A stretch of DNA of 64,000 nucleotides from Jiangella asiatica (lineage in GTDB: Bacteria > Actinomycetota > Actinomycetes > Jiangellales > Jiangellaceae), in assembly GCF_004349065.1 (NCBI RefSeq), contig NZ_SMKZ01000001.1, positions 124,001 through 188,000 of the forward strand, given 5' to 3'. The position numbers were made by a program, and so were the translations under genes. The notes below the pieces were generated by a model. The model was not told where the DNA came from and made no database searches. It saw only the letters and a program-made list of their open reading frames with translations. This document shows positions 1 to 64,000 of this stretch, one piece after another. The stretch's first letter is position 1. Each line of letters starts with the position of its first letter.

Positions 1-57
1 AGCCTGTGGGCCGGCGCCCGCCCGCTAGCCGACGTGCTGGCCGCGCGGTCCTACTGA
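1..57 (+). CDS. C-terminal tail of a truncated gene
   Basis: Frame 1 of the plus strand reads 18 codons from the window edge to a TGA at 55-57, giving a tail SLWAGARPLADVLAARSY. Codons are GC-ending, as in real genes here, and it stops just before the convergent gene that ends at 86. The LWAG stretch is loosely reminiscent of nitronate monooxygenase C-termini, but 18 residues cannot establish a family. The start lies outside the window. Confidence 0.4.
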   Translation, partial: SLWAGARPLADVLAARSY

Positions 58-85
58 TCGATCGACCGCGGCGAGCGGAACGGAG

Positions 86-517
86 TCAGATGCCGAGGCG
101 AGGGCTTTCGATCGCGGGGCAGGCGTCCATGACCACCTCGAGGCCGACGGCCTTGGCACGTTCCGCGGCGGCCTCGTCGATGACGCCGAGCTGTAGCCAC
201 ACCGCCTCGATGCCCAGCCGCTCCCGCTCGGCGATGGCGTCGTCGACCACCTCGCCGACCCGCTGGCTGTTCACGAAGCAGTCGACGACGGCGACCGGCG
301 CCGGCACGTCGGCCAGCCGCTTGTAGCCGGTCATGCCCAGAGTGTCCTCGCCGCGCAGGTTGACCGGCACGATCGTCATGCCGAGGCCGTCGCGGACGTA
401 CTGCGAGACGCCGTAGGCCGGCCGGGCACGGTTGGTGGACAGCCCGACGACGGCCCAGGTGGCGGGCGTGGTGAGGAGCCGTCGGACGGTGGCGGGATCG
501 TTCGTGTGCGTGCTCAC
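86..517 (-). CDS. CoA-binding domain protein (YccU-like)
   Basis: A protein of about 143 aa forming a single Rossmann-like CoA-binding domain, the family that includes YccU and the N-terminal domain of succinyl-CoA synthetase alpha. Typical features are TWAVVGLSTNRARPAYGVS near the N-terminus (nucleotide loop), IVPVNLR, and a C-terminal VVMDACPAIE resembling the family's DRCP-type motif. The family binds CoA; its physiological role is largely unknown. I prefer GTG at 517 because its GTGA overlaps the TGA at 514-516 that appears to be the natural stop of the upstream SMC-like gene, the same 4-bp overlap seen twice upstream in the cassette. A GTG at 526 would add three residues. Whether it belongs functionally to the SMC-like cassette is unknown. 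Confidence 0.85.
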   Translation of the reverse strand: MSTHTNDPATVRRLLTTPATWAVVGLSTNRARPAYGVSQYVRDGLGMTIVPVNLRGEDTLGMTGYKRLADVPAPVAVVDCFVNSQRVGEVVDDAIAERERLGIEAVWLQLGVIDEAAAERAKAVGLEVVMDACPAIESPRLGI

Positions 518-3500
518 CCGGTCCACCGTATGTCGGCGCCAAGGGTGACCTGCAAAGCGACCGGGTGAGTGGAGCGGCGCCCTCTGCGTCGACGTCCAGG
601 GTGCCCGGCCGGTACGACGACATCCACGTCCGCATCAGCTCGACTCGTGCGGCGTTGGCCTCGTTGCCGACGACGACGGGCTCCTCGTTGTAGGCCATGG
701 TGTCCGAGCGCCGGCGCAGCTTGATGTACAGGCCGGACGCCTCGATGGCGTAGCGCTCCATGTCGTCCTGGAGGGCGCCGACCACGGTGATGTTGTGGTC
801 GTTGCCGATGCGTTCGAACAGCGCGACGGCCTCGCGGCGGTGCTGCTTGCCGAGGTTGCGGCCGAGCTCGTCGAGGATGAGCAGCAGCGGACGGTCGGCG
901 CCGCGGGCCAGCGCCGCCGCGCAGACCAGCTTGACCGCCTTCTCGTCCATCTGCGCGGTGTTGCTGCGCAGGGTGTACGCCGACATCCGCTGGCCCTCCG
1001 CCCGCCGCCATGTGGGGCTGACGGTCCACCGCCATGGCTTGTCCGGCTCCGACGGCGGCTCGGGCTCGGGGAAGTCCAACCCGGCGCCGTAGCCGCCGTA
1101 CTCCTGGTCGAGCCGGTTGAACTCGGCGGCGACCTTCTTCAGCATCGCCTTGATGCCCGAGGCGAGCGACGTGCGGTGCGCGCGGGCGGTCTGTTCGGCC
1201 TCGCTGTGCCCGAGCCGGGCGGCGGCGAGGTCGGAGGTGCGCCGGGCCCGCTGGTCAGTGATCTGGGTGAGCTGGTGCTGGTCGTGCTCCTCGGTGTCGT
1301 CGAGGTGGGTGTCGAGCGCCCGCTGCAGCGGCGCGACCAGCGCGACCCGCGCCTCCAGGCTGCCGCCGACCCAGTTCTGGGTGACCAGCAGCTCGCGCAG
1401 CTCTGCGGTCAGCTCGTCCGGCGCGGTGCCGGGCGGGAAGCAGCGGACGGCCACCTCGTTGGTGAGCCGGGTGGCCGCTTCGTCCCAGTCGGCGGTGGTG
1501 CGGCCCTGGACGTCGTCGTCGAGATCCAGGAGGTGCCGGCGGGCCGCGTCGGGGGAGTCGCCCCAGGCCTTCTCGCGGTCGAGCAGGCCGATGGCGTCGC
1601 GCTGGGAGGTCAGGTCCAGCCGCCGCGCCTCGTGCTCGGCGAGCGTATGAGTCAACCGCTTGCGGGTGTCGCGCAGGCTGGTGACCCGCTCCTCGCGGGA
1701 GTTGTGCACGCCCAGCTCACGGGCGTACGCATCCTCGGCGTCGACCAGCTCCGGGACCAGTGCGTCGCGGCGGTCCTGGCGCTCGACACCGGACTCGCGC
1801 AGCTCGCCGATCTCCTTCTGGACGGCGTCGGCGCGCTCGGCGGCGTCAGCGGCCCGCACGCGCGCCTCCGCCCGAGCCAGCGCGGCGCGCGCCTGCTCGA
1901 CGACGGTGCCGGCGTCCTCCAGGGCGGCCGCGGCGGCGTCGTGGTCGGCGGTCGCGGCGGCGACGCGGGCCGGCTGCCCGGTGATCGGCTCGGCGAACCC
2001 GCCGACGGCGATGATCCCGGCGGCCTCGTCGACGACGGCGACGGCGGACGGGTCACCCTCCCCGCCGCCGAACCTGCCGCCCGCGCGGTCGGCCAGGGCG
2101 GCGCGGAACGCGGACAGGTCGCGGTCGCCGTCGGCCAGCACCAGCAGCGAGCCCGGCAACCGGGCCAGCGCGGCGGCCGCGCGGGCACCGTCGGCGCGCG
2201 GCACCACCACCGCCTCGCGGTACGGCGCCAGCCTCGGCTCCCACACGTCACGCTCGGCCGGGTCAGCCTCCACGACGTCGACCAGCGCCGTCGCCTCCAC
2301 GCCTGCCGCCCGCAGCAGCCCGATCTGCTCGGCCGCCACATCGTCGCCGGACTCCGTCGCGGTGAGCCGGCGGCGGGCGTCGTCGGCGGCGGCCCGGGCC
2401 AGCGCCTGCGCGCCCAGCGCCTCCTCCAGCGCGGTCCGGGCCTGCTCGAGCTCGGCTGCGGCCACAGGCGGGGTGCGGCCGTCGGCGGCCTGCGCCTGCT
2501 CGGTCAGGTGCCGGAGAGCCTCGCTGAGCCTCTCGACCTGCTGGGCGGCCGCGAGGTGGGTCGCCTCCAGCTCGCGGTCGCGGGCGATCAGCTCGTTGCG
2601 GCGGCGCTGTGCGGCCTGGAACCGGCGCGCGGACTCGTCGTCGTCGGTCAGCGCTGACAGCCGCTCCTCGACCGCCTCGATCTCAGCGCGTAGCTCGGCC
2701 TCGCGCTCGTCGAGATCGGCCAGCGCGCGCCGGGTGTGCTCGGCCTCCTCGACGCCGTCCAGCAGGTGCCGGGCGCAGCGCGCCCGCCAGGCCGTCCGCG
2801 CGTCGTCGAGCAGCTCCCGGGCCGCGAGCCGGCGGGCGATGCCGGCCTCCACGACGGCCATCTCGCTCTCCCACGCGGCGAGGTCGCGCTCGGCGTCGAT
2901 GACGTCGCCGCGGTGGCGGTGCTCGGCGGTGCGCAGCACCTGTTCGTGCTCCAGCTCGCGGTCCAGGCCGGTCAGCGTCGCGATGGCGTCGAAGATGCGG
3001 TGCGGCGGGAGGTCATTGAGCGGCTGCGCCAGCAGGTTCGCCGTCTGGCTGGACCGCACCGACGTCGACAGGAACGACACGCACCGCGCGTGCTGGCCGA
3101 ACAGCACCCGGGACAGCTGGCCGGCGTGGACGTCGGTGCGCCCGTTGCTGCGCGGCAGCGCCTGCCACAGCTCGTCGACCCGCGCGGCGCGCTCGGCCTC
3201 GGTGGCGCCGTACGGGACGTGCAACCCGTCGGTCCACCGCACGTCGAGGTAGGGCGCCTTGCGGTTGATGCGCAGCCAGACCGTGAGGGTCTCGGCGGTC
3301 GGGTCGGTGCGGCCGGTGGTGCCGGGCGGTGCGAAGACCCCGATGACGTAGCCGCGGTCGACGTTGGACCAGCTGCCCTCCTGCGCGGCCAGCTCGGCGG
3401 TGAACAGCAGCTCGGCCGCTCCGGCGGCACCGCTGGCGAGCTTCCACTGCTCGTCCGCGTGCAGCAGGCTCAGCGCGGCGATGAACGACGACTTCCCGGC

Positions 3501-3656
3501 ACCGTTGGAGTCCTTCGGCCCCTGCCCGGCGACGGTGACCAGGCCCTGGCCGATCATCGGCACCGGGTGCGTGGACAGCCGGGAGATGTCGACCACCTGG
3601 ACGCCGACGAGCACCCGCTCGCCGACGATGTCGAAAGCGCCCGAGGCTGGGCTCAC
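514..3656 (-). CDS. SMC/MukB/JetC-like ATPase, apparent 3' frameshift
   Basis: A large SMC-type ATPase of about 1046 aa. Walker A is GPKDSNGAGKSS at residues 46-57 (Lys55). Long coiled-coil arms (about 230-430 and 530-800) flank a compact central hinge-like domain near 440-520. Walker B is LLLILDELG with Asp929-Glu930. The segment just before it, where an ABC signature is expected, reads SNTAQMDEKAVKL rather than LSGGQ. GTG at 3656 overlaps the previous stop by 4 bp. The primary frame stays open to 51, but its last 170 codons cross the CoA-binding gene and look like a shadow; a plausible tail THPVALQVTLGADIRWTG lies in the next frame and stops at 514-516. I infer a frameshift near 570 (mutation, sequencing error or programmed). 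Expected role by family: ATP-driven DNA loop extrusion or entrapment. No JetD/Toprim nuclease is nearby. Confidence 0.75.
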
Positions 3657-4327
3657 GTGTCGTCACTCCCTTCGTCGGTGGGCCGGCCGGGGCGGCGCGC
3701 TCGGATGGCCGCGGCCAGCGGGCTGTCCGGCGCGGCGGCGAGGATCAGCTCGTGCTCCAGGCGTTGCCGGGCGGCCTTCGTGAGCCGGTGCAACGCCGGG
3801 CCCGGCAGGTAGGCGGGCCCGTCGGTGACGGTGGTCCGTCCGCGCGCCGGCGCGATCTGCACCAGCCCGGCCGCGCGCAGCCGCTGCAGCGCCGGCCGGA
3901 TCTCACCGCGCGGGAGCTGGGTGTAGCGGATCAGCTCGTCCACCGACGTGGGGTGCCCCGACGTCCAGGAGTCGCCGCCGATGAGCCCCTGGCTGCGCGG
4001 GATCGCGACGGAGTGCACGAGGACGAGCACCAGCACGGCCCGGTCCATCGACGTCTGCGCGCCGGTCCCCTCGGCGGACAGGGCGGCGGTGACGTCGTCG
4101 CGGAACCCGGACGTCCAGTGCGTGCCGCCGACCCGGACCAGCGTGCGACCCACCCGGTTCAGCAGGCGCTGCAGGTCGCGCCGGACGGTGGCGTCGCGCA
4201 GCGCCAGCAGCTGCGCCTCCGCGACCGGCTCGCGACCGTGCTCGAGGGCGGCGAAGGCCGCGAGGACCTCGTCGCGGTGTCGTTCGCCCAGCTCGGCCAG
4301 GGCGGCGTCGAACACGGAGCCGTTCAC
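3653..4327 (-). CDS. Winged-helix-like partner of the SMC-like ATPase
   Basis: 224 aa, not assigned to a named family. A helical N-terminal half (about 1-90) is followed by a likely winged helix at about 135-200: TSVDELIRYTQLPRGEIRPALQ then LRAAGLVQIAPARG. This architecture is compatible with the MukE/MksE/JetB (kite) class of condensin subunits, but that is inference from size, fold hints and gene order. GTG at 4327 overlaps the upstream TGA (4324-4326) by 4 bp, and the gene's own stop overlaps the ATPase start by 4 bp, so translation is probably coupled across three genes and the products are expected to form one complex. Confidence 0.75.
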   Translation of the reverse strand: MNGSVFDAALAELGERHRDEVLAAFAALEHGREPVAEAQLLALRDATVRRDLQRLLNRVGRTLVRVGGTHWTSGFRDDVTAALSAEGTGAQTSMDRAVLVLVLVHSVAIPRSQGLIGGDSWTSGHPTSVDELIRYTQLPRGEIRPALQRLRAAGLVQIAPARGRTTVTDGPAYLPGPALHRLTKAARQRLEHELILAAAPDSPLAAAIRARRPGRPTDEGSDDT

Positions 4328-4923
4328 TCGTAGGTCTCCCGGTCCGTCGCGGCCGGCTCCTCGGCCGCACGCGGCGCCGAGGGTGACCCTGACCCCGTCG
4401 TCGGCGGGGGCAGCGGCAGCGAGCGCCACAGCTCGCGCAGCGTGCTGAGTTCGGCGGCGGACCAGGCCGCCACCCGCGGCCCGAGCCGGACGGTCCTGGT
4501 GTCCTCGTCGAACAGCACCCAGCCGGCGCCGGCGAGCCGCCGCAGCGCGCCCATCACCGCCGCGTGCAGCGCGCGTTCGTCGCGGCTGCCGGTGACCGCT
4601 CGGAACACGGCGAGCACCTGGTCGAACGGTGCCGGCGCCGCCGGCCAGATCGGGCCGCTGGGCTCGGTCCAGCAGCAGCGCAGGCAGGCCGCGAGCACGC
4701 GTGCGGTGTCGCCCCGCTGGTCGACGGCGACGCCCGGCAGGCCCAGCTCGTCCAGCACGTCCGGCCGCGCGCCCGGCGGCAGCTCGGGGAGCAGCCAGAC
4801 CGCGCCGGCATCGGGCTCGATCAGGCGCGTCATGCCGGCCGGGTAGGCGCTCGCGGGCGCGACCCGCTGCGGTCCGCCCGCGCGGTAGCGCGCCCACCAG
4901 AGGGCGGTGTCGTCGTCGGTCAT
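4324..4923 (-). CDS. Small cassette protein, unknown family
   Basis: 199 aa, unrecognised. It opens MTDDDTALWWARYRAG, has a Pro-rich centre, a helical segment with a possible helix-turn-helix at about 125-150 (DERALHAAVMGALRRLAGAGWVLFDEDTRTV, a typical recognition-helix-then-wing layout), and a low-complexity acidic tail. It starts 1 bp after the stop of the 407-aa gene and overlaps the next gene by 4 bp. Context makes it a second small accessory subunit of the SMC-like complex; a paralogous kite pair with the next protein is possible. Classical Wadjet has only one such small subunit, so this gene is the cassette's most distinctive extra. Confidence 0.7.
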   Translation of the reverse strand: MTDDDTALWWARYRAGGPQRVAPASAYPAGMTRLIEPDAGAVWLLPELPPGARPDVLDELGLPGVAVDQRGDTARVLAACLRCCWTEPSGPIWPAAPAPFDQVLAVFRAVTGSRDERALHAAVMGALRRLAGAGWVLFDEDTRTVRLGPRVAAWSAAELSTLRELWRSLPLPPPTTGSGSPSAPRAAEEPAATDRETYE

Positions 4924-4924
4924 G

Positions 4925-6148
4925 TCAGGCGGCGCTCGTCTCCGGCGGGGTGCGGCGGAACGATCCGTCCGAGACCCACGACGCGCTGCCGCCGATGTCG
5001 ATGCGCAGGCCGTCGGACCAGGTCAGCTCGTACTCGAGGTCGGGATGGTGGTGGATGGCAGTCAGGTCGGCGAGCGCGCGCCGGGCGGCCAGCCAGTCGT
5101 CGGCGTCGTCGAGTACGGCGGCGACGCACACGGCGTCGGCCCCGCGCAGCAGCAGCTCCGCGGTCTGGCGCAGCCGAGCAGCGTCGTCGACCGGCGTGAT
5201 GTCGGGTGGCGGCGGCGCGGTGGCCGACTCCGGGCGCGGCGGGGGCTGGCGGACGGTGGAGGAACTACGGCCGCTCTCGACCGCCTCGGTGACCAGCGTC
5301 GGCGAGAACCACGGCGCGGGCGCGTCGAAGACGAAGCTGTCGAGCACCCCGGCGAGGTCGTCTTCCGACGCCGTCCGGGCGAAGCTCAGCCACGACTCCA
5401 CCGACAGCAGCCCGAGGGCGCGGGTGGTGCCGGCCCGCTCGATCAGCCGGCCGGCCGCCTTCTCGACCGCGTCACCGTAGGCGGCCAGCGCGACCCGCAG
5501 CGCGGCGCACTCGCCGTCGAGCTGAGGCCAGCGGTCCAGGGCGACCGCGTGCACGTCCTCGGCCTGTCCGATGAGGGTCTGGTTGCCCCAGAGCAACTGC
5601 GCGTGGTCGCCGAGCTGCTCGGCGGTGCTGCCGGCGGCGAGGATGGCCAGCTCGTTGCCGAGATGGCGGAAGATCCTGGTCAGCCGGTTGATCGAGGTGC
5701 GGCCGGTCTCTGGGACCGCGTCGGACGCCGTCACCCCGACGTGCTCCAGCGTGAGCAGCTGGTGCAGCTCGGCCTGGCCGCCCTGCTCGGCCATCCGGCG
5801 TAGGAACAGCAGCATGACGTACGGCGCGAACGCGGCGCGGTGGTACCGCTCGTTGGGGCGATCGACCACCTTGCTGATGGCGGCGTAGTCGCGCAGGACT
5901 TCGAAGCGGCGGTGCACCAGGCCGGGGTCGATGGGCCGGCATGCGGCGACCGCCTGGTCGACGGTGAGTCCGTCGCGGCCGGCGTCGGCGAACGCGTCGA
6001 GGATGGCCTCGTCGACGTCGAGCAGCTCGACGTCGGAGATCATGGCGCCGGACTCGCGTGCCAGCACCGCGAAGACCTGCCGGTAGAGCCGCTCCACCGC
6101 GGCGTCGCCGGCGAGCTGATCCAGGGTCAGCTCGGCTCCGGCGGTCAT
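4925..6148 (-). CDS. Kleisin-like first gene of the SMC-like cassette
   Basis: About 407 aa. The N-terminal 120 residues are helical with a winged-helix look (LDVDEAILDAFADAGRDGLT, then RRFEVLRDYAAISKVVD). A long alpha-helical middle (130-290), a Pro-rich linker (PPPRPESATAPPPP, about 310) and a C-terminal alpha/beta domain follow. Winged helix plus helical bundles plus linker matches the MukF/MksF/JetA plan, and being first gene before two small genes and an SMC matches jetA or mksF position; primary sequence alone does not prove it. ATG 6148 is chosen; ATG 6160 is in frame four codons upstream and neither has a strong Shine-Dalgarno. The open frame extends to 6595 only as a shadow over the SDR gene. 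Confidence 0.72.
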   Translation of the reverse strand: MTAGAELTLDQLAGDAAVERLYRQVFAVLARESGAMISDVELLDVDEAILDAFADAGRDGLTVDQAVAACRPIDPGLVHRRFEVLRDYAAISKVVDRPNERYHRAAFAPYVMLLFLRRMAEQGGQAELHQLLTLEHVGVTASDAVPETGRTSINRLTRIFRHLGNELAILAAGSTAEQLGDHAQLLWGNQTLIGQAEDVHAVALDRWPQLDGECAALRVALAAYGDAVEKAAGRLIERAGTTRALGLLSVESWLSFARTASEDDLAGVLDSFVFDAPAPWFSPTLVTEAVESGRSSSTVRQPPPRPESATAPPPPDITPVDDAARLRQTAELLLRGADAVCVAAVLDDADDWLAARRALADLTAIHHHPDLEYELTWSDGLRIDIGGSASWVSDGSFRRTPPETSAA

Positions 6149-6201
6149 GCCGGACAGCATGCCATCACCGATGGGGACCCTGTCCAACCGACGGGGACGG
6201 G

Positions 6202-6918
6202 TCAGCGGTCGGCGCGCTGGCCCACCGGGCGCACGAGGATCTCGTTGACGTCGACGTGCGGCGGCTGGCCGACCGCGTAGAGCACCGCCCTGGCGACGTC
6301 GTCGGGACGGAGCTTGGGGTCGGCGACCCGGCTCGGCGGGATCGCACCGGTGTCGACGAGACCCGGCTGGATCAGCGTCACCCGGATGCCGGTGCCCACG
6401 CACTCGGCCCGGATCGACTGTGTCAGGCCGGTGACCGCCCATTTCGTGGCCGCGTAGAGGTTGCCCGGCCGCACCCCGCGGCCGGCCGCGGACCCCGTCA
6501 GCACCAGGTGGCCGCGGGTGCGCCGCAGCTCGGGGAGGACGGCGCGCGCGGTCAAAGCAGGGCCGTAGACATTCGTGAGCACCAGGTCGCGCCACCGCTC
6601 AGGTGGCTCGCCGCCCTCGCCGAGGAACGACGTGGTGACGCTGATGCCGGCGTTGGCGACGACGACGTCGAGCCGGCCCCAGCGGTCGAGGACCTGGTCG
6701 ACGGCGCCGGACAGCGCGGTCCAGTCGGTGCTGTCGCACGCGATGGCGATCGCGCGGTCCGGGCCGCCGAGCTCGCCTGCCAGAGCCCGCAGCGGCGCGA
6801 TCGTCCGGCCGGTGAGCACCAGGCGGTAGCCGGCCTCGGCCGCCGCGGCGAGGCGCGCGGTGGCCGCGCCGATGCCGCGGGACGCCCCGGTGACCATGAA
6901 CACGGACTGCTCGGTCAT
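6202..6918 (-). CDS. Short-chain dehydrogenase/reductase
   Basis: 238-aa classical SDR. It has the cofactor loop TGASRGIG at residues 10-17, NAG at 89-91, catalytic Ser143, and Y155-x-x-x-K159 in YAATK. Such enzymes carry out NAD(P)-dependent oxidoreduction of alcohols or ketones in the cytoplasm; the substrate cannot be read from sequence. Its stop lies about 50 bp upstream of the SMC-like cassette on the same strand, which may be chance. Complete length for the family. Confidence 0.88.
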   Translation of the reverse strand: MTEQSVFMVTGASRGIGAATARLAAAAEAGYRLVLTGRTIAPLRALAGELGGPDRAIAIACDSTDWTALSGAVDQVLDRWGRLDVVVANAGISVTTSFLGEGGEPPERWRDLVLTNVYGPALTARAVLPELRRTRGHLVLTGSAAGRGVRPGNLYAATKWAVTGLTQSIRAECVGTGIRVTLIQPGLVDTGAIPPSRVADPKLRPDDVARAVLYAVGQPPHVDVNEILVRPVGQRADR

Positions 6919-6941
6919 GGTCGAACTCTAGGGCGGTGGTG

Positions 6942-7886
6942 TCAGGGCTTGTCGAACACCACGACGTCGAAGTCGCTGCCGGGCGGTGGCGGCATGCCGA
7001 GGTCGAACCGGGCGTTGACCACCGCCAGCCGGTCTCCGCGCTCAACCACCGTGGTGGGGATGCGGAACAGGCCGCCGACGTCGTCGTCGGTGACGATGTC
7101 GGTGATGCGGCCGGTGGCGAGGTCGTGGCCGAGCCGGATGCCGACCACCCTGTTGGCGAAGTTCTCCACCACCCACAGCGTCCGGCCGTCGAGCAGGACG
7201 CCGTCCTGCGCGCCCGGCGTCAGCGTGCCGCCGGTGACGGCGATCTGGCGGCTGGCGCCGGTGACCGGGTCGACCGTCATGACGGCGCCGAGGGCGGAGT
7301 GCGCCACGATCAGCGTGCGGCCGTTCGGCGTCGCGGTGATGCCGTTGAGGTTGAAGTCGCCGGCGATGGCGGCCGCCGGGCCGCTGAGCTGGATGGTCCG
7401 CGGCGTCCCCAGGCCGTCCCGCCCGAGCGGGACCTCGTACAGCACCGGGTTGAACGAGTCGGTGACGTACGCGGCCCGCCGCGTCAGGGTGACGTCGTTG
7501 AGGAACGCGGTGCCGGCCGGGGCGAGCTGGACGTCGTCGACGGGGGCGCCGTCGCGGCTGTCGTAGACGTAGAGCTCGCCGCTCGGGCCGCCGGCGACGA
7601 CGATGTCGCTGCGGCGCTGGTCGACCTTGAGGCCCACCGCGATCCGGCCGGGCGGCGCGTCGACCAGCACGTCGCCGTCGCCGGTGCGGAGGCTGCCGCG
7701 GTAGATATCGCCGTCGGCCAGGGAACCGACGTAGAACGTGGACCCGCCGCCGACGGCGATGCCTTCCGGCGCGAAGTCGACCGGCAGCGGCAGCGACTTC
7801 GGCTCGGGCGTGCCGCCGGCCATGGTCACAGTGACGACGGGCACGATGAGTAGCAAGGACACGAGTCGAGGCAGGCTTCGGGACAT
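6942..7886 (-). CDS. Exported SMP-30/NHL-type beta-propeller protein
   Basis: 314 aa. The N-terminus MSRSLPRLVSLLLIVPVVTVTMAGG is a Sec signal peptide or uncleaved anchor. The rest is repeated blade-like segments (FAPEGIAVGGGSTFYVGSL; LNDVTLTRRAAYVTDS; LNGITATPNGRTLIVAHS; LWVVENFANRVVGIRL), the pattern of SMP-30/gluconolactonase-like or superoxide-dismutase-associated propellers. It could be an extracellular lactonase or a binding protein. ATG 7886 has an upstream GAAGGGA. It ends 24 bp before the SDR start, so the two genes may be cotranscribed, and it diverges from the ROK regulator. Confidence 0.8.
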   Translation of the reverse strand: MSRSLPRLVSLLLIVPVVTVTMAGGTPEPKSLPLPVDFAPEGIAVGGGSTFYVGSLADGDIYRGSLRTGDGDVLVDAPPGRIAVGLKVDQRRSDIVVAGGPSGELYVYDSRDGAPVDDVQLAPAGTAFLNDVTLTRRAAYVTDSFNPVLYEVPLGRDGLGTPRTIQLSGPAAAIAGDFNLNGITATPNGRTLIVAHSALGAVMTVDPVTGASRQIAVTGGTLTPGAQDGVLLDGRTLWVVENFANRVVGIRLGHDLATGRITDIVTDDDVGGLFRIPTTVVERGDRLAVVNARFDLGMPPPPGSDFDVVVFDKP

Positions 7887-8060
7887 GGGCGTCGTCCCTT
7901 CCGTGGCGGTGAGTGCGATCAACCTCAGGTCTAGTCCGCGGAGCACGTAGAGTCCAGGGGTCACGGCCGTCGGTACTCGCCCGTCACGTAGGCGGGGAGG
8001 TACGGTGTCGCCAAGAATTCTTTTCACAAGACTGTTTCCAGATGCCGAATCGGAGACGCC
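7887..8060. promoter_or_regulatory. Divergent control region of propeller and ROK genes
   Basis: 174 bp between divergent starts. It contains the 10-bp palindrome AAGAATTCTT at 8013-8022 followed by an A/T-richer patch (TTTTCACAAGACTG), unusual in this GC-rich sequence and suited to an operator or promoter core. A Shine-Dalgarno GGAGA precedes the GTG at 8061. Which regulator binds is not shown; ROK autoregulation is a reasonable guess. Confidence 0.4.
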
Positions 8061-9227
8061 GTGTCGCAACGACCTGGCACGCCGAGCCTGCTGCGGGCCA
8101 TCAACGACCGCAGCGCGCTGGAGCTGCTGCTCACGGCCGGGCCGCTGACCCGGGTCGACCTGGGCCGCCTGACCGGCCTGTCCAAGGTCACCGCGTCGCA
8201 GCTGTTGGCCCGGCTGCAGGAACGCGGCCTCGTCGAGGTGGTCGGCACCCGCTCGGCCGGCCGCGGGCCCAGCGCCGAGGTGTACGCCGTCCGTCCCGGC
8301 TGCTCGTACTCGATCGGGGTGGAGCTCAACCCCGACCTCGCGGTCGCCGGCGTCGCCGACGTCACCGGCGCCGTGGTCGGCCAGGTGTCGCAGCCGCTGG
8401 ACGGCGGGCCCGAGCCCAAGCGGCTCATCCACGACATGGCGCTGGCCGCCGCGGCCGAGGCCGGCATCCGCGTCGCCGACGTCGACGACGTCGTCATCGG
8501 TATGCCCGGTGTCGTCGACCCCACCAGCGGCGACATCGAGCTCTCCTTCGACCTGCCCGGATGGCACCGCGGCCTGCGCGACCTGCTCGCCGCCGACCTC
8601 GGGTGCGACGTCGCGTTCGAGAACGACGTCAACCTCGCCGCCGTCGCCGAACGGGCCGAGGGCGCCGCCCGCGACGTCGACGACATGGTGCTGCTGTGGG
8701 TCGGGCGCGGCGTCGGCCTCGCGGTCGTGCTGAGTGGTCACCTGCACCGCGGCGCGACCGGGGCGGCCGGCGAGATCGGATACCTGCCGATGCCCGGCGT
8801 CCCGTCCCCGGCCAGCGTCGAGCGGCCGGCGAAAGGCGCGTTCCAGGCGCTGGTCGGCGCCGGCGCCGTCGACGAGCTCGCCGACGAGCACGGCATCCTC
8901 GCCGACGGTGCGGCCGCGGCGGTGCGGGCCGCCCTGGCCGGCGGGTCGGCCGCGGAGGGGTTCCTGCGGGACTTCTCCCACCGGCTTGCCCTCGGCGTGG
9001 CGTCCGTCTGCGCCGTCGTCGACCCCGCGCTGGTCGTCATGGCGGGCGAGATCGGTGCGGCCGGCGGTCAGCGGCTGTGCGAGCTGGTCGGCGACGACGT
9101 GCGCCGGATCGCCCCGGTGAACCCGCGGGTGGTCCCGACGGCGGTCTCGTCCGCCCCCGTCCTGCGCGGCGCCGTCCTCACCGCCGTCACCCACGCCCGC
9201 GAGTACCTCTTCACCACCACCGACTGA
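8061..9227 (+). CDS. ROK-family transcriptional regulator
   Basis: 388 aa. The N-terminal winged helix (about 15-75: LLLTAGPLTRVDLGRLTGLS then VTASQLLARLQERGLVE) precedes a ROK sugar-binding domain with ENDVNLAAVAE in place of the kinase NDANAAA motif and GEIGYLPMPG where kinases have GEIGH. The CxCGxxGC zinc motif of active ROK kinases is absent, so this is a NagC/XylR-type regulator rather than a sugar kinase. It precedes a CUT1 transporter and a beta-N-acetylhexosaminidase on the same strand, which it probably controls; an amino sugar or disaccharide is a reasonable guess for the effector. Confidence 0.9.
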   Translation: MSQRPGTPSLLRAINDRSALELLLTAGPLTRVDLGRLTGLSKVTASQLLARLQERGLVEVVGTRSAGRGPSAEVYAVRPGCSYSIGVELNPDLAVAGVADVTGAVVGQVSQPLDGGPEPKRLIHDMALAAAAEAGIRVADVDDVVIGMPGVVDPTSGDIELSFDLPGWHRGLRDLLAADLGCDVAFENDVNLAAVAERAEGAARDVDDMVLLWVGRGVGLAVVLSGHLHRGATGAAGEIGYLPMPGVPSPASVERPAKGAFQALVGAGAVDELADEHGILADGAAAAVRAALAGGSAAEGFLRDFSHRLALGVASVCAVVDPALVVMAGEIGAAGGQRLCELVGDDVRRIAPVNPRVVPTAVSSAPVLRGAVLTAVTHAREYLFTTTD

Positions 9228-9279
9228 TCCCCGCGCCCTCGCCGTCCCCGCGGCGGGTGGGTGCACCCCGGCTCCGGCC

Positions 9280-9324
9280 GGAATGATCACGTTCAGCACG
9301 AGATCTCGTGTCGCACCATGCCTG
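9280..9324 (+). repeat. 45-bp inverted repeat, left copy
   Basis: Matches the reverse complement of 9511-9555 at 44 of 45 positions. It contains the perfect 14-bp palindrome CACGAGATCTCGTG at 9297-9310 and the segment GGAATGATCACGTTC at its outer end. No short target duplication is visible just outside the pair. Confidence 0.85.
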
Positions 9325-9510
9325 CACGCATGGTGAAGCACAGATGATCCTGGTGATGGCCCCGGATGGGTGGGTGCACTCCGTCCGTCGGCGGCGGTGA
9401 CGTGCTCGTCGCGAGCCGTTGCTCGGCGCATGGATCGGGGAGCGTGCGGATGGGCGCCGGTTGCTCGCGCTCCAGCCATCACGAGGAGATCTCGCGCATC
9501 ACCAGGCCTA

Positions 9511-9555
9511 CAAGCATGGTGCGACACGAGATCTCGTGCTGAACGTGATCATTCC
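9511..9555 (-). repeat. 45-bp inverted repeat, right copy
   Basis: Inverted partner of 9280-9324, with the same 14-bp palindrome at 9525-9538. The copies are separated by 186 bp, so the unit spans 276 bp. It could be the ends of a MITE-like element, a large cruciform, or two copies of a palindromic intergenic repeat inserted in opposite orientation. Confidence 0.85.
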
Positions 9556-9664
9556 CAACAGGGTGTTACGGAACTGTGACTGGCGGAATTGGCAGGAAAC
9601 CTTACAGTAGGGGCACATATAGAAAGGTCGCCTTCCAGTTTGCGCGTGCACAGGAGGAACCGCC

Positions 9665-10948
9665 GTGAACAGAGCACGACTACTCACCGCCGGCCTCGCC
9701 GCCGCGGCGCTCGCCCTCTCCGCGTGCGGCGGTGACGGCGACGACAGCACCGAACCCGCCGCCGGCGGCACCCCGGAACCCGCCGACATCCGGCTGTGGA
9801 TCAACGGACCCGACACCCCGCAGTCGATGCGCGACTGGCTGGTCGCGGAGTTCGAGGAGCAGAACCCCGGCTCGACGCTGACCATCGAGGAGCAGCAGTG
9901 GGAGGGTCTGGTCGACCGCCTGACGACGTCGCTGGGCAGCGAGTCGGAGACCCCGGACGTCGTGGAGGTCGGCAACACGCAGGCGCCGACGTTCACCACG
10001 GTCGGCGCGTTCAGCGACATCACCGACCTGCTGCCGGACCTGGGCGGCGACGACCTGCTGCAGGGCTTCGTCGAGGCCGGCAGCGCCGACGGCAAAACCT
10101 ACGCCGTCCCGCTGTACGCCGGGTCGGCCTACGTCTTCTACCGCAAGGACCTGTTCGCGGCGTCCGGCATCGAGATCCCGACGACGATGCAGGAGTTCGT
10201 CGACGCGGCGGTCAAGCTGAAGCAGGACAACGCCGACGTCCCGAACTTCTCCGGATTCTGGCTGCCCGGCCAGGACTGGCGTGACGGCGCCGCGTTCCTC
10301 TGGGACGCCGGCGGCGAGTTCGCCGTCGAGGAGGACGGCGAGTGGGTCGGCTCGCTGTCGTCGCCGGAGTCGCAGGCCGGCCTGGAGCTGGTGCAGCGGC
10401 TGTTCGCCGAGGCGTCGGGCGCTCCGAAGGACGCCAACGAGGCCGACGGGCACGTCCCGTTCTGCGCCGGTGAGGTCGGCATGGCGCTGCGCCCCGGCTG
10501 GCTGCGTGGCAGCATCGAGGACCCGGCGATCGGCTGCCCGGACATGATGGCCAACGTCGGCGTCTTCGCGCTGCCCGGCAGTGACGGGGAGCCCGCGCCG
10601 GTCCTGCTCGGCGGCTCCAACATCGCCGTCTCCGCCACCTCGCAGAACCAGGAGCTGGCCCGCAACCTGGTGGAGCTGATGCTCAGCGACGAGTTCCAGA
10701 GCCAGTACGCCGAGAACGGCCTCACCCCGGCCAAGACGTCGCTCGCCGCGGGCCTGGGCACCGACGAGTTCGCCGCGGCCACCGTCGAGGCCGTCACGAA
10801 CGCCAAGCTGACCCCGGCAGCGGCCGGCTGGGCGTCGGTCGAGGGGTCGCGGATCTTGGAGGACCTGTTCGTCGCGATCGCGAACGGTGGCGACGTCCAG
10901 CAGCTCGCCGAGGATGCCGATGCCGCCATCGCCGACCAGCTCGGCTAG
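9665..10948 (+). CDS. CUT1 sugar ABC transporter, substrate-binding lipoprotein
   Basis: 427-aa extracellular solute-binding protein of family 1. The signal peptide ends in the lipobox LSAC with Cys21, followed by an acidic linker. Typical segments are [52 protein letters not shown] and a C-terminal [18 protein letters not shown]. It captures a sugar or oligosaccharide at the membrane outer face for the two permeases that follow. GTG at 9665 has AGGAGGA 6 nt upstream. The downstream hexosaminidase suggests a GlcNAc-containing ligand; this is inferred from context only. Confidence 0.92.
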
Positions 10949-11912
10949 TCCGGCCGGGCCCGTCCCCGCGGGCGCGCCGTCCGCGGGCGCCGGCGCGCCG
11001 GCGGGTGGGGGCAAGCCCCGCCGGCGCCGCGAGGGCCTGCTGCCGTATGTGCTGCTGGTGCCGGCGGTGCTGGTGCTGGCCGCCGCGCTGGGCTACCCGC
11101 TGGTGCGCCAGGCGGTGATGTCGTTCCAGGAGTACGGGCTGGCACAGCAGTTCGGCCAGCCGCCGCAGTGGGTGGGGCTGGACAACTACGTCGAGCTGGT
11201 CACCGACTCCTACCTGTGGACGGTCATCGTCCGATCGGTGGTGTTCTGCCTGGCGAACGCGGCCATCACGATGGTGCTGGGCGTGGCGCTCGCCGTGCTC
11301 ATGACGCTGACCGGCACCGGTCCGCGGCTCACGCTGCAGATCGGGCTGCTGCTGGCTTGGGCGATGCCGCACCTGGCGTCGCTGACGGTGTGGCAGTGGC
11401 TGTTCGAGGCTCAGTACGGCGTCATCAACTGGGTGCTGGTCAGGGCCGGGTTCGAGCAGTTCGCCGGGCACTCGTGGCTGATCGACCAGCTCTCGTTCTT
11501 CGTCGTGGCGACGGTCATCGTCGTGTGGATGAGCGTGCCGTTCGTGGCGTTCGCGGTCTACGCCGGGCTGACGCAGGTGCCGGGCGAGCTGCACGAGGCG
11601 GCCGCCATCGACGGCGCCTCGGCCTGGCAGCGGTTCCGCGCCATCACGATGCCGCTGGTCAGGCCGGTGCTGCTGATCGTCGGCCTGCTGCAGATCATCT
11701 GGGACCTGAAGGTCTTCACGCAGATCTTCGTGCTGCAGGACGCCGGCGGCGTCACCGCGGAGACGAACCTCATCGGCACCTACATCTACCGGCTGGGTCT
11801 TGGCGAGGGGGAGTTCGGGATGGCGGCCGCGGCGTCGTGGTTCATGTTGCTGCTCACCGTCACGTTGAGCCTCTACTACGTCCGCGTCCTGGTCCGCGAG
11901 GAGGAGCTGTGA
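10914..11912 (+). CDS. CUT1 sugar ABC permease (MalF-like)
   Basis: About 332 aa. A Pro/Ala/Gly-rich cytosolic N-terminal tail (about 1-40) precedes six predicted membrane segments beginning [22 protein letters not shown]. The EAA-type loop is [21 protein letters not shown] near residues 225-245, the contact site for the ABC ATPase. The start overlaps the binding-protein gene by 35 bp; ATG 10914 and ATG 10920 are both possible, and GTG 10887 is less likely. The stop overlaps the next permease by 4 bp. No ATPase gene is present, so a shared MsiK/MsmK-type ATPase elsewhere is implied. Confidence 0.9.
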
Positions 11913-12823
11913 GCACGCTGACACCGTCGACGACGGCGACAGGTGACCGGCCGCGCGGGCCGCGCTCAGCGCCGCCGCGTCCGAAGCTGCGGCGCTCGTC
12001 GCCGCGGCGCCGTCGCAGGTGGTTCGGCGCCCTGGCCGTGGCGATCGCGGTCGTCTGGGCGTTCCCGGTCTACTGGATGCTGAACAGCTCGTTCCTGCCG
12101 TTCAACCGCATCCGCAGTCCGGAGCCGACGTTCTTCCCGGTGGGCGGGACGGTGGCGGCCTACGAGCGCGTCTTCGAGAGCAACTTCCTCAGCGCGCTGC
12201 GGGTCAGCGCGACCGTCACGCTGATCACCGTGGCCGCGGCGCTGCTGTTCGCGTTCCTGGCGGCGCTGGCGCTGTCGCGCTTCCGGTTCCGCGGCCGCCG
12301 CAGCTTCTTGTTGGCGGTGCTGATCATCCAGATGATCCCCGCCGAGGGACTGTTCATCTCGCAGTTCAAGCTGCTGGAGGGGTGGCAGTTGCTGAACAGC
12401 GTGGTCGGGCTGTCGCTGCTGTATGTGGCCGCGGTGGTGCCGTTCACCATCTGGATGCTCCGCGGGTTCGTCAACGGCGTTCCGCGTGAGCTGGAGGAGG
12501 CGGCGCTCGTCGACGGCTGCAGCCGGGTGCAGGCGTTCTTCCGCATCACGCTCCCGTTGCTGGCGCCAGGCCTGGTCGCCAGCGGGGTGTACGCGTTCCT
12601 GCAGGCCTGGAACGAGTTCACGCTGGCGCTCGTGGTCATGACGAGACCGGACAACATGACGCTTCCGCTGTGGCTCAAGACGTTCACCGAGGCCAATCGG
12701 GCCAGCGACTGGGCCGGTATCATGGCCGGCAGCGTGGTGATCGCGATCCCTGTGATGATCTTCTTCCTGTTCGTCCAGCACCGGATGACCTCGGGTCTGG
12801 TGTCAGGGGCGGTGAAGGGCTGA
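11909..12823 (+). CDS. CUT1 sugar ABC permease (MalG-like)
   Basis: 304 aa. A basic N-terminal tail (PRRRRRWFG) precedes six predicted membrane spans, starting [20 protein letters not shown]. The EAA loop is [20 protein letters not shown], followed by [13 protein letters not shown] and WNEFTLALV, typical of MalG/UgpE. GTG at 11909 overlaps the MalF-like stop (GTGA) with GAGGAG just upstream. It forms the transmembrane heterodimer with the preceding permease. Confidence 0.92.
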
Positions 12824-12824
12824 C

Positions 12825-14336
12825 ATGACCGATCTGCACGCGGGCCGCGCGGAGCTGCGCCGGCTCGCCCTCGCCACGATGTTTCCGGGCTTCCTCGGTG
12901 CCGCCACGCCGCCGGCCTGGCTGAGGCGGCTGGCGGCCGAAGGGCTGGGCGGCGTCGTCCTGTTCGGCCGCAACGTCGACCCCTCGCGGGGTGACGCCGG
13001 CGTGGCGGAGCTGACGGCCGCGCTGCGCGAGGCCAACCCGGACCTCCTGGTCGGCATCGACGAGGAGGGCGGCGACGTCACCCGGCTCGACGTCGCGGCT
13101 GGCTCGACGCTGCCCGGCAACGCCGCGCTCGGTGCGCTGGACGACCCGGAGGCGTCGGAGCGGGTGGCGGCCGAGATCGCGGCCAGGCTCCGGGCCTGCG
13201 GCGTCCACCTCAACTTCGCGCCGGTGGCCGACGTCGACTCCAACCCGCAGAACCCGGTCATCGGGGCTCGGTCGTTCGGCTTCGACCCGGACCTGGTGTC
13301 GCGGCACGTCGCGGCGTTCGTCGCCGGCCAGCAGGCGCAGGGCGTCGCCGCCACCGCCAAGCACTTCCCGGGCCACGGCGGCACCAGCGAGGACAGCCAC
13401 CTCACCGTCCCGTCCATCCACGACTCGCTGGAGGTCATCCACCAGCGCGACCTGCCGCCGTTCCGGGCCGCGGTCAAGGCAGACGTGAAGATCGTGATGA
13501 CGGCGCACATCCGGTTCCCCGCCATCGACGGCGAGCGGCCGGCGACGCTGTCCGGCCCGGTCATCACCGGGCTGCTGCGCGAGGAGCTCGGCTACGACGG
13601 CCTCGTCATGACCGACGGCATGGACATGCACGCCATCAGCCGCACCGTCGGGCATCCCGAGGGAGCCGTGCTGGCGTTGCTGGCCGGTGTCGACGCGCTC
13701 TGTGTGGGCGGCGACACCGTCGGCCCGGAGACGCTGGAGGCGATGGCGTCCGCGCTGGTCGAGGCGGTGGAGTCCGGCCGCCTACCGGAGCAGCGGCTGG
13801 CCGAGGCGGCCGGGCGGGTGGCGTCGCTGCGCCGCTGGCTGGCCGGGGTCACGCCGGTCCCGGTCGCCGCGGGCGCCGCCACCGGCGCCGCGCGGCGCGC
13901 GGTGACCACGGCCGGTGACCTGCGACTGGAGGCGCCGCCGCTGGTGCTGCAGCTCGAGGACGAGCCGTCCATGGCCGCCGGGCCGATCCCGTGGGGGGTG
14001 GCCGAGCACCTGGCGGCGCGGGTGCCGGGCACCGTCGTCGTCCGGCTGACCGAGGCGGGGCCGGACCTCGCCGGGGTGCTGGCCGAACACCCGGACCGGC
14101 GGGTCGTCGTCGGTGTCCGAGGGGTGCGGCGCCGGCCCTGGCAGGTCGGTCTGGTGGCGGCGGCCCGGGAGCTGCGGCCGGACCTCGTCGTCGTCGACCA
14201 CGACGTGAACCCGGTGGCCGACGTGCTCGGCGAGCACCACGTGCTCACCTACGGTGCCGCCCGGGTGACCGCCGAGGCCGCTGCCGACATTTTGGCAAGC
14301 CACTCAGGGGTGTCTGAGCCCGGCTCAGCGACGTGA
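12825..14336 (+). CDS. Glycoside hydrolase family 3 beta-N-acetylhexosaminidase (NagZ-like)
   Basis: 503 aa. The TIM-barrel domain has the family 3 signature KHFPGHG at residues 179-185 (His180 and His184; NagZ enzymes use a His in the catalytic loop) and the nucleophile in MTDGMDM (Asp264). A C-terminal alpha/beta domain (about 350-500) is longer than in minimal NagZ, as in two-domain Gram-positive members. No signal peptide is evident, so it likely acts in the cytoplasm on imported N-acetylglucosaminides. ATG 12825 lies 1 bp after the MalG-like stop, so it closes the transporter operon. Its 3' end overlaps the convergent LacI gene by 12 bp. Confidence 0.9.
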   Translation: MTDLHAGRAELRRLALATMFPGFLGAATPPAWLRRLAAEGLGGVVLFGRNVDPSRGDAGVAELTAALREANPDLLVGIDEEGGDVTRLDVAAGSTLPGNAALGALDDPEASERVAAEIAARLRACGVHLNFAPVADVDSNPQNPVIGARSFGFDPDLVSRHVAAFVAGQQAQGVAATAKHFPGHGGTSEDSHLTVPSIHDSLEVIHQRDLPPFRAAVKADVKIVMTAHIRFPAIDGERPATLSGPVITGLLREELGYDGLVMTDGMDMHAISRTVGHPEGAVLALLAGVDALCVGGDTVGPETLEAMASALVEAVESGRLPEQRLAEAAGRVASLRRWLAGVTPVPVAAGAATGAARRAVTTAGDLRLEAPPLVLQLEDEPSMAAGPIPWGVAEHLAARVPGTVVVRLTEAGPDLAGVLAEHPDRRVVVGVRGVRRRPWQVGLVAAARELRPDLVVVDHDVNPVADVLGEHHVLTYGAARVTAEAAADILASHSGVSEPGSAT

Positions 14337-15347
14337 GGAGTCGCGCACGGTCAGCTGCGGGTGGAACACGACCCGCTCGTGTCGGTGGCCCTCGTCCTCG
14401 GCGATCTCGGCCAGCACCAGCTGCGCGGCCCGGTAGCCCAGGCCGTACTTCGGCTGGCCGACGGAGGTGAGCGGGATGGTGGCCTCCGCGGCGAGGTCGA
14501 TGTCGTCGTAGCCGGCGACGGGGACGTCGCCGGGCACCGCGATGCCGGCCCGCGTGAGCCGGCGGGTGACACCGATGGCGAGCAGGTCGTTCGTGCAGAA
14601 GACGGCGTCGGGCAGCGCCGGCCCCTTGAGCAGCTGGCCGGCCGCCTCCACCCCGTCGTTGATGGTCATGGAGGCGGCGGTGACCTCGGTGAGCGCGTCG
14701 GCCGGCAGCCCGGCGGCCTTGATCGCCTGGCGGGCGCCGCGGCGCCGGTCGGCACACGGCCGCAGCGAGACGGGGCCGTTGACGAGCGCGACGCTGCGCG
14801 CGCCGAGGCTCAGCAGGTGCTCCGTGGCGATCCGGCCGCCCTCGACGTCGTCGACCGCGACCGAGCAGAACTCGCTGGTACGCACGGACCGGTGCACGCA
14901 CACCACGCGTGAGCCGCGGTCGCGCAGCGCGGCGAGCCGGTCGGGGATCGCGGCCAGCGGGTTGATGACGACACCGGCGACCCGGTGCTCCTCGAGCACG
15001 TCGAGGTAGCGGTCCTCCTTCGCCGGGTCCTGGTCGCTGTTGCACAGCACGACGGCCACGTTGCTCTCGCCCGCGGCGTCGACGGCGCCGCGGGCGACCT
15101 CGGCGAAGAACGGGTTGGTGATGTCGGGCACCACCAGGCCGATCATCCGGCTGCGCCCGGAGCGCAGGTCCGCGGCACCCCGGTTCGGGACGAAGTTCAG
15201 CCGGTCGATGGCGTCCTGGACCCGCCGGCGCGTCCGCTCGGCCACCACCTCGGGCCGGTTCAGCACGTTCGAGACCGTGCCGATGGAGACGCCCGCGAGC
15301 TGGGCGACCTCGCGGATGCCTGTTGGCAGGCGACTCTGTTTCGTCAT
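14325..15347 (-). CDS. LacI-family transcriptional repressor
   Basis: 340 aa. The N-terminal LacI helix-turn-helix is IREVAQLAGVSIGTVSNVLN with hinge NFVPNRGAADLRSGRS. A periplasmic-binding-protein-like effector domain follows (IGLVVPDITNPFFAEVARGA; GYDDIDLAAEATIPLTSVGQP). It diverges from the glycosidase/ABC operon at 15569 and most likely represses it. A palindrome sits directly at its own start codon (15347-15360), with GGAGG just beyond it, suggesting autoregulation. Confidence 0.93.
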   Translation of the reverse strand: MTKQSRLPTGIREVAQLAGVSIGTVSNVLNRPEVVAERTRRRVQDAIDRLNFVPNRGAADLRSGRSRMIGLVVPDITNPFFAEVARGAVDAAGESNVAVVLCNSDQDPAKEDRYLDVLEEHRVAGVVINPLAAIPDRLAALRDRGSRVVCVHRSVRTSEFCSVAVDDVEGGRIATEHLLSLGARSVALVNGPVSLRPCADRRRGARQAIKAAGLPADALTEVTAASMTINDGVEAAGQLLKGPALPDAVFCTNDLLAIGVTRRLTRAGIAVPGDVPVAGYDDIDLAAEATIPLTSVGQPKYGLGYRAAQLVLAEIAEDEGHRHERVVFHPQLTVRDSSRR

Positions 15348-15360
15348 TGAACCGGATCAA
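15347..15360. promoter_or_regulatory. Putative LacI operator at the repressor start codon
   Basis: TTGAACCGGATCAA is a 14-bp palindrome matching its reverse complement at 12 of 14 positions, with the central CCGG typical of LacI/PurR operators. It lies between the Shine-Dalgarno (GGAGG on the minus strand, plus-strand CCTCC at 15361-15365) and the ATG, so a bound repressor would block its own transcript. The half-site TTGAACCG recurs near 15511-15519. Confidence 0.55.
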
Positions 15361-15468
15361 CCTCCAATGCTCTGATAGACGCATTGTGCCATGTTTCCGT
15401 GGCCGGTGACTGCCCTGGTCAGCGCGAACGTTGCGGCGCGGTGCCGAGGAGCGCGGCGAGAACCGGTG

Positions 15469-15522
15469 TTGACGGGCCTGCGGCGAGGCGTTAGCTTCGC
15501 GGCAGTAAAAACGGTTCAATAC
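15469..15522 (+). promoter_or_regulatory. Promoter and operator half-site of the glycosidase/ABC operon
   Basis: TTGACG at 15469-15474, a 17-bp spacer and TAGCTT at 15492-15497 form a good sigma-70-like promoter. Just downstream, 15506-15522 (TAAAAACGGTTCAATAC) carries in reverse the half-site TTGAACCG found in the operator at 15347. A LacI dimer here would sit at about +2 to +18 and block initiation or elongation. Confidence 0.55.
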
Positions 15523-15568
15523 TTCGCAGCGCGGCTCGCAACCTGATCCCACCGACAGGAGAGGTGCC

Positions 15569-18500
15569 ATGACGCCCGGTACGCATCGCCCGCACCGCAG
15601 GCCCGGCCACACCACGTCGTCGCGTCGCCTGCTTTCCGCACTCGTCGCTGCCGGCGCCGTGCTCGCCACGCTGGCCGGCACGACGCCGGTGGGCGCCGCG
15701 ACGACGTCGGGCCCGGCCACCGCCACCGCCGCCGCGTCCACCGCGGGCTGGTCGGTCGAGCAGGACGAGGGCGCCGGGACGGTCACCATGTGCGGCGAGC
15801 GGTACTGCGCCGTCCTCGACGTCGACGGTGGCGCCGTCGTCCGCAGCCTCACCGTCGACGGTCACGAGCAGCTCGACCACGCGCGGGGCCTGCACTCCAG
15901 CCTGACGGCGGACGGTGGCGAGGTCACCTCGCTTGAGCTCGCGGCCGACCCGGAGGTCGCGGTCGACGGCGCCACGGTCGAGGTGCGGTTCACCACCGAG
16001 CTGGCCGCCGAGTCCTGGACGTTCGCCGTCAGCGCCGACGCCCTCGACTTCACGTTGCGGCGGACCTACGCCGCCGACACCAGCCTGATCGAGCAGGGCA
16101 CGCCGGCGCTCACGTTCGCCGACGGCGCCGTCGAGCAGATCCGCTGGCCGGGCGACGGCGGCAACTTCCCCGTCGGCGGGCACCTGGTCGACAGCTACCA
16201 GGAGAGCTGGCTGGCCGGCGGCGACAACCTCGACACCAACATCCGCACGTCGAAGGAGCAGGTGTCGTTCGATCTGCTCAGCGCCACGACCGAGACCGCA
16301 CTGACCGTCACCGGCCGGACCGCCCGCGACGGCGTCGACTCCGGCCGTGCCACGGAGCTCTGGCGCTCGGGGGAGGACGCCGGGGCGGTGCTGAACGCCG
16401 CGGTGGCGACGGCCGCCGGCGGCCTGCGCTACGCGGGGCCGAACCCGCTGGGTTACGGCTACCAGACCACCAAGGACGGCTCGCCGGTCTTCCAGCCGGT
16501 GCCGGTGACGGCCGGCCAGGTGGACGAGGTCACTCTCGAGCTCGGGGTTGCCGACCACGAGGACTACTACGACCTGGGCGAGCTGGAGGGGGTCGACGAG
16601 GACGCTCTCAGCGCGGCGGTCAACGACTACGCGCGCTGGATGATGCAGGACGTCGACAAGGGCGCCTCGACCGAGCAGCCGCAGCTGCAGTCGGAGGTCC
16701 CGCCGCTGGAGATGCACTGGATCGGGCAGCTGCTGGAGCTGTTCCCGGAGGCCGGCTCCATCGGCGCGTTCCAGGCCGGGCTCGAAGACATCCGCGACCA
16801 CCTGATCGAGCCGTCGGGGCGGGTCATCTGCTGCTACCCGGGCTTCGGCTCCACCTGGGGCCACGACTACGGCGACCAGGTGTCCGGCTACGCGCTGGGC
16901 GTGGCCAAGGCGTACGAGCTCTCCGGCGACGGGGACTGGCTGGCGTCGATGGAGCAAAGCGTCGACCGCGCCCTGGACCACCTCGTCACCCGATGGACCG
17001 AGCCGGCCACCCGGTTCGTCCGAAACGTCAAGCCGGACCTGAGCGAGGCCGACTACGACAACGATTACTGGGAGAGCTCGACGGGGGAATTCAACGGCTA
17101 CACAACGGTCCTGCTCTACGACGCGCTGACGCGGTGGGCGGAGCTGGAGCGCGAGGTGCTCGGCGACGAGGCCCGCGCCGGCGAGCTGACCGCGCTGGCC
17201 GACACGATCCGAACCCACTTCAACCGCGACGTCGCCGACGGCGGCTTCTGGTCGCCCGAGACGAACACGTTCCTGTACGGCACGGGCAACCAGGACGCCC
17301 TCTACCTGCCGGTCAACGCGGCCGTACTGAAGACCGACATCACCGACCGCGACCGCATGCTGGCGATCGTCCGGGCCATCGAGGCACATAACGCCGAGCA
17401 CAACCACGACCTGCACCCCATGAACGTCCGTGACCTCTACGTCGAGGACGCGATCGCGCGGACGGCCGGCAAGGGCGGGGAGAACGGGGGGTGGTACGGC
17501 GCTCCGGACGGCGACTACTACGCCGGGCTGCCGCTGCTGGACGATCCGCAGGTGCTGCAGACCGCGGTTGCGAGCTTCCTGTTGCGCTACCAGGCCGACG
17601 GGTTCCACGGTGCGACGGCGTGGGACCGTGACAACCCGCTGAGCAGCACCGCGTCGGGGGTCTGGTTCCCCACGACGGTGATGCCGGCGTGGGGGCTCTA
17701 CCACTACGGCTACGGCCTGCAGCCCGAGCACGACCGGCTGGTGCTGGCGCCGTACCTCACCGACGCGATGAGCGGGTCGTCGGTGCACTACACCTGGCGG
17801 CAGGTCCCGCTGACGGTCACCTACGCCGACCCGCTGTCGTACCAGATCTCCGTGCGCGGCGAGCTGCCCACGCCGGTCACCGTGCGCTGGCAGAACCAGA
17901 CGCCGGGCGAGGAGTACCGGGTGCTGCTCGGCCCGGGTCGTGCGCGAACGGTCACCGCCGACGCCGCCGGCACCGTCGAGGCCGAGCTGCCGGCCGGTTC
18001 CCGCGGCCCGCTGTGGGCGCGCTGCCTGACCTGCACCGCGCCCGAAACCGCCGACCCGAGCGGATCCGGCCCGGCGGTGGAGGACTACGACGCCGACGGA
18101 GCGCCGCTGCGCTCGGACGGCTACGACCAGGTCGGCATGCGAGTGGCCGTCGGCCCGCACCCGGTGGAGGTCACCAGCCTCGGCCGGTTCAAGGCCGAGG
18201 GCAACGAGGACGTCCACCGCGTGAAGATCGTCGACGTCGAGGGCCGGATCGTCGCGTCGGCGGCCGTCGACCTGAGCGGCCGGCCCGACGCCGACGGCTT
18301 CGTGTCCGCCGCGCTGTCCGAGCCGGTCACCCTCCGGCCCGGGCTGTACTACGTCGTCAGCTCCGAGACCCGAGGCGGCGACGCCTGGCATGACGCCGGC
18401 GGTACGGTGACGGCCGGCGACGGTGTCACGGTGCTCGGGGCGGTGTCCGGGCGCGACTTCGCGGTCGCGGCCGAGGGCGCCACCGCGTTCGGGCCGGTGA

Positions 18501-19327
18501 CCTTCGGCTACCGGCAGGTCGGCGACGAGGAACCCTGGATCCAGGCGCTGGCCGAGCCGCGCTCCGTCCGGGCCCGCTCGGGCGAGGAGATCACGTTCGA
18601 CGTCACCGTGTGGGGTCAGGCGGCCGACGGGGTCGACGGAACGGTGGCCGCACGGCTGCCGGCCGGCTGGTCGGCCGAGCCGGTGCCGTTCACGGTGCCC
18701 ACCGAGGGCGAACCGGCCAGCGTCACCGTCCCTGTCACCGTGCGGGTGGCGCCCGACGCGCCGACGGCGGACGTGCCGCTGGCCTTCACGGCCACCGGCC
18801 CGGACGGGCTGACGTCCAGCCGGACCGTCACGGTCTCGGTCGCGAACCTCCTCTACGACTTCGACGACGGCACCACCCAGGGCTGGCAGGGCGGACCGGG
18901 CGTCGTGAGCGTCCGCGCCGTGCCGAGCACGGCCAACGGCCCCGGCGTGCCGTACGCCGGCAGCCACCTGCTGGAGTTCGACGGCGGCCCGATGATCGGC
19001 GCGGACCCGCGCACCATCTCGGTGGAGCCGGCCGAACCACTCGACCTGTCCGCCGCGTCGACGGTGTATGCCCACGTCAACAGCTGGGGAGCGTGGCCGC
19101 TGACCCCGGACAGCTACGAGGTCACCGTCACCCTGCACAGCGGCACCGAGAGCATCTCCGCGACCACGGAGTACGAGGCCAACGTCTGGAACCGGGCCAC
19201 GGTCGACGTCTCGGGCTGGGAGCACCGCGACGAGGTGACCCGCATCGACGTCACCTACGTCGTGAACGTCGACGGCGAGAACTACCGCCTCTACTTCGAC
19301 CTGGACTCAGTCGGTTACGACACGTGA
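15569..19327 (+). CDS. Secreted multidomain glycosidase-like protein
   Basis: 1252 aa. An Arg/His-rich start plus a hydrophobic stretch (LLSALVAAGAVLATLAG) ending near residue 43 is a Sec or Tat-like signal. Apparent domains are a beta-sandwich (50-330); an (alpha/alpha) barrel-like region (340-760) with GSTWGHDYGDQVSGYALGVA, STGEFNGYTTVLLYDALTRW and GNQDALYLPVNAAVLKTDI; a beta domain resembling DUF4082 (about 830-990); an NEW3-like domain (about 1000-1090); and a C-terminal carbohydrate-binding-like beta-sandwich. The layout recalls clan GH-L/GH-M or GH78/GH63-type inverting enzymes, but I cannot name a GH family. It starts an operon with a CUT1 importer and a GH127-like enzyme, so it probably releases the imported glycan fragment. 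Confidence 0.75.
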   Translation: MTPGTHRPHRRPGHTTSSRRLLSALVAAGAVLATLAGTTPVGAATTSGPATATAAASTAGWSVEQDEGAGTVTMCGERYCAVLDVDGGAVVRSLTVDGHEQLDHARGLHSSLTADGGEVTSLELAADPEVAVDGATVEVRFTTELAAESWTFAVSADALDFTLRRTYAADTSLIEQGTPALTFADGAVEQIRWPGDGGNFPVGGHLVDSYQESWLAGGDNLDTNIRTSKEQVSFDLLSATTETALTVTGRTARDGVDSGRATELWRSGEDAGAVLNAAVATAAGGLRYAGPNPLGYGYQTTKDGSPVFQPVPVTAGQVDEVTLELGVADHEDYYDLGELEGVDEDALSAAVNDYARWMMQDVDKGASTEQPQLQSEVPPLEMHWIGQLLELFPEAGSIGAFQAGLEDIRDHLIEPSGRVICCYPGFGSTWGHDYGDQVSGYALGVAKAYELSGDGDWLASMEQSVDRALDHLVTRWTEPATRFVRNVKPDLSEADYDNDYWESSTGEFNGYTTVLLYDALTRWAELEREVLGDEARAGELTALADTIRTHFNRDVADGGFWSPETNTFLYGTGNQDALYLPVNAAVLKTDITDRDRMLAIVRAIEAHNAEHNHDLHPMNVRDLYVEDAIARTAGKGGENGGWYGAPDGDYYAGLPLLDDPQVLQTAVASFLLRYQADGFHGATAWDRDNPLSSTASGVWFPTTVMPAWGLYHYGYGLQPEHDRLVLAPYLTDAMSGSSVHYTWRQVPLTVTYADPLSYQISVRGELPTPVTVRWQNQTPGEEYRVLLGPGRARTVTADAAGTVEAELPAGSRGPLWARCLTCTAPETADPSGSGPAVEDYDADGAPLRSDGYDQVGMRVAVGPHPVEVTSLGRFKAEGNEDVHRVKIVDVEGRIVASAAVDLSGRPDADGFVSAALSEPVTLRPGLYYVVSSETRGGDAWHDAGGTVTAGDGVTVLGAVSGRDFAVAAEGATAFGPVTFGYRQVGDEEPWIQALAEPRSVRARSGEEITFDVTVWGQAADGVDGTVAARLPAGWSAEPVPFTVPTEGEPASVTVPVTVRVAPDAPTADVPLAFTATGPDGLTSSRTVTVSVANLLYDFDDGTTQGWQGGPGVVSVRAVPSTANGPGVPYAGSHLLEFDGGPMIGADPRTISVEPAEPLDLSAASTVYAHVNSWGAWPLTPDSYEVTVTLHSGTESISATTEYEANVWNRATVDVSGWEHRDEVTRIDVTYVVNVDGENYRLYFDLDSVGYDT

Positions 19328-19352
19328 CCGGCACCGAACGCGAGGAGCAACA

Positions 19353-20654
19353 GTGAGACTCAGACTGACGATCGCGACGCTCGGCACCGCCGGGCTGCTG
19401 GCCGCCTGCGGCGGCGGAGGTGGCGGCGACGACGGTGGCAGCGACACCGCCGCGGTGGCGGAGGTGACCGCGCCGGCCACCGGCACCATCCGGTACGAGT
19501 CCTGGACACCCACCCAGGAGACGTTCGACGCCGTCGTCGCCGGGTTCGCCGAGGAGAACCCCGACGTCGAGGTGACCAGCGCGCTCGCGCCGATCGCGGA
19601 CTACCAGACGTCGCTGCAGACCCAGCTGCGCGCCGGCGGGGGGCCGGACGTGTTCGTGGTGTCGCCGGGTGCGATGTTCAACCAGTTCCGGCAGTACATG
19701 GAGCCGCTGGACGACTACGCCGAAGCCGCCGGCGGCGACGGCTGGGCCGAGGAGTATGCGCCGGAGGCCCTCTCGCGCGGGCAGGTCGACGACGCCACGC
19801 TGGGCCTGCCGGTCGGGTACGGCGTGGCCGGCTTCCTCTGGGTGAACCGGACCGTGCTCGCGCAGGCCGGCGTCGAGGTGCCGCAGACCTACGACGACCT
19901 CGTCGCGGCGGCCGACGCCCTCGCGGCACAGGGCATCGCCCCGATCGCCCTGGGCGGCAAGGACGCCTGGCAGGTCACCGACTACTACCTGGCACTGGCC
20001 GCCGACATCGACGCCGACGCGCTCTACGCGGCCATGGAGGGCTCCGGGGAGTGGACGGCGCCGGGTCTGGTGGAGGCGTTCGAGGCCTGGAGCCAGCTGT
20101 TCGCCGACGGCGTGTTCCAGGAGGGCGCGGTCGGCGCGGCCACCTACAACGACGCGTACGACCTGTTCACGCAGGGCCAGGCCGCGTTCTTCGCCAACGG
20201 CAGCTGGAACCTGGACATGTACGCCAACTCGCTGGACCGGGTCGGCGGGTACGACATCGACGCCGTCCCGTTCCCGTTCGGCGACGACGGCGCTCCCATC
20301 ACCGGCGACGTCAGCGGCATCGTCGTGGTCAACAAGGCCAGCGAGAACAAGGGCGCGGCCTACCGGCTGGCCGAGTACCTGAGCCGCGGCGACGGCAGCC
20401 AGATCCTCATGGACACGTTCCTCGACTTCCCCGTGACCGCGCAGGCCCGCGAGCCCAGTGCATTGCCCGAGCCGGCGGCCCAGCCGCGCGCCTCGATCGT
20501 CACCATGATCGACGAGCGGCTGGCCGGCTACCGCCAGGTGCCGTCGCCGACGGTGGCCGAGGCGTTGGGGCAGGCGCTGGTGGCGGTCGCGGCCGGTTCG
20601 GCCAGCCCGGACGAGGCGGCCGGACGGGTCCAGGATGCGGCCGAGTCCGCCTGA
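19353..20654 (+). CDS. CUT1 sugar ABC transporter, substrate-binding lipoprotein
   Basis: 433 aa. The short signal peptide ends in lipobox LLAAC with Cys19, followed by a Gly/Asp linker. Family-1 binding-protein hallmarks are YESWTPTQETFDAVVAGFAE, GGGPDVFVVSPGAMF, LPVGYGVAGFLWVNRTVL and FFANGSWNLDMYA. GTG 19353 has GAGGAG upstream and lies 25 bp after the glycosidase stop. The ligand is likely the product of that secreted enzyme. The end overlaps the permease start by 20 bp. Confidence 0.92.
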   Translation: MRLRLTIATLGTAGLLAACGGGGGGDDGGSDTAAVAEVTAPATGTIRYESWTPTQETFDAVVAGFAEENPDVEVTSALAPIADYQTSLQTQLRAGGGPDVFVVSPGAMFNQFRQYMEPLDDYAEAAGGDGWAEEYAPEALSRGQVDDATLGLPVGYGVAGFLWVNRTVLAQAGVEVPQTYDDLVAAADALAAQGIAPIALGGKDAWQVTDYYLALAADIDADALYAAMEGSGEWTAPGLVEAFEAWSQLFADGVFQEGAVGAATYNDAYDLFTQGQAAFFANGSWNLDMYANSLDRVGGYDIDAVPFPFGDDGAPITGDVSGIVVVNKASENKGAAYRLAEYLSRGDGSQILMDTFLDFPVTAQAREPSALPEPAAQPRASIVTMIDERLAGYRQVPSPTVAEALGQALVAVAAGSASPDEAAGRVQDAAESA

Positions 20655-21546
20655 GCGCGCGGCCGTCGTCGAGGCGGGGTGGCGGCGCGGCGCGAAAGGA
20701 CTGCTGTACGTCGCGCCCGCCGTCCTGCTCTTCGGCGTGTTCGTCGCCTGGCCGGTCGCGAAGAACCTGCAGACCAGCTTCCTCGGCAACAGCGAGCTCG
20801 ACCCGACGCTGAGCTTCGTCGGCCTGGACAACTTCCGGTGGCTGCTCGAGACGCGGGCCAGCCGGCTCGCCTTCCGCAACGTGGTGCTGTTCGGCGTCCT
20901 CACCGTCCCGGTCCAGATGGCGCTCGGGCTGCTGCTGGCCGTGGCGCTGCGCGGGCGCGGTGCCGGCCGGGCGCTGCTGCGGACCCTGCTGTTCCTCCCC
21001 GTCGTGCTGACGCCGGTCGTCGTCGGCTATCTCTTCGCCGACCTGCTGGAGACCACGAACGGCTCGGTCAACTCCACGCTGCGCGCCATCGGCCTGGACG
21101 CACTGGCCCACCCCTGGCTCGCCGACCCGGCCACCGCGCTGCCGGTGGTCGCCGCCGTCAACGTGTGGATGTGGACCGGCTTCTCGATGGCGATCTACCA
21201 GGCCGCGATCACCGGCCTGGACGACGAGGTGCTGGAGGCCGCCGCGCTCGACGGTGCCTCGCGGTGGCAGGTGGTCCGGTACGTGGTGGCACCCCTGCTG
21301 CGCCCGGCGCACTACGCCCTGCTGATCCTCGGCGTGATCGGCACGCTCAAGGCCTTCGACCTGGTCTACGTGCTGACCGGGGGCGGGCCCGACCACGCCA
21401 GCGAGACCCCGACGACGCTGCTGTTCTCCACGCTGCTCAACGGGCGCGACGGACGGGCCGCGGCGCTGGGCACCGCGGTGTTCGTGCTGGCGTTGATCGT
21501 GACCGTGCTGCAGCTGCGGCGCTACCTGAAGGAGGACCGACGGTGA
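20635..21546 (+). CDS. CUT1 sugar ABC permease (MalF-like)
   Basis: 303 aa with six predicted membrane spans, starting KGLLYVAPAVLLFGVFVAWP. The EAA loop is EVLEAAALDGASRWQVVRYV, followed by the usual VAPLLRP, and the family motif DLVYVLTGGGPDHASET is present near the C-terminus. ATG 20635 overlaps the binding-protein gene by 20 bp and its stop overlaps the next permease by 4 bp, so the transporter genes are translationally coupled. No dedicated ATPase follows. Confidence 0.93.
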   Translation: MRPSPPERAAVVEAGWRRGAKGLLYVAPAVLLFGVFVAWPVAKNLQTSFLGNSELDPTLSFVGLDNFRWLLETRASRLAFRNVVLFGVLTVPVQMALGLLLAVALRGRGAGRALLRTLLFLPVVLTPVVVGYLFADLLETTNGSVNSTLRAIGLDALAHPWLADPATALPVVAAVNVWMWTGFSMAIYQAAITGLDDEVLEAAALDGASRWQVVRYVVAPLLRPAHYALLILGVIGTLKAFDLVYVLTGGGPDHASETPTTLLFSTLLNGRDGRAAALGTAVFVLALIVTVLQLRRYLKEDRR

Positions 21547-22313
21547 GATCCGGCCGGCTCGCCCTGCTGCTCGCGGCGGCCGTCACGGTGCTGTGGATGC
21601 TCCCGCTGGCCCAACTGGTGACGGTGTCGCTGCGCGACGGCGGCCTGGACAACTACGCGGCGGTGCTCCGGCAGCAGGGCCTCGGGCGCTACCTGCTCAA
21701 CAGCGCCGTCGTCACCGCCGTGACGGTGGTGCTGGTGCTCGCGCTGGGGTCCGTGGCGGCCTTCGCGTTCAGCAAGCTCCGCTTCCCCGGGCGCACCGCA
21801 CTGTACGTGCTCGTGCTCACCGGCCTGATGATCCCGGTGGCGGCGATCCTCGTGCCGCTGACCGAGCTCGAGACGGCGCTGGGCTGGCAGAGCACCTACC
21901 AGGGTCTGTTCATGCCGTACGCCGCCCTGTCGCTGCCGTTCGCGCTGGTGATCCTGCGCAACACTTACGACAGCCTGCCCGACGAGCTGCTCGAGGCCGC
22001 CGTCGTCGACGGTGCCGGCACCTGGCGGGCGTTCGTCCGGGTGTACCTCCCGCTGACGGCGCCGGCGCTGGTGATGGTCGGCATCTGGACGTTCCTGAAC
22101 TCCTGGAACGAGTTCCTGCTGGCGCTGATGTTCATGGTGTCGCCGGACATGCGGACGGTCACGGTGGTCCCGGCCAGCTTCCAGCTGGAGTTCTTCGTGG
22201 ACGTGCCCAAGATCTTCGCGGCCCTGGTGCTGATCCAGCTGCCGGTCGTCGTGCTCTACGGACTCATGCAACGCACCTTCGAACGCGGACTGACGGCAGG
22301 AGCGATCAAGTGA
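21543..22313 (+). CDS. CUT1 sugar ABC permease (MalG-like)
   Basis: 256 aa, short for MalG because the cytosolic N-terminal tail is nearly absent; the first span begins about residue 6 (LALLLAAAVTVLWMLPLAQL). The EAA loop is ELLEAAVVDGAGTWRAFVRV, followed by YLPLTAPALVMVG and SWNEFLLAL. GTG 21543 overlaps the upstream stop in GTGA. Its own stop overlaps the GH127-like gene in the same way. Confidence 0.92.
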   Translation: MRSGRLALLLAAAVTVLWMLPLAQLVTVSLRDGGLDNYAAVLRQQGLGRYLLNSAVVTAVTVVLVLALGSVAAFAFSKLRFPGRTALYVLVLTGLMIPVAAILVPLTELETALGWQSTYQGLFMPYAALSLPFALVILRNTYDSLPDELLEAAVVDGAGTWRAFVRVYLPLTAPALVMVGIWTFLNSWNEFLLALMFMVSPDMRTVTVVPASFQLEFFVDVPKIFAALVLIQLPVVVLYGLMQRTFERGLTAGAIK

Positions 22314-24040
22314 CACTGGCACCAGGACCGGTCTCGACCCATCTCGGTGGGCCGCTGAGCGAGCACGTCGCGGCGGCCGCGGCCCAGCTCGCCCGGTCGA
22401 CGCCGTACTCCGTCGAGCTGGTCACGCAGGACGTCGTGTGGGCGGCCGGGTCGTCGCGGCTGTTCCAGGACTACCGCGGCGACCTGTCCGGCCGCTACCT
22501 CGACGCCGTCGACGCCGCCCTGGCCATGGGCCTGGCGGTCGACCGGGACAAGGCGGCGGCCGTGCTCGCCGCGGTGCTCGGCGCGCAGCAGCCGGACGGC
22601 CTGTTCGGCCCGCCGGCGCTGTCGACCCAGGTCGATCAGGGCAGCGCGTGGGGCCACGGCCGGCTGCTCGACGGGCTGCTGTCCGCGCGGTCGTGGGCGC
22701 CGGACCGGCTGACCGGCACGCTGGAGCACGCCACCGCGCAGCTGGCCGTGGCGATCGCCGCCCGGACGACCGCGTGGGGCCGATGGGTGGGCGCCGCCGG
22801 CCGGCAGAAGTTCCGGCTGGATCCGTTCTCCGTCGTGCTGCCCCTGGCCAGGTACGCAGCGGCCGCCGGCTCCGAGCCGGCCGCGGACGCCGCCCTGGAC
22901 GCGGCACTGGCCCTGGCCGAGGCGCTGCCGGAGGACGTCGAGCGGGCCCACATGCACGGCTACCTGCTGGCCCTGCGCGGGCAGGTCGAGGTCGGGCGGC
23001 TGACCGGTGCGGATCATCTGGTGCAGGACGCGCTCGCCCGGGTCGAGGTGGTCGCCGACCGGTACCAGCTGCCGCACGGCGGCGTGCCCGAGAGCGTCTC
23101 GCTGCCGTGGGACGTCAACACCGAGGGCTGCGGCATCGCGGACTGGGTGATGCTGAACCTGCGGCTCCACGAGCTGACCGGCGAGGAGGCGCTGCTGGAC
23201 CGGGCGGTTGTGGCGGCGGTCAACGCGCTGCTGCACACCCAGCGCGCGTCCGGCCACTTCGGCTGCGAGACGCTGTCCGGTGAGAGCGGCGTGCTGGTGA
23301 GCGACTACGCGCCGGAAGCGTGGTGGTGCTGCACGTTCCACGGGCTGCGCGCGCTGCACCACCTGGCCGAGCGCGCCGTCACCGTCGACGACGACGCCGT
23401 GCGCCTGCACGTTCCCATCGCCACGACCAGGCACGACGACGACGGCGCCACGGTCGTGGAGGTGACCGGGGACTACCCGTACGACGACGTCGTCACGGTG
23501 ACGGCCGGCCGGGCGCTGCGCGCTGGCGGCCTGTGGCTGCGGGTGCCCCCGACGGCGTCCGTCGCCGAGCTGCGGGTGGACGGCGAGCCGGTGCGTGCCG
23601 ACGCCGCCGGCGGGTGGGTGCGGCTGCCGGCTCCGCCGCCGGGGAGCCGGGTGACGCTCCGCCTGCGTCAGCACGAGTGGTTCTCGGTCGCTGGCACGCC
23701 GATGGTCCCGCCGTTCGCCAACACGACGCTGCCGGCACCGGACCTCTCCGACCGGCCGGTCGCGGTGTTCCGCGGACCGCTCCTGCTGGCCGCCGGCGCC
23801 GCCGACAACGACACCGAGGACGTGCTGCGCGGCCGGTTCCTGGTGCACCCGCGCGAACAGCCGGCGCTGGCACGCGACGACGACGGCCGCGAGCTGGCGA
23901 CGGTGAGCGGCCACGACAGCTTCCACGCCTCGCTCCGGCTGGCGCCGCTGGCCGGTGCCGACCGGGCCCGCAACGACCGGGCGGTGCGGGCGTGGTTCGG
24001 CGGGCTGCGGTACGAGCGGCCGGGGCTGCACGGCCACTGA
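22310..24040 (+). CDS. GH127-like glycosidase (beta-L-arabinofuranosidase fold)
   Basis: 576 aa. An (alpha/alpha)6 barrel is followed by beta-sandwich domains, as in GH127/DUF1680. The Glu-x-Cys pair and the tandem Cys of the Zn(Cys)3 active site are present: Glu272 and Cys274 in NTEGCGIADW, Cys340 and Cys341 in WWCCTFHG. In HypBA1 the equivalents are Glu338, Cys340, Cys417 and Cys418; the spacing (C274 to C340, 66) is similar to theirs. It has no signal peptide, so it is presumably cytosolic and acts on the imported sugar. GTG 22310 overlaps the permease stop by 4 bp. It could belong to GH146 or a related DUF1680 family, so substrate remains open. Confidence 0.82.
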   Translation: MTLAPGPVSTHLGGPLSEHVAAAAAQLARSTPYSVELVTQDVVWAAGSSRLFQDYRGDLSGRYLDAVDAALAMGLAVDRDKAAAVLAAVLGAQQPDGLFGPPALSTQVDQGSAWGHGRLLDGLLSARSWAPDRLTGTLEHATAQLAVAIAARTTAWGRWVGAAGRQKFRLDPFSVVLPLARYAAAAGSEPAADAALDAALALAEALPEDVERAHMHGYLLALRGQVEVGRLTGADHLVQDALARVEVVADRYQLPHGGVPESVSLPWDVNTEGCGIADWVMLNLRLHELTGEEALLDRAVVAAVNALLHTQRASGHFGCETLSGESGVLVSDYAPEAWWCCTFHGLRALHHLAERAVTVDDDAVRLHVPIATTRHDDDGATVVEVTGDYPYDDVVTVTAGRALRAGGLWLRVPPTASVAELRVDGEPVRADAAGGWVRLPAPPPGSRVTLRLRQHEWFSVAGTPMVPPFANTTLPAPDLSDRPVAVFRGPLLLAAGAADNDTEDVLRGRFLVHPREQPALARDDDGRELATVSGHDSFHASLRLAPLAGADRARNDRAVRAWFGGLRYERPGLHGH

Positions 24041-24049
24041 CGCACCGAC

Positions 24050-24094
24050 CCCTCGCACGGGGTACGTCCCGGTCGCCGATCCCCCGTGCGAGGG
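24050..24094 (+). terminator. Strong GC-rich hairpin after the GH127 operon
   Basis: CCCTCGCACGGGG at 24050-24062 pairs perfectly with CCCCGTGCGAGGG at 24082-24094, a 13-bp stem and 19-nt loop. It lies 10 bp after the GH127-like stop and before the ubiA-like gene on the same strand. There is no T-run, as is common for actinobacterial terminators. Confidence 0.65.
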
Positions 24095-24131
24095 AGGCGG
24101 CGCGGTGGCGCCGGCCGGAAGCATCGGTGGC

Positions 24132-25049
24132 ATGGCACGCGATACGAATGTCCGGCTGTGGTCCGCGCCCCGTCAGGTCGTCGGCGACGTTCTCGCGATC
24201 GGCCGGCCGTGGTTCTGGTTCGTCTCGCTCGTGCCGTATTACCTGGGCTTCGTGCTGGCCACCCGGCGGATGCTGCCGACCGTGGAGCAGCTGCCGACGC
24301 TGGCGGTCGGCGCCGTCGTGATCGGGCCGCTGGTGTGGGTGTCCGTGCTGGCCGTGAACGACGCCAACGACCTGCGCGGCGACCTCCTCAACCCGCGCAA
24401 GGCCGGGTCGCCGCTGACCAGCGGCCGCATCTCGGCCAGGGCGGCGAGGCGGATCGCGGCCGGGTCCGGGGCGCTCGCGGTCGCCGTGGCGTTCGCGGTC
24501 GGACCGCTGTTCGCGGCCGGGACGCTCGCCGTCGTCGTCGTGGGGTGGGCCTACAGCGCCCCGCCGCTGCGGCTGAAGACGCGGCCGGGCGCCGACGTCG
24601 CGGTCAACGCGCTGGCACTCGGGACGGTGGGGCAGCTGGCCGGGTGGGCGATGGTGCGGCCGCTCGACGCCTTCCCGTGGGCGATGGCCGTGCTCGGGAC
24701 GCTGGTCGGCGCCGCGCTCTACCTGCCCACGACGCTGGCCGACCTGCGCGCTGACCGCATCAGCGGGTACACGACGGTCGCGGTCCGGCTGGGCCCGCGG
24801 CGGACGTACCTGCTGGGGCTGGCGCTGTGGACCGCGGCCGCGCTGCTGTCGCTGGTCATGGCCGCCACCGGCACCGTCCTCCCGCGCACCATGCTGCCGA
24901 TGGTGATGGTCCTGGTGCCGCTGCTGATCGTCGCGTATCACCGGCTGGTCCGTGCCGAGCAGACCTTCCGCGGCATCGTCGCCGTGGCGGTGCTGTTCCT
25001 GGTGCCCAGCGTGACGTTCGTGCTGACCTACACCGGCGTCGTCAGCTGA
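24132..25049 (+). CDS. UbiA-family membrane prenyltransferase
   Basis: 305 aa with eight or nine predicted membrane segments. The first Asp-rich motif is NDANDLRGD (the NDxxDxxxD of UbiA/MenA enzymes, binding Mg-diphosphate) and the second is DLRADRISG. It would transfer a prenyl chain to an aromatic or other acceptor in the membrane. No quinone or terpenoid gene adjoins it, so the acceptor is unknown; the SPLTSGRIS segment resembles other actinobacterial UbiA proteins. ATG 24132 follows weak RBS sequence. The 3' end overlaps the convergent aldo/keto reductase by 8 bp. Confidence 0.85.
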   Translation: MARDTNVRLWSAPRQVVGDVLAIGRPWFWFVSLVPYYLGFVLATRRMLPTVEQLPTLAVGAVVIGPLVWVSVLAVNDANDLRGDLLNPRKAGSPLTSGRISARAARRIAAGSGALAVAVAFAVGPLFAAGTLAVVVVGWAYSAPPLRLKTRPGADVAVNALALGTVGQLAGWAMVRPLDAFPWAMAVLGTLVGAALYLPTTLADLRADRISGYTTVAVRLGPRRTYLLGLALWTAAALLSLVMAATGTVLPRTMLPMVMVLVPLLIVAYHRLVRAEQTFRGIVAVAVLFLVPSVTFVLTYTGVVS

Positions 25050-26010
25050 GCCCGCGGGACAGCTCGTCGAGGCGGTCCAGCTCCTTCTCCGTCAGCCGCA
25101 GGTCCATCGCGGCCGCGCTCTCCGCGGCGTGCCGGGGCTTGGACGCGCCCGGGATCGCCACGACGGTGTCGCCGTAGAACGTGGTCAGCCAGCTCAGCGC
25201 GACCTGGCCGACGGTGGCGCCGTACGCGGTGCCGATGGCGCGCAACTCGTCGATCAGCGGGGCGGTGCGTGCGAGGGTCCTGGCGTTGAACCCGGCCAGC
25301 CGGCGGCGGATGCGGCGCATCGAGGTCAGGCGGCTGGGGTCGTCGTGGAACGCGCCGGTGAACAGGCCGGTGCGCAACGGTGACATCGCGATCAGCGTCA
25401 CGCCCAACCGGCGCGCGGCTTCCAGGACGCCCTCACGCTCGATGCCGCGCTCGACGAAGTTGATCTGGACCTGGTTCGAGGCGAGCGGCAGACCGTACTC
25501 GCGCAGCACCTGGTGGGCCCGCTCCATCTGCGCCGCGGAGAAGTTGCTCACCCCGATCGCGCCGATCTTCCCCGCCGCGCGCAGCTCGGCCATCGTGCGC
25601 ACCTGGCTGGCGATGGACGAAAAACCGCCGTGCGGCATGTGGATCTGATGGAGGTCGACGGGGTAGCCCTGCAGCGCGGCGTGCCGGGCGCCGATGGTGC
25701 GGCCGATGCTGGACGCCCGGCGCAGCAGCGGCGTCCACTTGGTGGCGATGGTGACCCGGCCCGGCTCGATGCCGTGCTCGCGCAGGGCCGTGGTCAAGGT
25801 GCGCTCGCAGTGGCCCTTGCCGTACATCTCGGCGGTGTCGAACCAGGTGATGCCACCGGCGAGGGCGGCGCGGACGATCTCGGTGGCAACCGGCTGCGTG
25901 ATGGTGGCGTAGAACCGGTCGGTGACCCCCGGGCCGCCGAACGGCAGGCAGCCCAGCCCGATCGGGGTGATCTCGAAGTCCGTGCGGCCCAGCCGTCGCG
26001 TCGTGACCAT
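25042..26010 (-). CDS. Aldo/keto reductase
   Basis: 322 aa, complete. The catalytic tetrad is visible as Asp58 and Tyr63 (FDTAEMYG), Lys91 (IATKW) and His124 (HQIHMPHG). LGVTLIAMSPLRTGLF and TVVAIPGASKPRHA near the C-terminus fit the NADP-binding region. It is a cytosolic NAD(P)H-dependent reductase of aldehydes or ketones. It diverges from a TetR regulator, its probable controller; an electrophile- or solvent-stress role is a reasonable but unproven guess. Confidence 0.9.
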   Translation of the reverse strand: MVTTRRLGRTDFEITPIGLGCLPFGGPGVTDRFYATITQPVATEIVRAALAGGITWFDTAEMYGKGHCERTLTTALREHGIEPGRVTIATKWTPLLRRASSIGRTIGARHAALQGYPVDLHQIHMPHGGFSSIASQVRTMAELRAAGKIGAIGVSNFSAAQMERAHQVLREYGLPLASNQVQINFVERGIEREGVLEAARRLGVTLIAMSPLRTGLFTGAFHDDPSRLTSMRRIRRRLAGFNARTLARTAPLIDELRAIGTAYGATVGQVALSWLTTFYGDTVVAIPGASKPRHAAESAAAMDLRLTEKELDRLDELSRGLS

Positions 26011-26030
26011 GATGACCCTCCGTCCAATGA

Positions 26031-26048
26031 TGAGACATAGCTATCTCA
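26031..26048. promoter_or_regulatory. Putative TetR operator
   Basis: TGAGACATAGCTATCTCA is an inverted repeat TGAGA-N8-TCTCA in the 85-bp gap between the divergent aldo/keto reductase and TetR starts. A further TGAGAC occurs at 26073-26078. This patch is markedly A/T-rich for the window. Confidence 0.45.
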
Positions 26049-26095
26049 ACACAAGACACGGTCATCTGACAATGAGACGTGCGTAGGATGGGCGC

Positions 26096-26656
26096 ATGGT
26101 CCGGCACCCGGCCCTGCGCGATCGCATCGCGGCGGGCATCCTCGACACCGCGGCGTCGGTGCTCGCCGAGCGCGGCGACGCGGCCAGCATGGCCGAGATC
26201 GCCCGGGCCGCCGGCGTCGGCCGGGCCACGCTGTACCGCTACTTCCCGACCCGCGAGGCTCTGCTACTCGGCCTGACCCGAGCCGCGTTCGAGGAGCTCA
26301 GCGTACGTATCGCCGACGCGTCCCTCGACACGGTGCCGCTGCGTGAGGGCGTGGCCCGGGCATCCCGCGCGTTCATCGCCGCCGGGGCCAGGTACGCCGC
26401 CGTCGTCCACGTCGGGAAAACCTACGTCGACGACCCCGCCGAGTTCGATCGCGCCGTGGCCGAGCCGGTGCGTGCCCTGCTGCGCCGCGGCGTCGCCGAC
26501 GGCGAGCTGCGCACCGATCTGCCCGCCGAGGTCCTGTTCGAGATGTTCACCGGCCTGCTCGAGCGGGGGCTGCGGCTGGTCGAGCGGGGCCAGCTGGGGG
26601 CCGAGCAAGCCGGCGCCGCCATCACGACGGTGTTCCTGGACGGCGCCTCCCGGTGA
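26096..26656 (+). CDS. TetR-family transcriptional regulator
   Basis: 186 aa. The N-terminal TetR helix-turn-helix (about 10-55) contains ILDTAASVLAERGDAASMAE, then IARAAGVGRATLYRYFPTREAL. The helical C-terminal domain binds an unknown ligand. It is divergent from the aldo/keto reductase, the standard layout for a local repressor. Its TGA is the first triplet of the hairpin at 26654. Confidence 0.93.
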   Translation: MVRHPALRDRIAAGILDTAASVLAERGDAASMAEIARAAGVGRATLYRYFPTREALLLGLTRAAFEELSVRIADASLDTVPLREGVARASRAFIAAGARYAAVVHVGKTYVDDPAEFDRAVAEPVRALLRRGVADGELRTDLPAEVLFEMFTGLLERGLRLVERGQLGAEQAGAAITTVFLDGASR

Positions 26657-26703
26657 TCATCAACGATTTCGGGCGCTATGACACCTGAGATCGTTGATGA
26701 TCA
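26654..26703. terminator. Bidirectional hairpin between convergent genes
   Basis: A 17-bp stem (26654-26670 with 26687-26703, one mismatch) with a 16-nt loop. The outer stem is TGATCATCAACGAT. The element includes both stop codons: TGA of the TetR gene at 26654-26656 and TGA of the convergent dehydrogenase at 26701-26703. The same outer stem reappears at 28445-28494. Confidence 0.75.
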
Positions 26704-27591
26704 TGGGCGCGGGCGGGAAAGCTGCTCGACCAGCAGGAGCAGCGCGCTGTGGTCCAGCGAGCCGTGGCCCTGGGCGCGCAGCGACGCCATCAGCTGCGCC
26801 ACCAGCGCGCCGGCGGGGACGACCACTCCTGCCTCACGCGCGGCGGCGGTGACGATCCCGAGGTCCTTGTGGTGCAGGTCCACCCGGAACCCCGGCGCGA
26901 AGTCGCGAGCCAGCATCGCCGGCCCCTTGCGGTCCAGGACGGCGCTGCCGGCCAGGCCGCCGCCCAGGACGGTGACCGCCCGTTCCCGGTCGACTCCGTG
27001 CGCGTCGAGGAACACCAGCGCCTCGGCTACCAGCTCCAGCGTGCCGGCGACGATGAGCTGGTTGGCCGCCTTCACCGTCTGGCCCGCCCCCGCCGGCCCC
27101 ATGTGCACGACCGTCGAGCCGAGCGCCTCGAGCACCGGCAGCACCTGATTGAACGCCGACTCGTCGCCGCCGGCCATGATGGACAGTGTGGCGTCGACGG
27201 CGCCCTGTTCGCCGCCGCTGACCGGTGCGTCCAGGACCGGCACGCCTCGCTCGGCGCCGGCCGCGGCCAGCTCGCGGGCGACGTCGGGCCGGATGGTGCT
27301 CATGTCGACGACGACCGTGCCCGCCGCGGCGGCGGCCAGGACGCCGTCGACGCCGTCGTCGCCGAGGATGACCGCCCGCACGTCGGGTGAGTCGGGGAGC
27401 ATGGTGATGACGACGTCCGCGCCGGCCACGGCCTCGGTCACCGATCCCGCGCCCCGGCCGCCCGCGGCCACCAGCCGTTCCACTTTCTCGGGGCTGCGGT
27501 TGTAGCCGGTGACGGTGAACCCTGCGGTGACCAGGTTGGCGGCCATCGGGCCGCCCATCACGCCGAGGCCGATGAATGCGATGGTCGTCAT
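26701..27591 (-). CDS. 3-hydroxyisobutyrate / tartronate semialdehyde reductase family
   Basis: 296-aa beta-hydroxyacid dehydrogenase. It has the NAD(P) loop IAFIGLGVMGGPMAANL, the substrate motif DAPVSGGEQGA (about residues 119-129) and the catalytic Lys in GAGQTVKAANQ (about 173). It interconverts a 3-hydroxy acid and its semialdehyde. It follows a hydroxypyruvate-isomerase-like gene with a 4-bp ATGA overlap, the pairing seen in glyoxylate/tartronate semialdehyde routes, so a GarR/GlxR-type role is likelier than valine catabolism; this rests on context. Confidence 0.85.
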   Translation of the reverse strand: MTTIAFIGLGVMGGPMAANLVTAGFTVTGYNRSPEKVERLVAAGGRGAGSVTEAVAGADVVITMLPDSPDVRAVILGDDGVDGVLAAAAAGTVVVDMSTIRPDVARELAAAGAERGVPVLDAPVSGGEQGAVDATLSIMAGGDESAFNQVLPVLEALGSTVVHMGPAGAGQTVKAANQLIVAGTLELVAEALVFLDAHGVDRERAVTVLGGGLAGSAVLDRKGPAMLARDFAPGFRVDLHHKDLGIVTAAAREAGVVVPAGALVAQLMASLRAQGHGSLDHSALLLLVEQLSRPRP

Positions 27592-28415
27592 GCGGCGCTG
27601 CCTCTTCCGTCGTCGGATGCGAACCAGGACTCTCGCCGAGCGAACGGGTCGGCGTCCGTGCTCACGTACTCCAGTGCGAACCAGCCGCCGTAGCCGCCGG
27701 CCGTGAGCTCGTCGACCCATGCCCTCAGCGGCAGCTCGCCGGTGCCGGGCGCGCCGCGGCCGGGTGCGTCGGCGAGCTGCACGTGCGCGATCCGGTCGCG
27801 GTGCCGGCGGATGGCCGCGGAAACGTCGTCGCCGTTGACGGTCAGATGGTAGACGTCGAGCAGCAGGCCGAGGCCGCCCTGGCCGGTCTCGGCCGCGACC
27901 CGGTCGATGACGGCGACGGCGTCGTCCGCGGTACGCAGCGGGTAGGCGTCCACACCGCTGACCGGCTCGATCAGCACCGTCGCGCCGATCTCGGCAAGCT
28001 CCGCGGCAACCTGCCCGAGGGCGCGGACGCCCACGTCGTCCTGCTCGGCCGGGTCGTGGCCGGGCAGCCGGTTGCCGTAGAGCGCGTTGAAGGATCGGCA
28101 GCCCAGCTCCTGGCCGATCGTCGCCGCGACGCGCGCGCTGGCCAGCAGCTCGCCGGTGCGGCCGGGCCACGAGACGACGCCGCGGTCGCCGCCGGGCAGG
28201 TCACCGCCATAGAGGTTCAGTCCGACCAGCCGCAGTCCCGCGTCGCGGACGGCGGCGACGAACGCCTCGACCTCGGCGTCCGCCGGGGTCGACGTGTCGA
28301 ACGGCCACCAGAACTCGACCGCCTCGAAGCCGGCCTCGCTTACGGCTTCGAGCCGCGCCGGCCACGGGCGGTCGGCGAGCAGGATGGAACAGTTCACGGC
28401 GAAACGTGGGGGCAC
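27588..28415 (-). CDS. Hydroxypyruvate isomerase-like TIM-barrel protein
   Basis: About 275 aa, AP endonuclease 2-like sugar isomerase fold. Hyi-family features are FAVNCSILL at the start, GFEAVEFWWPFD, GLRLVGLNLYGGDLPGGDRG, TVLIEPVSG with the metal-ligand Glu, LLLDVYHLTVNGDD, and GTGELPLRAWVDELTAGGYGGWFALEY. Family members isomerise hydroxypyruvate to tartronate semialdehyde, or epimerise keto sugars. GTG 28415 fits the family N-terminus; an upstream ATG at 28451 lies within the hairpin repeat and is less likely. It is coupled to the dehydrogenase downstream. Confidence 0.85.
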   Translation of the reverse strand: MPPRFAVNCSILLADRPWPARLEAVSEAGFEAVEFWWPFDTSTPADAEVEAFVAAVRDAGLRLVGLNLYGGDLPGGDRGVVSWPGRTGELLASARVAATIGQELGCRSFNALYGNRLPGHDPAEQDDVGVRALGQVAAELAEIGATVLIEPVSGVDAYPLRTADDAVAVIDRVAAETGQGGLGLLLDVYHLTVNGDDVSAAIRRHRDRIAHVQLADAPGRGAPGTGELPLRAWVDELTAGGYGGWFALEYVSTDADPFARRESWFASDDGRGSAA

Positions 28416-28444
28416 CCGTCCGATTATGGACGACGGCCCGCCCG

Positions 28445-28494
28445 TGATCATCAACGGTCGGCGACGTGACCGCGTCGCCAACCGTTGATGATCA
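28445..28494. repeat. Long-stem hairpin sharing an outer stem with 26654-26703
   Basis: A 22-bp stem (28445-28466 with 28473-28494, one mismatch) around a 6-nt loop. Its outer part TGATCATCAACGGT matches the hairpin at 26654 at 13 of 14 positions, whereas the inner stem differs. It lies between the small membrane protein gene (ends 28510) and the start of the Hyi-like gene, so on the minus strand it could terminate the former. Confidence 0.75.
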
Positions 28495-28509
28495 TCAGGT
28501 CGAACGAGC

Positions 28510-28767
28510 TCACTCCTTCTTGGTCCGCGCTGCCAGGCCCTCGGCGGTGCCCACCAGCAGGACGGCCGCGACGACCGCGACGATGAAACCGATGACGTTG
28601 AGCTCGAAGATGTCGCCGGTGCCGATCAGGTTGGCCACCAGCCCGCCGATCACCGACCCGGCCAGCCCGAGCAGCAGGGTGGCGATCCAGCCCAGGTTCT
28701 GCTTGCCCGGCTTGATCAGTCGCGCGAGCGCGCCGATGATGAGCCCAGCGATGATGAAGCCGATCAT
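28510..28767 (-). CDS. GlsB/YeaQ/YmgE transglycosylase-associated membrane protein
   Basis: 85 aa with three predicted membrane helices: IGFIIAGLIIGALARL, WIATLLLGLAGSVIGGLVANL and VIGFIVAVVAAVLLVG. The KPGKQNLGW segment between the first two helices is the family's hallmark. These small proteins are often stress-induced; their function is unknown despite the name. The ATG at 28767 has a strong AAGGAGG. Open frame upstream to 29091 is not part of the gene. Confidence 0.9.
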   Translation of the reverse strand: MIGFIIAGLIIGALARLIKPGKQNLGWIATLLLGLAGSVIGGLVANLIGTGDIFELNVIGFIVAVVAAVLLVGTAEGLAARTKKE

Positions 28768-28966
28768 GGGGATCCTCCTTCTCGGGCACGTCCGTACCCA
28801 GGTCTGCACCCAGCATCTCGCAGGTGGGGCCGTTCTGGCGGTTCTCGGCGCGGATACACGCCGGGTAACGGCGGCGACGGCGAGCACCTTCGGTGCGAAT
28901 GGGTACAAGCCTCGCGGCTGAGCGACCAGCAGGCGCGGTGCTCCCGCGCCCTCGTCACCGGAGGAG

Positions 28967-30313
28967 ATGAGTGCCGTGCAGGATCGACCAAGGGCTCGCG
29001 TGGTGATCGTCGGAGGCGGGTTCGCCGGGTTCAACGCCGCTCGCTCGCTGCGTCGCTCGTTGCCCGGCTCGCTACCGCCGGGGCGCGACATCGAGATCGT
29101 CCTGGTGAACCCGACGGACTACTTCCTCTACCTTCCGCTGCTGCCCGAGGTGTCGGCCGCGATCCTCGACCCGAGACGCATCACCACCTCGCTGCCGGCC
29201 GCGCTCCCGGGTGTTCGGCTGGCGCTGGGCGAGGTGACCGACGTGCACCCGGACGATCACCGCGTCGACTACGTCGACCCGGAAGGCGGAGAACACGTCC
29301 TCGACTACGACCGGCTGATCCTCTCCGTCGGCAGCGTGAACAAGCTGCTGCCGGTGCCGGGGGTGGCCGAGCACGCGCACGGCTTCCGTGGCATCCCGGA
29401 GGCGCTGTACCTGCGCGACCACGTCATCCGCCAGATCGAACTCGCCGCGGCCAGCCCCGACCCCGCCGAACGGGCCGCGCGCTGCACGTTCGTCGTCGTC
29501 GGCGCCGGCTACACCGGCACCGAGGTCGCCGCCCAGGGTCCGCTGTTCACGCGGGTGGTGGCCGGGCGCCACGCCGAGCTGCGCGGTCAGCCGATCCGCT
29601 GGCAGCTGCTGGACGTCGCGCCGAAGGTGCTGCCGGAGCTGGACCCGCGGCTGTCACGCACCGCGGACCGGGTGCTGCGGTCGCGCGGCGTCGAGGTGCT
29701 GATGGGGACGTCGGTCGAGGAGGCGACCGGTGACGGTGTCCGGCTCACCACCGGGGAGTTCGTGCCGACGCGGACGCTGGTGTGGTGCGTCGGGGTGCGG
29801 CCGGACCCGCTGGTCGAGCGGTCGGGCCTACCTACGCACGAGGGCCGGCTCGTGGTGAGTCCGACCCTGGCTGTGCCGGACTGCCGGGACGTGTACGCGT
29901 GCGGCGATGCCGCGGCCGTCCCCGACCTCACCCGCCCCGGCGAGGTGACGGCGATGACGGCGCAGCACGCGAGCCGGCAGGGCACGCTCGCCGGTCGCAA
30001 CGTCGCGGCATCACTCGGGTTCGGCTCGACGCGCGCGTACCGCCATTACGACCTCGGCTTCGTCGTCGACCTGGGCGGCACGCAGGCGGCGGCGAACCCG
30101 CTGCGTGTCCCGCTGTCCGGGCTGCCGGCGAAGGCGGTGACGCGCGGCTACCACCTGCTGTCGATGCCGGCGAACCGGGTGCGGACCGCGATCGACTGGC
30201 TGCTGGACTCGGTGACCGGGCGGCAGTCGGTGCAGCTGGGCCTGCTCCACCCGGGCGCCGTCCCGCTGGACAGCTCGTCGCCGGAGGTGCCGCGCCTCGC
30301 CCCGCTGCGATGA
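28967..30313 (+). CDS. Type II NADH dehydrogenase (Ndh-like)
   Basis: 448 aa. FAD-binding GGGFAG is at residues 16-21 and the NADH-binding GAGYTGTEVA near 180. YFLYLPLLPEVSAAILDPRRI and the C-terminal FVVDLGGTQAAANP with a hydrophobic tail region fit a peripheral membrane NDH-2. It oxidises NADH to reduce quinone without proton pumping. The ATG is preceded by GGAGGAGA. It stands alone; the next gene converges and ends 1 bp away. Confidence 0.87.
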   Translation: MSAVQDRPRARVVIVGGGFAGFNAARSLRRSLPGSLPPGRDIEIVLVNPTDYFLYLPLLPEVSAAILDPRRITTSLPAALPGVRLALGEVTDVHPDDHRVDYVDPEGGEHVLDYDRLILSVGSVNKLLPVPGVAEHAHGFRGIPEALYLRDHVIRQIELAAASPDPAERAARCTFVVVGAGYTGTEVAAQGPLFTRVVAGRHAELRGQPIRWQLLDVAPKVLPELDPRLSRTADRVLRSRGVEVLMGTSVEEATGDGVRLTTGEFVPTRTLVWCVGVRPDPLVERSGLPTHEGRLVVSPTLAVPDCRDVYACGDAAAVPDLTRPGEVTAMTAQHASRQGTLAGRNVAASLGFGSTRAYRHYDLGFVVDLGGTQAAANPLRVPLSGLPAKAVTRGYHLLSMPANRVRTAIDWLLDSVTGRQSVQLGLLHPGAVPLDSSSPEVPRLAPLR

Positions 30314-31408
30314 TCATGGGGCGGCGTCGAGGTCCAGCGCGCCGGTGGTGTCGTAGGCGGTCAGGACGGTGGCGTACGGCGCGATGTCGAGGCCCTTGTC
30401 AGCCAGCCAGCCGTCGTCGAAGCACGTGCTGACGTACCGGTCGCCGGAGTCGCACAGGAGGCTGACGATGCTGCCTCGCTCGCCGTCGCGGCGCATCCGC
30501 TCCACCAGCCGCAACGCGCTCCAGACGCTGGTGCCGGTGGACGGCCCGACGGCACGGCCCATGCGGTCGGACAGCCATCGCATGGTCGCGATCGAGGCGG
30601 CGTCGGGTACCCGCTCCATGTCGTCGATGACGCCGCCGACGAACGACGGCTCGATGCGCGGGCGGCCGATGCCCTCGATCCGCGACGGCATGCCGGTGGT
30701 GTATTCCGAGGTGTCCAGCTGCCAGCCGTCGAGGAACGCCGAGTTCTCCGGGTCGGCGACGAAGACCTTGGTCGGGTGCCGGCGGTAGCGCACGTAGCGG
30801 CCGATCGTGGCCGACGTGCCGCCGGTGCCCGCGCCGACGACGATCCAGGTGGGTATGGGGTGCCGCTCGGCGGTGAGCTGCTGGAAGATCGACTCGGCGA
30901 TGTTGTTGTTGCCGCGCCAGTCGGTCGCCCGCTCGGCGTAGGTGAACTGGTCCATGTAGTGACCGCCGCACTCGGCGGCCAGCCGCGCCGCCTCGTCGTA
31001 CATGTCCGGCGGACGCTCCACGAAGTGGCACCGCCCGCCGTACCATTCGATCAGCGCGATCTTCTCCGGGCTCGTCGACGCCGGCATGACGGCCACGAAC
31101 GGCAGGCCGATCAGCCCGGCGAAGTACGCCTCGCTCACCGCGGTCGAACCGCTGGACGCCTCGACGATCGTGGTGGTCCGGTTCACCCAGCCGTTGCACA
31201 GCGCGTACAGGAACAGCGAGCGCGCCAGCCGGTGCTTGAGGCTGCCGGTCGGATGCACCGACTCGTCCTTGAGGTAGAGGTCCACGCCGGGGTCGCCGGG
31301 CAGGCCGATGGTGTGCAGGTGCGTGTCGGCGCTGCGGTTGGCGTCGGCCTCCACCCGCCGGACGGCCTCGGCGATCCAGGCGCGATCTTCACTCGTGGTC
31401 TTCGGCAC
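30314..31408 (-). CDS. cds1: L-cysteine desulfhydrase (Cds1-like PLP enzyme)
   Basis: 364 aa, fold-type II PLP enzyme. The PLP Lys is Lys58 in [11 protein letters not shown], and the phosphate loop is [28 protein letters not shown] and [22 protein letters not shown] are characteristic of the actinobacterial protein known as Cds1 in Mycobacterium (Rv3684), which degrades cysteine to pyruvate, ammonia and sulfide. It differs from CysK/CysM in this extra segment. Length is close to the mycobacterial enzyme. It diverges from the IclR gene. Confidence 0.85.
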
Positions 31409-31518
31409 GAGCCTCCTTCCAACCGGTCGGCGTCAGCCGCTCCATGAACATGACGTTCCGATTTCGTGCTGCCCGGGGCCTTGACCCCGCCGCCGGCATT
31501 CTGGCACAGTCCCAAGAC

Positions 31519-32292
31519 ATGGAAGTCGACTCCCATCAGGTGGAAGCCGAAGAGGCGACGCAGGATGGCGGAGTGCGCTCGGTGCGCCGCGCCCTGTCCC
31601 TGCTGTCGGCGCTCGGCAGCGACGGCCGCACGCTCACCGAGCTCGCCTCCGCGGCCGGCATCAGCCTCAGCACCGCCTCCCGCCTGCTGGGCACGCTGCG
31701 GATGGCGGACTTCGTCGCCCAGCGCGAGGACGGCGCCTACGTGCCGGGCCGGGAGCTGACGTCGCTGCTCTACGCCACCGACCCGTGGGCCGGCATCCGC
31801 TCCGTCGCCGCCAGAGCCACCCGCACACTGCGCGACCAGCTGGACGAGACCGCGGCGTTCTTCGTGCTCACCGGGAACGACTGCCTGTGCATCGAGTCCT
31901 CGGAGTCCACCCGGCTGGTCCGGCGGGTCTGCCCGCCCGGAGAGCGGCGTCCGGTCTACCTCGGCGCGGCCGGCAAGGCACTGCTGACGTTCTCGGCGAC
32001 ACCGCCGGCCGGGTTCGGGCTGCGCGAGTCCGACGAGACGTTCACCACCGCCACCGGGGCCGTCCGCACCGTCGCGGAGCTGCGCAGCGAGCTGACCGAG
32101 ATCGCCGCCCGCGGGTGGTCGTTCAGCAGCCACGAGTCGACGCTCGAGTCGTGGGCCGTCGCCGCGCCGGTCCGTTCCGGCGGCACGGTGATCGGCGTGC
32201 TCACCGCCGTCGTCCCGGCCACCCGCGACGGCGACGACTACGTCGCCCGGGTGGTGGCGGCCACCGTCGACGCCGCCGCGGCCGTTCGCTGA
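31519..32292 (+). CDS. IclR-family transcriptional regulator
   Basis: 257 aa. The N-terminal winged helix is SVRRALSLLSALGSDGRTLT, then ELASAAGISLSTASRLLGTL. The IclR effector domain follows (FFVLTGNDCLCIESSEST; PVYLGAAGKALLTF). ATG 31519 gives the usual length; ATG 31444 would add 25 residues without helping the fold. Neither has a Shine-Dalgarno. It precedes a ten-gene same-strand catabolic and transport cluster, which it most likely regulates. Confidence 0.88.
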   Translation: MEVDSHQVEAEEATQDGGVRSVRRALSLLSALGSDGRTLTELASAAGISLSTASRLLGTLRMADFVAQREDGAYVPGRELTSLLYATDPWAGIRSVAARATRTLRDQLDETAAFFVLTGNDCLCIESSESTRLVRRVCPPGERRPVYLGAAGKALLTFSATPPAGFGLRESDETFTTATGAVRTVAELRSELTEIAARGWSFSSHESTLESWAVAAPVRSGGTVIGVLTAVVPATRDGDDYVARVVAATVDAAAAVR

Positions 32293-32327
32293 CCCCGTCC
32301 TTCATCCCCACCACCGCGAGGACCACC

Positions 32328-32714
32328 GTGACCCGAGAAGCCATGACGACCGACGACCACGCCGACGTCCGCGACCTGATGTCGGCCGTCGCGTACGTGC
32401 TGGACTCGCACGAGTACGACCGGCTCGGCGAGGTGTTCGCCGCCGACGTCCACTTCGAGAACCCAGGCCGGCTGGTCGCCGACGGGCTGCCGGCGCTGAT
32501 CGAGGCGTTCAAGGGCATCGCCGACCCCGCGATCAGCCACCACGTCACAAACGTCGTCGTCACCCCGGTCGACGCCACCACCGCGACCTGCCGGATGAAG
32601 GCCCTGGCGCTGCGCTCCGGCGGCGTGCTCACCGCCGCGGAGTACACCGACACCGTTCGCAAGGAGGCCACCGGCTGGCGCATCGCGTCCCGCCACATCC
32701 GTCCGCTGGGCTGA
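32328..32714 (+). CDS. SnoaL-like / NTF2-fold small protein
   Basis: 128 aa, single cone-shaped NTF2-like domain: DVRDLMSAVAYVLDSHEYDR, LGEVFAADVHFENPG, SHHVTNVVVTPVDATTATC and ATGWRIASRHIRPLG. This pattern is typical of SnoaL_4 polyketide-cyclase-like and ring-hydroxylating-small-subunit-like proteins. It may be an isomerase, dehydratase or cyclase of the pathway. GTG 32328 has GAGGA upstream; ATG 32343 is an alternative. Confidence 0.83.
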   Translation: MTREAMTTDDHADVRDLMSAVAYVLDSHEYDRLGEVFAADVHFENPGRLVADGLPALIEAFKGIADPAISHHVTNVVVTPVDATTATCRMKALALRSGGVLTAAEYTDTVRKEATGWRIASRHIRPLG

Positions 32715-32760
32715 GCCACCGCACGCGCCCCACCCACCGACGAGCCATAAGCAGGAGAGC

Positions 32761-34404
32761 ATGGACGACCACAGCTACGACGCCATCGTCATCGGCACCG
32801 GCCACAGCGGTCTCGTCGGTGCGTGGTACCTGGCCCAGGCCGGCTGGTCGGTGCTCATGCTGGAGCGCCGCGACATCGTCGGCGGCACCTGTGTGACGGA
32901 GGAGATCTTCCCCGGCTACCGCGGCAGCAGCGTGGCCAACTCCAGTCACAGCCTCGACCCGCGCATCGTCGGCGACATGCGACTGGACAGGTTCGGGCTG
33001 CGCTTCGCCCACCCCGAGCTCGGGTCGCTGACGCTGTTCACCGACGGCCGCGCCCTGGTGCCGTGGCCGGACCGGGAGAAGCGGCGCGCCGAGCTGGCCC
33101 GGTTCGCGCACGGCCAGTCCGACCTGGACGGCTACCACGCGCTGCTGGACTTCTACCGGTCGGTAGCCATGCGGATGCAGGTGTCGTTCTACGACCCGGC
33201 GCCGAGCCTGGCCGCCGTCGCCGAGCGGTTCCAGACCCCGGCACAGCAGCGGGCGTTCCAGAAGGTGATGTTCGGCAGCGTCGCGGACATCATCGAGGAG
33301 CACCTGGAGTCGCCGGAGCTGCAGGCGTTCTTCGCCGGCACCGCCGTCGCCACCAACTTCGTCGGCCCGCGCACGCCGGGCAGCGGCTACCTGCTGCTGC
33401 AGCGGCCGCTGTGGGAGGAGTCGATGAAGAGCGTCGGCACCCACGACGAGAACGACCTCATGATGCGCAACGCCGCCCCGATGGGCGGGATAGGCGCCAT
33501 CACGGAGGCGATGGCCGCGGCCGGCCGTGCCGCCGGCGTGCGCATCGAGACGAACGCGGAGGTCGTCCGCATCCTCTGCACCGACGGCCGGGTCACCGGG
33601 GTGGCGCTGGCCGACGGGCGGGAGTTCCGGGCACCGCGGGTGCTGTCGAATGCGAACCCGAAGCTGACCCTGACCAGGCTGCTCACCGCCGACGAGCTCG
33701 GCCGCGACTGGTACGCCCTGGCCGAGGACATCCCGATGAAGGGGTCGTCGGCCAAGGTGCACCTGGCGCTGAACGGCACGCCGCGGTTCGCCTGTGCCCG
33801 CTCGGACAAGGAGAACGAGCTCTTCCTCGCCACGAACTTCCGGATCGCGCCGAGCATCGACGTGCTGCAGGAGGCCTACAACGAGGCCATCATGGGCCGC
33901 TGGAGCGAACGCCCGACGATCTCGGGCATCATCTCCTCGGCCATCGACCCGTCGCTGACGCCGCCGGGCGCCCACTTCGTCAGCCTCAGCGTGCGCGGCG
34001 TCCCGTACCACCTGGCCGAGGGCACCTGGGACGAGCACGGCGACGCGCTGGCCAAGGCAGTCGTCACCACCCTGGAGGAGCACGTCCCGAACCTGCTCGA
34101 CGTGCTGGACGACTACCACATCTACACACCACTGGACCTGGAGCGCGAGTTCGCGCTGCTCGAGGGCAACGGCGCGCACGGCGACATCGTCCCCGGCCAG
34201 ATCTTCGACTCCCGGCCGATGCCCGGCTGCGCCGACCACCGGACCCCGGTGGAGGGCCTCTACCTGTGCGGCGTGGGCACCTGGCCGGGCAACTTCATGA
34301 GTGGTGTCACCGGCTACAACGCCAGCCACCGCATGCTGTCCGACGCCCGACTGCCGCGGCCGGACACCGACCCGATGGCAGCGGTGGAGGACTCGATCAC
34401 GTGA
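32761..34404 (+). CDS. Phytoene desaturase-type FAD oxidoreductase
   Basis: 547 aa. The FAD-binding Rossmann motif is IVIGTGHSGLVGAWYLAQAG (9-28) with ERRDIVGG further on; a C-terminal FAD segment reads GLYLCGVGTWPGNFMSGVTG. The size and motifs fit the COG1233/PYROXD2-like branch rather than true carotenoid desaturases; no crtB or other carotenoid gene is present. It probably oxidises the pathway's hydrophobic or amine substrate. AGGAGAG precedes the ATG. It sits between the SnoaL-like and cupin genes. Confidence 0.85.
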   Translation: MDDHSYDAIVIGTGHSGLVGAWYLAQAGWSVLMLERRDIVGGTCVTEEIFPGYRGSSVANSSHSLDPRIVGDMRLDRFGLRFAHPELGSLTLFTDGRALVPWPDREKRRAELARFAHGQSDLDGYHALLDFYRSVAMRMQVSFYDPAPSLAAVAERFQTPAQQRAFQKVMFGSVADIIEEHLESPELQAFFAGTAVATNFVGPRTPGSGYLLLQRPLWEESMKSVGTHDENDLMMRNAAPMGGIGAITEAMAAAGRAAGVRIETNAEVVRILCTDGRVTGVALADGREFRAPRVLSNANPKLTLTRLLTADELGRDWYALAEDIPMKGSSAKVHLALNGTPRFACARSDKENELFLATNFRIAPSIDVLQEAYNEAIMGRWSERPTISGIISSAIDPSLTPPGAHFVSLSVRGVPYHLAEGTWDEHGDALAKAVVTTLEEHVPNLLDVLDDYHIYTPLDLEREFALLEGNGAHGDIVPGQIFDSRPMPGCADHRTPVEGLYLCGVGTWPGNFMSGVTGYNASHRMLSDARLPRPDTDPMAAVEDSIT

Positions 34405-34445
34405 CCGCCGCCGTCCATCCCACCCGCTGACCAGAGGAGATCTTC

Positions 34446-34829
34446 ATGCACGTCGGACGAGGACGGCGCGACGGCCAGCCGTCGGGCCTGCGCTCGTCGA
34501 CCACCACCGGCCAGGTGTGGTCCGACATCGTCCTCGACGCCGAGGGCACCCGCGCCATCACCATCTTCTTCGCGCCCGGGTCGCGCACTCGCTGGCACAG
34601 CCACCCCGGCGGCCAACTGATCTACACCGTCGCGGGCGAGGGATGGATCCAGGAGCGCGGCGGCGAGCTCGTCACCGTCGGCCCCGGCGACGTCGTCTGG
34701 ACCGAGCCCGGCGTCGAGCACTGGCACGGCGCCACCGACACCGGCCTGGTCACGCAGCTCGCCGTCCACTTCGGGGATGTCGACTGGGGCGACGAGGTCA
34801 CCGAGGAGGACTACCCGACGACGGAGTGA
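34446..34829 (+). CDS. Small cupin-domain protein
   Basis: 127 aa, one cupin barrel. Motif 1 is RWHSHPGGQLIYTVAGEGW (two His, plus Gln where a Glu is often found) and motif 2 is PGDVVWTEPGVEHWHGA. These residues form a metal site. Members near oxidoreductases often act as isomerases or dioxygenase-like enzymes; the reaction here is unknown. AGGAGAT lies upstream of the ATG. Confidence 0.85.
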   Translation: MHVGRGRRDGQPSGLRSSTTTGQVWSDIVLDAEGTRAITIFFAPGSRTRWHSHPGGQLIYTVAGEGWIQERGGELVTVGPGDVVWTEPGVEHWHGATDTGLVTQLAVHFGDVDWGDEVTEEDYPTTE

Positions 34830-34921
34830 GTCGGCGGCTCCGCCGATCCGACGCCCGCCGCCGGACCCCGATCACCGACCCGCTTGGAAGGAGGCCGGGC
34901 ACCCGATGCCCGTACCGGCCC

Positions 34922-36088
34922 ATGAACGCAGCTTCGACACACCACCTCGGCCGCCCGCCGGCCAGGCGCGCCGCCGGGCGTGCCGCCGCCGGGTTCGCGG
35001 CTCTGATCGCCCTGCTCACGACCGCCTGCTCCGGCGACTCCGGTGACGACACCGCGTCGTCGGGCGGCGACCCGACCGACGTCCGTCGCTTCGACGGCGA
35101 GACCCTGACCGTCGCCGGCTACTCCAGCACGTTCAACGACGTGTGGGCGGAGAGCTTCGGCGCCTACTTCGAGGAGCGCACCGGCGTCACGGTCGAGTGG
35201 CTGGAGTCGAGTCCGCAGCAGGCCATCTCACGCATCCGGGCCGCCGGCGGCTCGCCGGACATCGACATGATGCTGCTGGACACCGCCAACCTGGCGCAGG
35301 CGGTCCAGGCGGACGCCGTCGCCGAGGTCGACACCGGCCTCGTCCCGAACCTCGACGACGTGCCGGATGCCCTGCGCATCGACCAGGGCATCCCCACGAT
35401 GCTGTACCGCTACGGCAGCTGCTACCGCGCAGACACGTTCACCGACCTCGGGCTGGCCGCGCCGACCACCCCGGACTCGTGGTTCGACCCGCGGCTGGCC
35501 GGGCACGTCATGCTGCCCGGCAGCACCGCGTCACAGTGGCTCATCACCGCGCCGGCGTTCGCCCAGTCGCTCGGCTTCGCCGTGGACGACGCCGAGGGCA
35601 CCGCCGACAGGCTGGCCGAGCTGGACCCGTACGGGTTCTTCAACGCCTCCGGTGACGTCGACTCCGCGATGACCGCCGGCGACGTGTGGCTCACCCTCGG
35701 CAACGTCCAGGGCCGCTGCCTGGCGCTGAAGCAGCAGGGCGTGCCGGTCGAGTACGCCGGCTGGGAGATGGACGTCGACGGGCAGCAGTACACCGACCTG
35801 CTCAACCCCGACAACATCGTCCTGGTCAACGGCACCGAGAAGGCCGAGGTCGCCGCGCTGTTCATGAACGAGTACCTGTCGGCCGAGGCCGCCGCGGCAA
35901 CCGTGCCGCTGTGGCAGTTCATCGCCGGCACCCCGCCCACCGAGGCGGCGCTGGATGAACTCAGCGCCGACCCGGCCGCCGCCGACTGGCTGATCGCCGA
36001 CCCGTCGGCGCTGTTCACCCCGGACTACCAGGCGTTCCTGCCCAGCCTCGCGGACTGGAACACCGCCTGGAACGGGCTGCTGTCGTGA
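34922..36088 (+). CDS. Polyamine-type ABC transporter substrate-binding lipoprotein
   Basis: 388 aa, PotD/family 1 binding protein. The signal peptide is preceded by an Arg-rich region and ends in lipobox TTAC with Cys36. The mature protein starts with a Gly/Asp linker and LTVAGYSSTFNDVWAESFGAYFE, a pattern typical of iron- or polyamine-type binding proteins; SPDIDMMLLDTANLAQAV and NDNIVLVNGTEK-like LNPDNIVLVNGTEKAEVA follow. It serves the ATPase and permeases downstream. The ligand is unknown; the pathway enzymes nearby suggest a small amine or carboxylate. Confidence 0.87.
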   Translation: MNAASTHHLGRPPARRAAGRAAAGFAALIALLTTACSGDSGDDTASSGGDPTDVRRFDGETLTVAGYSSTFNDVWAESFGAYFEERTGVTVEWLESSPQQAISRIRAAGGSPDIDMMLLDTANLAQAVQADAVAEVDTGLVPNLDDVPDALRIDQGIPTMLYRYGSCYRADTFTDLGLAAPTTPDSWFDPRLAGHVMLPGSTASQWLITAPAFAQSLGFAVDDAEGTADRLAELDPYGFFNASGDVDSAMTAGDVWLTLGNVQGRCLALKQQGVPVEYAGWEMDVDGQQYTDLLNPDNIVLVNGTEKAEVAALFMNEYLSAEAAAATVPLWQFIAGTPPTEAALDELSADPAAADWLIADPSALFTPDYQAFLPSLADWNTAWNGLLS

Positions 36089-36130
36089 CCGGACCGGCCG
36101 CGCGCCGGTGAGGGAAGGAGCGTCGTTCCC

Positions 36131-37198
36131 ATGAGCGAGCTCGTCATCGAGGGACTGGAGATCGAGTACGGGCGCAACGTCGTCGTCCACGGCCTGGACC
36201 TGCGGGTCGAGTCCGGCGAGTTCGTCAGCTTGCTCGGCCCGTCCGGCTCGGGCAAGACGTCGGTGCTGCGCGCCATCGGCGGCTACCAGGCGCCGAGTGA
36301 GGGCAGCATCGCGATCGCCGGCCGGGACGTCACGGACGTCCCGCCGCAGGGCCGCGACGTCGGGATGGTCTTCCAAAGCCTGGTCCTGTTCCCGCACATG
36401 AGCGTGCTGCGCAACGTCGAGTTCGGGCTGCGCACCCGCAAGGTCCGCCAGCCGGAGCGGCGGCGCCGGGCCATGGAGACGCTGGAGATGATGCAGATCG
36501 CCCACCTGAGCGAGCGGCTGCCGTTCCAGCTCAGCGGTGGTCAGCAGCAGCGGGTCGCACTGGCCCGGGCGCTGGTCGTCCGGCCGTCACTGCTGCTCAT
36601 GGACGAGCCGCTGGGCGCGCTGGACGCCCGGCTGCGGCTGCAGATGCAGGTGGAGATCCGGGCACTGCAGCACGCCACGGGCGTCACGACGATCTTCGTC
36701 ACGCATGACCAGCAGGAAGCCATGGCGATGTCTGACCGGGTCGTGGTCATGCGCGACGGTCGCATCGCCGACCAGGGCGGCCCGGAGGGCCTGTACCGCG
36801 AGCCGCGAGATCGCTTCACCGCGGAGTTCATGGGCCTGACGTCACTGCTGCCGGTCGACGTCGTGCGGCCGGCGGGGGACGGCGCCCGGGTGCGGCTGGC
36901 CGGCACCGCGCACGAGTTCGACGCCACCGGGTCGGCGGACCCCGCCGGCGGCGAGCCCACGTTCGTGTCGTTGCGGCCGGAGGACATCCACTGCACGACA
37001 CAGCCGGTCGACGGCGCGCTCACCGGCAAGGTCATGGCCCGCACGTTCCGCGGCGTGAACACGTTCGTCCAGGTGCGCGTTGGTGACCAAACCGTGCTCG
37101 CGCTGCAGCACCGCGGCCAGTCCCTGAGCGAGGGAGCGGAGGTGTTCGTCTCCTGGGACGCCGCCCGGGCCCGACTCGTGGCCGGTGACGCGCCATGA
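36131..37198 (+). CDS. Polyamine-type ABC transporter ATPase (PotA-like)
   Basis: 355 aa. Walker A is GPSGSGKT (36-43), the signature LSGGQQQR starts at Leu134, and Walker B is LLLMDEPLGALDARL. The switch His is in VTHDQQEA. A C-terminal TOBE domain (about 250-355) is present, as in PotA/FbpC. It powers import with the two permeases. It is the only ABC importer in the window with its own ATPase. The stop overlaps the next gene's ATG by 4 bp. Confidence 0.94.
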   Translation: MSELVIEGLEIEYGRNVVVHGLDLRVESGEFVSLLGPSGSGKTSVLRAIGGYQAPSEGSIAIAGRDVTDVPPQGRDVGMVFQSLVLFPHMSVLRNVEFGLRTRKVRQPERRRRAMETLEMMQIAHLSERLPFQLSGGQQQRVALARALVVRPSLLLMDEPLGALDARLRLQMQVEIRALQHATGVTTIFVTHDQQEAMAMSDRVVVMRDGRIADQGGPEGLYREPRDRFTAEFMGLTSLLPVDVVRPAGDGARVRLAGTAHEFDATGSADPAGGEPTFVSLRPEDIHCTTQPVDGALTGKVMARTFRGVNTFVQVRVGDQTVLALQHRGQSLSEGAEVFVSWDAARARLVAGDAP

Positions 37199-38064
37199 GA
37201 GGCGCCATGACGAGCCGGCGCGTGCTGCGCATCGGCGTCCTGCCGCTCGCGCTGTTCTACGTCTTCTTCTTCCTGCTGCCGGCGCTGCAGTTCCTTCGGT
37301 CCAGCCTGTACGACTCGTCGGAGTCCACCGACGACGGCGCCTCGCTGACCAACTACCGCCGCGCCCTGGGCAGCGAGTCGGTGCTGGACTCGCTCGCGAC
37401 GACGCTCGGCATCGCCCTGGTGACCGCGGTCGTGTCGCTGCTGCTTGCGTACCTCATCGCGTACCACGTGGTCCGCGGGCCGGCCTGGCTGTCGCGGCTG
37501 ATCATGGTGGCCGCGCTGAGCTCGCTGTTCGCCAGCGCGATCGCCCGCGCGCTGGGCTGGCGGGTGCTGCTGGCCGACTCCGGGCCGCTCAACGACCTGC
37601 TGCTGGCGCTGGGCGTCGTCGACGAACCGGTGCGCCTGATCAACAACACCATCGCGGTCACCGTCGGCATGGTGCACGTCCAGGTGCCGATCATCATGCT
37701 CGCGCTGATCCCCGTCATCGAGGCGGTGCCACGGGAGATGGAGCGCGCCGCGTACGGGCTGGGCGAGTCGCGCTGGCGCACGTTCCTGCGCGTGCACCTC
37801 CCGCTGACCTGGATGAACGCGGTGCCGATCGGCCTCATCGCGGTTATGGCGACCGCGGCGTACTTCACCACCCCGGCGCTGCTCGGCGGCGGCCGGGTGC
37901 TGGTGCTGCCGATCCTCATCCAGCAGGCGGCGCAGGTGCTGTTCGACTACGCGACCGCGGCGACGCTGGCAGCGATCCTCAGCATCGTCATCGTCGCGAT
38001 CGCCTGCGTCGTCCTGGTGTTCACCCGGTGGCGGCGCACCATCCGGGAGAGGGGGCACGCATGA
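37195..38064 (+). CDS. Polyamine-type ABC permease (PotB-like)
   Basis: 289 aa with six predicted membrane spans, starting VLPLALFYVFFFLLPALQFL. The EAA loop is EMERAAYGLGESRWRTFLRV, followed by HLPLTWMNAVPIG. ATG 37195 overlaps the ATPase stop by 4 bp; a second ATG at 37207 is also possible. It pairs with the next permease, coupled by another 4-bp overlap. Confidence 0.92.
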   Translation: MRGAMTSRRVLRIGVLPLALFYVFFFLLPALQFLRSSLYDSSESTDDGASLTNYRRALGSESVLDSLATTLGIALVTAVVSLLLAYLIAYHVVRGPAWLSRLIMVAALSSLFASAIARALGWRVLLADSGPLNDLLLALGVVDEPVRLINNTIAVTVGMVHVQVPIIMLALIPVIEAVPREMERAAYGLGESRWRTFLRVHLPLTWMNAVPIGLIAVMATAAYFTTPALLGGGRVLVLPILIQQAAQVLFDYATAATLAAILSIVIVAIACVVLVFTRWRRTIRERGHA

Positions 38065-38879
38065 GGCGGCTCATCGTCACCGACGCGATCCTCGGCGGGC
38101 TGTCGCGCGCGCTGGCCGTCCTGGTCGCGCTGTTCCTGCTGGCGCCGCTGGTCGTCGTGTTCGCGACGTCGTTCAACGCCCGGGCCGTGGCCTTCCCGCC
38201 GTCGGACTGGTCGCTGGCGGCGTACACCACGATCCCCGACCAGGCGTTCCGCACCTTCAGCACCAGCCTGCTGCTCGGCCTGGCCAGCGCCGTCGTCTCG
38301 GTGGTGCTGTGCGTGCCGGCGGCGATGGCGCTGGTGCGTGGGCGGCTGCCGGGCCGCAGCGCCATCGAGACGGTGTTCCGCAGCCCGCTACAACTGCCGC
38401 CGATCGTGCTGGGCATCGCGTTCCTGCAGTACTTCCTGTACTGGCAGAACCTGACCGAGATCAAGGCGCTCGGCACGTTCTGGGGACTGCTGGTCGCCCA
38501 CGTCCTGATCGTGTCGCCGTACGTCCTGGTCGCGGTGATCGCCCGGCTGTCGACGCTCGACCCGCGGCTGGAGGAGGCGGCGGCGGGGCTCGGCGCGGGA
38601 ACGCTGATGACGCAGGTTCGCGTCGTGCTGCCGCTGCTGCGGCCCAGCATCCTGGCCGGCATGTTCATGGCGTTCGTCATGTCCTTCGAGGACGTGGCCG
38701 TGACGCTGTTCCTGGTCGGCGCCGACACCACGACGTTCCCGGTGTACCTGTTCGGCAGCGCCCAGGTGTCGAACACCCCCAGCCTGTACGCGGCGTCGAG
38801 CCTGGGTGCCGTCGTCGCCATGGCGCTGGCACTCGTCGTCCAACGCGTCGTCGGTCTGCGTACCGTCCTGAGCAGGTGA
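38061..38879 (+). CDS. Polyamine-type ABC permease (PotC-like)
   Basis: 272 aa, six predicted spans. LAVLVALFLLAPLVVVFATSFN is the first span, and the EAA loop is RLEEAAAGLGAGTLMTQVRV, then VLPLLRPSILAG. Second permease of the PotABCD-type importer. It ends 11 bp before the aldehyde dehydrogenase ATG, which places enzyme and transporter in one transcript. Confidence 0.92.
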   Translation: MRRLIVTDAILGGLSRALAVLVALFLLAPLVVVFATSFNARAVAFPPSDWSLAAYTTIPDQAFRTFSTSLLLGLASAVVSVVLCVPAAMALVRGRLPGRSAIETVFRSPLQLPPIVLGIAFLQYFLYWQNLTEIKALGTFWGLLVAHVLIVSPYVLVAVIARLSTLDPRLEEAAAGLGAGTLMTQVRVVLPLLRPSILAGMFMAFVMSFEDVAVTLFLVGADTTTFPVYLFGSAQVSNTPSLYAASSLGAVVAMALALVVQRVVGLRTVLSR

Positions 38880-38890
38880 GGAGTCCCAAG

Positions 38891-40366
38891 ATGACCACCA
38901 GCCACACCGCCGTCGAGTTCCTCGCCGGCACCGAGCCTGGGCTGTTCGTCGACGGCGCCTGGACTCCCGGCGCCACGGGGGAGACGTTCGAGGTGTTCGA
39001 CCCGGCGAGCGGGCGGGTGCTGGCCACCGTCGCCGATGCCGGCGCCGACGACGCCGCCGCCGCGGTCACCGCCGCCGCGGCGGCGCTGCCGGGCTGGGCG
39101 GCCACACCCGGGTGGGAGCGCTACGAGGTGCTGCGCGGCGCCGTCGAGGCGATGCGCAAGAACCAGGACGACCTCGCCGTCCTCATCTGCGCCGAGACCG
39201 GCAAGCCGCTGGCGGAGGCGCGGGCCGAGGCGCGCAACACCGTCCGGTTCTTCGAGTGGTTCGGGCACGAGACGATGCGGCTGCCCGGACAGGCCTGGTC
39301 CGACGTCGCGGCCGGGCGGGACGCCGTCGTCCTCCAGGAACCGGTGGGCGTCGTCGCCGCGATCACGCCGTGGAACTTCCCCGGGTTCATGGTCGCGTGC
39401 AAGGTCGGCGCCGCGCTCGCCGCCGGCTGCCCCGTCGTGCTCAAGCCCGCCGAGCAGACGCCGCTGACAGCGCTGGCCATCGCGAAGGCGTTCCAGACCG
39501 CGGGCCTGCCGCCGGGCGTGCTCAACGTCCTGCCGACGTCACACCCGGCGCGGGTCGGCGAGGTCCTGCTCGCCCATCCCGACGTGGCCTGCGTCAGCTT
39601 CACCGGGTCCCGCCGGGTCGGTGAGCTGCTGATGCGCGAGGCCGCCGCGACCGTCAAGCGGGTGCTGCTCGAGCTGGGCGGGAACGCGCCGGTGGTCGTG
39701 CTCGACGACGCCGACCTCGACCTCGCCGTCGCGCAGCTGGTGCGGGCGCGCTACCTCAACGCCGGCCAGGCGTGCGTGGCGGCCAACCGGGTGTACGTGG
39801 TGGAGTCGGTGGCGGCGGACTTCGTGGCGGCGCTGACCGAGGCGGTGCGTGGGCTGCGCGTCGGCGACCCGCTGGAGAGCACCTCCGACCTCGGGCCCAT
39901 GATCGACCTCGCCGCCGTCGAACGCATCGAGGCGCAGCTCGCCGCCGCCGTCGGCGACGGCGGCTCGCTGGTGACCGGCGGCGACCGGCTGCGGTCCAAC
40001 GACGTCAGCGCGTACGTCTCGCCGGCCATCGTGTCCGCCGACGGTGACCGGCAGCCGGGCGTCTTCGCCGAGGAGCTGTTCGGCCCGCTGCTGGCCGTGG
40101 TCCGCTGCCGCGACGCCGACGAGGCGGTCCAGCTGGCCAACGCCACCGACTACGGCCTGGCCGGCTACGTCTTCGCCGGCTCCGCGGCCCGCGGGATGGA
40201 GATCGCCCGCCGGCTTCGCGTCGGCTCCGTCGGCGTCAACTGCGCGCTGGTCAGCGAACCGCAGCTGCCGTTCGGCGGGGTCCGCGCCAGCGGTCTCGGG
40301 CGCGAGAGGGGCCGGGCCGGCGTGGAGGAGTTCCTGGAGACCAAGACGGTGCAGCTGGGCCGATGA
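38891..40366 (+). CDS. NAD(P)-dependent aldehyde dehydrogenase (SSADH-like)
   Basis: 491 aa. The catalytic Cys is Cys295 in NAGQACVAANR, the general base is Glu261 in LLELGGNAP, and the oxyanion Asn is in TPWNFPGF. The overall pattern, including QEPVGVVAAITPWNFPGF, is closest to succinate semialdehyde and related dehydrogenases. It would oxidise the aldehyde released by the pathway to an acid. Start ATG 38891; the longer open frame upstream is a shadow of the permease gene. Confidence 0.9.
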   Translation: MTTSHTAVEFLAGTEPGLFVDGAWTPGATGETFEVFDPASGRVLATVADAGADDAAAAVTAAAAALPGWAATPGWERYEVLRGAVEAMRKNQDDLAVLICAETGKPLAEARAEARNTVRFFEWFGHETMRLPGQAWSDVAAGRDAVVLQEPVGVVAAITPWNFPGFMVACKVGAALAAGCPVVLKPAEQTPLTALAIAKAFQTAGLPPGVLNVLPTSHPARVGEVLLAHPDVACVSFTGSRRVGELLMREAAATVKRVLLELGGNAPVVVLDDADLDLAVAQLVRARYLNAGQACVAANRVYVVESVAADFVAALTEAVRGLRVGDPLESTSDLGPMIDLAAVERIEAQLAAAVGDGGSLVTGGDRLRSNDVSAYVSPAIVSADGDRQPGVFAEELFGPLLAVVRCRDADEAVQLANATDYGLAGYVFAGSAARGMEIARRLRVGSVGVNCALVSEPQLPFGGVRASGLGRERGRAGVEEFLETKTVQLGR

Positions 40367-40453
40367 CCCGCGCCGCAACGCGTTCGCACGACGACGACCC
40401 GCGGCGCCGGACTCCGGCCGGCGCCCCGGACAGAGCATGAGGGAGCTACGTAT

Positions 40454-42094
40454 ATGACCGGCAACGACGTGTGCATCGTCAACGCCACCGTGAGGACCAT
40501 GGACACCGCCGGCTCGGTGGCCGAGGCGTTCCGCTTCCGCGACGGCCGCATCGTCGCCGTCGGCAGCCGGTCGTCGGTGCTGGCCGGAGCGGCCTCCGGC
40601 GCTGAGGGCGGGCCGCGCGTCGTCGACGCCGCAGGAGCGACCGTGCTGCCCGGCCTCATCGACGCCCACTCCCACCTGGAGATGCTCGCCTACGCCTGGG
40701 AGGTGGCCGTCGACTGCCGCTCCACCCGGGCCTCCTCGATCGAGGACATCGTCGCCGCCCTGGCCGAGCGTGCCGCCGCCGTACGTGCCGGCGAGTGGAT
40801 CCTCGGCCAGGGCGAGCACTACCAGCACACCAAGCTGGCCGAGGGCCGCTACCCCGACCGGCACGACCTGGACCGCGTCAGCACCACCCACCCGGTGATC
40901 TATCGCGCCAGCTACCACCTCAACGTCTTCAACTCGCTGGCCCTGGACCTGCTCGGAGTCGACGACGACACCCCCGACGCGCCCGGCGGCCGGATCGAAC
41001 GGGACCCCGCCACCGGCATCGCCACCGGCCGTACGTTCGACATGTTCGCGCCGCTCGGCGGACCGCAGGCGCCCGTCGCCGTGCTCGCCGACGCCATGAA
41101 GGCGGTGCAGCAGCGCTACCTCAGCGTCGGCATCACCGCGCTCGGCGACATCCTGCTGCACTCGCACGCCCTCGACGCCCTGGTGGACCTGGCCACACGT
41201 GAGGAGCTGGTGCTGCGCACCGTGGCCTACCCGAAGCTGCCCAGCGTCGTCGCCGCCGCCGACGTCCGCTCCGCGGCGCTGGCCGGCAGGTTCTCCGTCG
41301 TCGACGGTGAGAGGCTCGCCCTCGGTGGCATCAAGGTGTTCCTCGACGGCGGGCTGACCGCCGGCGCCGCCGCCCTGCACGACGACTATCCGGGGCAGCC
41401 GGGCTACCGCGGCGAGCTGGCATACACCGACGACCAGGTCGCCGAGCTGGTGCGGCTGGCCGACGACGCGGGGCTGCAGATCGCGATCCACGCCATCGGC
41501 GACCGCGCGCTGGATCAGGCCATCGACGCCGTCGCCGCCCTGCCGCCGGACCGGCGCGCGGTCATCCGGCACCGCATCGAGCATGCCGGGAACATGTTCA
41601 TGACCGATGAGCGGATCAAGCGGATGCTCGACCTCGGGATCGTGCCGGTGCCGCAGCCGGCGTTCCTGCTGACGACGGCGCCGGGCTATGCCGGCCACCT
41701 CGGGCACGACCGGATCGGCACGCTGATGCCGTTCCGCACCCTCATCGACGCTGGCCTGGCGATCCCCGGCAACTCCGACGCCATCGGCATCACCGCCGAC
41801 CAGCACCACCCCTTTCCCGCGATGCAGGCCGCGGTCACCCGGCGCACCGCCAGCGGCGAGGTCATCGACGGCCACGAGGCGGTCACGGTCGCGGAGGCGC
41901 TGGCCATGTACACCCGGTGGGCGGCGTACTCGCTGGGATGGGAGGACCTGATCGGCTCCCTCGAGGTCGGCAAGCGGGCAGACTTCGTGCTGCTCGACGC
42001 CGACCCGCTGGCGGTGTCGCCGGACGCGCTGGGCGAGGTCACCGTCCGCTCCACCTGGGTGGACGGCCGCGAGGTCTACCGCCTCCGTCATTGA
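40454..42094 (+). CDS. Amidohydrolase family 3 (YtcJ-like)
   Basis: 546 aa. The metal site starts LPGLIDAHSHLEM, and IAIHAIGDRALDQAIDAV and RHRIEHAGNM carry further metal ligands; IPGNSDAIGITADQHH has the catalytic Asp region. C-terminal EVGKRADFVLLDADPL is the usual end of the composite beta-domain. This family hydrolyses amide or ester-like bonds in small molecules, often with formamide- or aryl-type substrates. No signal peptide is visible, so it acts on imported substrate. GAGGGAG precedes the ATG. It closes the IclR-led cluster. Confidence 0.88.
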   Translation: MTGNDVCIVNATVRTMDTAGSVAEAFRFRDGRIVAVGSRSSVLAGAASGAEGGPRVVDAAGATVLPGLIDAHSHLEMLAYAWEVAVDCRSTRASSIEDIVAALAERAAAVRAGEWILGQGEHYQHTKLAEGRYPDRHDLDRVSTTHPVIYRASYHLNVFNSLALDLLGVDDDTPDAPGGRIERDPATGIATGRTFDMFAPLGGPQAPVAVLADAMKAVQQRYLSVGITALGDILLHSHALDALVDLATREELVLRTVAYPKLPSVVAAADVRSAALAGRFSVVDGERLALGGIKVFLDGGLTAGAAALHDDYPGQPGYRGELAYTDDQVAELVRLADDAGLQIAIHAIGDRALDQAIDAVAALPPDRRAVIRHRIEHAGNMFMTDERIKRMLDLGIVPVPQPAFLLTTAPGYAGHLGHDRIGTLMPFRTLIDAGLAIPGNSDAIGITADQHHPFPAMQAAVTRRTASGEVIDGHEAVTVAEALAMYTRWAAYSLGWEDLIGSLEVGKRADFVLLDADPLAVSPDALGEVTVRSTWVDGREVYRLRH

Positions 42095-42223
42095 CGGGCG
42101 TCTGTTCGAAGCGCTGTCCGCGTCTCCTGGTGATGTCGCCGAGCGCCTGGTCGCGGCGGCCTGCTCCTCCTCCGGTCAGGGTGATGGACCGGTCGGCCGG
42201 CATCTCGCTCCTCGCGTCCCGGG

Positions 42224-42258
42224 TTGCAGGGATCTTTCTCCATACTGTATGCAGTATG
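42224..42258 (+). promoter_or_regulatory. PTS operon promoter with a perfect 18-bp operator
   Basis: TTGCAG at 42224-42229, an 18-bp gap and TATGCA at 42248-42253 form a possible promoter. CATACTGTATGCAGTATG at 42241-42258 is an inverted repeat with perfect 7-bp arms around TATG, overlapping the -10. Such TGTATGCA-type sites fit GntR/FCD regulators, and one is encoded at 45974 in the same gene cluster. The IIA ATG at 42260 lies about where transcription should begin, so the message may be leaderless. Confidence 0.6.
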
Positions 42259-42259
42259 G

Positions 42260-42682
42260 ATGACAAGTATCGTCGTGACGGGCCACGGTTCGTTCGCCGC
42301 CTCGTTGCTCGAGACGGCGCAGATGATCGTCGGCTCGACGGAGAACGTGCACGCCGTCGACTTCCCGGTCGGTGCCGGTGTCGACGAGCTGACCGACCGC
42401 GTGGGTTCGCTGATCGACCGGCTGAACCCCGACGGTGAGCCGGGCCGGGTCCTGATCCTGGCCGACGTCCTCGGCGGATCGCCCGCCCGCGTCGCGCTCA
42501 CCCAGGCCGCAGCCGGACGCGCGAACGTCGTCACCGGCGTCAATCTCCCCATGCTCATCGACCTGGCGCTGAGCGCCGGAACCTCGACCGCGTCCGAGCT
42601 CGCCGCCCGGGCCGTCACCGCGGGACAGGACGGGATCCGTGCCGCCGGGTCGCTCGTCCGCCCGGAAGGAGGAGTGTCGTGA
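42260..42682 (+). CDS. Mannose-family PTS component IIA
   Basis: 140 aa. The phospho-accepting residue is His9 in IVVTGHGSFA. LNPDGEPGRVLILADVLGGSPA is the second family landmark. It receives phosphate from HPr and passes it to IIB. ATG 42260 is chosen because the N-terminus MTSIVVTGHG aligns with family starts. It has no Shine-Dalgarno, and the operator palindrome ends 1 bp before it. The stop overlaps the IIC gene by 4 bp. Confidence 0.88.
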   Translation: MTSIVVTGHGSFAASLLETAQMIVGSTENVHAVDFPVGAGVDELTDRVGSLIDRLNPDGEPGRVLILADVLGGSPARVALTQAAAGRANVVTGVNLPMLIDLALSAGTSTASELAARAVTAGQDGIRAAGSLVRPEGGVS

Positions 42683-43443
42683 CGCTCTGGCAAGCGTTCC
42701 TCATCGCGCTGGTGGTCGCCCTGGCCTACCTGGCGCGACGCATCCTCGGCGATCCACAGATCGAGCGCCCGATCATCCTCGGCCCCGTCGTCGGCCTCAT
42801 CATGGGCGACCTCGAGACCGGCCTGATCGTGGGCGGCTCCCTGGAGCTGATCTTCATCGGCGCCGCGACGTTCGGCGGCACCGCCCCGCCGAACGTGGCC
42901 ATCGGCGCGGCCGTCGGCACGGCGCTGTCCATCTCCGCGGGTCAGGGCGTCGAGACGGCGCTGGTGGCGGCGGTGCCGGCGGCCGTGCTCGGCACCTTCT
43001 GCGAGCTGTTCGCCAAGACCGTCTGCTCCTTCCTGGTGCACCGCGCCGACGCGGCCGCCGCGCAAGCACGAGGACGGACCATCACCGGCATCATCTGGAT
43101 CGGCAACGCGATCCACTTCCTCGCCTACTTCGTGCCGACCTTCCTGGTGCTGCAGTTCGGCGCCAACGCGCTGGAAGGGGTGCTCTCCGCGCTGAGCGAC
43201 GACGTCCAGAACGCCCTGAACACCTCCGCGGCGCTGCTACCGGCGGTGGGCTTCGGAATCCTGCTGTCGGTGCTGTACAACAAGGCGCTCTTCCCACTGT
43301 TCTTCGCCGGGTTCGCCCTGGCCGCCTTCACCGACTTCACGGTGATCGGCGTCGCCGTCATCGCCACCGCGATCGTGATCGTGATCATGCGCAACCGCAC
43401 CCCGCAGGCACCGTCCACGCCCCAGTCGTCGGCGCTGCTCTGA
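42679..43443 (+). CDS. Mannose-family PTS component IIC
   Basis: 254 aa with about seven hydrophobic segments. The signature PIILGPVVGLIMGDLETGLIVGG and SLELIFIGAATFGGTAPPNVAIG identifies the sorbose/mannose IIC family. It forms the sugar channel with IID. GTG 42679 overlaps the IIA stop in GTGA. Mannose-family PTS is uncommon in actinobacteria, so acquisition by transfer is possible; base composition does not differ from the neighbours. Confidence 0.9.
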   Translation: MTLWQAFLIALVVALAYLARRILGDPQIERPIILGPVVGLIMGDLETGLIVGGSLELIFIGAATFGGTAPPNVAIGAAVGTALSISAGQGVETALVAAVPAAVLGTFCELFAKTVCSFLVHRADAAAAQARGRTITGIIWIGNAIHFLAYFVPTFLVLQFGANALEGVLSALSDDVQNALNTSAALLPAVGFGILLSVLYNKALFPLFFAGFALAAFTDFTVIGVAVIATAIVIVIMRNRTPQAPSTPQSSALL

Positions 43444-43462
43444 GCGGGAGAGAGAAGACACC

Positions 43463-44305
43463 ATGACAGAGAACGCCAGCACGGCCACCGAGGTACTGGA
43501 GCGGCCGGACGAGCAGAGCCGGGAGATCCGGCGGCTGACGGTGCGCGGCCTGCTCCTGCAGGGCGGATTCAACTACGAGCGGTTCCAGAACCTCGGATTC
43601 TGGTGGGTGATGCGCCCCACGCTGGACCGGCTCTACCCCGACCCGGTCGACCGGGCGGCCGCGTACCAGCGGCACCTGGTCTACTTCAACACCAACCCGT
43701 GGGTGGTCGGCCCGATCGCCGGTGTCACCGCCTCCATGGAGGAGCAGCGCGCCAAGGGCGCCACGGAGCTCAACGACGAGGCGATCAACTCCGTCAAGGT
43801 CGGGCTGATGGCGCCGCTGGCCGGTATCGGTGACTCCCTGATCTTCGGGACCATCCGGCCCATCCTGGCGGCGGTCTGCGCCGGGATGGCCATCGACGGC
43901 AACATCGCCGGGCCGATCATCTTCTTCCTCGTGCTGCTGGCCGTCCAGGTGCTCATGCGGATCGGCGGCACGGCGAGCGGCTACAGGACCGGCATGCAGT
44001 TCTTCGAGAAGCTCTCGCCCGCGCAGATCGACCAGATCAAGCAGGGCGCGACCATCGTCGGACTCGCGGTCACCGGTGCGCTCGTGGCGACCCTGCTCGA
44101 CGTCACCACGCCGTGGTCCTACACCAGCGGTGAGCAGACCATCGCCCTGCAGGACCAGCTCGACCTCGTGCTGCCGGCGTTGCTGCCGCTGATCGCGACG
44201 CTGGGCGTCTACGTACTGATCCGGCGCCGGGTGTCGCCGGTCTGGGTGCTGCTCGGCACGCTGGTGGTCGGTCTGGTGCTCGGCTACTTCGGCATCCTGG
44301 CCTGA
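43463..44305 (+). CDS. Mannose-family PTS component IID
   Basis: 280 aa. The family start is NYERFQNLGFWWVMRPTL and the characteristic loop is GLMAPLAGIGDSLIFGTIRPIL. The C-terminus ends in a membrane helix (VWVLLGTLVVGLVLGYFG). It completes the membrane part of the permease with IIC. GGGAGAGAGAAG lies upstream of the ATG. Confidence 0.91.
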   Translation: MTENASTATEVLERPDEQSREIRRLTVRGLLLQGGFNYERFQNLGFWWVMRPTLDRLYPDPVDRAAAYQRHLVYFNTNPWVVGPIAGVTASMEEQRAKGATELNDEAINSVKVGLMAPLAGIGDSLIFGTIRPILAAVCAGMAIDGNIAGPIIFFLVLLAVQVLMRIGGTASGYRTGMQFFEKLSPAQIDQIKQGATIVGLAVTGALVATLLDVTTPWSYTSGEQTIALQDQLDLVLPALLPLIATLGVYVLIRRRVSPVWVLLGTLVVGLVLGYFGILA

Positions 44306-44313
44306 TCCGCGCC

Positions 44314-45480
44314 ATGTCCGAGACCGACGAGTACGTGCTGACCCGCGCGCGGGTGCTGCTCCCCGACGGCCGGCTCGAACCGGGTTCCGTCCACGTGCGG
44401 GCCGGTGTCATCGCCGGGGTGCTTGCGGCGCACGGCGCCGGACGCGACGTGCAGCGGATCGACCTGGACGGGCGCATCGTGGCGCCCGGCCTGATCGACA
44501 CGCACGTGCACGGTGGCCTCGGGTTCAACGTCATGAGCGCCGACGGGGACGTAGTGCGGGCGATCGGGCGGCGGCTGCGTGCGGCCGGCGTGACGTCGTT
44601 CGTCGCCACCACCGCATCGGTCCCGTTCGAGCAGATCCTCCGGTCGGTGCGTGGCCTGGCCGCGCTGACCGGTCCGACGGAGGCGGACGGGGCGGACCTG
44701 CTGGGGATTCATCTGGAGGGACCGTTCCTGAGCCCGGACTTCCGCGGTGTGCACCGGCGGGAGAACCTGATCGAGCCGGAGCCGGCGCGGATCGCCGAAC
44801 TGCTCGCCGCGGCCGGTGGGGCGTTGCGCATCTGCACTGTCGCGCCCGAGCTGCCGCACGCGGAGTCCGCCGTCCGCACCCTCACCGAGGCCGGCGTGCG
44901 GGTCTCCGTCGGCCACACGGCGGCGACGTTCGAGCAGGCCAGGGCGGCCGTCGGCTGGGGAGCCCGGCGGGCCACGCACCTGTTCAACGCGATGCCGTCC
45001 ATCCACCACCGCAACCCGGGGCCGGTGCCGGCGCTGCTCGCCGACGAGGCGGTCTACCTCGAGATCGTCGCCGACGGTCTGCACGTCGCGCCGGAGCTGA
45101 TCGGCGCGCTCGCCGCCATGCCGGGCGTGCGGGACCGCCTGATGCTGGTGAGCGACGGCACCGACGTCTCCGGCCTGCCCGACGGCGAGCACCGTCGCTG
45201 GGACGGCACCGAGGTCCAGGTCAGCGGTGGCCGCGCCTTCACCCGGGCCGGCGGCATCGCGGGCAGCACATCGACGCTTATCGACGGTGTCCGCGTACTG
45301 CTCACGGCCGGCGTGCCGCTGGAGATCGCGCTGACCGCGGCGGCCCGCAACCCGGCGCGCTCGCTCGGTCTCGCCGACCGGGGAGCCGTCGCCGTCGGCC
45401 ACCGCGCCGACCTGATCGTCGTCGACGACGACGCGACGATCGCGCACACGATCATGCATGGACAATGGGAAAGGCCATAG
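44314..45480 (+). CDS. nagA: N-acetylglucosamine-6-phosphate deacetylase
   Basis: 388 aa. Metal and substrate motifs of NagA are present: THVHGG (His64, His66), HLEGPF with Glu135, SVGHTAAT with His201, THLFNAM and IVADGLHV; the catalytic Asp is in LVSDGTD. It removes the acetyl group from GlcNAc-6-P or GalNAc-6-P after PTS uptake. It is embedded between IID and IIB, which assigns the PTS to an N-acetyl amino sugar. No deaminase (NagB or AgaS-type) is nearby, so the next step must be encoded elsewhere. Confidence 0.92.
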   Translation: MSETDEYVLTRARVLLPDGRLEPGSVHVRAGVIAGVLAAHGAGRDVQRIDLDGRIVAPGLIDTHVHGGLGFNVMSADGDVVRAIGRRLRAAGVTSFVATTASVPFEQILRSVRGLAALTGPTEADGADLLGIHLEGPFLSPDFRGVHRRENLIEPEPARIAELLAAAGGALRICTVAPELPHAESAVRTLTEAGVRVSVGHTAATFEQARAAVGWGARRATHLFNAMPSIHHRNPGPVPALLADEAVYLEIVADGLHVAPELIGALAAMPGVRDRLMLVSDGTDVSGLPDGEHRRWDGTEVQVSGGRAFTRAGGIAGSTSTLIDGVRVLLTAGVPLEIALTAAARNPARSLGLADRGAVAVGHRADLIVVDDDATIAHTIMHGQWERP

Positions 45481-45492
45481 AGAGGGAACGAG

Positions 45493-45987
45493 ATGGACAT
45501 CGCCCTGATCCGCGTCGACGACCGGCTGATCCACGGCCAGGTCGTCATGGGATGGACCCAGGCGCTGGGTATCCAGCAGATCCTCGTGGCCGACGACGCC
45601 ACCGCGGCGAACCCGACGCAGAAGAACCTGATGCTCCTCGCGGTGCCGGCCGGCGTGCGGGCCGACATCCTGTCCATCGCGGACTCCGCGCGGATCGTCG
45701 AACAGTCCGGCTCCGACGTCAAGACGATCGTCATCGTCAAAGGCCCGAGGGAGCTCAAGGCACTGCACGATGCCGGCATGAAGATGACCGAGGTCAACGT
45801 CGGCAACGTCCACACCGGGCCGGGGCGCAAGCGACTGACCAAGGAAGTGCACGCCAGCGACGACGAGATCGCCATCTGGCGGGAGCTGTCCGACCAAGGC
45901 GTCCGTTTGGAAGCCCAGTGGTTGCCCGGCACGGCGCGGACCGACCTGGGCAAGCTCGTCGCCGGACTGAGCCATGACCACGCCTGA
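45493..45987 (+). CDS. Mannose-family PTS component IIB
   Basis: 164 aa. The phosphorylation site is His14 in RVDDRLIHGQVV, and VEVNVGNVH-like TEVNVGNVHTGPGRKRLTKE is the second family motif. It transfers phosphate from IIA to the incoming sugar. IIB follows nagA rather than IIA, an unusual order. AGGGAACGAG precedes the ATG. Its end overlaps the GntR gene by 14 bp. Confidence 0.92.
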   Translation: MDIALIRVDDRLIHGQVVMGWTQALGIQQILVADDATAANPTQKNLMLLAVPAGVRADILSIADSARIVEQSGSDVKTIVIVKGPRELKALHDAGMKMTEVNVGNVHTGPGRKRLTKEVHASDDEIAIWRELSDQGVRLEAQWLPGTARTDLGKLVAGLSHDHA

Positions 45988-46681
45988 CTCCCTCGACGCC
46001 CGGGCCGGTGCCACGAGGCAGCTCGCCCGAGGTGACGTCCCGGTCCTGCAGCGGGCGAGCCTGCGTGAGCAGGTCCGCCAGGCGCTCGAGGAGTTCATCG
46101 TCTTCGGCCGGCTCGCCCCCGGCGAGCACCTCGCCGAGGAGTCCCTGGCGGAGTTGCTGGGGGTGAGCCGGCAGCCGGTCAGGGAGGCACTCCAGTCGCT
46201 GTCCGCCGCCGGCTTCGTCGACCTGCGAGCCGGGCGTGGTGCGTTCGTCCACGAGCCGACGGCCCGCGAGGCGCGGGAGGTCTTCCACGTCCGAGCGCTG
46301 CTGGAGTCGGACAGCTGCCGGCTGGCCGCCCAGAACATCGACGACGACGGCGCGCGGCGGCTGGAGGTCATCTACGCCGAAGGGCACGAGGCGTCCCAGC
46401 GCCACGACGACCCCCGCCGGCTGATCGAGCTGAACCGCACCTTCCACCGGACGATGACCGAGATCGGCGGCAACCGCGTATCGATCGCCCTCGTCGCCGA
46501 CCTCGAACGACGTGCGGGCTGGTACCTGGCGACCATCATCACCAACCGGGCACCGTCCTCCTGGGCCGAACATCGCGAGATCCTCGACGCCGTGGTCGCT
46601 CGCGATGCCGACCGCGCCCGCGATCTCATGCTGAACCACATCGACCACTCCAGGGACCTGCTGGAGTTCACCGGTCAGTAG
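45974..46681 (+). CDS. GntR/FCD-family transcriptional regulator
   Basis: 235 aa. The GntR winged helix (about 25-90) includes LREQVRQALEEFIVFGRLAP and LAELLGVSRQPVREALQSL. The all-helical FCD domain follows, with metal-type ligands in LIELNRTFHRTM and a C-terminal EHREILDAVVARD and LMLNHIDHS. Being cotranscribed with the PTS genes, it is the natural ligand of the palindrome at 42241-42258. The effector is probably an amino-sugar phosphate (inference). Confidence 0.9.
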   Translation: MTTPDSLDARAGATRQLARGDVPVLQRASLREQVRQALEEFIVFGRLAPGEHLAEESLAELLGVSRQPVREALQSLSAAGFVDLRAGRGAFVHEPTAREAREVFHVRALLESDSCRLAAQNIDDDGARRLEVIYAEGHEASQRHDDPRRLIELNRTFHRTMTEIGGNRVSIALVADLERRAGWYLATIITNRAPSSWAEHREILDAVVARDADRARDLMLNHIDHSRDLLEFTGQ

Positions 46682-46758
46682 CCGCTCCCGCCCGGGGTCG
46701 CTGAGCACCCCGGCGGAGCTGGACAGCCTGGCCTCGTCGCCGGCTGAGAAAGAGTGTC

Positions 46759-47538
46759 ATGTCCGCAGTTGAGCTCGGCCTGTTGTTGCTCGCCGCCCTG
46801 GCGGCCGGATCTATCAACGGGGCTGTCGGCTCCGGTTCGCTGGTCACCCTTCCGGTCCTCCTGGCCTTCGGCCTGGACCCGGCGGCGGCCGTGACCACCA
46901 ACACGATCGCCATGGTCACGTCGGCGCTCGGCGGCACCCTGGCCTACCGCAAGGAGCTGCGGGAGGACCGCGAGCACATCCGCGGCTTGCGTTACATCTC
47001 CGTCGCCGGCGGCGTCATCGGCTCCGTTCTCCTGCTCACCACCAGCGCCGACGCACTCGACGTGATCGTGCCGATCCTCATCGGGTTCGCCCTCGTCCTG
47101 GTGATCGTCCAACCGCGGTTGGCGGACCTGGCACGGTCACGAGCCGGGCGGCGGGCGGGCGACAACCCGTTCGGCAGCAACGGCCTGCGCCTCTCGATCC
47201 TCGGCTGCTCCGTCTACGGCGGCTACTTCGCCGCCGCCCAGGGCATCCTGCTGCTCGGCGCGCTGGGCGCCTTCAGCGGCCGGCCCCTGCGCACGACCAA
47301 CGGCATCAAGAACCTCCTGACTTTGACCGTGAACGTCACCGCCGCAACCGGCTTCACGATCGCCTACTTCACCGGCCACGCCGACGTCGAGTGGCTCGCC
47401 GTCGCCGTCATGGCCGTCGGCGCGACGATCGGCGGCTACACCGGGGGCCGGCTCGCGAAGGCCGTACCGGACTGGGCGCTGCGCGCCCTCATCATCGTCA
47501 TCGCCGTCGTCTCGTTGGCCCACGAACTCATCGGCTGA
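46759..47538 (+). CDS. TSUP (TauE/SafE) family membrane permease
   Basis: 259 aa with about eight predicted spans. The family repeat is visible twice: GSINGAVGSGSLVTLPVLLAFG near the start and GGYFAAAQGILLLGALGAF in the second half. Members export or import sulfur-containing or small organic anions. AGAAAGAGTG precedes the ATG. It follows the PTS cluster by 77 bp with a small GC hairpin (46692-46713) between, so cotranscription is uncertain. It converges with the next operon. Confidence 0.87.
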   Translation: MSAVELGLLLLAALAAGSINGAVGSGSLVTLPVLLAFGLDPAAAVTTNTIAMVTSALGGTLAYRKELREDREHIRGLRYISVAGGVIGSVLLLTTSADALDVIVPILIGFALVLVIVQPRLADLARSRAGRRAGDNPFGSNGLRLSILGCSVYGGYFAAAQGILLLGALGAFSGRPLRTTNGIKNLLTLTVNVTAATGFTIAYFTGHADVEWLAVAVMAVGATIGGYTGGRLAKAVPDWALRALIIVIAVVSLAHELIG

Positions 47539-47557
47539 GGTCTTGGCCCGGACGCGG

Positions 47558-48397
47558 TCAGCCCTTCACCGCGCCGCCGAAGCCCTGTGCCAGCCGCCGC
47601 TGGACCAGGCCGAAGAAGACGAGGATGGGGATCGAGAACAACGTCGACGCCGCCATGACACCGCCCCAGTCGACGAAATACTCGTTGAAGAACGACTGCA
47701 GCGCGACCGGCAGGGTCTTGAGCTCCTCCTCGCGCAGGAACGTCACCGCGATGAGCAGCTCGTTCCATGCGCTGATGAAGCCCTGGACGGCGGCCGCCGC
47801 GATGCCCGGCCAGGCCAGCGGGAGCACGATCCGCCACAGCGCGGTGAAGCGGCTGGCCCCGTCCACCCAGGCGGCCTCTTCGATCTCGATCGGGATGCCG
47901 ACGAGGTAGCCGCGGACCAGCCAGATCGTGAAGGCCACGGTCATCGTGAGGTTGGCGACGATCACCCCGATCAGCGTGTTGATCAGTCCGGCGTCGATCG
48001 CGAACCGGTAGAGCGGGATGATCAGCACGATCTCCGGCAGCATCTGCAGTGACAGAAGGACGACCAGCAGTACCGTCTTGCCGCGGATGTGGAGCCGGGC
48101 CAGGGCGTAGGCCGCGACGACCGCCAGCAGCAACGTCAGCGCCACCGTCGCCGTCGAGATGATCAACGAGTTGACCAGTTGCTGGAGGAAGTCGCCCTCG
48201 AACAGCGCGCCGTACCGCTCGAAGGTCGGGTTCGCGGTCCACAGGTGCGGCGTCTTGGTGAAGATCTCCGGCTCGGGTTTGATGGACGTGACGAACATCC
48301 AGTAGAAGGGGAAGAGGCAGGCGACGACGAGCAGCGTCGTCATGATCGTCAACCCGGTGCCGGTCAGGAGACGGCGCGGTGTCAAGCGGCGGCTCAC
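47558..48397 (-). CDS. CUT1 sugar ABC permease (MalG-like)
   Basis: 279 aa, six predicted spans starting MTTLLVVACLFPFYWMFVTS. The EAA loop is EIEEAAWVDGASRFTALWRI, followed by VLPLAWPGIAAAA and SAWNELLIAV. GTG 48397 overlaps the MalF-like stop in GTGA. It is the last gene of the operon that starts with the btpA-like gene. Confidence 0.93.
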   Translation of the reverse strand: MSRRLTPRRLLTGTGLTIMTTLLVVACLFPFYWMFVTSIKPEPEIFTKTPHLWTANPTFERYGALFEGDFLQQLVNSLIISTATVALTLLLAVVAAYALARLHIRGKTVLLVVLLSLQMLPEIVLIIPLYRFAIDAGLINTLIGVIVANLTMTVAFTIWLVRGYLVGIPIEIEEAAWVDGASRFTALWRIVLPLAWPGIAAAAVQGFISAWNELLIAVTFLREEELKTLPVALQSFFNEYFVDWGGVMAASTLFSIPILVFFGLVQRRLAQGFGGAVKG

Positions 48398-49344
48398 GTC
48401 CTCTCCTCCCTGCTGAGGCGGTAGTAGACTGCGGTGAGTGCGCTGAGAACCAGCAGCGAGGTGACGGCGATCGCCGCCGCGCGGCCCTGCTCCAGCAGGC
48501 CGAACCCAGTCACCCAGGTCAGGATCGACACCAGTTCGGTCTCGTGGTTCGGACCGCCCGCCGGGGTCGTCATCACGAACACGTAGTCGAACGAGTTGAA
48601 CGACGAGATGCTGGACAGCACGATCAGGATCAGCAGCACCGGCATGATCATCGGCAGCGTGATGCGCAGCAGGATCCGCAGCGAGCCGGCGCCGTCCACG
48701 CGAGCGGCCTCCAGCACCGCCCGGTCCACGGTGCTGAGCGCGCCGTAGAGGGCGATGGCCAGGAACGGCACCCGCTGCCACACGCTGGCCGTACCTATGG
48801 CCACGAACGCCGTCTCGCCCTGGGCGAACCACGAGAACCCGTCGAACCGCTCGAACCCGAGCGAGGTGAGCAGCCAGTTGACCACGCCGTACTGGTCGTT
48901 GAACATCCACTTCCAGATGATCCCGGAGGCCACCCGCGGCATCGCCCACGGCAGCAGCACCACGATTCCCAAGAGCCCGGCCCAGCGGGGTAGCCGGTTG
49001 AGCAGCAACGCCACGGCCAGCGCGAGCACCATGCTGAGCGCGACGGTGCCGGCCACCCAGACGATGGTGCGCAGCAGGGACGCCAGGTACTGCGCGTCCG
49101 TCACGAGCTCCGTGTAGTGCTCGAACCCGACGAACTCGCCGGTCTCGACTCCGCGGCCGTCGTGCAGCGACAGCCACAACACGTCCAGCAGCGGAACACC
49201 GATGACGCCGATCAGTACCGCGAGTGCCGGGAGCAGGAACAGCAGCGCGTAGCGGCGATGGTCCCGAGCCAGCCAGCCGCCGCCTCGCCGGGCCGGGACC
49301 CGGCGGAGCGGCGGCTGACGGCGTGCGTCGGCCCGGACGGCCAC
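48394..49344 (-). CDS. CUT1 sugar ABC permease (MalF-like)
   Basis: 316 aa. A basic N-terminal tail (about 1-35) precedes the first span ALLFLLPALAVLIGVIGVPL. The EAA loop is AVLEAARVDGAGSLRILLRI, followed by TLPMIMPVLLILI. GTG 49344 shares its first base with the last base of the binding-protein TAG stop, a 1-bp overlap. No ATPase gene is present in the operon. Confidence 0.93.
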   Translation of the reverse strand: MAVRADARRQPPLRRVPARRGGGWLARDHRRYALLFLLPALAVLIGVIGVPLLDVLWLSLHDGRGVETGEFVGFEHYTELVTDAQYLASLLRTIVWVAGTVALSMVLALAVALLLNRLPRWAGLLGIVVLLPWAMPRVASGIIWKWMFNDQYGVVNWLLTSLGFERFDGFSWFAQGETAFVAIGTASVWQRVPFLAIALYGALSTVDRAVLEAARVDGAGSLRILLRITLPMIMPVLLILIVLSSISSFNSFDYVFVMTTPAGGPNHETELVSILTWVTGFGLLEQGRAAAIAVTSLLVLSALTAVYYRLSREERT

Positions 49345-50630
49345 TAGCCGTCTCCCAGGGTGTCGTCCATCGTCTGCGCGAGGTCGTCCATGACGTCTCG
49401 CGGAGCCGAACCCCCGATGATGGCGTGCAGCGCGTTGACCAGCTCGCCGGTGGCTTCGACGCCGCCCCAGGCCGGGGTCGTCGGCACGAACCGGGCCGTC
49501 TCCAGCTGTGCCGGGAACACGTTCCACAGCTCCGACGAGTACGAGCCGGTGGTCGACTCCAGCTCCAGCGCGTCGAGCTTCGCCGGCATGAAGCCGAGCT
49601 GGCTGGTGATCTCCACCAGCCGCTCCGGGTCGAGGATGTAGTCGATGATCTCCTCGGACTTCTCCGGGAGCTCGCAGCCCTCGAAGATCACGAAGTCGCT
49701 GCCGCCGAGGAACGTGGCGTTGTTGCCCGCGGGCCCGCTGGGCATCGGCGCCGTGGCGACCTTCGACTCCATCTCCGGGTTCTGCAGCAGCAGGCTCTTG
49801 AGGTCCCAGTTCCCGGCGACGAACATGCCGATCTCGTTCTGGCTGAACGCGTTGACGAGGTCGCCGCCGTTCCAGTTCATGGCGCCTTCCGGCGACAGGC
49901 CGTGCTCGGTGAGCAGGCCGGCGTAGAACGAGTACGCGTCGACGGCCTCGGGCTCGTTCATGCGCGACGCCCACGTGCCGTCGTCCTGCGTGGCGATCTC
50001 GCCACCCCACGCCCAGACGTTGGGCAGGTAGTACCACTGCCCGCCGCCGGCGACGCCGAACCCGTACATGTCGGGATAGGCGTCCTGGAAGGCCAGCCCG
50101 ACGTCGACCACGTCGTCCCACGTGGCCGGAGGCTCGAGACCGGCCTGCTCGAACAGGTCCGCCCGGTAGACCAGCGCCCGGACAGCTGCGTTCCACGGGT
50201 AGCCGTAGACCTCGTCCTCGTACGTGACGCTGTCCGCGGCCGCGGAGACGTACTGCTCCTTGACGTCGTCCGGGGACTGACCCGTCGGCCGGAGCGCGCC
50301 CAGCGACGCGAACTCCGGCACCCAGGTGTTGCCGACCAGCCCGATGCACGGCGCCGTCTGGCTGCTGATGGCCGTCACGTACTGCTGGTGGGCGTCGTTG
50401 CCGCCGACGAACCGTAGTTCGACCTCGACGCCGTCGGTGCTGAACTCGTCGGCGATCTGCGCCCAGTACGGCTCGTACTCCGGGCCCCAGTCGCTCAGCC
50501 AGATCTCCAAGGTGCCCGATTCGGTCCCGCCGGCCGTCCCCCCGTCGCCGGACGAGCCAAACGCCGCTAGGACCACGGCCGAACATCCGGCCGCCACGAG
50601 AGCAGTGGTTCTGCGATGCGATTTCGACAC
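49344..50630 (-). CDS. CUT1 sugar-binding protein with a lost lipobox cysteine
   Basis: 428-aa family-1 binding protein. Hallmarks are LEIWLSDWGPEYEPYWAQIADE, YGYPWNAAVRALVYRADLF and MFVAGNWDLKSLLLQN. The signal region reads LVAAGCSAVVLAAFGSSGDGG: at the position where related proteins have LAAC, Phe24 is encoded by TTT, one base from TGT. Cys16 lies before the hydrophobic core and is a poor lipobox. The protein may thus be secreted or anchored by an uncleaved helix instead of lipidated, unless this is a sequencing error. GTG 50630 has GAGGGAG 7 nt upstream. Confidence 0.88.
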   Translation of the reverse strand: MSKSHRRTTALVAAGCSAVVLAAFGSSGDGGTAGGTESGTLEIWLSDWGPEYEPYWAQIADEFSTDGVEVELRFVGGNDAHQQYVTAISSQTAPCIGLVGNTWVPEFASLGALRPTGQSPDDVKEQYVSAAADSVTYEDEVYGYPWNAAVRALVYRADLFEQAGLEPPATWDDVVDVGLAFQDAYPDMYGFGVAGGGQWYYLPNVWAWGGEIATQDDGTWASRMNEPEAVDAYSFYAGLLTEHGLSPEGAMNWNGGDLVNAFSQNEIGMFVAGNWDLKSLLLQNPEMESKVATAPMPSGPAGNNATFLGGSDFVIFEGCELPEKSEEIIDYILDPERLVEITSQLGFMPAKLDALELESTTGSYSSELWNVFPAQLETARFVPTTPAWGGVEATGELVNALHAIIGGSAPRDVMDDLAQTMDDTLGDG

Positions 50631-50704
50631 TGCCGTGCTCCCTCTTTGTCGGTGATGCGTGCTTGTCACGTGCTCGTGGGCCGGCGGACGGTGTACCGGC
50701 CGCG

Positions 50705-51526
50705 TTACGCCCCCGGCCGCCAGTGACCGCTGGCCGTGGCGGCCTCGACGAACTCGGCCACCCGGTCTGCGTCGACCTCGTTCCAGGTGTTGCCGTCCTT
50801 CTTGAGCGAGGAGCCCACGATGACGCCGTCGGCGATCGAGAGGACCGATCCGACGCTGGCCGCGGTGACCCCGGTGTTGGCCAGTACGGCGACGTCCGGG
50901 ACGGCGTTCTTTGCCTCCCGCACCTTCTCCGGGTCCGCGGCGACGCCGGTGGCGGAGCCGGAGACGAGGATCCCGTCGGCCAGCGAGCTGAACACCGCGC
51001 TGTGCGCGACCTGCCCCACCGACCGGGTGTCCAGGGGCGCGGCGAACTCGGCGGTGATGTTGAAGAAGAGCTTCACCTCGGAGGCGCCGATGGCGCGCCG
51101 GAACTTCAGCGCACCGTTCGGGTCGGTGTCCCACAATCCCAGCTCGCTCGCGTAGACCCCGGTGAACACCTCGCGCACGAACCGCGCGCCGGTGGCGTGC
51201 GCGATGGCGATCGCGGCCTGCGGGTCCCACAGGACGTCGACGCCGAACGGGATGGTCAGCTCGCGCGCCGCCTCGGTGACCACGGCCGCCATGGCCGACG
51301 TCACCTCCGGCCCGGCCGTCGTGCTGTACGGACGGTCGTTCTCGTTGCAGAACAGCACCGCGTCGACACCGCTGGCCGCCAGGATGGCGACGTCACGCGC
51401 CACAGCGTCCCGGATGGCGGCCATGCCACCGCGCTCGTCGTACAGCGGGAATCCCGGCAGGGCGGGCAGGTGCGCCATGGCGATGATGGCCTTCGGTTTG
51501 CCGAACAGTTCGGTGATGACGGTCAC
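50705..51526 (-). CDS. BtpA/SgcQ-family TIM-barrel protein
   Basis: 273 aa. The BtpA family is evident from KAIIAMAHLPALPGFPLYD, FCNENDRPYS, IPFGVDVLWDPQAAIAIA and TGVTAASVGSVLSIADGVIVGSSLKKDG. These phosphate-binding-barrel proteins occur in photosystem I biogenesis (BtpA) and in sugar operons (SgcQ), where the enzymatic role is undefined. Here it is the first gene of a CUT1 transporter operon, so a role in metabolising the imported compound is likely. It diverges from the DeoR regulator. Confidence 0.88.
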   Translation of the reverse strand: MTVITELFGKPKAIIAMAHLPALPGFPLYDERGGMAAIRDAVARDVAILAASGVDAVLFCNENDRPYSTTAGPEVTSAMAAVVTEAARELTIPFGVDVLWDPQAAIAIAHATGARFVREVFTGVYASELGLWDTDPNGALKFRRAIGASEVKLFFNITAEFAAPLDTRSVGQVAHSAVFSSLADGILVSGSATGVAADPEKVREAKNAVPDVAVLANTGVTAASVGSVLSIADGVIVGSSLKKDGNTWNEVDADRVAEFVEAATASGHWRPGA

Positions 51527-51566
51527 GGTTGTCCTTCGCTCGAGTGATGTGCGCGCCGGTGCGTGG

Positions 51567-51596
51567 ACGCTACGCCCGGTTTCGCTCGGTAGTCAA
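51567..51596 (-). promoter_or_regulatory. Promoter of the btpA-like/ABC operon
   Basis: On the minus strand, TTGACT (51596-51591), an 18-bp spacer and TAGCGT (51572-51567) form a good sigma-70-like promoter 40 bp upstream of the gene start at 51526. The left operator arm (51603-51629) lies immediately upstream of the -35. Confidence 0.6.
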
Positions 51597-51602
51597 GGCA
51601 AA

Positions 51603-51675
51603 ATCGCGTAAATTCGTGCAGCATCATGCGGCAGAGCGGGGTATTCGGGCATGATGCGCTGCGAACTTGCGCGAT
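51603..51675. promoter_or_regulatory. Long inverted operator pair, divergent DeoR control
   Basis: Two 27-bp arms, 51603-51629 and 51649-51675, match as inverted repeats at 21 of 27 positions around a 19-bp loop; the best-kept parts are ATCGCG at the outside and GCATCATGC at the inside. On the plus strand a -10 TACAAT (51675-51680) abuts the right arm, in front of the DeoR gene. The arms therefore flank both divergent promoters, as expected for a DeoR-family autoregulator. Confidence 0.6.
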
Positions 51676-51708
51676 ACAATGCCCGCACACTGGAGAGAGG
51701 GCGGACCT

Positions 51709-52491
51709 GTGTTGATGACCACGCGGCACGAGCTCATTCGCCGAGAACTCCTCGCCAATGGCTTCGTCGCCACCAGCGAGCTGAGCGAACGGTTCGGCGT
51801 CGACGTCTCGACGATCCGTCGTGACCTCGCCGTACTCGAGCGCGAAGGAGCGCTGCGGCGCAGCCACGGCGGCGCCACGGCGCTGACGGTGGCCGGGGAG
51901 CCCGACATCCCCTATCGGCTGAAGAAGACCAAGCGCCTCCCGCAGAAGAAGGCGATCGCGGAACACGCGGCCGGCCTGGTGTCCGACGGGCAGATCCTCG
52001 TCATCGACAGCGGGTCCACCACGTACGCGTTCGTCGAGCGCCTGCGCCACCTGAACTCGCTCACCATCGTCACCAACGACCTTCGCGTCGCCAAGTTCAG
52101 CGCCGAGCAGGCCGGCTGGATGCTGCTGGTCACCGGAGGGCAGGTGATGGAGGGGGTCTACACGATGATCGGCGACCACGCCGTGCGCCTGCTCGGCGAG
52201 GTCCGGGCCGACTGGGCGTTCCTCGGCGCCGACGCGATCGACCCCACGGCCGGGATCACGAACTCCAGCCTCGAGGAGAGCAAGGCCAAGCGAGCCATGA
52301 TCGTGTCCGCGAGCGCGACGGCGGTCCTCGCCGACAGCAGCAAGTTCGGGCATCGATCGGTGTGCCCCGTGGCGGCCATCGACGACGTCCGCCACCTCAT
52401 CACGGACGACGACCTGCCGGTCGCTGACCGCGGCGCCTACGGCGACCGGCTGATCTGCGTCGCCGCAGACCCAGCGGCGGAAAGTTCCTGA
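51709..52491 (+). CDS. DeoR-family transcriptional regulator
   Basis: 260 aa. The helix-turn-helix (about 8-60) contains RRELLANGFVATSELSERFG and VDVSTIRRDLAVLE, then RRSHGGA, the DeoR hallmark. The sensor domain has IDSGSTTYAFVERL, LTIVTNDLRVA and FLGADAIDPTAGITNSSLEE, which bind phosphorylated sugars in this family. GTG 51709 follows GGAGAGAGG; ATG 51715 is a nearby alternative. It likely regulates both itself and the btpA-like operon and perhaps the convergent kinase operon. Confidence 0.92.
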   Translation: MLMTTRHELIRRELLANGFVATSELSERFGVDVSTIRRDLAVLEREGALRRSHGGATALTVAGEPDIPYRLKKTKRLPQKKAIAEHAAGLVSDGQILVIDSGSTTYAFVERLRHLNSLTIVTNDLRVAKFSAEQAGWMLLVTGGQVMEGVYTMIGDHAVRLLGEVRADWAFLGADAIDPTAGITNSSLEESKAKRAMIVSASATAVLADSSKFGHRSVCPVAAIDDVRHLITDDDLPVADRGAYGDRLICVAADPAAESS

Positions 52492-52517
52492 TCGCGGGCG
52501 CCGGCTGTCCATGGCCT

Positions 52518-53984
52518 CTACAGACGCCCGCCGGGCGGGCGGATCCCGCGCAGCGCCGGGTACAGCGCGGAGTACACCCCGAACCCGACGGCGTACGCGG
52601 CCTCGTGCGCAGGCTCGGGATCGATCCTGTCGACGACGTCCACCAGCCGCTCCACGTCCGCCCAGTCCGTGAACGCGCCGGTTCCCATCCCGGCCACGTA
52701 TGCCGCGCCGAGCGCGGAGCTCTGGTGTGGCCCGAGCCGCTCGACCGGCAGACCCAAGACGTCGCTGACGATGCCCGCGAACACCCGCGAGCGCGCGCCG
52801 CCGTCGGAGACCCGGACCGAGCCGGCCGGCAGGCCGCGCTGGGCGAGGACGTCGACGTGCTGGCGGAACCCGTAGGCGATGCCCTCGAGCACCGCCCGGT
52901 ACAACACGCCGCGACCGGCGCCGAGGTACAGGCCGACAAACGCCCCGCGCGCTGACGGGTCGTTGACCGGGGTCTTCTCACCGAGCAGGTACGGCAGGAA
53001 CACGACGCCGTCGGCGCCGGCGGGGACGGCAGCGGCCGCGGCGTCCAGGTCCGGCAGGGCCGTGCCCGCCGCCAGTTGTTCGGCGAACCAGCGGATCGCG
53101 CTGCCGCTGGCCGCCATGCAGCCGTTGGGCACGTAACGGCCGGGCGCCGGGTGGAGATCGAGGAACAGTCGTTCGTCGACGATGGGCTCACCGGACACGG
53201 CGAGGATGTCGCCGGCGCCGCCGATCTTGACGAGGACCTGCCCGGGCTCGGTGATCCCGGCGGCCAGGGCCGACAGCACGTGGTCGGCTCCGCCGGTGAA
53301 CACCGGCGTGCCGGCCCGCAGGCCGGTCGCCGCCGCTGCCGATGCCGTCACCGTGCCGATCAGCGCACCGCTGGCCAGGACCGTCGGCAGGAGATCGCGG
53401 TCGACGCCCGCGGCCGTCACCATGAGCTCGGACCACGCCCCCGACGCGAGCTCCCACAGCCCGCTCTCCAGCGCCCAGTTGGTCTCGGTGGTGACCCGGC
53501 CGGTGAGCCGGGCGGCGACGAAGTCGTACGAGCCCACCACCCACCTGGCGGCCTCCAGAGCCGCGGGAGCGTGCCTGGCCAGCCACCTCAGTTTCGGCCC
53601 GACCGACTGCGCGCTGACGGGCGCGCCGGTGACGGCCAGGACGTCGAGGCTCGCGGACCGCTCAGCCAGCTCGGCGATCTCCTCGTGGGCGCGCACGTCG
53701 TTCTGCTGGATCGACGGGGTCAGCGCCCTGCCGTCGTCGTCGACCGGGATCACCGTCGGGACCATGCCCGTGACGGCCACGCCGTCGACGGGCAGTTCGC
53801 CCAGCTCCCGCGTCATCGCGCACACGTTGTCCCACCAGTGCTCCGGGTCGGCCTGCGCGTACCCGGGCGCCGGGCTGTCGATGACCGCCGGCCGCGACCA
53901 CGACCCGGCCACGCCGCGCACCGGATCGAGCGCGACCGCCTTCGTGGCGGTCGTGCCGATGTCGATGCCCAGCAACACGCCCAT
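52518..53984 (-). CDS. FGGY-family sugar kinase
   Basis: 488 aa. The phosphate loop is LGIDIGTTATKAVAL (Asp8, Gly10, Thr11). The FGGY motif regions are AVTGMVPTVIPVD and VSDGGARSRVFAGIVSDVLG, with YLLGEKTPVNDPSARGAFVGL between them. It phosphorylates a ketose, polyol or aldose; xylulokinase-like enzymes are nearest by pattern, but the sugar is unknown. ATG 53984 overlaps the upstream stop by 1 bp. It is the last gene of a seven-gene coupled operon. Confidence 0.88.
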   Translation of the reverse strand: MGVLLGIDIGTTATKAVALDPVRGVAGSWSRPAVIDSPAPGYAQADPEHWWDNVCAMTRELGELPVDGVAVTGMVPTVIPVDDDGRALTPSIQQNDVRAHEEIAELAERSASLDVLAVTGAPVSAQSVGPKLRWLARHAPAALEAARWVVGSYDFVAARLTGRVTTETNWALESGLWELASGAWSELMVTAAGVDRDLLPTVLASGALIGTVTASAAAATGLRAGTPVFTGGADHVLSALAAGITEPGQVLVKIGGAGDILAVSGEPIVDERLFLDLHPAPGRYVPNGCMAASGSAIRWFAEQLAAGTALPDLDAAAAAVPAGADGVVFLPYLLGEKTPVNDPSARGAFVGLYLGAGRGVLYRAVLEGIAYGFRQHVDVLAQRGLPAGSVRVSDGGARSRVFAGIVSDVLGLPVERLGPHQSSALGAAYVAGMGTGAFTDWADVERLVDVVDRIDPEPAHEAAYAVGFGVYSALYPALRGIRPPGGRL

Positions 53985-55072
53985 CAGCCGGCCACCGCCA
54001 CCCTCGTGCCCGTCCGCACCGAGGCGTAGAACGCGTCGATGACCCGCTGGACCCGCAGCGCGGCGGACACGGTCAGAGCGGGATGGAACGGCTCGCCGGA
54101 GAGCACCCGGTCGACGAAGTAGCCGGCCTCGCCGGCATACCCGTCCTTCGGCGGCGTGGCGCGGGTGTACGAGACGACGCCGTCGCGCTCCGTCGTCCGC
54201 TGCCAGTCCAGCGGCGGCACGACCCCGGCGGCCGTGTGCAGCTCCCACCGGCCGCCGACGTCGATCAGGGTGCCGCCCGTGCCGTGGTATGACAGCCGCA
54301 ACGGCGACGGGCCGACCTGGTGCCACTTGGTGTCGACGACGCCGACGGCGCCGCCGGCGAACCGCAGCGTGGCCAGGGAGACGTCCTCGACCGATGCCGG
54401 CAGGTAGTCGCGCTCGCCGAGGTTCACCGCGGTGCCGTCGACTTCGACGATGGTGTCGCCCAGCTGGTCCATGAACGTGTCGAGCAGGTAGCAGGCCTGG
54501 TCGATGAAGGTGCCGCCGCCGCCGCGGGCCGGGTCGACCAGCCAGTCGACGAAGTCGTCCGAGACACCGCCCTCGCGCAGCCCGCCGTGACCGGCCACGC
54601 CGCGGGCCAGGTAGACGCGTCCCAGCGCGCCGTCCGCGACCAGCTGCCTCGCCTCGTCGTGGACACCGTCGAAGACGGTGTGGAACGCCACCATGACGCG
54701 GGTGCCGGCGTCGGCGGACCGGGCGACGGCCTCGGCGACGGCCTGCGCACCCGTGCCGGTGGCCGCCAGCGGTTTGTCCATGTAGACGTGGCTGCCCCTG
54801 GCGACGCACCACGGCACCACCTCCGCCTTGGCCCGGTTGTCCGAGCACACCAGCGCGACGTCGAACCGTGCGTCGTCGGGCACCTGGGCCAGGCACCGGT
54901 ACGCCGGCACCGGGCCGAACGTGTCGCAGGCACGGGCGCGCAGGTGGTCGCCGTCGTCGACGACGGCGGCGACCGTGACCTTCCCGGTGGAGAGCAGCCC
55001 GGCGGCCATGGACCACGCGTGGTCGCTGGCCAGGCCAATGACGATCGCGGAGAGAATCTGCACCGCGCTCAC
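53984..55072 (-). CDS. Gfo/Idh/MocA-family oxidoreductase
   Basis: 362 aa. The N-terminal Rossmann domain starts SAIVIGLASDHAWSMAAGLL, and the catalytic Lys region reads VYMDKPLAAT, a DKP in place of the common EKP. The C-terminal alpha/beta domain contains GGGTFIDQACYLLDTFM. It probably oxidises or reduces a sugar or sugar acid with NAD(P). GTG 55072 overlaps the stop of the upstream dehydrogenase by 4 bp. It is only distantly similar to that neighbour, so the two are not recent duplicates. Confidence 0.87.
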   Translation of the reverse strand: MSAVQILSAIVIGLASDHAWSMAAGLLSTGKVTVAAVVDDGDHLRARACDTFGPVPAYRCLAQVPDDARFDVALVCSDNRAKAEVVPWCVARGSHVYMDKPLAATGTGAQAVAEAVARSADAGTRVMVAFHTVFDGVHDEARQLVADGALGRVYLARGVAGHGGLREGGVSDDFVDWLVDPARGGGGTFIDQACYLLDTFMDQLGDTIVEVDGTAVNLGERDYLPASVEDVSLATLRFAGGAVGVVDTKWHQVGPSPLRLSYHGTGGTLIDVGGRWELHTAAGVVPPLDWQRTTERDGVVSYTRATPPKDGYAGEAGYFVDRVLSGEPFHPALTVSAALRVQRVIDAFYASVRTGTRVAVAG

Positions 55073-56232
55073 CACTGCGAGCCGAGCGCGGGCGTGGGCG
55101 GCTCCACGTCGGTGAAGGTGGACTCGATGGTCACCGCCGTGCCGGTCCGCGCGGACTCGTACGCCCCGAGCATGATCTCCAGGGCGTGCCGGGCCAGGTC
55201 CGCGCCGAGCGCCGACGGCGTGCCGCCGAGCACGCAGTCGGCGAGGTGGTCGACCAGCAGCGCCCGCTTCAGGGCGAGCGCCCAGGTCTCCGCGCCGGCG
55301 AGGTGCCCGAGGTCCGGCGCGATCCAGCCGTCGAACTCGCTGCCGGTGATGTCGGTGCGGTAGACCTCCAGCTGCGGCGCCGGGCCGGACTGGTTGATGT
55401 TGTAGTTGACGTTCAGCGCGCCTTCGCGTCCGTACACCTCGATGCGCGGCCCCTTCGCGGCGTAGACGTTGAACGTCGAGTCCACGGTGGCGAAGACGGA
55501 GTCGCCGAAGTCCAGCAGCATCAGCGTGTTGTCGTCGGCGGTGACCTCGACCTCGAGGCCCTTGAACGGGCCGCGGCGCACCGTGCGGACCGGGTCGGTG
55601 ATGCCGGAGAACGCCGTCACCCGGCGCACCGGCCCCAGCAGCCCGAGCAGCTCGTGGATGCCGTAGACGCCGACGTCGAACGTCGGGCCGGAACCCTCTC
55701 GGTAGAACCAGGACGGGTCGCGCCACGGCGCGCCGGCGGCCGGTCCGGCACCGGACGGTCGGGCCCGGGCGAACGCGATCCGGCCGATGACGCCGTCGCG
55801 GATGAGCTTGCGCGCCTCGCTGCGCGACGGATACAGCATGTTCGGCGGCGACACCACGACGGTGAGACCCTGCTCCTCGGCGAGGTCGACGATGGCGTTC
55901 GCGTCGTCCAGCGTGGTGGCGACGGGCTTCTCCAGCGCGAGGTGCTTCCCGGCCTCGAGGATCCGCCGCGACGTGTCGCCGTGCGCCGGGATCGGGGTGA
56001 GGTTGACGACGGCGTCCAGCTCGTCCAGCTGGAGCAGCTCGTCAAGGGACGCGAACGTGTGCGGGACGGCGTACGTCTTGGCGGCCGCGGCGAGCCGGTC
56101 CTCGACGGGGTCGGCCAGCGCGACGAGATTCACCTTGTGCGCGATGTGGTGGAGGTTCGGAAGCACGCCGTGCGGGCCGAGCGCGATCTCTCCCACCCCG
56201 AGCACGCCGATGTCTAGCTTCTTCTCCGTCAC
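55069..56232 (-). CDS. Gfo/Idh/MocA-family oxidoreductase
   Basis: 387 aa. The NAD(P) loop is IGVLGVGEIALGPHGVLP, the catalytic motif is LALEKPVATT with EKP, and GPTFDVGVYGIHELLGLLGP carries the substrate-site His of the C-terminal domain. Sugar or inositol-type substrate likely. GTG 56232 has GAGAAGGAG upstream, after a 35-bp gap from the dipeptidase stop, the only gap over 5 bp in the operon. Confidence 0.9.
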   Translation of the reverse strand: MTEKKLDIGVLGVGEIALGPHGVLPNLHHIAHKVNLVALADPVEDRLAAAAKTYAVPHTFASLDELLQLDELDAVVNLTPIPAHGDTSRRILEAGKHLALEKPVATTLDDANAIVDLAEEQGLTVVVSPPNMLYPSRSEARKLIRDGVIGRIAFARARPSGAGPAAGAPWRDPSWFYREGSGPTFDVGVYGIHELLGLLGPVRRVTAFSGITDPVRTVRRGPFKGLEVEVTADDNTLMLLDFGDSVFATVDSTFNVYAAKGPRIEVYGREGALNVNYNINQSGPAPQLEVYRTDITGSEFDGWIAPDLGHLAGAETWALALKRALLVDHLADCVLGGTPSALGADLARHALEIMLGAYESARTGTAVTIESTFTDVEPPTPALGSQW

Positions 56233-56267
56233 TGGGCTCTCCTTCTCGGTCGGTTCGTCCGTGCCGC

Positions 56268-57269
56268 TCAGGTGGGGTCGATGACGTCGCGGTAGACGCG
56301 CATCCAGTTGCCGCCCATGACCTTGGCGACGTCCGCCTCCGGCAGGTGGCGGCGCAGTTCCAGCTCGACGGCGGGGAAGCCCTCGGTGGTCTTCATCCAG
56401 TCCGGCGGCGGCGTCACGCCGGGTGAGGCGGCCGAGCCGGCGCCGTAGAACTCGCCCTTGGTCCACCGGCCCACGCGCATCCAGTCCAGGTAGGCCTGGT
56501 CCTCGTTGCGTCCGATGTCCGTGCCGATGCCGACATGGTCGATGCCGGCGATCTCGACGGTGCGCAGGATCAGCTCGCACCAGCGCTCGAGGCTCGCCGC
56601 GTAGTAGTCCCCGCAGATCTTCGGGTAGGTCGGGATGCCGATGATCCCGCCGCGCTCGGCGACGGCCGTGATCAGGTCGTCGCCCTTGTTGCGCTTGTGC
56701 GGCACCAGCGAGCTGGCGTTCGCGTGCGTGATCGCGATCGGCCGCTCCGAGCGCTCAGCGGCCTCGAGCCCGGTGCGCTCGCCGACGTGCGAGATGTCGA
56801 TGAGCATGCCGACCCGGTTCATCTCCCTGATCACCTGCTCGCCGAAGCGGGTGAGGCCGGAGTCGCGCGGCTCGTAGCAGCTGCCGCCGAGGGCGTTCTG
56901 GTTGTTGTAGGTCAGCTGCATGACCCGCAGGCCCATGTCGTGGAAGAGCTCCACGAACCGGACCCGGTCGGCGATCGGGGAGCTGTTCTGAGTGCCGAGC
57001 ATGATCGCGGTGCGGCCGGTCGCCGCGGCGTGCTCGATGTCGCGCGTCGTCCGGGCCAGCAGGATGAGATCGGCGTTCTGCTCGGCGAAGTCGTGCCACT
57101 GGCCGATGCGGTCCATCGTCTCCAGCGTGTCCTCCCAGAACGCCATGGTGACGACGGCGCAGGTGATGCGGCCGGCGCGCAGCTCCTGGAAGACCTGCCG
57201 GTCGTAGATGCTGTTCTCCAGCCCGTCGACGTAGATCATCTGGGTCGGCTGGGTGGTCGCGGTCGTCAT
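56268..57269 (-). CDS. Atypical M19 (membrane dipeptidase-like) protein
   Basis: 333 aa with an M19 amidohydrolase barrel. Conserved parts are MQLTYNNQNALGGSCYE, LIDISHVGERTG with His161 and ITHANASSL with His182, and VGIGTDIGRN near residue 240. The first metal motif, normally DGHND (His-x-Asp), reads DGLEN at 15-19, and the bridging Glu position (usually IEG) seems to be Gln94 in LGTQN. Three of five canonical metal ligands thus appear replaced. No signal peptide. It may act on a non-dipeptide substrate or with fewer metals. Its start abuts the upstream stop exactly. Confidence 0.8.
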   Translation of the reverse strand: MTTATTQPTQMIYVDGLENSIYDRQVFQELRAGRITCAVVTMAFWEDTLETMDRIGQWHDFAEQNADLILLARTTRDIEHAAATGRTAIMLGTQNSSPIADRVRFVELFHDMGLRVMQLTYNNQNALGGSCYEPRDSGLTRFGEQVIREMNRVGMLIDISHVGERTGLEAAERSERPIAITHANASSLVPHKRNKGDDLITAVAERGGIIGIPTYPKICGDYYAASLERWCELILRTVEIAGIDHVGIGTDIGRNEDQAYLDWMRVGRWTKGEFYGAGSAASPGVTPPPDWMKTTEGFPAVELELRRHLPEADVAKVMGGNWMRVYRDVIDPT

Positions 57270-58049
57270 CTACAGCTCCTCGAAGGACTCGCCGTGCACG
57301 ACGCCGTCGGCGTCGATCATCATCGGTCCGGCGTGCCGGCTGGAGACGTCGTTGTCCGGCGCGAGAGCGAGCAGCGCGCGGTCGTAGGCCGTCCAGTAGA
57401 CGCGTGCCGGTGTGGGCATACCGTGCCGGGCCGCGCGCAGCAGGGCGGCTCCGCCGGCGACGGCGCTCACGCCGGCCGGCCCACTGCCTTCGGCGGCCGG
57501 TGCGGCGATCACGACGACGTCACCGGCGACGTCGCGGGCGTCGCCGTCCGGTGTCGACGCGGTGGTGCGCGCGCCACCGCAGACCACCACGACGCTCACG
57601 CCGTACCGGTGCGCCGAAGCGGTGACGGCGGCGAGCAGCCGCGGGTGCAGGACGTCGTCGACGCTCAGCACCGCCCGCCCGTGCCGGTACACGGTGTCGA
57701 CGGCGAGGTCGACGATGCTCGGCGCGACCAGGAGCGAGAAGGCGCCGTGGCCGGTGACCCGCAGGAACTCGCCGTCGTCGGTGACGATGGTGAGGCGCTG
57801 CCCGTTCCGGTCGCGGATCCGGTCGAAGTCGTCCGCAAGCACCTCCAGCGCGCCGAGGCCGAGGGCCTGCGCTTCGAGGATGAGGTCGCGGACGGGGCCG
57901 CTCTCGCTCTGCGCGAAGCCCAGCAGGAGCAGGTTGCGCTCGACGACCAGCCGGGTCTCGCGCGGGCTGAGCCGCATGACGCCGTTCTCGTCGCCGGGCC
58001 AGCGGTGCTGCGACGGGGCGTCGGTGCTCACCAGGGACGTGTCGCTCAT
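57270..58049 (-). CDS. Unknown protein in IclR operon
   Basis: 259 aa, not recognised with confidence; a loose resemblance to DUF3726-like proteins is possible. The N-terminus reads MRLSPRETRLVVERNLLLLGF, then LILEAQALGLGALEVLADDF. A middle beta-rich part (VTDDGEFLRVTGHGAFSLLVAPSIVD) and an alanine-rich C-terminal part with VYWTAYDRALLALAPDNDVSSRHAG follow. There is no signal or membrane segment. ATG 58049 overlaps the previous stop in ATGA and its own stop abuts the dipeptidase ATG. Its role presumably belongs to the same pathway as the dipeptidase and dehydrogenases. Confidence 0.75.
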   Translation of the reverse strand: MSDTSLVSTDAPSQHRWPGDENGVMRLSPRETRLVVERNLLLLGFAQSESGPVRDLILEAQALGLGALEVLADDFDRIRDRNGQRLTIVTDDGEFLRVTGHGAFSLLVAPSIVDLAVDTVYRHGRAVLSVDDVLHPRLLAAVTASAHRYGVSVVVVCGGARTTASTPDGDARDVAGDVVVIAAPAAEGSGPAGVSAVAGGAALLRAARHGMPTPARVYWTAYDRALLALAPDNDVSSRHAGPMMIDADGVVHGESFEEL

Positions 58050-59740
58050 GACGTGACTCCCATGCGTGGCTCGGCCGGCCAGAACCAGTGCGCGCTGCCT
58101 CGCTCGCGCAGGTCGCTCCACGTCGGTGCACCGTGGAAGAGCAGGCCGCGCAGGGTACGGCGCAGGTGGTCCTTGGTCCGGTCCAGGCCGTAGAAGGCGA
58201 TGTTGACCAACGCGATGATGTGCGCCGGGTTGACGGTGTCGCCGAGCAGCTCCATCAGTGGGGTGTGGTACGGATCGTCCGCGAGCGCCTGGACCCGCTC
58301 GACCAGCTGCCGGCGGCGCGGATGCGCGACCAGGAACCTCGCGACGGACAGCTCGTCGGGGTGGTCGTCCAGCTCGCCCCGCAGCCCCGCGAGCAGCGTG
58401 GGCAGGTGCAGCGCCAGGTCGATCGCCTCGCCCGCCTCCGAGCGCGGGCCGCGCCGGGGCTCCTCGGCGTTGCGGGACTTGTAGAGAACCCGCGGGTCGT
58501 CCGGGACGCCCGCCAGCGCCAGGTCGAGGGCCCAGCCGTACTGGCGGTCGATGAGCGCCTTGAGCTCCCCGATCGTGGACTGCGGCGAACGCACGAGGAT
58601 CTCGCTCACGGTCAGCTCCCGCAGCAGCGCGTCGGCGTACTCCGGCACCAGTTCGATGAGCAGCGAGTCCAGGGTCTCCGCGGCGGTCGGCGACACCAGC
58701 GGGGCGACCCGGCGGCGCAGCTCGGACAGCGGTGCGGCTGGGGCCGCGCCGGTGCCGGCCCGGGTCTCGCCGGCGATCCCCCGGGCGACCTCGAGCACGC
58801 GGTCGAGATCGCGGGCGATGAGCTCGCTGGCGTCGAACGACTCGTAGCGCGTCCGGTCCTCGCGCCGGTGCCGGGCGGCCTTGACCAGCAGCGACTCCAG
58901 CAGCTCGAAACCGTCGCCGATCTGTTCGGCGGAGAGTGCGCACGCGTGGGCGATCGCCCGCTCGCGCAGCTGGATCCACCGCGACACGACGCGCGGGTGG
59001 TTGTGTACCCAGAGGATCAGCCCAAGGCCGGAGCCGTTGCCCAGGCCGAGGTACGTCTTCAGCCGGGGATCGAGCGGGACCGCGCCGGGGCCGCGCGACC
59101 GCGCCAGCGACTCGGCCAGATCGAAACCGAACTCCCGCATCAGGTAGGCGGCCAGCATCTGCGCGAAGTACGGCACCCGCAGCGGGTGGTTCTCCTCGTA
59201 GCCGAGGAACGAACGGGTCCCGAACGTGCCGTTGCCGTCCAGCCCGGTGTTGCGAAGGATGTAGCCGGCTTCGGCGAGGCGGTCCAGATCGGGTTGCCGG
59301 CCGGCGGCGAGGCTGTCGACGACGTGATCGAAGGCGCGCAGGCTGCGGTTCGACCGCGCCCACGCCAGGGTGCCCTCCGGCGCGCGCCCCTCGTACAGCT
59401 TGGGTAGTTCGGAGCGGGTCTGTTCGAGGGCGGCCGGCGTGACCGGGCCCTCCAGCAGCGCGCCCATCATGTCCCAGTGCCGGCCGATGATGCGGGCGGT
59501 GCGGCCTTCGATGCGCGGCTCGAACGAGAGCGCCACGAGGTCGAACGTGTAGCGACCGGCGTCGACCCGGTACAGCGCCTCGCCGCGGCCGCGCTCGTCG
59601 ATGTCCCAGGTGACGCGCGAGATCGACCAGTTGGAGCCGACGAGCATGTTCATCAGTGCCCGGCTCGCCGACAGCCGGCTGGGCTGCAGGACCGCGAGCC
59701 GTTCCGGGCGCATGATCACCTCGGGGTCACGCATCGTCAT
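58046..59740 (-). CDS. Large unknown protein in IclR operon
   Basis: 564 aa, unrecognised. It is mostly alpha-helical and soluble, with no signal peptide. Distinct segments are RALMNMLVGSNWSISRVTWD, LRNTGLDGNGTFGTRSFLGY, YLGLGNGSGLGLILWVHNHP and TPLMELLGDTVNPAHIIALVN. The GxGNGSGLGL stretch might be a phosphate- or nucleotide-binding turn, but this is speculative. ATG 59740 overlaps the IclR stop and its own stop overlaps the next gene, both by 4 bp, so the two unknown proteins are likely made in fixed ratio and may form a complex. Confidence 0.78.
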   Translation of the reverse strand: MTMRDPEVIMRPERLAVLQPSRLSASRALMNMLVGSNWSISRVTWDIDERGRGEALYRVDAGRYTFDLVALSFEPRIEGRTARIIGRHWDMMGALLEGPVTPAALEQTRSELPKLYEGRAPEGTLAWARSNRSLRAFDHVVDSLAAGRQPDLDRLAEAGYILRNTGLDGNGTFGTRSFLGYEENHPLRVPYFAQMLAAYLMREFGFDLAESLARSRGPGAVPLDPRLKTYLGLGNGSGLGLILWVHNHPRVVSRWIQLRERAIAHACALSAEQIGDGFELLESLLVKAARHRREDRTRYESFDASELIARDLDRVLEVARGIAGETRAGTGAAPAAPLSELRRRVAPLVSPTAAETLDSLLIELVPEYADALLRELTVSEILVRSPQSTIGELKALIDRQYGWALDLALAGVPDDPRVLYKSRNAEEPRRGPRSEAGEAIDLALHLPTLLAGLRGELDDHPDELSVARFLVAHPRRRQLVERVQALADDPYHTPLMELLGDTVNPAHIIALVNIAFYGLDRTKDHLRRTLRGLLFHGAPTWSDLRERGSAHWFWPAEPRMGVTS

Positions 59741-60462
59741 CGCTCCGCGCCCAGGCCGGTGTGCAGCTCGTTCATGCGAGCCGCCGCTGCGGTGAGCTCG
59801 CCGAGCGCCTGCGCCGGGTCGAAGCGGCCGACCGGGCCGATGATCGACAGCGCGGCGAACACGGCGCCGCCGGCGTCGAAGACCGGGACGGCGACGGCGA
59901 CGGTCTCCAGCCCGATGCCGGTGTCGGAGAGGGCGTAGCCGTGCTCCTTGATGGCGTCGAGCTCGTCGTCGCCGGGCACGTCGACGCCGGACGCGCGCAA
60001 CGCGCGTACCTTGGCCGGGCTTCCCCACGCCAGCAGCACGCGCCCGGAGGCGGAGTGGCGCAGGTTCATCCGGCCCTCGAACGTCGAGTCCGCCAGGACC
60101 GCGCGGTCCGGTTCGACCCGCTCCACGATGCGCGCGACGTCACCGTCGATGACGGCCAGCGACACCGCCTCCATCACCGAGCCCGTCAGCTCCTCCATGA
60201 CCGGCCGGACCCGCTCCCCGATGCCCGCCTGCGCCAGTGCCCGCTCACCCAGGTGGCGTGCCTTCAGCGACAGCCGGAACGTGCTGTCGGGTAGGTGCTC
60301 GAGCCAACCCGCCTCACGCAGTGTCACCAAGTGGGCGAAGAGCTGGCCGCGGGTGAGCCCCAGGCTCTCCCGGATGTCGGCGGCCCGGAAGGCACGGTCC
60401 TCCTGGCCGGCCCGCTCCAGCACCGCGAGCGTGGTCAGCGAGGTCGAGTAGGTCTGACTCAT
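59737..60462 (-). CDS. IclR-family transcriptional regulator
   Basis: 241 aa. The winged helix (about 5-65) reads TTLAVLERAGQEDRAFRAAD then IRESLGLTRGQLFAHLVTLR; the effector domain has MNLRHSASGRVLLAWG and GYALSDTGIGLETVAVAVPV. It is the first gene of the seven-gene coupled minus-strand operon. A near-perfect palindrome lies about 20 bp upstream of its start, within the expected transcription start region, so negative autoregulation of the whole operon is likely. Confidence 0.92.
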   Translation of the reverse strand: MSQTYSTSLTTLAVLERAGQEDRAFRAADIRESLGLTRGQLFAHLVTLREAGWLEHLPDSTFRLSLKARHLGERALAQAGIGERVRPVMEELTGSVMEAVSLAVIDGDVARIVERVEPDRAVLADSTFEGRMNLRHSASGRVLLAWGSPAKVRALRASGVDVPGDDELDAIKEHGYALSDTGIGLETVAVAVPVFDAGGAVFAALSIIGPVGRFDPAQALGELTAAAARMNELHTGLGAER

Positions 60463-60483
60463 CGCGGCTCCCTGCGTTCCTGA

Positions 60484-60539
60484 TATCAGGACGTCGTCCT
60501 GATAAGTCAGACGCTAGGGCTTGGCGTACGGCAAATCAA
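60484..60539 (-). promoter_or_regulatory. Promoter and IclR operator of the seven-gene operon
   Basis: On the minus strand, TTGATT (60539-60534), a 17-bp spacer and TAGCGT (60516-60511) make a good promoter. TATCAGGACG at 60484-60493 and CGTCCTGATA at 60495-60504 are perfect 10-bp arms around a single central base. The palindrome covers the expected transcription start, a position suited to repression by the IclR protein encoded just downstream. Confidence 0.7.
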
Positions 60540-60596
60540 GGGGAAAGCGTGCAAAAGCGAGCATCCAGTGCGCTCGGCCGCGCGAGACTGGCTCGA

Positions 60597-61556
60597 TCAG
60601 GGGACGACCGGCGCCGCCGGGATTCGGCTGGCCGGCGTTATCCGCAGGCCCCACTCGAGGTCCAACTCCGCGCCCGGTTCGAGGACCTCGAGATCGGTTC
60701 CGGTGGCCAGGGCCTGGGGCGGCGCGGTCATCGGTTCGACGGCGACGGCGCGGCGGCGGGCGGGCCCGGGCAGCGCGTCGCCGGTGTAGATCTGCAGCCA
60801 GCGGCAGCTGGGTCCGGCCCACAGTTCGATCGTGCGTGCCGGTTCGGCGAGCATGCAGCTGACGCGTCCGTCCGTGCGGCGCAGCCCGCCCAGCGTGTGG
60901 TTCAGGATGAGGCCGTCGAGTGGCCGGCCGTGACGGAGGTCGGGTCCGTGCCGCGACAGGTCGCCGACGCCGCTGGGCCGCCCTGCGGCGTCGGTCAGCA
61001 CTCGTCGAGTGGCCGGCACGGTCAGCACGGACTGGTCGAGCGGCCCGAGCGGGCGCAGGTACGGGTGGGCGCCGAGAGCAACCGGCGCCGCGGCCGTTCC
61101 GGCGTTGCGGGTGACCAGCCGGGCGGACAACCCGTCCTCCGACAACGCGTAGCGGCACTCCAGGTCCAGGGCGAACGGATACCCCGGCCGCGCGGGCAGC
61201 TCGCAGCTGAGCGTGATGCTCGACGCGTCGTGCGCTCGCGGTTGCCAGGCGAGCCAGCGCACCAGGCCGTGACTGGCGCTGTGGCCTCTGGCCGGCTCGT
61301 CGACCGGAAGCCGGTGCTGCTGGCCGCGCCAGCTCCAGCGGCCGTCGCGCAGCCGGTTCGGCCACGGCGCGAGGATCTGCCCGTGCCCGGCCGGCGGCAG
61401 CTCCCCGGCGCCGAACCCGTCGACGAGTGGGCTGTCGTCGTAGGTGAGCTCGCGCAGGGTGGCGCCGGTCCGGGTCACCACGGCGCGGTAGCCGGCGGAG
61501 GCGATCCGGAACTCGCGGCCTGCCCCGCCGCTCAGAGGCTGAGGCCCGGTAGCCAC
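60597..61556 (-). CDS. Aldose 1-epimerase family protein (GalM-like)
   Basis: About 319 aa, galactose-mutarotase beta-sandwich. Family motifs are ILAPWPNRLRDGRW, HGLVRWLAWQ (active-site His), GAHPYLRP (second catalytic His) and VAVEPMTAPPQAL carrying the catalytic Glu. It interconverts sugar anomers. No ATG or TTG occurs near the expected start; GTG 61556 gives a plausible N-terminus and overlaps the DctM gene by 25 bp. A start at GTG 61480 would cut into the first strand. It shares strand and spacing with the TRAP genes, suggesting a sugar or sugar-acid substrate. Confidence 0.82.
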   Translation of the reverse strand: MATGPQPLSGGAGREFRIASAGYRAVVTRTGATLRELTYDDSPLVDGFGAGELPPAGHGQILAPWPNRLRDGRWSWRGQQHRLPVDEPARGHSASHGLVRWLAWQPRAHDASSITLSCELPARPGYPFALDLECRYALSEDGLSARLVTRNAGTAAAPVALGAHPYLRPLGPLDQSVLTVPATRRVLTDAAGRPSGVGDLSRHGPDLRHGRPLDGLILNHTLGGLRRTDGRVSCMLAEPARTIELWAGPSCRWLQIYTGDALPGPARRRAVAVEPMTAPPQALATGTDLEVLEPGAELDLEWGLRITPASRIPAAPVVP

Positions 61557-62803
61557 AGGGCGAGCTCGGGGACGAGCGCGACGAGCAGTGTCGCCGCCAG
61601 CAGGGCCAGGAAGAACGCCACGTTGGCGCGGGCGACCTTCATCGCGTCCAGCCCGGCGGCCTCGCCGACGACGTACAGCACCAGGCCGACCGGGGGCGTC
61701 AGCAAGCCCAGCATCAGCGTCATCACGATGACGACGCCGAAGTGCACGGGGTCGATGCCGAGCTCGGTCGCCGCCGGCGCCAGCACCGGCACGACGATCA
61801 GCATCGCGGCGATGGCTTCCATGAAGGTGCCGATGACCAGCAGGAACACCATGACGATGAGCAGCAGCACCTGCGGGCTGGAGGTCATCGACGACAACGT
61901 CTCGGCGATGCTGCGGGGGATGCCGCGCACGGACATGATCCAGCCCACGTGCGCGGCGAACGCGATGATGATGAGGATACTCGCCGAGGTCAGCGCGGCG
62001 CGTTGGAGGACCTGACCGAGGACACGCGCGGGCAGCCGCACGTAGAACAGCGTGCACACCAGGGCGTAGCCGACGGCGATCGCGGCAGCCTCGGTCGGCG
62101 TGAAGTACCCGAACCGGAGCCCGCCGATGATCACGATCGGCAGCAGCAGGATCGGCAGGGCCTTTCCGGTCGCTCTGGCGGCGAAGGACGCGGAGAAGGG
62201 CTCCCGTGGCAGCGACCGGTCGCGGGATGTCGTCGCGAACACGACCAGCAGCAGTGCGCCGGCCATGAGGAAGGCCGGCAGGATCCCGGCCATGAACAGC
62301 GCACCGATCGACACCTGCGCGATGAGGCCGTAGACGATGAGTGGGATCGACGGCGGCAGGATCGGGCTGATGAGCGAGGACGACGCCGTCACGGACGCGG
62401 CGTAGCGCGGGCTGTAGCCGTTGCGGGTCATCTGCGGTATCAGCAGCCGTCCCGTTCCGGCGGCGTCGGCGACGGCCGCCCCGGAGATGCCGGCGAAGAC
62501 CATGCTGGCGCCGACGTTGGCGTAGGCGAGCCCGCCGCGCAGGTTGCGCACCCAGCTCAGCACGGCGTCCATGAGGACGCGGGTGAGGCCCGCGGCGTTC
62601 ATGATCTCGGCGGCGAGCAGGAACAGCGGGATGGCCAGCAGAGTGAACGAGTCCAGCGCCGCCACCGAGCGCTGCACGACGGCGGCGACGTTCGAGCCCT
62701 GCAGGAGGGAGAAGGCGACCGCCGAGATGCCGATCGCGTAGGCGACGGGGACACGCGCGAAGATCAGCGCGATCATCGGGACGAGTAGCCAGATGATGTC
62801 CAT
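61532..62803 (-). CDS. TRAP transporter large membrane subunit (DctM)
   Basis: 423 aa, about 12 predicted spans. DctM landmarks are ALDSFTLLAIPLFLLAAEIM, GGLAYANVGASMVFAGISGA, SSSLISPILPPSIPLIVYG and GLLTPPVGLVLYVV. It is the sodium-driven transport subunit that works with DctQ and DctP. The ATG at 62803 has GAGGAG upstream, 16 bp after the DctQ stop. TRAP systems usually import carboxylates, including sugar acids. Confidence 0.94.
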   Translation of the reverse strand: MDIIWLLVPMIALIFARVPVAYAIGISAVAFSLLQGSNVAAVVQRSVAALDSFTLLAIPLFLLAAEIMNAAGLTRVLMDAVLSWVRNLRGGLAYANVGASMVFAGISGAAVADAAGTGRLLIPQMTRNGYSPRYAASVTASSSLISPILPPSIPLIVYGLIAQVSIGALFMAGILPAFLMAGALLLVVFATTSRDRSLPREPFSASFAARATGKALPILLLPIVIIGGLRFGYFTPTEAAAIAVGYALVCTLFYVRLPARVLGQVLQRAALTSASILIIIAFAAHVGWIMSVRGIPRSIAETLSSMTSSPQVLLLIVMVFLLVIGTFMEAIAAMLIVVPVLAPAATELGIDPVHFGVVIVMTLMLGLLTPPVGLVLYVVGEAAGLDAMKVARANVAFFLALLAATLLVALVPELALWLPGLSL

Positions 62804-62819
62804 GGAGTCTCCTCGCGGC

Positions 62820-63383
62820 TCAGATGCCGCTGGTCTCGGTGGCGTCGTCGGTGGCGATCCGCCGGACCGGGTCCATGTCGAGGACCCGGCGCACGATCGA
62901 CTCCAGGCAGTAGGCGGCGCCGATGCCGTAGCTGATGAACGCCGCCAGGGCCAGCGTCGTCCGCGGGATGCCGAGGCTGGGGGAGACCAGCACCGACGAC
63001 GACGCCCAGACCGCCGGGATCTGCAGGAGCAGGACGGTGAGCAACGCGAGGACCGCGGCGTCGACGGCGAGCCCGAACCAGCGGCGAAGCGGTGCCGGGA
63101 ACTTGTCCACGACGTACTCAACGGTCAGGTGGCGGTGTTCGCGCAGCAGTGCGGCCGCGCCCAGGAAGGTCATCCAGACCAGGGAGAGCCGCGCATACTC
63201 CTCGATCCAGTTCTGGCCCTGGCCGAGCACGAGACGGTCGAAGACCTGCCAGAGCAGCAGCAACGCCGAGGCAGACAGGATCACGACGATGCTCGTCACC
63301 AGTACGCGCTGGACCAGGTCGAGGAACCGCGAGACACGATCGACGGCGTGGCGCACGGTGCCGGGGCGTGTCGTCGTCGGCAT
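62820..63383 (-). CDS. TRAP transporter small membrane subunit (DctQ)
   Basis: 187 aa with four predicted spans. The family motif is FDRLVLGQGQNWIEEYARL, then SLVWMTFLGAAALLREHRHL. It pairs with DctM in the membrane. Start ATG 63383 lies 1 bp after the DctP stop. The C-terminal tail is acidic. Confidence 0.92.
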   Translation of the reverse strand: MPTTTRPGTVRHAVDRVSRFLDLVQRVLVTSIVVILSASALLLLWQVFDRLVLGQGQNWIEEYARLSLVWMTFLGAAALLREHRHLTVEYVVDKFPAPLRRWFGLAVDAAVLALLTVLLLQIPAVWASSSVLVSPSLGIPRTTLALAAFISYGIGAAYCLESIVRRVLDMDPVRRIATDDATETSGI

Positions 63384-63384
63384 G

Positions 63385-64000
63385 TCAGAACTCCGACTGG
63401 ATCCGGTCGAGGACGCCGTCGCCCCAGATGTCGGCGGCGTACTGCTCGGTGACCGGGTACATCAGCTCACGGAAGGCGTCGACGTCCGGTTCGATGATCT
63501 CCAGTCCCTGGCTCTCCCACTCCTCCAGGATGTCGGTGTAGGCGGTGTCCAGCTCCGCGGACAGCCACTCTTCGGCCGCGCGCATCTCGTCGCGCAGGAT
63601 CTCCTGGAGGTCGTCCGGCAGCGATTCGAGGAATGCGACGCTGACCCCCACGAACTGCGGCATGTACGTGTGCTCGGTGAGCGTGACGTACTGCTGGACG
63701 TCACCGACGGCGTTGGCGTACGCGGTGTCAAGGGCGTTCTCCTGGGCGTCGACGACGCCGGTCTCCAGCGCCGAGTACACCTCCTGCGACGGGATGCCGA
63801 CCGGCGTGGCACCGACCGCCTCCCAGATGTCGATCTGGAATTCCGTGTTGGGCACGCGCACGTCGAGCCCGTCGGCGTCGCCCGGTTCCTCGACCCGCAC
63901 GTTGCTCGTCAAGGTGCGGGGCAGCCGTTCGAGGACCCCGACGATCTCGACGCCGGACTGCTCGACCCAGGCCTCGGACCAGGGCTCGGCGACGTCGCTG
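63385..64000 (-). CDS. TRAP transporter substrate-binding protein (DctP), 5' truncated
   Basis: The C-terminal 204 or so residues of a DctP-family binding protein; the start lies beyond the window edge at 64000. Visible family landmarks are VRVPNTEFQIDIWEAVGATP (normally LRVPNSPVYVKMFEALGA), SEVYSALETGVVDAQEN in the form QEVYSALETGVVDAQENALD, and LTEHTYMP. Arg in the VRVP stretch is the expected carboxylate ligand, so the substrate is probably an organic or sugar acid. It opens the TRAP operon. Confidence 0.9.
   Translation of the reverse strand, partial: SDVAEPWSEAWVEQSGVEIVGVLERLPRTLTSNVRVEEPGDADGLDVRVPNTEFQIDIWEAVGATPVGIPSQEVYSALETGVVDAQENALDTAYANAVGDVQQYVTLTEHTYMPQFVGVSVAFLESLPDDLQEILRDEMRAAEEWLSAELDTAYTDILEEWESQGLEIIEPDVDAFRELMYPVTEQYAADIWGDGVLDRIQSEF

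Follow-up and report, generated by a model that had tools for sequence, protein, structure and literature searches.

MITEs (miniature inverted-repeat transposons) are small, palindromic and dispersed elements, present or absent at orthologous sites, and uptake-sequence terminators consist of paired DUS or USS hairpins. REP elements are known mainly from Proteobacteria; those of the GTAG and CGTC superfamilies are short, high-copy extragenic palindromes of 20–40 bp, one end of which carries an unpaired GTAG or CGTC tag, and RAYT transposases are tied to the spread of the GTAG type (PMC3733652). They are located mostly between convergent or unidirectional genes, less than 20 bp from 3' ends, with termini that often supply the stop codon TAG (PMC3733652). 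No transposase is known for the CGTC superfamily, REP dimers are common and REP families are species-specific (Di Nocera et al. 2013, PMC3733652). CGTC repeats are assigned to five named phyla, Actinobacteria not being among them, and that name was not met in the text (PMC3733652). Mycobacterial intrinsic terminators of the I-shaped kind lack a U-tract, and two works cited in PMC12288462 disagree, by their titles, on whether the mycobacterial polymerase needs one.

The DNA analysed here, the window, is a 64,000-nucleotide stretch of the Jiangella asiatica genome. Two hairpins within it are read, with a probability of roughly 0.6, as copies of one dispersed, non-autonomous REP-like palindrome of the Jiangellaceae that works as a 3'-end hairpin. 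The hairpins and their neighbouring genes are:

26096..26656, + strand: TetR-type regulator gene (Pfam TetR_N, E 1.8e-14); the TGA at 26654-26656 that ends it is also the opening triplet of element 1
26650..26707, no strand assigned: hairpin element 1, a 58-bp palindrome with a 50-bp core at 26654-26703, core subfamily B (ATTTCGGGCG..)
26701..27591, - strand: GarR-like beta-hydroxyacid dehydrogenase gene (Pfam NAD_binding_2, E 1.8e-54; NAD_binding_11, E 5.5e-38)
27588..28427, - strand: Hyi-like TIM-barrel isomerase gene (Pfam AP_endonuc_2, E 1.4e-36), start codon uncertain
28441..28498, no strand assigned: hairpin element 2, 58 bp with a 50-bp core at 28445-28494, core subfamily A (GTCGGCGACG..)
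28510..28767, - strand: GlsB/YeaQ-like small membrane protein gene, with element 2 past its stop

Both hairpins, proposed earlier by a sequence-only reading, proved to be real, 50 bp long and exactly placed. RNA folding gave -38.7/-32.8 kcal/mol on the two strands of element 1 (z -8.3/-6.8) and -40.7/-46.8 kcal/mol on those of element 2 (z -7.2/-9.7), with 0 shuffles as good in either case. The core of element 1 begins TGATCATCAACGAT and ends ATCGTTGATGATCA, that of element 2 begins TGATCATCAACGGT and ends ACCGTTGATGATCA, and the exact 12-mer arm occurs four times across the window, always within these two elements. The common outer arms and differing interiors that had been noticed correspond to two subfamilies, distinguished by their cores, of a single dispersed element. 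Element 1 does hold the stops of both convergent genes, the outer TGA on each strand ending the TetR-type gene (26656) or, as the last triplet of the element, the GarR-like gene (26701). Element 2 had been placed upstream of the Hyi-like gene, which is correct, but the GlsB/YeaQ-like stop had been overlooked; lying 15 nt past that stop, element 2 is likewise at a gene 3' end. The further suggestion, that the hairpins let the Hyi/GarR-like pair move as a cassette, was not borne out, the pair being adjacent in 12/12 relatives examined (G001-G012) with or without an element behind the GarR-like gene. With some 100 copies dispersed over the genome, a distance of 1.8 kb between two of them calls for no special explanation.

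Genes were called by codon bias, with a program developed in-house and trained on the window; its start codons are unreliable, and the start it chose for the Hyi-like gene (28451) falls within element 2. The name GlsB/YeaQ-like is presumed from the appearance of the sequence, the product of the 28510-28767 gene having 0 Pfam matches at E 0.001. An Rfam scan of window positions 26000-29200 returned only matches far below gathering scores, and one of 12 loci (class I, class II and look-alike hairpins of other families) gave a single match, beside an element and none on it. Plasmid and phage collections, each queried with one hairpin, gave 0 matches, a consensus terminator scan called neither element, and among the literature matches listed there was no description of this repeat.

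The 7.03-Mb genome contains 60 exact arm pairs, a number that rises to 98 when up to 3 arm mismatches are allowed, against 0 for the reversed-pattern control; the absence of further copies, which would have refuted the sequence-only reading, was not borne out. Like a REP, this is a short extragenic palindrome in high copy (98 copies). It is nearly always 50 bp long, with the foot CCCATGATCAT, a covarying middle stem and an apical loop of about YCATGR. Both termini are the paired foot CCCATGATCA/TGATCATGGG, and neither bears the unpaired GTAG or CGTC tetranucleotide of REPs. In the 50 copies read, a subset of the 98 made up of the exact-arm copies that were listed, taken in the order of the contigs, the flanks CCCA..TGGG are conserved and the palindrome is really about 58 bp; the 50 bp include the TGATCA feet and the 58 bp add CCCA/TGGG. 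Among copies selected only by their foot, at any length from 48 to 52 bp, 118/130 were exactly 50 bp. Complementarity reaches further into the flanks in runs of 9-12 bp in 4/50 copies; copy-specific extension as a general trait was rejected, offsets 5-14 being complementary in 160/500 cases against 156 expected. Copy pairs less than 300 bp apart were met only twice in the loci read. Inspection of 18 loci with a partnerless arm revealed a hairpin of class I or class II in 17, one being unclear; no arm was shown standing alone, and an uptake-sequence model was discarded.

Pairing is conserved over sequence in the middle stem. For the repeat-family alignment, 50-bp copies with exact foot or arms were taken and had to pair at 15 of the outer 20 positions, a selection that in itself makes the foot invariant; 5/130 foot-only copies would fail this pairing filter. 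In 56 sequences 89.3% of cells are paired and 186 are double-changed, whereas shuffles gave 68.3 double-changed cells and slid controls 34-81. The excess holds with no pairing filter, both in the 50 exact-arm copies, whose core pairs show 59 double-changed cells versus 16 in shuffles, and in 61 copies from relatives picked by foot alone (180 versus 71). This covariation argues against the very improbable reading in which a dimeric protein with a nucleoid, replication or regulatory role binds the palindrome as double-stranded DNA. Such a site would suit a foot on both sides at near-fixed spacing and the presence of some copies between divergent genes, but a middle stem that changes sequence yet stays paired is unneeded for dimer binding, and the 3'-end bias described below also stands against it. 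A working RNA strand should show more G-U than A-C mismatches; this asymmetry is weak, with 18 against 9 when 25 tandem copies were first compared and 54 against 38 in a larger tandem set (p 0.12).

Like REPs, most copies sit downstream of a gene, in convergent or unidirectional pairs, and like intrinsic terminators they form a stable hairpin close behind the stop codon. None of the 50 read in the own genome, and 1/60 in relatives, is inside a called gene. Of the 49 own copies that could be classified, 25 are tandem, 16 convergent and 8 divergent, and the 52 classified in relatives comprise 25 tandem, 23 convergent and 4 divergent. Convergent settings are enriched (16/49 versus 27/202 background gene pairs, p 0.0027), while divergent settings are not depleted against gene pairs (8/49 versus 30/202, p 0.82) and are so only by intergenic length (p 0.0018). 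In 19/25 tandem copies the upstream stop is closer than the downstream start. Elements are positioned at the stop codon or 6-27 nt past it, and at 25/58 adjacent gene 3' ends the stop is the element's own TGA. A U-tract past the hairpin is absent, the 9 nt that follow it containing no more than 3 T at 58/58 adjacent 3' ends.

In the RNA, the elements probably function as hairpins at the ends of messages, where they would hinder or end transcription or block 3'-to-5' decay, and between convergent genes such a hairpin could work in both directions. The earlier proposal of a family of REP-like or terminator-like elements stands, given the ~100 copies, the strong 3'-end bias and the covariation; the two-way terminator role attached to it is plausible only, as there is no U-tract and 8/49 copies are divergent. 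Counted against the main reading are these same 8/49 copies, lying between genes where a terminator is unneeded, the missing U-tract, the weak G-U excess and, as set out below, element-less gene ends without a strong hairpin, the Y1 search in five genomes and insertion junctions without a consistent target duplication. The Y1 transposase (RAYT, PF01797) was found in 0/5 genomes at E 0.001, while 5/14 control genomes gave a match, and a classical RAYT-driven REP was rejected on the result from these five genomes. With neither a U-tract nor, in five genomes, a Y1 transposase, termination and the spreading enzyme are both putative.

Covariance-model searches, in which at most 93 and 114 candidates were scored per genome, both strands counted, found at least 6 matches, both strands again counted, in 21/22 genomes of the family, which we take to be Jiangellaceae. 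Subfamilies are lineage-specific, and the element is present or absent at orthologous gene ends. The L056 element is absent at the orthologous site in 5/5 relatives, sister G003 among them, that of L058 in 4/5, and G002, G007 and G008 have none at the gene end of element 1. At the end of element 2's gene, sister G003 and also G005 carry hairpins unrelated to the element. A strong hairpin (z below -2.5) occurs at 3/27 element-less orthologous ends versus 8/195 control ends, with z-scores at element-less ends shifted slightly towards other structure (p 0.014); as most lack a strong hairpin, the element is not required there. At 10 sites shared with G003, interior identity is 0.69 between own and G003 copies, 0.64 between non-orthologous pairs and 0.82 among the own copies there, 7 pairs being no more similar than unrelated copies. 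No orthologue signal was seen with the first 7 sites (1334/5040 permutations) and a weak one with 10 (p 0.028). Copies probably arise and are overwritten in a REP-like manner, through transposition by some enzyme or gene conversion between copies. It is possible, if rather doubtful, that this is a REP-like system without RAYT in which gene-end sites persist between sister species and hairpins are overwritten by the lineage's own subfamily, by conversion via the constant foot or because insertions keep hitting the gene ends already occupied; a second and longer family of hairpins, whose half-arms match, would then use the same machinery.

Two other explanations compete with a dispersed REP-like palindrome. 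The elements might be purely bidirectional intrinsic terminators of the I-shaped, U-less kind, immobile and selected gene by gene, their likeness reflecting terminator constraint. Their position at or shortly past stops, the convergent enrichment, a foot TGA that ends translation ahead of the hairpin, the scarcity of strong hairpins at other gene ends (just 8/195) and the unrelated hairpins behind element 2's gene in G003 and G005 all suit this, yet a terminator needs neither ~100 near-identical cores nor genome-specific subfamilies, any one gene end gains or loses the element readily, orthologous ends without it mostly have no other hairpin in its place and 8/49 copies are divergent, which makes it unlikely. 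Distinctly less probable is a MITE whose arms are recognised by a classical DDE transposase, inserted at a TGATCA-like target that forms the foot. Orthologous sites lacking the element agree with this, as do element-less gene ends that read TGATCA or CCATGATC at window copy 1 (G002, G007, G008), L039 (G009) and L038 (G001, G002, G007). However, TGATC-like native gene ends were seen at these 3 sites only, and a universal TGATCA target was rejected since it fails at L030, L011, L005 and L053, the native stop lying outside TGATCA in 6/6 element-less sites at L030 and 6/6 at L011. TGATCA also abuts stops without any element, in 3/27 convergent background pairs; neither a long arm-to-arm element nor a transposase gene between arms was met in the genome stretches read, and partnerless arms mostly belong to class I or II hairpins. 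By-eye alignments of filled and element-less sites gave no consistent target duplication at insertion junctions.

In comparison with known systems, the element resembles REPs in being short, high-copy, extragenic, near 3' ends, lineage-specific and a supplier of stop codons (here TGA), and differs from them in its 50-bp length, its two like ends without a one-end tag and the rarity of close copy pairs in the loci read. It shares with the CGTC superfamily that no transposase was found (Y1, five genomes). If a large REP-like family does exist in an actinobacterial family without Y1 transposase (five genomes), this would raise the question of what else can spread such palindromes. With MITEs it has in common small size, palindromic form, dispersal and variable presence at orthologous sites, but no consistent target duplication was seen by eye and, in the stretches read, no parental transposon was met. 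As in uptake-sequence terminators, a conserved short word forms inverted pairs behind genes, although here no inspected locus showed the word by itself. The ~100 copies, U-less hairpins that are nearly identical yet follow different genes of a high-GC actinobacterium, would be a natural set for testing the disputed U-less termination. The strong hairpin at or just past the stop with no U-tract is shared with the U-less I-shaped mycobacterial terminators, as described in PMC12288462 and PMC8355165, whereas the element, unlike these, has a common sequence and nearly fixed length across ~100 unrelated genes, has been amplified in a lineage-specific manner and lies in some cases between divergent genes.

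Two hairpins bracketing a Hyi/GarR-like gene pair, noted in a sequence-only reading, were found exactly at their reported positions, and both fold strongly on either strand (z -6.8 to -9.7; no shuffle equally good). The features concerned are:

24050-24094: hairpin CCCTCGCACGGGG..CCCCGTGCGAGGG, not of the family described here, 9 nt past the stop codon of a gene whose end is at 24040
26654-26703: element 1, between the convergent TetR-type and GarR-like genes
26701-27591, minus strand: GarR-like gene
27588-28427, minus strand: Hyi-like gene
28445-28494: element 2
28510-28767, minus strand: GlsB/YeaQ-like gene, named by the look of its sequence

A genome-wide search for the inverted pair TGATCATCAACG-N12..40-CGTTGATGATCA returned 60 places in the 7.03 Mb genome (134 contigs) against 0 in a reversed control, so further copies exist; a search at a constant spacing of 26 that tolerated up to 3 mismatches gave 98. 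All 50 exact copies among the matches listed are 50 bp long (36-64 permitted by the search). Two cores account for most of them, GTTGGCGACG..CGTCGCCAAC as in element 2 and ATYTCGGGTG..CACCCGARAT as in element 1, with a YCATGR-like central loop mostly common to both. Since conservation extends into the flanks (left CCCA, right TGGG), the unit of this TGATCA-footed element, here class I, is about 58 bp. Across all loci read in the family (genomes taken as Jiangellaceae), 118 of 130 copies identified through the foot alone are exactly 50 bp and the others 49, 51 or 52 (48-52 allowed).

In an alignment of 56 sequences and 58 gap-free columns, whose copies were picked by foot or arms and then passed through a pairing filter, 89.3% of cells are paired, compared with 77.4% after shuffling; both-sided changes are seen in 18 of 26 pairs, and no pair varies on one side only. 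Double-changed cells number 186; shuffles give 68.3 and slid controls 34-81, the latter a partial guard, as kinship alone can lift sequences somewhat above shuffles without structure. The 8 invariant foot pairs partly reflect how copies were selected, because these were found via foot or arms and filtered for pairing. The covariation result stands without the filter: in the 50 exact-arm copies, 91% of the cells of the 10 core pairs are paired (78% in shuffles), with 59 double-changed cells against 16 (maximum 25), and 61 relatives' copies chosen by foot only give 180 against 71 (maximum 91). Strand evidence for a hairpin at the RNA level is only suggestive: tandem copies have 54 G-U mismatches and 38 A-C ones (p 0.12).

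Placement was judged from gene calls around 50 copies, made with a codon-bias caller trained on the window. None of the 50 lies inside a called gene; 25 lie between tandem, 16 between convergent and 8 between divergent genes, with 1 at an edge, while 202 nearby background pairs comprise 145, 27 and 30, respectively. Convergent sites are thus enriched (p 0.0027; by intergenic length, 16/49 against a 4% share), and divergent sites are depleted by length only (p 0.0018), not by count (p 0.82). Of the 25 copies between tandem genes, 19 lie closer to the upstream stop than to the downstream start. At 25 of 58 adjacent 3' ends the stop codon is the TGA formed by the element's first three bases, and just 2 ends extend beyond it into the element, a strong frame bias (25/27 against one third expected); most remaining ends stop 6-27 nt before the element. 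Among relatives the TGA is the stop at 20 of 78 ends, and 7 read further in. Element 2 does lie upstream of the Hyi-like gene, as first described, but also 15 nt behind the GlsB/YeaQ-like stop. Directly behind this gene, unrelated strong hairpins occur in the sister species G003 (L112/L093) and in another relative, G005 (L116).

The best-supported reading of class I is a predicted RNA hairpin at message ends, because translation ends at the foot, immediately ahead of the hairpin, and copies between convergent genes are over-represented. Of the earlier proposal of bidirectional terminators or REP-like elements, the REP-like part is supported; a strict terminator is disfavoured by the missing U-tract (at most 3 T in the 9 nt after the hairpin at 58/58 ends), the 8 divergent copies and the few substitute hairpins at element-less ends. 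Another strong hairpin was present at 3 of 27 orthologous ends lacking the element (controls 8/195), the z-scores of such ends being shifted slightly towards structure (p 0.014). Because these ends are usually without another strong hairpin, the hairpin is tolerated or useful at gene ends, not required.

That the hairpins had let the gene pair move as a cassette finds no backing: GarR and Hyi are adjacent in 12/12 relatives, whether or not an element follows GarR, and nothing suggests their movement by the two hairpins. Within 170 nt behind the GarR end, G004, G009 and G010 have an element directly at the stop, its core differing from the window copy's, and G006 has one about 70 nt away; none was seen in the remaining 8 of 12. 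The TetR and GarR stops abut, element-free, as TGATCA in G002 and G007, and in G008 GarR abuts a different convergent gene in the same way.

For G003, 24 own sites were compared and 17 judged (L005, L007, L025, L026, L039, L042 and L059 excluded): an element is present at 10 and absent at 5, namely L056, L030, L011, L001 and window copy 1; the last 2, L044 and window copy 2, show an unrelated hairpin. The hairpin at L044 (L246) is a different 52-nt palindrome, TGATCAACAGGCC..GGCCTGTTGATCA, beginning with the gene's stop codon, so other TGATCA-footed hairpins exist. At the 10 common sites, of which L051 is common by its right-hand flank only, identity over the 36-nt interior is 0.69 between orthologues, 0.64 between non-orthologous pairs (permutation 0.028) and 0.82 among the own copies. 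By pair, L040, L058 and L038 reach 0.83-0.89 and the other 7 0.56-0.67; in the first 7 sites alone, with flank identity of 78-92%, the orthologue signal is absent. Turnover at common sites may reflect conversion, re-insertion or, at individual sites, simple divergence. As distance to the gene end differs in some pairs (L053), these may stem from separate insertions into one and the same gene end; at L040 and L048, where position looks identical in the alignment, sequence has seemingly changed in place. At the L048 gene end, G003 (L163) and G007 (L178) hold several hundred extra, partly similar bases, as if the spot took insertions repeatedly.

Exact arms occur in 11 of 40 genomes (own included), every one in the family; in a collection of 84,980 species, from which records near the window's genome were possibly excluded, 30 stretches are all from Jiangella, Haloactinopolyspora or Phytoactinopolyspora. 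The foot alone (TGATCAT-N34..38-ATGATCA) marks 21 of 22 genomes in the family, the own one among them, with up to 209 copies, the element-less genome being 81% complete, and the outer arm varies among subfamilies (AACG, AAGG, CAGG, GGCG, AACC, GAACAGT). Beyond the family, 46 of 371 genomes from the rest of the class match the foot, 41 with 1-2 matches and G026, G050, G101, G109 and G258 with 3-10. Seventeen such loci were read: 11 are poorly paired (at most 12 of the outer 20), 8 of these inside called genes, and 5 well paired. A covariance model of 56 copies matches 21/22 family genomes and 4/38 others, only G026 more than once; some 50-bp copies in G026, with a CTATAG loop, are class I in appearance. 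Several further actinobacterial families of the class have hairpins of the form TGATCATGCA..TGCATGATCA, whose length and loop vary (L210, L211, L216, L223, L226).

A second, longer class shares the TGATCATCAACGATC arm with class I and spans about 108 bp between TGATCA feet in the own genome, with an inner stem around GCTTCACCA..TGGTGAAGC. Twenty loci were taken from the arm listing, 2 being known 108-bp pairs; the 18 whose arm had no exact partner comprise 9 with class I copies whose partner arm is mutated, 8 with copies of the longer class and 1 that is ambiguous (L204). Loci of the longer class (model R2) are L190, L191, L039:515-622, L193, L194, L196-L199, L203 and L206, and a 9-copy model matches 17/19 family genomes (own included) and 1/12 others. 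In 7 relatives' copies the TGATCATCxxxGATC arm is intact on at most one side; several xxx variants are similar to class I ones, and several outer ends of relatives' copies resemble CTGTCCACA/GTGGACAC. Such likenesses are hints that the two classes may be linked by common descent or exchange. Beside the degraded copy at L193 lies a match to the Rfam sRNA Ms_IGR-5 (1070-1286, minus strand, 86.5 bits).

The literature matches listed, with subscription journals mostly outside their scope, held no description of the class I sequence or of Jiangella repeats. U-less terminators offer a further comparison class (PMC12288462, PMC8355165). The closest likeness is to REP elements, which, in one study, lie no more than 20 bp from either 3' end between convergent genes and near the upstream gene between unidirectional ones, their termini supplying stop codons (PMC3733652); class I matches this published pattern in placement and stop codons, but lacks the unpaired GTAG or CGTC end that tags the superfamilies. 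As this tag is missing and a Y1 transposase had no match in the 5 genomes searched, class I is REP-like, not a REP of the GTAG/CGTC superfamilies.
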